Source: a virus | Length of the DNA stretch: 20,374 nt | Reading direction: 5' to 3' (one strand) | Virus record (IMG/VR): IMGVR_UViG_3300032291_000206 | Location: 1 to 20,374 of that record | In this document: in pieces, positions 1 through 20,374 of the stretch | Layout: each line of letters starts with the position of its first letter | How positions within the stretch are numbered: the stretch's first letter is position 1 | Program-made: the position numbers and the translations under genes | Notes under the pieces: model-generated | Databases searched by the model: none | Told to the model about the DNA's origin: nothing | Seen by the model: the letters and a program-made list of their open reading frames with translations, nothing else

Positions 1-1
1 C

Positions 2-568
2 CCAACGGCAGACAGCGACTATAACAACGCTTATGTAGTCTATAACCACCTTGAGCGCATTTGGTACTACGGCACTATTGACCGTACTGCATGGCTCGAC
101 ACGCCGCTTCGTCAAAACCCGCAAGCTGCTAATACTCCGGTAATCGTAGACAACCTTGGTAACGTCACCATTGGCAGTGGCTTGTTGTATAACCATGAGA
201 ACGGTATTAACGACGACGACATTGCAATGGTTAGCTACATCCAGTCATCGGACTTCGACCTTGAAGACGGCGACCAGTTCATGCTTACTCGGCGCATACT
301 GCCTGACGTCGAGTTCAATGGTTCTACAGCGAACGCACCCGAGGTCACTCTTAGTATCCGCCCACGCAACTTCCCCGGTGCTCCGGCCTCTATCAACCCT
401 GCGGATACCCAGCGCGTAATAGAAACGTCGGTAGACCAGTACACAGACCAAGTGTTTGTCCGTGCTCGTGCACGGCAGATGGCGCTTAAAGTCCAGTCAG
501 ATACTCTTGGTGTGCAATGGCAGCTTGGTGCACCTCGTCTTGATGCTCGCCCGGATGGACGTCGCTAA
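2..568 (+). CDS. Virion structural protein, C-terminal part (tail hub / stabilisation-type)
   Basis: The frame is open from base 2 to the stop at 566-568, so the 5' end lies outside the window; the TTG at 182 is only an internal codon. The visible 188 residues begin with an aromatic stretch (NHLERIWYYGTIDRTAWLD) and include YIQSSDFDLEDGDQFM. They end with WQLGAPRLDARPDGRR. This pattern of beta-rich segments ending in WxLGxxRxDxRPDGRR is one I associate with large phage structural proteins placed just before the internal virion genes, usually annotated as virion, stabilisation or tail-hub proteins. Its place at the head of a run of virion genes agrees, and by analogy with T7 gp12 or P22 gp10 it would sit at the portal-tail junction. 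The exact family is not certain. The stop overlaps the next start (TAATG), which suggests translational coupling. Confidence 0.75.
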   Translation, partial: PTADSDYNNAYVVYNHLERIWYYGTIDRTAWLDTPLRQNPQAANTPVIVDNLGNVTIGSGLLYNHENGINDDDIAMVSYIQSSDFDLEDGDQFMLTRRILPDVEFNGSTANAPEVTLSIRPRNFPGAPASINPADTQRVIETSVDQYTDQVFVRARARQMALKVQSDTLGVQWQLGAPRLDARPDGRR

Positions 569-870
569 TGGCACTAGATAAATTTAGAGCGGCTCCGATA
601 CCCAACCCACCGTCACAGTACGACCCGCAGTATATGCGGCAAGTTATCCGCGTTATAGAAAACTACTTCTCGCAGTTAGACTCACGCGCAGCTAATAACG
701 CTGAAAAGTATACGGCTGATACCTTTAATGGTATAGCTGCAACAAGGAACGTAACTACATCAGAGAAGAATGCGTTAGCCCCAAGTGCAGGCTGGGTAGT
801 TTTCGATACCACATTGGGAAAACTTTGTGTATACACTGGTGCCGCGTGGCAGACAATAACTTCGACGTAG
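568..870 (+). CDS. Small tail-associated structural protein
   Basis: This 100-residue protein starts at an ATG sharing one base with the upstream stop (TAATG). The N-terminal half (about 19-45) is a predicted helix rich in charged and aromatic residues (QYMRQVIRVIENYFSQLDSR). The C-terminal half (74-98) contains GWVVFDTTLGKLCVYTGAAWQTI. This 'W-x-VFDT-x-GKLC-x-YTG-x-AW' pattern is a small beta unit common in phage tail and fibre proteins, where it closes a module. A helix followed by this unit would fit a trimeric fibre-like or hub-decorating protein. There is no signal peptide or membrane segment. I cannot assign a precise role; a virion component is the best inference from the motif and the operon. 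Confidence 0.7.
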   Translation: MALDKFRAAPIPNPPSQYDPQYMRQVIRVIENYFSQLDSRAANNAEKYTADTFNGIAATRNVTTSEKNALAPSAGWVVFDTTLGKLCVYTGAAWQTITST

Positions 871-883
871 GGAATAAGGGATA

Positions 884-2500
884 ATGGACTACAGCGCAGC
901 TTCACCTATGGGCAACCCCCCACAGCTAGGCACCCCCATACCCGGCACTACGGGTGGTCTTCCTATGCAGGGTGGGCTGAATGTGGCCCAAAACCCTATG
1001 GCGCAGCAGTTGCAGAGCATGGGTCGCGGCGACGACAAGATGCTGGTTCACATGACACCCGACGAGGTTAACAGCCTTCAGGGTCTAGCTATGGCTACTG
1101 GCGGATCACTTACCATTAACCCAGAAACAGGTCTGCCTGAAGCTGGCTGGCTGGGTAAACTCCTCCCTACTATTCTTGGTGCAGCCCTAGCGGCTACTGG
1201 CGTCGGTGCTCCCCTTGCTGCTGGTATCGTAGGCGCAGGTCAGTTCGCACGCACTGGTAGCTTGAAGAAGGGCCTCATGGCTGGTCTCGGTGCCTTTGGT
1301 GGTGCGGGTATGGCTGGTATGGCTGGTGTTGGCGGTAAGCTTTCTAGCAATGCTTTTGGTATGCTTGGCGATAAGGCAGGTATGTTCGGCGCTAATATGG
1401 GTCTCGGTGCTACTATACCAGCATCGCAGCTTGCACCAGTTGCCGTCACTCCTGACACTCTTGGTAATCTTGCTAATACACCAGTGTCGCAAATGGCAGG
1501 ACCTATGAACGTCCCAGCATCTGGTATTGCCGGTGGTCCAGGAGCGACGTCTGTTACACTAGGCGCACCGACCGCAGCCGCCAGCCCCATGCAGGCAGCT
1601 ATAAATAGCCCAGAGTTCGCTAAGCAGTTTGCTAGCTCTGTAGGGAATATGCCAGCCCCAGCAATGCAGGGTGCTCAGTTCACAGGCGGCTTAGGTTCAC
1701 GTTTCGGCCAAGCTGTGCGCGCTGGTCTACCCAGCGGTACTCCAGGTATCATCTCTAAGGCTGCACCTATGCTCGCCGTCTCTGGCATTACGAGCGGTGT
1801 CTCCGGTGCGCTGACCCCCTCGGGTGGTAGTATGGGTTCGAATGGCATGGTCGATAACTCTTATGCTGGCCCATATACTGCGCAGCAGCGCAAGGCTACT
1901 TTTGCGCCATCTACCGAGGAGCTTCTTAGCTCATCTAAAGAGCGTCGCTACTTCGACGTAAGTATGCCTGAAGTTTATAACATGCAGGGGCAGATTGTTC
2001 AGCCGGGTTCAAGCACTGCGCGGGGTACACCAATCCTCCAAAACTATTTGCTACCTACCAACAAGAAGACGCCTAAGGGTTCTCCGATGTATGGCCAACG
2101 CTACGTCAACTACATGGAAGACCCGAACGCTGGCTACGCCGATGGCGGTGAAGTTGAATTGTCTGATGGAGCTTTTGTGCTCGACGCCCGCACAGTATCT
2201 GAAATTGGTAACGGTAGCAGCAATGCAGGTATGGACGCTCTTCGTCGTATTGGTGGCCGTCCAATTAATGGTCCGGGTGATGGTGTAAGTGATAGTATCC
2301 CTGCTCGTATAGGCCGAGATCAGCCAGCACGTGTTGCACGCGACGAGGTATTAATGCCCGCAGACGCAGTGCGCCGCCTTGGTAAAGGTAACCCGAAGAA
2401 GGGAGCCGACAAGCTATACTCGCTTATGAATAAGGCCCACAAAGCACGCAAGAAAGCAAAGCGTGGCCAAGATACTAAAGTGCGTCGCGGCCTTGCATAA
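884..2500 (+). CDS. Gly/Ala-rich internal or tail-associated virion protein
   Basis: This is a 538-residue protein rich in Gly, Ala, Met and Pro. The start is the ATG at 884, preceded by AAGGG. Residues 53-135 carry an arrangement I recognise from many environmental phages: MLVHMTPDEVNSLQGLA, then INPETGLPEAG, then an amphipathic or hydrophobic Gly/Ala stretch (LLPTILGAALAATGVGAPLA), then TGSLKKGLMAGLGAFGGAG. The middle is low complexity. The C-terminus has YADGGEV (418-424) and two similar modules at about 428-456 and 487-515, separated by NGPGDGVSDSIPARIG. It ends in a very basic tail (HKARKKAKRGQDTKVRR) that could contact DNA. The glycine-rich hydrophobic stretch would suit a protein that inserts into membrane during ejection, but that is inference. 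No enzymatic motif is visible. The stop overlaps the next start (TAATG). Confidence 0.75.
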   Translation: MDYSAASPMGNPPQLGTPIPGTTGGLPMQGGLNVAQNPMAQQLQSMGRGDDKMLVHMTPDEVNSLQGLAMATGGSLTINPETGLPEAGWLGKLLPTILGAALAATGVGAPLAAGIVGAGQFARTGSLKKGLMAGLGAFGGAGMAGMAGVGGKLSSNAFGMLGDKAGMFGANMGLGATIPASQLAPVAVTPDTLGNLANTPVSQMAGPMNVPASGIAGGPGATSVTLGAPTAAASPMQAAINSPEFAKQFASSVGNMPAPAMQGAQFTGGLGSRFGQAVRAGLPSGTPGIISKAAPMLAVSGITSGVSGALTPSGGSMGSNGMVDNSYAGPYTAQQRKATFAPSTEELLSSSKERRYFDVSMPEVYNMQGQIVQPGSSTARGTPILQNYLLPTNKKTPKGSPMYGQRYVNYMEDPNAGYADGGEVELSDGAFVLDARTVSEIGNGSSNAGMDALRRIGGRPINGPGDGVSDSIPARIGRDQPARVARDEVLMPADAVRRLGKGNPKKGADKLYSLMNKAHKARKKAKRGQDTKVRRGLA

Positions 2501-2931
2501 TGCAAGTTACGCTTATCCCTACTGAGCATGTAAGTGAGTTGTGGCCTCGCATTTTCCCACACTTAAGTAAAGCTGCGGAGTACACGTTTGGTCGGTATGA
2601 GCCTGAAGATATCCTTGACTCGATTACGCAGTATGACCACCATCTTTGGGTTGCATTTGTAGGCGAAGAGATCAAAGGTATTACAATAACCTGCTTTAAA
2701 CAGTACCCACGTATGCTATGTCTTGATATGGTATTTTGCGCAGGTGATGAAGGTATGGAATGGAAAGCCCCTATGCTTAAAATGTTGCAGCACTGGGCGT
2801 ACGATAATGACTGTGATCGGATCGAATCTTCTGGTAGGGTCGGTTGGTCAAAGATTTTTAAAAACGATGGATATAAAGCACTTTGGCAGGTATATGAATT
2901 ACCGGTCGCAGATGTAGGACTAGGAGCGTAA
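2500..2931 (+). CDS. GNAT-fold-like small virion-operon protein (T7 gp13-like position)
   Basis: This 143-residue protein is translationally coupled to its upstream neighbour (TAATG). The layout is that of the GCN5-related acetyltransferase fold: a strand pair at about 49-66 (LWVAFVGEEIKGITITCF), a strand at 73-80 (LCLDMVFC), a helix at about 87-102 and a C-terminal strand after NDGYKALWQVYEL. The acetyl-CoA pyrophosphate loop, normally R/Q-x-x-G-x-G/A, is replaced by AGDEGMEWKAP, so catalysis is doubtful. It lies between structural genes, just before the large internal proteins. T7 gp13, a small internal virion protein that I recall as also being GNAT-like, occupies the equivalent place. I therefore call it a structural or assembly GNAT-like protein rather than a metabolic acetyltransferase. 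The fold call rests on motif layout only. Confidence 0.6.
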   Translation: MQVTLIPTEHVSELWPRIFPHLSKAAEYTFGRYEPEDILDSITQYDHHLWVAFVGEEIKGITITCFKQYPRMLCLDMVFCAGDEGMEWKAPMLKMLQHWAYDNDCDRIESSGRVGWSKIFKNDGYKALWQVYELPVADVGLGA

Positions 2932-2932
2932 T

Positions 2933-4261
2933 ATGGGCGGTGGTGGTGGTAACAGCAATCAGGTGCAGAAGCAGGAGATTACTCAGTCTGCCCTGCCTGA
3001 ATACGCACGTCCTTACTTTGAAGGGTTGATGCAGCGTGCAAGTACTAACCTAACGACGCCGTATCAGACCTACGACCAAGAGCGCATTGCTGATTTTACA
3101 CAGCAGCAGCGTGGAGTCCAACAGAATATTCTCGGCCAACAGACCCCAGGTCAGTTCGGCGCTGCTACCGGAATTGCCTCTGATGTTGCAAACCGTTCAG
3201 TCGCAGCGGGACAGTATAACCCCGGCCAGTTTAGTTCGCAGCAGATTAGTGGGCTAGGTAATGTGCAGGCTCAACAGGTTGGTTCGTCCGACATGCAGAG
3301 TGCGCAGACTGGCTACAATCCCAGCCTTAACTACTTCCAGATGCAGGGGCCACAGCAGTTCGGTGGTGCGCAGGCTGCGCAGTATATGTCGCCGTTTATC
3401 CAGCAGGCGCTGGAACCGCAGATGCGCGAAGCTATTACAAGCGCTCGGCGCGGGCAGGTTGCACAGGACCTTGGCTCCTCTCGTCAAGGTACCTATGGCG
3501 GTAGCCGCCAGCTTCTTGCTTCTATGGAACGTGAACGCAATCTAGGTACGCAGTTAGGTGATATCCAGTCGCGTGGTTTGCAGTCGGCGTACGAGAGTGC
3601 ACAGCAGCAGTTCGAGCGTGACCGCGCAGCACGTATGACCACGGCTCAGCAGAACCAGCAAGCGGCACTCGGTGTTCAGGGTCTTGGGGCGGATATCGGC
3701 TCACGCATGTCACTAGCTAACCTGTCAAATGAGCAGCAGGCACGGGTCAACAACCAAGCTCAGCAGTTCCAAGCACAGGGTATGAACGCCGAGAACGCAC
3801 TTCGTGCGGCTCTTGCTAACCAGCAAACCGGCCTTTCCGCACTTCAATCAAACCAACAGGCTGACCTCGACAGGCAGCGTATGGCGGAGCAGTCGCGTCA
3901 GTTTGGTTCGTCGCAGGGGCTCGCAGGGTTGGCGCAAGCTGGTCAGATGGGTCAGACACTTGCCAATATTGGGTCTGCGCAGTCGCAAGCCGACCAAGCT
4001 CGCTTTGGGTTGCAGACAAGTACAGCAGCGCAGCAACAAGCGCTTAACCAGCAGCGTCTTGATCAGCAGTATCAGGACTTCCTGCGTCAGCGTGACTATC
4101 CGATGGAGCAGATGCAACAGTACAGCAGCTTGCTACGTGGCGTACCAGTAACACCAACTACAACGGCTACGACGTACGCTCCCAATGCTTCGATAGGTTC
4201 GCAGCTTCTGGGCGGTGGGCTTGCTGCGGCTGGCATATATAATACGTTCCGGGGAGGATAA
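2933..4261 (+). CDS. Gln-rich structural protein, probable internal virion protein
   Basis: This 442-residue protein is strikingly rich in Gln, Ala and Ser. The start is the ATG at 2933, one base after the preceding stop, with GGAG upstream (about 2921-2925). It opens with MGGGGGNSNQ, then LPEYARPYFEGLMQRA and RIADFTQQQRGVQQ. The central section contains YMSPFIQQALEPQMREAI (151 onward), a glycine-turn segment (GTYGGSRQL) and long heptad-like helices (GLQSAYESAQQQFERDRAAR). The rest is a long Gln/Ala helix of likely coiled-coil character, and the C-terminus is hydrophobic and glycine-rich (SQLLGGGLAAAGIYNTFRGG). I recognise this layout from phage virion operons but know of no firmly assigned function. 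By order it corresponds to T7 gp14, the smaller ejected internal protein, which is an inference. Confidence 0.7.
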   Translation: MGGGGGNSNQVQKQEITQSALPEYARPYFEGLMQRASTNLTTPYQTYDQERIADFTQQQRGVQQNILGQQTPGQFGAATGIASDVANRSVAAGQYNPGQFSSQQISGLGNVQAQQVGSSDMQSAQTGYNPSLNYFQMQGPQQFGGAQAAQYMSPFIQQALEPQMREAITSARRGQVAQDLGSSRQGTYGGSRQLLASMERERNLGTQLGDIQSRGLQSAYESAQQQFERDRAARMTTAQQNQQAALGVQGLGADIGSRMSLANLSNEQQARVNNQAQQFQAQGMNAENALRAALANQQTGLSALQSNQQADLDRQRMAEQSRQFGSSQGLAGLAQAGQMGQTLANIGSAQSQADQARFGLQTSTAAQQQALNQQRLDQQYQDFLRQRDYPMEQMQQYSSLLRGVPVTPTTTATTYAPNASIGSQLLGGGLAAAGIYNTFRGG

Positions 4262-4263
4262 TC

Positions 4264-6270
4264 ATGGAAACTAAACCTTATAGCCTCCAATCCCCCGAGC
4301 AGATTGCCAAGGATTACGGTGGCAACAAACAGAAGATTGCTGAAGCCATGCAGATGGGTATTCTTGACCCTACCGCTGGCACTATGGCCGGTATGTTTAT
4401 TGACCGCATGCGCTCCGCTGCCCAGATGGAAGCTGCGCCTCAGCAGACTGTAGCCGAGCAAGTGTTCGCTCCTCCGGCTCCGGCTCAACCGCCTATGGGT
4501 GCTCCTGCCGGTCTTGGTGCTACGCCAGAAGCTGCGGCTATGCCGCCCCAAGAAATGGGTATGCCGCCACAGGAGATGCCTCCACAAGAAATGCCTATGA
4601 TGGCTGAAGGTGGTATGGTTCCTCCTTACGCTTCTGGTGGTGGTCTTTCTGATATGCCACTTCCTGACGGTATGTTCGACGAGCCAAGCAATGGTGGTTT
4701 TAGTGACGGCTATGCAGGGGGCGGATTGGTTGCATTTGCTGCTGGCGACATGGTTGACGAAGATGAAGAAACAGATGGTCAGCGTTTTGAAAGGTTAGTC
4801 ACGGAGCTTATACCTGGGACGGGTGTAACAAGCCGTAAAAGAAGTGCCGCAGACAATAAACGAGTAGGTGGTGCGCGTAATAGTTTCCATATGACCGATC
4901 AAGCGCGTGATTTTGTACCTCCTAAGGGTATGTCGCTAACTGAGTTTGGTGGTAAATTAAAAAAGCTATTAGGCGAAGGCACCGATGTTGTTTATAATAG
5001 TAAGGGACACTTCGACCATGTGCATGTAGAACCGGGCAAACGCCAAGCTGCTGGTCGTTCTGTACCTACTCCTGCTCCTGTTTCTGCTCCTGCCACTGCA
5101 CCTACAGGTCTTGCCGCCGCTGCGCTTCCTAATGAAGATATGTCGGCTATGCGTGAACAGATGGCTATGCTCACTAAATCGCGTGCAGATGATCTTGCGG
5201 GAATGAAGAAAGATCGCCGTCAGGATGCTATGATGGCGCTTGGCCGATTCGGTCTTTCTATGCTTCAGCCACCGAGTGTGTCTATGGCACGTGGTGGTGA
5301 AGTTCAGGGGTATGCTGCTGCTGGCGCTGTTGCGCAGCCTTCTGGTTTTATGATGCCTGCTATTAAAGACCCGATGGATGCTTATAAGCCTGAGTACCTC
5401 AAGACAATGCAGTCCAGCATTTCTGGTTTGATGCCACAGAGCAACAAGTACGCAGACCTTATGATGGAGGATATTGAGCGCCGTCGTAACCCAGAAACAA
5501 TGCAGAAAGATGTTAAGCGCGCTCGTAACGATGCAATGATGAATTTTGGTTTTGCGCTCATGGCTTCGAAAAACCCTAGCTTCCTTGGGGGTTTCGGTGA
5601 AGCGGGTATACCGGCGGCTGCCGCGTTAAAGGCCGATCTTAAAGACCTGAAGAAAGACGCACGCGATGCTCTTGTTGAGGGTGCGCAGGCTGAAGGTCTG
5701 AAGAACACTGCGGCTCGTGATCTAGCTAACCTAACCCTACAGAACGCAAACATCGCTGCTACATTGCAGTCTGGTAACCTAGACCGTGAACAACGTGTGA
5801 CGTTAGAAAAACTACAACGTGAAAACGCACTGAGAATTGCTCAGATCAATGAGAATGGTGCGAACTACCGTGCCCGACTACAAGAAACAGGTGCAAATAC
5901 CCGTGCTGCATTGCAGGCTGATGCAACGCTAGGTACAGAAGCTCGGCAGACTGCACGGATATACCGTGACCAAGCGGAAGCGGCGCGTGATAGGGCTATG
6001 ACGCTCAATCGGGACTTTGCGAAAGAAACCAACCGGAAGACTAAGGCGGCACTTGCTGACCAAGTTTTAGCTGAACTTCGCAACTACCATAATTATAATA
6101 CGCAGTTGACGGGTATGGGTGGTCAAGGTGTTAACTTGGAACGTGCTGCGTTCCGCACTCTCAACGCTTGGGCCGCAGATAAGGCTAACAATTATACTCC
6201 CCCTTATGCTAAGGCTAAATCTCAGGCTAAAGACCCACTTGCAGGTTTCTCCGCTACCCCCAATAAATAA
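4264..6270 (+). CDS. Virion protein with embedded M15-type Zn peptidase domain
   Basis: This is a 668-residue protein starting at the ATG at 4264, behind GGGGAGG. In order it has a short helical head (1-60), a Pro/Met-rich stretch with three copies of MPPQEM (93-110), and Gly-rich MAxGGxV-like motifs (113-119 and 150-156). Residues about 160-260 form a compact domain carrying His209-x6-Asp216 (SFHMTDQARDF) and HFDHVHVE (249-256), the Zn-ligand pattern of M15 peptidases that cleave peptidoglycan cross-links. A Pro/Ala/Thr linker follows, then a third GGEV motif (341-347). A long charged helical region (about 400-620) ends the protein and looks coiled coil. I infer a virion-borne peptidase that opens the cell wall at DNA entry, analogous in role to the transglycosylase of T7 gp16. 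Peptidase fold confidence is high; its role in ejection is inferred. Confidence 0.8.
   Translation: METKPYSLQSPEQIAKDYGGNKQKIAEAMQMGILDPTAGTMAGMFIDRMRSAAQMEAAPQQTVAEQVFAPPAPAQPPMGAPAGLGATPEAAAMPPQEMGMPPQEMPPQEMPMMAEGGMVPPYASGGGLSDMPLPDGMFDEPSNGGFSDGYAGGGLVAFAAGDMVDEDEETDGQRFERLVTELIPGTGVTSRKRSAADNKRVGGARNSFHMTDQARDFVPPKGMSLTEFGGKLKKLLGEGTDVVYNSKGHFDHVHVEPGKRQAAGRSVPTPAPVSAPATAPTGLAAAALPNEDMSAMREQMAMLTKSRADDLAGMKKDRRQDAMMALGRFGLSMLQPPSVSMARGGEVQGYAAAGAVAQPSGFMMPAIKDPMDAYKPEYLKTMQSSISGLMPQSNKYADLMMEDIERRRNPETMQKDVKRARNDAMMNFGFALMASKNPSFLGGFGEAGIPAAAALKADLKDLKKDARDALVEGAQAEGLKNTAARDLANLTLQNANIAATLQSGNLDREQRVTLEKLQRENALRIAQINENGANYRARLQETGANTRAALQADATLGTEARQTARIYRDQAEAARDRAMTLNRDFAKETNRKTKAALADQVLAELRNYHNYNTQLTGMGGQGVNLERAAFRTLNAWAADKANNYTPPYAKAKSQAKDPLAGFSATPNK
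4540..4593 (+). repeat. MPPQEM tandem repeat (coding)
   Basis: Three copies of MPPQEM are encoded at 4540-4557, 4561-4578 and 4576-4593, the last two sharing a Met codon. Codons differ between copies (CCG CCC CAA, CCG CCA CAG, CCT CCA CAA), so the repeat is older or kept at protein level, unlike the near-identical DNA repeat at 8948. It probably forms a flexible spacer before the peptidase domain. Confidence 0.8.
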
Positions 6271-6286
6271 TTAGGGAAGTACTCGT

Positions 6287-9200
6287 ATGTCTTCGTTCAA
6301 TGTAAAGGGGCCGGACGGAAAAACGTATAATGTGAACGCCCCAAAAGGTGCTACACAGGAACAGGCAATTGAATATGTAGCCCGTACTTATTACGGGATT
6401 TCTCCGCAGGCTCCCGCCCCTACCCGACAAGAAAAGCAAACTGCTGTTCAGCAGCAGATGCAAAAGAAGAGTGAAGCGGAGCAAGGGTTTCTTGATCGCA
6501 TTTTTGCAGGGAAGCCTGAAGCTCCAAAGGCACTCACAGAGACCGAACAGTCCACGCGTGTAAAGGACATTGCTACTGAGCGGAAGGAGTTGCTTGCCCA
6601 AGCCGCTCAACTTGAAGCTCAAGCAAAGATAACTCCTGGTCGTATTGACCGTGGTCCAGACCGAGCACAAGCCCTCCGAGAAGCAGCAAAACGTGCACGC
6701 GCCAGCGCAGCGGCGCTAGGTAAACAAGCAGCGTTCATCGAGAAGACTGGGGTAGAAGCGCCTAAACCAAGCAAAGTACGTGCAGCGCTTACTGGTGCAC
6801 CTCGTGAATTTACACGTGGTGTAACCTCTCTGCCCGGTGTGCTCGAAGAGTTTACGGGTCGTGGATTATCTATGGTCGGAGCATCGGATACCGGTAAGTA
6901 TCTCACCAAGACCGGCCAAGCTGACCAAGAAGCTGCACGTAGGCTATCCGAAGGTATATTCGGTGCGCCCGAAGACGCTTTACAGTACGACTCTACCGCG
7001 CAACTTATTTCAGACGTAAGTAGTGGTCTTGGTAGTATGGCAACATTTGCCGTCCCTGGTGGTGCTGCACGTCTTGCTGGCGTGGGTAAGGGTCTCCAAG
7101 GTGCTGAGAAAGCGGCGGCTATCGCCAAGGCAGCGCGTGCTGGGCAGTATGGTATAGCCACCACTCAAGGTGCTGGCCAAGGTGCAGAAGATATCCGTGC
7201 GTACGAACAACGTACTGGGGAAAAGGTTAGTGATGCCACGGCTTTTGTGACGATGCTTCTTAACGCTGGGCTTGGTGCAGCAGAAGTGGGTGTTTTTAAC
7301 AAGCTAGTTGAACGTATCCCAGTAGCCCAACGCGGCGCAGCTATGGAGAAAGTAGCTGAAACTGTAAGCCGTATGTCTAAGGGTAAGGTAGACCCAACTG
7401 CTGTCGCCAAAGCTGTAGGTAAGGAACTGACAGAGATAGAAGCGAGCACAGTAGGACGCCTTGCTGTTCGCGGTGGGGCAGAAGCTGCCCAAGAAGGCGG
7501 CGTTCAGGCAGGCTCCAACCTGATCGCACAGCAGTTGTATGACGAAGAGCGTGACGTGATGGAAGGCGTAGGCCGCGCTGCTCTTGTTGGTGGTATTATC
7601 GGTGGTGGCGTGCGTGGTGGCATCGAACTTAAGGATGTCCTTGGTGGGCGCGCTGCGGAAAACCGCAAAAAATATTTCGAACAGACAATGGCAGCAAGCA
7701 AGCCTCTCGAAGAGTTTGATGTCAACATCGGAAGCTACGAAGACCCGTCGCAACTTACGCGACAAAAGATACAGCGGATATCCGAGCCTGATGAAAATGG
7801 TGATGTGCTCGCCCGTCGCGCTGACGGCACCGTCTACCAGACATCACTTAAAGAACTATATCGCATGCGTGCCCCGACTGCGGGCATCCGTGCTGTACCT
7901 ATCCCTGATACTCTTTCTGCCCCTGCGCTTACGCAGCGACTTGTTGGTGCCCTTGGGAACGCTGAACCTGACAGCGATATGCAGTCCTACATCAATAGCG
8001 TAACCACGACGCTCAACAACAACATGGCGCTGGGTACTCCCGAGAAGACGGAAACCTACCTCCAAAAGCAACAAAACGGTCTGCGTAGGGCACGTCTGTC
8101 GGAAGACGCTAAGATTGCCCGCATGCTTGTGCTTGACGAGGCAGCGAAGCTTAATAATGAGTATGTGGGTCTCGTCACCGCACCCCCTGAAGGGGCTGCT
8201 TCTAATGTCGATCAAGAGGTAGCCAACGAACCTCCCGCGCCACTCTCTGACGAAGCAATCCAAAGCCAGATCGACACGATGCGTGCAATGCGCGAGCAGC
8301 GTGCAGAGGTTCTTAACGCCATCGCGAGTGACCCTAACTACCTCGATAAAGTTGAAACCTTCGAAGCTCTCATGGTTCAGAACGGCTTTGATGCACCCTC
8401 AACCATCGAAGTTGCAGCGCTATATGACGCTATGCGGGCGGAATCCGACGCCGAAACGGCTGCGGGCGAAGAAGTAGGGGCGAGCAAGCGGCAGCGGCTC
8501 GTAGATCGCGCAAATATTATTGAGCGTGTGCTGTACGATGACCGCATTTCGTCGGAGGAAAAAGCCGACCGTATCAACGCCAAGATGAAGGCGAAGAGCC
8601 TTGGCCCACTTAGCCGGTACGAACTTGAGCGTATCGCTGGCGTGGAAGCAGCGAATGCGGTGTTTGGTCCTGAAGGCGAATATACCCAGCGGCGTCAGGC
8701 GCTCTTCGACCAAGTGGTTGCCGACCCCACTATTACGGACAAGTATCGCGGCTACGCAGAAGCATTGGATCAGTTCCCAGAACTTGGTGACCCTACGGTA
8801 GACGAAATCCGCATGCTGCGGGGGGATGCAGCGCCACTCGAAGCGCAGATCGCGCAAAGCAATAAGCCTATAACAACTGCTCAACTTCCTGCTGAACCCG
8901 GTGGGCTTCCTGCGGAAATCATCGAACGAGGTACTGCACCTGGAGCGGTAATCGAAGAAGCGCCAGTAATCGAAGAAGCGCCAGTAATCGAAGAAGCGCC
9001 AGTAATCGAAGAAGTTGTACAGGAACCTGTACAGGAAGAAGCGCTGATAGAAGAAGTTGCGCCCGTTCCTGCAGCTACCCCACAAGAAATTTTAGCAGAT
9101 ATTGACGACGTTGCTATTTCTGAGGCGCAAGCCCGTGACTTTGATCAAGATGCGTTCCTTGAGGGCGTAGCTGATATCCGCAATGGCGGCGAACCACTAT

Positions 9201-12200
9201 CTTTGCCAGATGCACTTAGAGCTTATGGCTCTTCTGGTAAATTTGAAATTAATGATCCAAACACCGCTGTAGCCAATTCCCGCGTAGAAGGGGCGAAGTG
9301 GGCACAAAGTCGCATCGCCGAAGCGCAAGCTACTCCTACTGCTCCTACTCCTACGGCTGCGCCAGTAACCGAACAGCCCGCGCCTACAGCTACCAAGCAG
9401 ACGATCAATAACCCTGAAGAGGATGTTAGCCCAGTCGAAGAGCAGTTGGCGGCTGACCCCACCACTGTTGAGGGTGCCTTCCCTGCATCACTTAATCGTC
9501 CTCGTGCAGAGGCTATCGGTTTTGCTGCCGATCTAGAACGTCGTGTCAAGAGCATGTCGAGCCGCTTCTTACGCAAAGCCAACAACAAATACCAAAACGC
9601 AGTGGACTATTCGCAGGCACTAGCTGCTTCCTATGGCCTTACTCAGCTACCTCCGAACCTTAACGTAGCGCGCAAGTTCGAGCTTCTCGAAAGCCGTAAG
9701 ATCGGTGGCCAGATGCAGCTTAACCGCTGGCATCTACAGCCTATCGAGGACAAAATGAAAGCGCTCGGGTTAGACCCCAAAGATGTAGGTATGTACCTCT
9801 GGGCGCGCAGTGCCCCTGCTCGTAACGCACTGGTTGACGAACGTAACGGCGAACAAAACGGCTCGGGGATGTCCGATGCCCAAGCACAAGCTAAGCTTGA
9901 CCAGTTTGAGATTGAGGGTCTTGGCCCAAAACTACGTGAGATTGCTAAGCTACATGATGCGTTGGTAGACTACATCGGCAACCAGCGGGTTAAGGCTGGA
10001 CTTCTATCCAAAGCGGACTGGCGAGCTATGCGTAAGGCGCAGCCGTTCTACACACCGCTTAAGGGTTATGCCTTAGATGGTGACATGCAGGTTGATGGTG
10101 AACCTAATCCGCATAGTGACGAAGAGCGTGGCATCGCCGAAAGTAAGGGTACCCGTATCCGCGAAGTGCTGACGGCTCGGGGCCGTGAATCGATGCCGTT
10201 CAACCCGCTGTTCAACCTTATGTCCGACGCGCAGTTTGCTATTGCCCGTATCGAGCAGAACAAGGTCAAAGAAGCATTCCTCAACAACATACTCAGCGAC
10301 CCTAAGAGTCACGAAGGTCTTGCCACAGTTTATACTCCTAAGAAGGAGACGCATGCTGGTGGACATGTGACAATGCCAAAGATAGGTCGTGATGGTCCAG
10401 TCAACATGAACCAGATCGCGGCGCAAAGAGACTCTGAGCTTATGATCGTCAAGAAGGACGGTAAGCCTTACTTTATCGAGTTTGCCAAAACTCCTGCTGG
10501 TAACGCACTTTACCGAGCATTCTCCAACATGACGCCGCCTGCGCTTAATAAGTTTATGCGCGGTGTAACTGAAGTATCGAACACTATCAAATCATTCAAG
10601 ACGCGATACAACCCAATTTATATCGGTTCTACGGCGTGGATGCGCGACTTTAACGAAGCAATCCTCACTGCCTATACTGCGCAAGGTATTAAAGGTGGCC
10701 CTGCTGAGGGCAAAAAGCTAGGTAAGCGCACGGCTCGATACATCGCGTCTTTGAGCGGTATGAACGCCATATCAGATTACTTGAAAGGCAAAGACCCGAC
10801 CACAGCCGAAGGCGAAGTGCTGACATTATTGTTCGATCAGTTCCTCGAAGATGGGGGTGCGGTGGGCCACTCTCAAATCCTAGACGCCGAAACATACGCA
10901 CAGGATACTGCCAAGTCTATTGAACGCTATGCTGCTGTTAAGCGTGGAGACCCAAAAGCTGCCGCGCTCATGGCTAAAGATATGACGGCAAACGCCCTTG
11001 ATACCGCCTCGCAGCTTATCGACTTACAGGCGCGCTTTGCTACGTATCGGGCTGCGCTTGAAGAAGGCATCGACCGTGAAGACGCAGCAGCACTGGCACT
11101 GGACTCCTCACTCAACATGACACGGCGCGGAGAGCTTGCGCCTTACCTTGATACCTTGGCGTTCTTCTACAGTCCTACTGCGGAAGGCCTTCGCAAACTG
11201 GTTAGCCAAGGGCGTTACAGCACAATTGCGCGTAAGCTGTTCACCAGGGTAATTGTAGGTGGCGCACTGCTTTATCTGTTTAACCGTTATGGTCCTGGTG
11301 CAGGGGACGACGACGAGGACGGTATCCCAAACATCCTTGAAGTAGGCAATGTTACGGCGCAGACGCGCATAATCCTCCGCTATGGTCCGGGGGTGAACCA
11401 GTACGTAGCTGTCCCCGTGGCGTTCGGTATGGGTTATTTCAACTATGTAGGTGGTCAGGTCATGGCTGCTGTGTTGGGTGATATCTCGCCCGAAGAAGCT
11501 GGAGTTAATATCGTTGGCGGCTTCACGGACATGGCGTCCCCGATCAAAACAGAAGGTACCGAAGGGCTGACTAGCATTGTTAACTTTATTATTCCTGACC
11601 CGATACAACCGCTTTGGGACTTAGTCGCCAACCGCAGTGCTTTTGGCTCGCCGATCTATAGAGAACAAGGCTACAGCACGACGCCAAAATCAGAGCTTGG
11701 ACGTGAGGATACCGGCGAGGGTTGGAAGTTTATTGCACGGGGTATGAACTCACTTACTGGAGGCAACACCACTGTTGAAAAGTGGGGTAGCATGCAACCG
11801 GAGCAGTATCGGTATATTGTCTCGCAGTTGCTTGGTGGTGCCTACGGTGTTGGTCGCGATACGGTGGCGCTTGCTACAGACGAAGCTAAGCCAGGTCAGA
11901 TGCTCGTTGACCGGTTGCCAATCATCAAGACGTTCTTTGGTAAGGGCGGAGAATACGCCCCAATGAATAAGTTTTACACCGACTATGACGAGCTTCGGGC
12001 AATCCATAGCTCATATACAAAGTCCGATGCAGAACCCGAAGCATGGGCCGAGAACCAAGCTATGTTCCCCGTGCAGGCTGACCCGCGTGTTATGGATGCT
12101 TTTGACACAGCTTTATCCGAAATACAGACTATTAACGACGACGCTAGGGATGGTGCCTACGATACACCACAGGACAAGTACGACGCCCTAAATGAGGTCT

Positions 12201-12247
12201 ATAAGGAATTCAACCAAGTTTACAGCGAAGTAAAGAAAGCCCAATAA
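6287..12247 (+). CDS. Giant large-polyvalent-type virion protein (LPD38-like C-terminal region)
   Basis: At 1986 residues this is by far the largest gene. The start ATG at 6287 has GGGAAG upstream. Residues 4-37 (FNVKGPDGKTYNVNAPKGAT...) form the short head module common on giant phage proteins. Residues about 180-460 are Ala/Gly-rich with amphipathic or hydrophobic helices. A region of about 500-1070 is acidic and holds the VIEEAP repeat (888-909) and a Pro/Thr linker. From about 1072 the sequence resembles the LPD38 'large polyvalent protein associated' domain, including a hydrophobic segment (VIVGGALLYLFNRYGPG, about 1655-1671), an Asp-rich loop (DDDEDGIPN) and QYVAVPVAFGMGYFNYVGG. No catalytic signature is evident. 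It is the last gene of the late operon, as is typical for the longest ejected internal protein (T7 gp16 position), so I infer that it enters the cell with the DNA. The stop lies two bases before the convergent terminator. Confidence 0.75.
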   Translation: MSSFNVKGPDGKTYNVNAPKGATQEQAIEYVARTYYGISPQAPAPTRQEKQTAVQQQMQKKSEAEQGFLDRIFAGKPEAPKALTETEQSTRVKDIATERKELLAQAAQLEAQAKITPGRIDRGPDRAQALREAAKRARASAAALGKQAAFIEKTGVEAPKPSKVRAALTGAPREFTRGVTSLPGVLEEFTGRGLSMVGASDTGKYLTKTGQADQEAARRLSEGIFGAPEDALQYDSTAQLISDVSSGLGSMATFAVPGGAARLAGVGKGLQGAEKAAAIAKAARAGQYGIATTQGAGQGAEDIRAYEQRTGEKVSDATAFVTMLLNAGLGAAEVGVFNKLVERIPVAQRGAAMEKVAETVSRMSKGKVDPTAVAKAVGKELTEIEASTVGRLAVRGGAEAAQEGGVQAGSNLIAQQLYDEERDVMEGVGRAALVGGIIGGGVRGGIELKDVLGGRAAENRKKYFEQTMAASKPLEEFDVNIGSYEDPSQLTRQKIQRISEPDENGDVLARRADGTVYQTSLKELYRMRAPTAGIRAVPIPDTLSAPALTQRLVGALGNAEPDSDMQSYINSVTTTLNNNMALGTPEKTETYLQKQQNGLRRARLSEDAKIARMLVLDEAAKLNNEYVGLVTAPPEGAASNVDQEVANEPPAPLSDEAIQSQIDTMRAMREQRAEVLNAIASDPNYLDKVETFEALMVQNGFDAPSTIEVAALYDAMRAESDAETAAGEEVGASKRQRLVDRANIIERVLYDDRISSEEKADRINAKMKAKSLGPLSRYELERIAGVEAANAVFGPEGEYTQRRQALFDQVVADPTITDKYRGYAEALDQFPELGDPTVDEIRMLRGDAAPLEAQIAQSNKPITTAQLPAEPGGLPAEIIERGTAPGAVIEEAPVIEEAPVIEEAPVIEEVVQEPVQEEALIEEVAPVPAATPQEILADIDDVAISEAQARDFDQDAFLEGVADIRNGGEPLSLPDALRAYGSSGKFEINDPNTAVANSRVEGAKWAQSRIAEAQATPTAPTPTAAPVTEQPAPTATKQTINNPEEDVSPVEEQLAADPTTVEGAFPASLNRPRAEAIGFAADLERRVKSMSSRFLRKANNKYQNAVDYSQALAASYGLTQLPPNLNVARKFELLESRKIGGQMQLNRWHLQPIEDKMKALGLDPKDVGMYLWARSAPARNALVDERNGEQNGSGMSDAQAQAKLDQFEIEGLGPKLREIAKLHDALVDYIGNQRVKAGLLSKADWRAMRKAQPFYTPLKGYALDGDMQVDGEPNPHSDEERGIAESKGTRIREVLTARGRESMPFNPLFNLMSDAQFAIARIEQNKVKEAFLNNILSDPKSHEGLATVYTPKKETHAGGHVTMPKIGRDGPVNMNQIAAQRDSELMIVKKDGKPYFIEFAKTPAGNALYRAFSNMTPPALNKFMRGVTEVSNTIKSFKTRYNPIYIGSTAWMRDFNEAILTAYTAQGIKGGPAEGKKLGKRTARYIASLSGMNAISDYLKGKDPTTAEGEVLTLLFDQFLEDGGAVGHSQILDAETYAQDTAKSIERYAAVKRGDPKAAALMAKDMTANALDTASQLIDLQARFATYRAALEEGIDREDAAALALDSSLNMTRRGELAPYLDTLAFFYSPTAEGLRKLVSQGRYSTIARKLFTRVIVGGALLYLFNRYGPGAGDDDEDGIPNILEVGNVTAQTRIILRYGPGVNQYVAVPVAFGMGYFNYVGGQVMAAVLGDISPEEAGVNIVGGFTDMASPIKTEGTEGLTSIVNFIIPDPIQPLWDLVANRSAFGSPIYREQGYSTTPKSELGREDTGEGWKFIARGMNSLTGGNTTVEKWGSMQPEQYRYIVSQLLGGAYGVGRDTVALATDEAKPGQMLVDRLPIIKTFFGKGGEYAPMNKFYTDYDELRAIHSSYTKSDAEPEAWAENQAMFPVQADPRVMDAFDTALSEIQTINDDARDGAYDTPQDKYDALNEVYKEFNQVYSEVKKAQ
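8948..9013 (+). repeat. 18-bp in-frame tandem repeat (VIEEAP)
   Basis: The unit GTAATCGAAGAAGCGCCA occurs three times exactly (8948-8965, 8966-8983, 8984-9001), followed by its first 12 bases (9002-9013). It encodes VIEEAP at residues 888-905, then VIEE. Full identity at DNA level, including third positions, points to recent slippage or unequal exchange. The acidic, proline-spaced segment is probably an extended linker. Confidence 0.95.
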
Positions 12248-12248
12248 A

Positions 12249-12278
12249 AACCCCCGGCTGAGTGAGCAACCGGGGGTT
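12249..12278 (-). terminator. Rho-independent terminator for the leftward operon
   Basis: There is a perfect 9-bp stem: AACCCCCGG (12249-12257) pairs with CCGGGGGTT (12270-12278) around a 12-nt loop. Read on the - strand, the stem runs straight into TTTTTATT, a proper U-tract, so it best terminates leftward transcription coming from the replication genes. Read on the + strand it is followed by AGGG with no U-run, so it would stop late transcripts poorly, although the hairpin may still protect the 3' end. It begins two bases after the stop of the giant virion gene. Confidence 0.85.
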
Positions 12279-12329
12279 AGGGAGTGATGCAAGCATCTGG
12301 AAGGAGCAAACTTCCGGCGTCTATATTAC

Positions 12330-12524
12330 TTACATGCGCCAGATGCGTAAACCCCTAATATTTTCTTCGATCACGAGCTTCATAACCACCTTGATACGCA
12401 ACCTGCGTAGTATAGCTCTGACATCTTCTTTGGCACGTGGAGGGTTGAGGCACGGGATAAAGATCGACGTGCCTCGTCTGAATGCCTTCCAGTTAATGTC
12501 GTAACTAACTCCCTCGATCTGCAT
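12330..12524 (-). CDS. Small conserved-looking protein overlapping the primase 3' end
   Basis: This predicted 64-residue protein starts at the ATG at 12524 (MQIEGVSYDINWKAFRRG...). GAGG lies six bases upstream; I prefer this to the TTG at 12536, which adds only four residues. It overlaps the end of the primase-helicase gene by 20 bases in another frame and fills the otherwise empty space before the terminator. The sequence looks like a real protein: YDINWKAFRRGTSIFIPCLN followed by a basic helix and a KxVxExxIRGLRIWRM ending. I recall small phage proteins of this layout ('xDWxxFxxGxSFFIPC ... GLRIWR') without a known function. The opposite-strand frame over it is its shadow. Confidence 0.65.
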   Translation of the reverse strand: MQIEGVSYDINWKAFRRGTSIFIPCLNPPRAKEDVRAILRRLRIKVVMKLVIEENIRGLRIWRM

Positions 12525-15381
12525 CTTCGACCTCAAGACCTAAGGTGCTGCTGACATTGAAGAACTCTTGGATCGAGGTATCGAACTCAAGGCAGTAGAT
12601 CGGTGGGCCTTCCAGCTTCATGCCCTTGTTGATCCGCTTATACACTTTGCCTTTTTCTTTCATAATGCCTTGTTCCTTAAGCTGCCGCAGGGTCTCCTTG
12701 TAGTTGACCTGAATATCCGCACAGTCCTTCTTGAACGGGGCCGCAGCAATGAACATCTTCTTGGTGTCAGGCTCCCACCGGATCATTAGTTCGGCGCGAG
12801 GCTCCAGTATGGGAGCAGCGGGCATCTGGGAGCGTAAGTCTGCCCCGTCATTGACCACCAAGATGTTCTGCGTGTTGCGACGAATAAAATCACCGACTAT
12901 CTCGATGGCGTTGTTGCGTGGCGGTTCTACATCCTCACGAAGGCCAACCAGCATGTTGCAAGCCCAGTCATAGACGCGCATCATATCCCAGTCGATCAAC
13001 CCAATATTCTTAGCAATGGTGCCCCCTGCTAAGTTAGCAGCCAGTACCGCTGACCAGAAGCGTTCACGCGGTAACAGTTTCAGTTCACGATCCAACTTAG
13101 CTTGGGTGTTAAGCGCGATACGCTTGGCTTCTTCGTAATTCTTGACGAGCCACGTTGCGTAGATGCGACCGGCATGGCCGTGGTTGTCCATCAATTGGTG
13201 ATCAAACATATCCTTGGCAACGAACGGATCGAGTGCGTCTGTGTAGTCAATCTTGTACTCGACCAAGCGCATCAATTCACCGTCTGGGCTGCTCTTAGCT
13301 ACACCCATCTTTTCATAGAAGGACGAGTTTGACGAGCACAGAGCCATTGTCTGCCATGAGGTTGCGTTGTGGCGCAGTTCGTTCGCCGATGCCTTAACAC
13401 GATCCTTGCCCCGCCCCTGCGTGATATTGTAGACCAGCGCTGAGAACTCCTTGTGCTCCATATTAGTCATTTCATCGACGGTGTACGGCAGGTTGTTGTA
13501 CATACCGAGCCGCAGGATTTTAGCGTTCAGCGTATCTTCCTTCACGCAGCACAGGCCGTCCGGTGATCCCCAGATGCTGTTAGCCATGTGCAGGATCGTT
13601 GTCTTACCTGTACCGGAACTAGGGTGGATGACGTTAAGCATCGCGCCGCGTTGGCCCAAGAACTTAAATAGCGGCGCACCGAAGCCAGTAAGCGCAGCAA
13701 ACGCATGCGGCTCAAGTCCACGAGTACCGTATAGATTGAAGACTTCCTGCCACTTTTCAAACGAACCTACCGGCCCCATGCGCCTCGCAACCTCCGAAGT
13801 GGTTGACGATGGTGGGCTATAATATGCACCCTCTACCGTGATTTCCGAATCGCCAACGATAAACTTGCTGTCGTTGTCAGCCCATCCAAATTGTAATCTC
13901 ATTTTCTCTGCCTTCTCTGTGTTGGACAGCATCGACACCGATGCTCTCATGTATTCATTCATGAATTGAAACTCTTGTTTAGTGCAGAGGATACTTTCCC
14001 CTGCCAATAACTTCCGTAAATCCGTAGGCTCCACAGCCTGTGTAAGGGGCACCGTAAGTTCAGCGACACCGTCCTTGGGCTTATGGATTTTAATTACTGC
14101 AACATCCTTCAAGACCGGATCACGCATGCGCTTCAGGATGTACAGGTCGTAGGGCAACACACAGATGTCGCCTTCTTCCGACTCCTCACCGTTCTTATCT
14201 AATGGTGGCTTGCGGTAGATACCACCATTCTTCCCCCTGAAAAACGGAAACGGATACTCAGGGATTATGTGGATCGTCGGTAACGTACCTTCAAGTTCTG
14301 GTTCTTCTATGATGACGTTGTCAGCGTCAGTCGCTGCCTGAACCTCGCGGCCCAACGTGATCGGCGACTTGATCTTGCCCATGTGCGGACAGCCTTCGCA
14401 GCCACCAGGGTTATTACGTTCAAACACTTCGCAAGTGTGCGGCCCCAAGATGTGCTTGATCTTTTGCAGTGTCTTCCCTGGTTCATAGTCAGGGTGTCCT
14501 TCAGACAGCGTGTGGATCGCAGTATCTTGGTCGATACAGAACTTTGCCACCGACAGCGCGTTGAACCACCGACCTTCTGACAGGCTATCGCGAGTTTCAA
14601 AGCAGTCGAGCAGTTGCTGACAGCCCGTACCCTTTGCGCTGCGCGTCATGATCTTAGCGAAGCGTGACGCTACGTTTTCTTGCATGGACTTTGCAAGGTC
14701 CGATAGTTCCCGCTTCGGAATTTCAACGGGGGTTAAGTCTTGCGTTTTCACCCCTAGCGTTTTGTAGAACAACGTGAAGTCTACCGGCTTAGCCTTGGCC
14801 CACACCTCCACTGGTTTCGGAGGGTTGTCCTTGAAGTTGAGAGTGCCAGGTATGCGCAGGATGCGCGCCACATCGAAGACCTGCGGGTCGGTATAGAACT
14901 TATGGATATTACAGAGGTCACGCAGCCGTGCTGCCACTGGTTCCCACTCTTCGCGGGTGATGCTCTCGGTCAGCGCCCAGTATACGTGTATCCCGCGCCC
15001 TGAGTTGACGAGGATAGGCTTAGGTAAACCGGTGATCGCAAGGAAAGCCTTTAGTGCCTCGACCCCTGTTTCCTGATCTATGTATCCATCGGGTCGGCCA
15101 GTCTTCGGGTTCACCTCTGCCTTGGTTTCACCGCAGTCGATGTCGAGCCAGAAAGATTTTAGTCCAGCTACGTTATCCTTGGTGCGGTTTGCGTCCGTAG
15201 TATACTTGGCAACACCGAAGAAGACGTTACGCTCCTCGGCTATATAATCCTTAGCAAGGGCATCGACCTCTTCCCGCGTGGCGACCAGTTCCTGTCTAGT
15301 CCAAGTACCTTCCTTTATCCCGACAACAGCGAAGTAGCCGTCATCAGGTTGGACAGTTTGGAGGAGGTCAAAGTTTGTCAT
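12505..15381 (-). CDS. Primase-polymerase / helicase fusion protein
   Basis: I choose the ATG at 15381 (MTNFDLLQ; 958 residues) over the TTG two codons upstream; neither has a clear Shine-Dalgarno. The N-terminal 200 residues carry archaeo-eukaryotic primase motifs: WLDID (78-82, metal-binding DxD), SGRGIHVYW (127-135, nucleotide-binding His132) and DVARILRIPGTLNFK (170-184). A linker (about 220-300) leads to a possible Zn site (Cys317, Cys328, Cys331). Residues about 580-720 form a P-loop ATPase with Walker A HPSSGTGKTT (586-595, Lys593) and a Walker B-like YTVDEMTN (633-640), as in DUF927-type and related phage helicases. The C-terminal 80 residues look like a small winged-helix-type domain. 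It presumably makes primers or copies DNA and unwinds the phage fork. No separate DNA polymerase is seen in this window. Confidence 0.85.
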   Translation of the reverse strand: MTNFDLLQTVQPDDGYFAVVGIKEGTWTRQELVATREEVDALAKDYIAEERNVFFGVAKYTTDANRTKDNVAGLKSFWLDIDCGETKAEVNPKTGRPDGYIDQETGVEALKAFLAITGLPKPILVNSGRGIHVYWALTESITREEWEPVAARLRDLCNIHKFYTDPQVFDVARILRIPGTLNFKDNPPKPVEVWAKAKPVDFTLFYKTLGVKTQDLTPVEIPKRELSDLAKSMQENVASRFAKIMTRSAKGTGCQQLLDCFETRDSLSEGRWFNALSVAKFCIDQDTAIHTLSEGHPDYEPGKTLQKIKHILGPHTCEVFERNNPGGCEGCPHMGKIKSPITLGREVQAATDADNVIIEEPELEGTLPTIHIIPEYPFPFFRGKNGGIYRKPPLDKNGEESEEGDICVLPYDLYILKRMRDPVLKDVAVIKIHKPKDGVAELTVPLTQAVEPTDLRKLLAGESILCTKQEFQFMNEYMRASVSMLSNTEKAEKMRLQFGWADNDSKFIVGDSEITVEGAYYSPPSSTTSEVARRMGPVGSFEKWQEVFNLYGTRGLEPHAFAALTGFGAPLFKFLGQRGAMLNVIHPSSGTGKTTILHMANSIWGSPDGLCCVKEDTLNAKILRLGMYNNLPYTVDEMTNMEHKEFSALVYNITQGRGKDRVKASANELRHNATSWQTMALCSSNSSFYEKMGVAKSSPDGELMRLVEYKIDYTDALDPFVAKDMFDHQLMDNHGHAGRIYATWLVKNYEEAKRIALNTQAKLDRELKLLPRERFWSAVLAANLAGGTIAKNIGLIDWDMMRVYDWACNMLVGLREDVEPPRNNAIEIVGDFIRRNTQNILVVNDGADLRSQMPAAPILEPRAELMIRWEPDTKKMFIAAAPFKKDCADIQVNYKETLRQLKEQGIMKEKGKVYKRINKGMKLEGPPIYCLEFDTSIQEFFNVSSTLGLEVEDADRGS

Positions 15382-15437
15382 ATACAACAGTCGCCAGTCA
15401 TCAGACGCAAAAACGCCCGGAAAAAAGGGGGAAATAA

Positions 15438-15455
15438 CATAGGGCGAACCCTACG
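15438..15455 (-). promoter_or_regulatory. Stem-loop with UUCG loop at the end of the small HTH gene
   Basis: Read on the - strand, CGTAGGG (15455-15449) pairs with CCCTATG (15444-15438) around TTCG, giving seven pairs with one G-U. The stop TAG of the HTH gene lies inside the left arm. The hairpin is followed by pyrimidine-rich sequence (TTATTTCCCCCTTTTTT), not a clean U-tract. It could be an attenuator or mRNA-processing structure that lowers expression of the primase-helicase 57 bases downstream. Confidence 0.45.
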
Positions 15456-15681
15456 TAAGCGTGGAGATGTAGTTAGTAACTAGACCGTGGAGGGGTACAG
15501 CAGGATTGCTAGTCCCACTGAACCAATTATACACCGTCTGTCGGGTTACCCTAAACCTACTGGCGACAACTGTGACAGGCACATTGTACTTAATACACGC
15601 CCGTCCCAATTGCACACCCAGCTTCTTCTCGTTCGCTTGGTTATTCCGTTCGATAAGTCTCAGGCTATAGCCGTACGACAT
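15451..15681 (-). CDS. Small HTH DNA-binding protein
   Basis: This 76-residue protein starts two bases after the stop of the SSB-like gene (TGAgaATG), with GAGGA upstream. Residues about 22-57 contain a helix-turn-helix of Cro/XRE type, with VTVVASRFRVTRQTVYNWFSG as the positioning and recognition helices. The remainder is too short for any enzymatic or ligand-binding domain. Its place between SSB and primase suggests a regulator of the early operon or a replication accessory protein. A stem-loop covers its stop codon. The DNA-binding call is fairly secure; the target is unknown. Confidence 0.7.
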   Translation of the reverse strand: MSYGYSLRLIERNNQANEKKLGVQLGRACIKYNVPVTVVASRFRVTRQTVYNWFSGTSNPAVPLHGLVTNYISTLT

Positions 15682-15683
15682 TC

Positions 15684-16607
15684 TCAGTCCTCATCTTCAT
15701 CATCGCCATCGCCCCAAGTGGCAAGGACATTAGCAAGGTCTTTCTTTGGGATAGCAGTTTCCTCAGTGGCCTTAGAAGCGCGCTTCTTCGGAGCTTCAAC
15801 TACTTCCTCTTCGTCCTCATCCGGTTCGTCGGAGTAGGTAACCTTGGGCTGTGGTTTGGCTTCTTCCTTAGGTAGTGCCTTTGTCTCCCCTTGCGGTGCA
15901 ACCGTCAGCACGATCATCTGACGGGTAGTTGGGTCATTACGAGCTTCCTTGACCAGCGCATATTCTTCGTCGGTGATGCCGCGTACAGGAGTGAATTGCA
16001 GTTCCATCGTTTCCGCATCAAGGTTGTATGCGATGTTGGTCACGACACCGTCTGGGCTTTCGCCGTTGGCAATCAAGAACTTCACATATCCTTCGAACGG
16101 ATGCACGTTGCCGTTACCCTTACCGAAGAGCGACTTGGCTGGGACGTTGAACTGATAGACATCGCCAGACATATCGGTTTCGAGCAGAACTGCGATGCGG
16201 CGTTGGAAGCGGCATGCACGACCCCTACCGTTGTCGCCTGAACCCGAGACGTTCTGAGGGCACGACACGCAATTGCTAGCCTGTGGGTTACCGGCGGCTG
16301 CTTCAGGTTTATCACCTAGGTTTGACCAGCAGTCAGGTAGAGTAGGCTTGGCATCAGGGTCATACTTACCAGCATAGAACGTGCGGCTGACCTTAGGCAG
16401 TGCGTCCACGATGATAGCGTTGAACTCACCACGGATGGCTTTGCCGATCTGCTCACCGTTCACAAGGCGCTTGAAGGTGCCGTTGGTGTTGGTCTGGATA
16501 CGGCGGCTGTTGTTAACCGAGGCAAGTGATTTACCGAGGTCGGACAGTTCGCGCTTTGATGCTGTCGATACAGCACCTGCTTCTTTAAAAATAGTTACGT
16601 TGCTCAT
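15684..16607 (-). CDS. Probable ssDNA-binding protein with Cys cluster and acidic tail
   Basis: This 307-residue protein starts at the ATG at 16607, with AAGGAG eight bases upstream. Residues 18-34 share a motif (KRELSDLGKSL...SR) with the primase-helicase. The core (about 55-235) is beta-rich and contains Cys93, Cys113, Cys116 and Cys132 (PDCW, NCVSCPQN, RACRF), which could hold Zn as in T4 gp32. The last 70 residues are low complexity and strongly acidic, ending GDDEDED, the type of C-terminal tail that SSB proteins use to recruit partners. Its location between other replication genes supports an SSB role. I do not see a diagnostic family signature, so this is inferred from architecture; it could instead be a recombination mediator. 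Confidence 0.55.
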   Translation of the reverse strand: MSNVTIFKEAGAVSTASKRELSDLGKSLASVNNSRRIQTNTNGTFKRLVNGEQIGKAIRGEFNAIIVDALPKVSRTFYAGKYDPDAKPTLPDCWSNLGDKPEAAAGNPQASNCVSCPQNVSGSGDNGRGRACRFQRRIAVLLETDMSGDVYQFNVPAKSLFGKGNGNVHPFEGYVKFLIANGESPDGVVTNIAYNLDAETMELQFTPVRGITDEEYALVKEARNDPTTRQMIVLTVAPQGETKALPKEEAKPQPKVTYSDEPDEDEEEVVEAPKKRASKATEETAIPKKDLANVLATWGDGDDEDED

Positions 16608-16618
16608 GTAGTATCTCC

Positions 16619-17020
16619 TTACTTAGCTGTTGGTTTGCGTACGCGCACTACGTACTTGGTGTCGGCTTGAAGGCCGACTGGAAGATCGTCGGGATTTTCT
16701 GCTAAAAATTGTTTCATGTTGCCGTTATGGATACGCTGCTCAAGCAGATGCAAAGCATCGTGCTCCTTAATGAACTCGTACGTAGACTCCCAATCGTTCG
16801 TCCAGTAACGGGTGTTCACTGTGCGCGTAACCGTCCCAGCAGGGGTCCGGATGCTATCCAGATTTTGTTCGTTACACAAGTCAAGAAGTGCAGCAGATAA
16901 CAGGTCCTGCTGTGCCCTAAGATCGGTAATCTGATCCTTGTGCGCTTCTTCCTTTTCATTGATAGCGTCACGTATCTTGCGGTAGGCAAGGACGAGTTCA
17001 TCCGCTTTCATGTCTGTCAT
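16619..17020 (-). CDS. Conserved coiled-coil phage protein of unknown function
   Basis: This is a 133-residue protein. The start ATG at 17020 has AAGGAGCAAACC directly upstream and lies about 26 nt downstream of the promoter -10 element. Residues 5-52 form a charged helix with coiled-coil character (AYRKIRDAINEKEEAHKDQI). They are followed by a beta hairpin (DSIRTPAGTVTRTV, 55-68), then W73/W77 and the helix YEFIKEHDALHLLEQR, and end with GLQADTKYVVRVRKP. A helix plus 'TPxGT' hairpin occurs in several small phage proteins next to replication genes (the Gp157 and Gam-like groups look superficially alike). I cannot place it in a named family. As first gene after the promoter, and next to the SSB-like gene, it is likely expressed early. 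Confidence 0.7.
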   Translation of the reverse strand: MTDMKADELVLAYRKIRDAINEKEEAHKDQITDLRAQQDLLSAALLDLCNEQNLDSIRTPAGTVTRTVNTRYWTNDWESTYEFIKEHDALHLLEQRIHNGNMKQFLAENPDDLPVGLQADTKYVVRVRKPTAK

Positions 17021-17045
17021 GGTTTGCTCCTTCGTTAGTCCGTCT

Positions 17046-17073
17046 ATACTAATTATACATTATACATTGTCAA
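17046..17073 (-). promoter_or_regulatory. Sigma70-like promoter inside the leftward operon
   Basis: On the - strand a perfect -35 TTGACA (17073-17068) is followed after 16 bases by TAGTAT (17051-17046); TATAGA lies 3 bases further on as an alternative -10. The spacer is very AT-rich and repeats TGTATAAT. The -35 contains the TGA stop of the SNF2 helicase gene, so the promoter is built on the end of that frame. It should add transcription of the coiled-coil, SSB-like, HTH and primase genes by host RNA polymerase. Confidence 0.65.
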
Positions 17074-18629
17074 GCGCTTTGTAGAATTTCTTGTCGGTAG
17101 AGGTCGATTATTTTCTGGTGGTTCTCGATGTTGCCCCTTAACATCTTGTAAAGCTTATGTTCTACCTCGCTGCCGGAGATGTGCACGATGGTCATAGGAT
17201 GCTTCTGACCTGGCCTGTCGATACGGGCGTTGGCTTGTAGGTAGGTCTCCACGCTGGTCACAGGTGCGTACCAGATGATTGTGTCTGCCTCTGTCAGGGT
17301 CAGGCCGTGGCTTGCCGCTTGTGGTTGGATGATGAGTACACGGGGGTCGGGCAGTGACTGAAAGTCCGCGACGATCTGGCTGCGCTTGTTGAGGTTGACC
17401 TTACCATTGATGACCTCGCAACTGATCTTCTCTTTTGCCATCACATCACGCAGTAACTCGATGGTGTGCGTGAACGGCACAAAGACCAATACCTTACGGT
17501 TAGTTTCGCGAATCACTTCCAGCACGGCGTTGATGCGGTTGCTCACATCGAACTGCACGACCTCGCCAGTATCCGAATAGACCGCACCTCCACTGATCTG
17601 CAGCAGCTTGTTCAGGTTAGTCGCCGCATTGACCGCACTGACTTGCTCGCCGTCAGCCTGCATGCACATCTGGGTCTTAAGCAGTTTATAGTACTTGTTC
17701 TGCTGCGGCGTCAGGGGTGCGTCACGATCTACATGGGTAACCTTAGGTAGGTCGAGGCACTGGCTCTTCTCAAACCGGATCGCTGGCTGTAGGATGCGAT
17801 GTACGATGGACTGCGCTTGCGGTTTCACGGCCCATTTAAACTGCGTGACCTTGTACAACACCGAGTCGCGGAACGCGCCGAAGAACTTGGGGCATCCTTC
17901 GGGGTTGACCAACTTAGCTAGCCCATAAGCATCGACGGGCGACTGTGCGGCTGGCGTACCAGTAAGCATCCATAGCCAAGGGTCTATCTCTTTGACGATG
18001 TCCTTGAGTATCTTCCACCGAGTCGTTGACGGGTTCTTGTAGGCTGTCGCCTCATCTACCACGATCATATCGAAACCACCTGCGGCAATCTCGTCCTTGA
18101 CCACTGCTAATCCATCGAAGTTGATGATGACGAACTCGGAGCCAGCAGCGATGATCTTCTTACGGGTCTTAGCATCCCCGTGGGCTACACTGCATGAGCG
18201 ATGCATCGCGAATTTAAACAGGTCCTGCTGCCACGCAGCCTTCATGATCGACAGTGGGCAAAGCACAAGGACGCGCTTAATCTTGCCTAGCTTCATGAGG
18301 TAGTCGGCAGACCAGATCACGCTGGCTGTCTTGCCTGTGCCCGCCTCACTAAAACAGAACGCCCGCTTGCGGAGCGAGAGGAATGACGATGTGGTTTTCT
18401 GGTGATCAAACGGAGCAAACTTACCGGTCCACTGGTAGTCGCGCAGCAGCGGGGAAGGGGCATCATGTCCAAGGGCAGCTAAAGCCTGGGCTTCTTTCAA
18501 TCCCCAATGCACAGCAACCTTGGACGATCCACGATGGGTCTCCATCAAGGCGCTTTTCTTTACTGTTGATATAATAGCATCAGGGTCCCGTGTCTCCACG
18601 AGGAGAACTTTGTCTTCAACGATCCGCAT
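17070..18629 (-). CDS. SNF2/DEAD-type superfamily 2 helicase
   Basis: This 519-residue protein starts at the ATG at 18629 behind AAGGAGCAAACTA. Both RecA-like lobes are present. Lobe 1 has FDHQ (74-77), Walker A SEAGTGKT (94-101), motif Ia LVLCPLSIMKAAW, Walker B VVDEATAYKN (190-199; the DEAx box reads DEAT) and motif III LTGTPA (222-227). Lobe 2 has KVLVFVPFTHTIELL (379-393), QAASHGLTLTEADTIIWY (437-454) and motif VI QANARIDRPGQ (465-475) with its arginines. This is the compact SNF2 type common in phages, without extra chromatin-type domains. It probably translocates on or remodels DNA in replication or recombination, together with the adjacent PD-(D/E)XK nuclease and SSB-like protein. The stop codon overlaps the promoter for the next genes. 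Confidence 0.9.
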   Translation of the reverse strand: MRIVEDKVLLVETRDPDAIISTVKKSALMETHRGSSKVAVHWGLKEAQALAALGHDAPSPLLRDYQWTGKFAPFDHQKTTSSFLSLRKRAFCFSEAGTGKTASVIWSADYLMKLGKIKRVLVLCPLSIMKAAWQQDLFKFAMHRSCSVAHGDAKTRKKIIAAGSEFVIINFDGLAVVKDEIAAGGFDMIVVDEATAYKNPSTTRWKILKDIVKEIDPWLWMLTGTPAAQSPVDAYGLAKLVNPEGCPKFFGAFRDSVLYKVTQFKWAVKPQAQSIVHRILQPAIRFEKSQCLDLPKVTHVDRDAPLTPQQNKYYKLLKTQMCMQADGEQVSAVNAATNLNKLLQISGGAVYSDTGEVVQFDVSNRINAVLEVIRETNRKVLVFVPFTHTIELLRDVMAKEKISCEVINGKVNLNKRSQIVADFQSLPDPRVLIIQPQAASHGLTLTEADTIIWYAPVTSVETYLQANARIDRPGQKHPMTIVHISGSEVEHKLYKMLRGNIENHQKIIDLYRQEILQSA

Positions 18630-18649
18630 TAGTTTGCTCCTTGCGCGGG

Positions 18650-18946
18650 TTACTTCTTCTTGCGTTCCCGCGTACTGGTTTCAGACACTAGGTTCTTCTT
18701 GCTGTCCCGTTTGAAGGAGCGGTTAGCAGATTTGCTAACTACCCGTAGGCCATCCTTGTTGGTGCCGCCCTTATCAAACGCTTTTACATGGGCGACATCC
18801 TTGCCGTCCCCCTTGCTGACCTTACCTTCTTTCGTAAGCTTGCGCCGCGCAGCGTTACGGGCGGTGCGGTTCTTCACCTGCTCGGGCTGGGCTTCGTATT
18901 TAACGGCGTTCGCATACTTGCGGTCAGCTTTATTCTTGTACGGCAC
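18650..18946 (-). CDS. HNH-endonuclease-like small basic protein
   Basis: This 98-residue, very basic protein starts at a GTG (18946), with AGGAGA five bases upstream and two bases after the stop of the nuclease gene. The N-terminal half (YEAQPEQVKNRTARNAARRK) is a basic helix typical of a phage group of HNH-like proteins. Residues 46-80 read GDGKDVAHVKAFDKGGTNK...LRVVSKSANRSFKR, matching the pattern DVxH-x9-N-x11-N, with His53, Asn63 and Asn75. The residue before the first His is usually Asp (DVDH), and here it is Ala, so activity may be lowered. No Zn-binding CxxC pairs are present. It may nick or cut DNA during replication or packaging. The family call is good, the activity uncertain. Confidence 0.7.
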   Translation of the reverse strand: MPYKNKADRKYANAVKYEAQPEQVKNRTARNAARRKLTKEGKVSKGDGKDVAHVKAFDKGGTNKDGLRVVSKSANRSFKRDSKKNLVSETSTRERKKK

Positions 18947-18948
18947 GG

Positions 18949-19617
18949 CTATCTCCTAGGGCGATAATGTTCGCAGCTTGTAACTGGACACCATCCACAT
19001 AGTGGGCTTGTCTTAGCGTTCCACATACCACTATCTGCCGCATCTTCCAACTGTTCAAGCTGCTTATCGAACACGGAAAAGTATGTATCGACATGCTCAC
19101 GGGTGTGCGTCTTCTTAGGAAACTCATTACTAACCACGTAGGCCAGCCCCGACTTAACCTTCTGTATCTCTGGGTAGTGTACGAACACCGCGCCAGCCAT
19201 CAGGTCCAACTGCTTCATGTCCGCATACTTAGCGTTCTTGCCCGTCTTGTAGTCCACCATGTGGGCAGTCTTGCCGTTCGTAATCAGTAGATCGACAATC
19301 CCACGCCACCACACATCCTTAGCAAAGAAGGTAGTAGGCTCGTATCCAGCATCCGTCTTCCTGACACCTAGCTTCAACTCGGTGTGCTTCTCTCCTGGAA
19401 ACTTAGCCAGCGTTTCAACCACGGGACGCATGATCTTGAACTTGCCAGGAATTGGCGTCCCGTGTTTGATGTAATGCTCGGCTGCTTCGTGCGCTTGAGT
19501 GCCGTAGTCAGCCTCTGGTCCCGCAGTATCCTTGACGTCTTTCGCTACCTTCAGATGGTAATACTTCTTCGGGCACTGATCGAAGGTCTTGATACTACTA
19601 TAGGACCATGCTGGCAT
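18949..19617 (-). CDS. PD-(D/E)XK nuclease, Cas4/RecB-like with Cys cluster
   Basis: I take the ATG at 19617 (MPAWSYSSIKTF; 222 residues), which follows the upstream stop by one base (TAAcATG). The longer TTG-type start would run into the neighbouring gene. Motifs in order are SYSSIKTFDQCPKKYY (5-20, with Cys15), GTQAHEAAE (39-47, His43), TELKL (79-83), GIVD (106-109, Asp109) and VDYKTGK (121-127, Asp122 and Lys124), which is the metal-binding core. At the C-terminus CGWCPVTSC gives Cys207, Cys210 and Cys215, which with Cys15 is the four-cysteine set that holds a Fe-S cluster in Cas4 and AddB. This fits a 5'-to-3' or flap-type exonuclease in recombination or DNA processing, probably with the SNF2 helicase. 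No CRISPR genes accompany it, so a phage recombination role is more likely than spacer acquisition. Confidence 0.85.
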   Translation of the reverse strand: MPAWSYSSIKTFDQCPKKYYHLKVAKDVKDTAGPEADYGTQAHEAAEHYIKHGTPIPGKFKIMRPVVETLAKFPGEKHTELKLGVRKTDAGYEPTTFFAKDVWWRGIVDLLITNGKTAHMVDYKTGKNAKYADMKQLDLMAGAVFVHYPEIQKVKSGLAYVVSNEFPKKTHTREHVDTYFSVFDKQLEQLEDAADSGMWNAKTSPLCGWCPVTSCEHYRPRR

Positions 19618-19618
19618 G

Positions 19619-20125
19619 TTATCTGGTTTTCCCTTTGAGACGCTCAGCCACCAACGTAGCATATCCCGCTATATCAATCCAGCTATCAGCGTAGTCTGAA
19701 TCCCCACTTAGAATGCGTGCAATCTTGCTGGCTATCATATCAAGGGCTTCAATCTGGTCAGCGGGTAACTCTTCACTACGGTTGGTATCGCCTATACGGA
19801 TTGTTGCCTTAATCTCCTGCGCAATCTCCGCTACATCTACGAACCGGCCATAAGTGGTCGCACGTTCGTCAAGGATCGCATCTACGTCATTATCAGCCTC
19901 TGCCTCTGCCCTCCAGTCTTCGATCATCTCTTTGACCTTGTTGGTGTGCTCTATGGCAGTCTGTCGCACCGTTTCCACCGCTTCCCCTACACCTTCTGCC
20001 AACTGCTTCTTTAGTATGTGCACATAGCTTAAGCTTACACCAAGCTGTTCCTGTATGTCCTTAGCAGAGTAACCTTTTTGTAGTAGCTTCAAAACTGCCG
20101 CTGCTTTAGTTATTTTCAATTCCAT
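19619..20125 (-). CDS. HTH plus DUF6378-like protein
   Basis: This 168-residue protein starts at the ATG at 20125, with AAGGAGCAAATGAC before it. Residues about 7-40 form a helix-turn-helix (GYSAKDIQEQLGVSLSYVHI). A charged helix links it to residues 83-168, which read ILDERATTYGRFVDVAEIAQ, QIEALDMIASKIARILSGD and DSWIDIAGYATLVAERL. The second part closely resembles DUF6378 as I know it (eRxxxYGxF ... KIARI ... DxWxDIAGYA), an all-helical domain found in phage proteins. The repeated acidic positions recall the all-alpha nucleotide pyrophosphohydrolase (MazG-like) superfamily, so it might hydrolyse a nucleotide, but the catalytic ExxE pattern is not clear. The fusion to an HTH hints at a regulator that senses a nucleotide or self-regulates its operon. 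Function is unproven. Confidence 0.7.
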   Translation of the reverse strand: MELKITKAAAVLKLLQKGYSAKDIQEQLGVSLSYVHILKKQLAEGVGEAVETVRQTAIEHTNKVKEMIEDWRAEAEADNDVDAILDERATTYGRFVDVAEIAQEIKATIRIGDTNRSEELPADQIEALDMIASKIARILSGDSDYADSWIDIAGYATLVAERLKGKTR

Positions 20126-20137
20126 GTCATTTGCTCC

Positions 20138-20374
20138 TTATTTAAGATTGCCGCCGCTCTGCAAGAGGTCACCGCCATACTCATACGTGCCTACATGGCG
20201 TAACTTGATGAACGGGTGGGCGTGTATTTTGCCGCCGTGCTTACGCCACAACTCACAAAAATGGTAATCTTCGCTTAGCAATGCACCGCTATCGTCGATG
20301 CTGGTAGCGAAAAACTCATGGGTTAACGGCTTCTGGTACTCGCCTGTCTCTGGGTCTTTGAACGATGACACGCG
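20138..20374 (-). CDS. Glycosyltransferase-like protein, C-terminal part (truncated by window)
   Basis: The frame is open from the right edge to the TAA at 20138-20140; the GTG at 20371 is probably internal, and the N-terminal part lies beyond the window. The 78 visible residues contain LSEDYHFCELWRKHGGKIHA and HPFIKLRHVGTYEYGGDL. The 'SEDYxFCxxWxxxGGKI...HxGTYxxxGxL' pattern is the end of family-2-like glycosyltransferases often carried by environmental phages, including an acidic site around SED. Such enzymes may modify DNA bases, host surface sugars or virion proteins. The truncation prevents checking the donor-binding DxD motif, so substrate and role stay open. It seems to be in the same operon as the HTH/DUF6378 gene, 12 bases downstream. 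Confidence 0.6.
   Translation of the reverse strand, partial: RVSSFKDPETGEYQKPLTHEFFATSIDDSGALLSEDYHFCELWRKHGGKIHAHPFIKLRHVGTYEYGGDLLQSGGNLK

Follow-up and report, generated by a model that had tools for sequence, protein, structure and literature searches.

A short motif mirrored in the SSB-like protein and the primase-helicase of a phage operon varies in parallel between its two copies

Comparison of the proteins of related phages establishes that a short motif is paired between an SSB-like protein and the primase-helicase encoded in the same operon, and that the two copies have co-evolved. The pair was recognized in a window of 20,374 nucleotides, a 20 kb piece of an uncultured virus, which contains the following features.

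12505..15387, minus strand: primase-helicase, 960 aa, consisting of a putative AEP-like primase domain, a linker, a helical/Cys region and a DUF927 helicase
14683..14715, minus strand: primase copy of the motif, KRELSDLAKSM, residues 225-235 counted from a TTG start, just past the disordered linker 216-224
15451..15681, minus strand: small HTH protein, 76 aa, between the SSB and primase-helicase genes, without the motif
15684..16607, minus strand: SSB-like protein, 307 aa, with an N-terminal arm, a predicted OB-type core and an acidic C-terminal tail
16524..16556, minus strand: SSB copy of the motif, KRELSDLGKSL, residues 18-28, directly ahead of the core
16619..17020, minus strand: DUF7307-like (Pam3 gp33-like) protein, operon neighbour upstream of the SSB gene, without the motif
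17070..18629, minus strand: SNF2-family helicase, operon neighbour, without the motif

An earlier sequence-only reading of the window had described a KRELSDL-x-KS motif in both proteins, near the start of the SSB-like protein and in the linker after the primase domain, with the two genes in one operon. Both peptides are indeed read on the minus strand at these places, and the gene arrangement is conserved in nearly all relatives. Its primase residue range, 223-239, counts from an ATG two codons past the TTG; as for its tally of 11 matches in 17 positions, the strings compared are 18 letters long and share 11 identities, and the 17-residue segments share 10. By itself, this match in a single genome is unconvincing because a shared 7-mer or longer also arises between some two proteins in 79 of 1000 shuffles of the 15 main proteins of the window; luck could thus explain it, and it is the homologues that decide.

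Scans of IMG/VR yielded at least about 220 loci with both genes side by side, from which 83 non-redundant phage genomes (~38 effective at 70% identity) were used for statistics; the relatives that carry a KRELSDL-type motif are all uncultured. Among 282,150 pairs of 11-residue windows, the reported pair ranks first for mean similarity within the same genome. A profile built from the SSB motifs alone places the primase motif as the top primase window in 79 of the 83 genomes and, in the reverse search, a profile of the primase motifs retrieves the SSB motif as the top SSB window in 80. The resulting consensus is K/R-R-x-L-S/T-x-L-A/G-K/Q-x-L. Genome-wide scans of six relatives, of which four are long contigs (54-66 kb) and two are partial (39 and 29 kb), always give the top two scores to the SSB and the primase-helicase, and no third carrier of the motif scores above the shuffle range.

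The motif is retained in both proteins and, rather than drifting freely, its copies vary together. Similarity between copies of the same genome exceeds that between copies of distant genomes by 7.8 BLOSUM units, compared to 0.01 +/- 0.35 for all window pairs, and the 14 largest values of this excess all lie on the diagonal formed by the SSB and primase motifs. Thus, SSB KRELTGLAKTL pairs with primase KRPLTALGKAL, ERELSEFAKA with EREISEFAKA (sharing SEFAKA), PRESALGKKF with RRELSALGKKF (sharing ALGKKF), KRESRLADKI with RRKSNLGDKL and LPPSKLGQQI with LPPSPLAQMI. Six Pagel tests, uncorrected and run on a FastTree topology built without the motifs, indicate dependent change at motif position 6 (p=5e-7), position 7 (p=3e-4) and positions 3 and 5 (p=0.006), with positions 8 (A/G) and 9 (K/Q) falling below significance. 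Identical residues are encoded by the same codon in 189 cases against 178 expected, a near agreement implying that the copies are not recent, in line with the synonymous differences that had been pointed out, and are confirmed, for the window; because synonymous codons are randomized, selection acts on the protein. A DNA- or RNA-level element was considered as the cause of the likeness and rejected, codon identity being what codon usage predicts.

In the AlphaFold2 models, Ser22 of the SSB-like protein precedes a short helix formed by residues 23-29 and Ser229 of the primase-helicase one formed by residues 230-236, so that each serine is positioned as a helix N-cap; this predicted role would explain why the Ser/Thr of the motif is near-invariant. 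Confidence blocks are near 60 around the SSB helix and range from 59 to 84 around that of the primase, low-to-moderate values that are expected of a flexible arm. Next to the primase motif lies a helical domain that is predicted to be well folded, with a pLDDT of 84 from residue 231.

More distant relatives, the groups of Pseudomonas phage Rollin and Rhizobium phage RHph_TM3_14A, share the operon, with 25-30% identity, and mirror a different set of letters at the two corresponding places, for example LAASQVSPSDLGAGI / LALSQVSPESLSAGV and NVNMIAATGTG / DVNIIAATGAG. At locus L274, SSB FGLPSTKLAASQVSPSDLGAGIGAA matches primase LGKPPSRLALSQVSPESLSAGVAPA with a score of 64; the L261 pair, AGASNVNMIAATGTGGGQ / AGAADVNIIAATGAGLAQ, scores 57, and those of L275 and L259 score 68 and 44, each of the four being above all 200 shuffles. 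Nothing else on the L261 and L274 loci matches the SSB arm nearly as well as the primase linker does and, in the matched cases of these groups, the SSB copy again lies ahead of the core and the primase copy in the linker past the primase domain. The match is weaker or non-significant in Rollin, RHph_TM3_14A itself, L262, L266 and L268.

Loss of the arm is accompanied by decay of the primase copy. In L089-L093 the SSB begins at its core, without an arm, and in the corresponding primase segment the Ser/Thr is gone and little of the signature is left (profile scores of 4.7 to 6.5, versus a median of 27.4). The SSB of L202 also lacks the arm, and the primase motif scores -2.4 in a primase that is closer to that of the window (59% identity versus 41% for L089-L093). 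All these arm-less genomes retain the SNF2, DUF7307, HTH and primase neighbour genes. Phages Xp15 and HHU4 keep the SSB arm and have primases of another type without a copy; no mirrored partner of the SSB arms of Xp15, HHU4 and KPP25 was found within about 40 kb. The arms of Xp15 and HHU4 fit an SSB-SSB contact as the first job of the arm.

Which surface receives the motif was approached by partial Mantel tests covering the SSB core, the primase-helicase and the neighbouring operon proteins. The SSB core has the highest frequency of windows co-varying with both copies (6.2%, against 0-3.3% in the other proteins); this signal is weak, and single SNF2 and primase windows reach a similar level of co-variation. 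The pattern is suggestive of the SSB core as the receptor.

The closest known counterpart is T4 gp32, in which cooperativity comes from docking of residues 1-21 onto the core of the adjacent molecule (PMC12893549, PMC11551737). Like its N-terminal (B) domain, the segment described here is a short basic arm bearing Ser/Thr ahead of a putative OB core, in a protein that ends in an acidic C-terminal tail, and the predicted core fold may be similar, the model aligning with the RB69 gp32 core (2a1k) at a VIA-align Z of 6.5, in the grey zone (rmsd 4.5, 155 aligned), with a Foldseek E that is not significant. A sequence relation to gp32 is not detectable: hhalign of the SSB family profile against the single T4 gp32 sequence gives no match, the motif profile gives the T4 gp32 arm a non-significant score (p 0.17), and the LAST motif (K/R)3(S/T)2, three basic followed by two hydroxyl residues, does not occur in the consensus, which here runs K/R-R-x-L-S/T-x-L. 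The structure that matches the SSB core best, ahead of RB69 gp32, belongs to the phiC31 recombination directionality factor (9teh, Z 8.5, also grey zone and likewise without a match at the sequence level), which may have a gp32-like fold turned to another use. A comparison of the gp32 arm with 15 proteins of T4 replication and recombination brings out no clear copy; the best candidate, the UvsX tail, scores 32 in T4 (P=0.06) and was rejected because the likeness is absent from other T4-like phages.

By analogy with gp32, the SSB arm would end in a short N-capped helix that docks on the core of the adjacent SSB, leading to cooperative coating of DNA. The primase-helicase would carry a copy of this helix where the module following the primase domain begins; by docking on the same SSB site, the copy would let the enzyme join or cap the SSB filament and be positioned at the single-stranded template. 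One socket would thus take two plugs, and drift of the socket would force the same change in both; conversely, the simplest account of two plugs that change in step is a single socket. Direct docking, a shared socket and the SSB core as that socket are what we infer from these data. That the arm provides SSB-SSB cooperativity and that the primase linker mimics it at the same site is a proposal to which we give about even chances. A little below that we place the idea of a self-updating recognition code, whereby the arm was copied into the primase-helicase, the enzyme enters the SSB filament posing as a subunit, and the co-evolution of arm, mimic and socket is rapid enough for codes to differ between related phages; were this true, each phage's replisome would recognize its own SSB alone.

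The sequence-only reading had proposed either a docking sequence common to both proteins for a third replication protein or homologous helices that pair in one complex. A shared docking sequence remains the best reading; as to its receptor, the evidence leans modestly towards the SSB core rather than a third protein. Docking of both SSB and primase-helicase on the PolA-type polymerase, the SNF2 helicase, the DUF7307 protein or a host replication protein would agree with the same rank, excess, Pagel and profile statistics, with the joint occurrence of the SNF2, DUF7307, SSB, HTH and primase genes in nearly all relatives and with the presence of a family A polymerase in the same genome; the persistence of all neighbour genes where the arm is lost and the smaller share of neighbour windows that co-vary with both copies make it rather unlikely, and a host receptor, in particular, would hardly cause so wide a divergence of the motif inside one phage group. 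Alternatively, the copies could be alike because the SSB arm binds the primase helix directly and SSB arms bind one another. Such homotypic pairing would account for the parallel identity of two segments that are both predicted to be short helices, but a short helix with a single L-x3/4-L face offers little surface for a specific homodimer and the mirrored segment of the Rollin group is rich in Gly/Ala, so that we regard it as distinctly unlikely.

We consider it improbable that the primase helix docks inside its own primase-helicase, with the SSB arm competing for the pocket: the motif does abut a well-folded helical domain, but primase windows co-vary with the motifs no more than those of other proteins do, and an SSB arm is also kept by phages in which the primase has no copy. 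Similarity that at times spans 20-25 residues (L248, L221, L274) is what a relic of one ancient segment duplication, or of repeated gene conversion, could leave without any shared function; neutral copies would, however, have diverged, whereas these change in parallel over randomized synonymous codons, and we give this explanation hardly any weight. Chance, which the shuffles of the window would still allow, is refuted by the homologues through the first rank of the pair and the reciprocal profile matches, and its likelihood is close to nil.

Sliding-clamp clients present one common peptide to the clamp, as exemplified by the beta-clamp motif QL[SD]LF and the PIP box. The mirrored motif is likewise a single linear motif common to several replication proteins; it differs in that the conserved Gln is absent, that there are exactly two carriers per genome (in the six scanned) and that its letters vary by lineage. 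In phage T7, the acidic C-terminal tail of gp2.5 docks on a replisome partner. The acidic C-terminal tail of T7 gp4 contacts gp5 (PMC12593628), so that, as proposed here, SSB and primase-helicase each bear a docking element for a replisome partner; the T7 tails, however, are acidic and of low specificity, whereas here the element is a basic helix, N-capped and specific, whose copies in the two proteins evolve in parallel. CcPol-MP polymerase-SSB pairs, found beside DUF927-type helicases of mobile elements, also couple an SSB-type protein with a priming or helicase module in one operon, but their binding involves varied N-terminal regions of the polymerase, and a mirrored peptide is not mentioned in the accessible part of that report (PMC10061031). 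Full-text literature searches did not retrieve a description of such a mirrored SSB/primase-helicase pair.

How a phage primase-helicase locates the strand coated by its own SSB is usually explained by generic acidic tails. The present sequences point instead to a specific plug common to both proteins, of which dozens of natural matched variants exist that can be swapped and tested. If the arm mimicry is true, it may stop co-infecting phages from borrowing one another's replisome. The approach also offers a general search, in which genomes are screened for SSB arms that recur in another of their own replication proteins.

The SSB core contains four invariant cysteines (93, 113, 116 and 132), in a pattern compatible with a putative zinc site. 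Its acidic C-terminal tail ends in WGDGDDEDED and is kept acidic in relatives; the conserved DLAxVxxxWGDxDD tail is likely to be a second docking element of the SSB's own. In the primase-helicase, residues 7-197 match a PHROG primase/polymerase profile (E=7e-12), the match to PDB PrimPol being weak only (E=0.56), and the DUF927 domain is recognized by PF06048 (E=3.5e-24). The two proteins also resemble each other, though less strongly, in a CxxCP element (NCVSCP, SSB residues 109-117; GCEGCP, primase-helicase residues 326-334), probably a metal site in each. The conserved order is SNF2 helicase, DUF7307-like protein, SSB, small HTH protein and primase-helicase, with the small HTH protein adjoining the SSB and primase-helicase genes in most relatives; in two of them the SSB gene is broken into two adjoining ORFs (L202 2407-3838, L235 4235-5701).

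In Thermoanaerobacterium phage THSA-485A (L277 5050-5793, 5815-6552), the SSB arm FKLPALNDNMNEAYSEEME resembles the C-terminus FKCPKLNRYIQDAINFEIE of the protein encoded immediately upstream (P 0.01 among seven tests). Relative G001 encodes a small protein (L098 5106-5495) resembling the bacterial RNA polymerase alpha C-terminal domain (PF03118, E=2.4e-14), a possible modulator of host transcription. Finally, the primase-helicase of RHph_TM3_14A (L095 / L258) carries the GenBank label 'putative integrase protein', most likely a misannotation.
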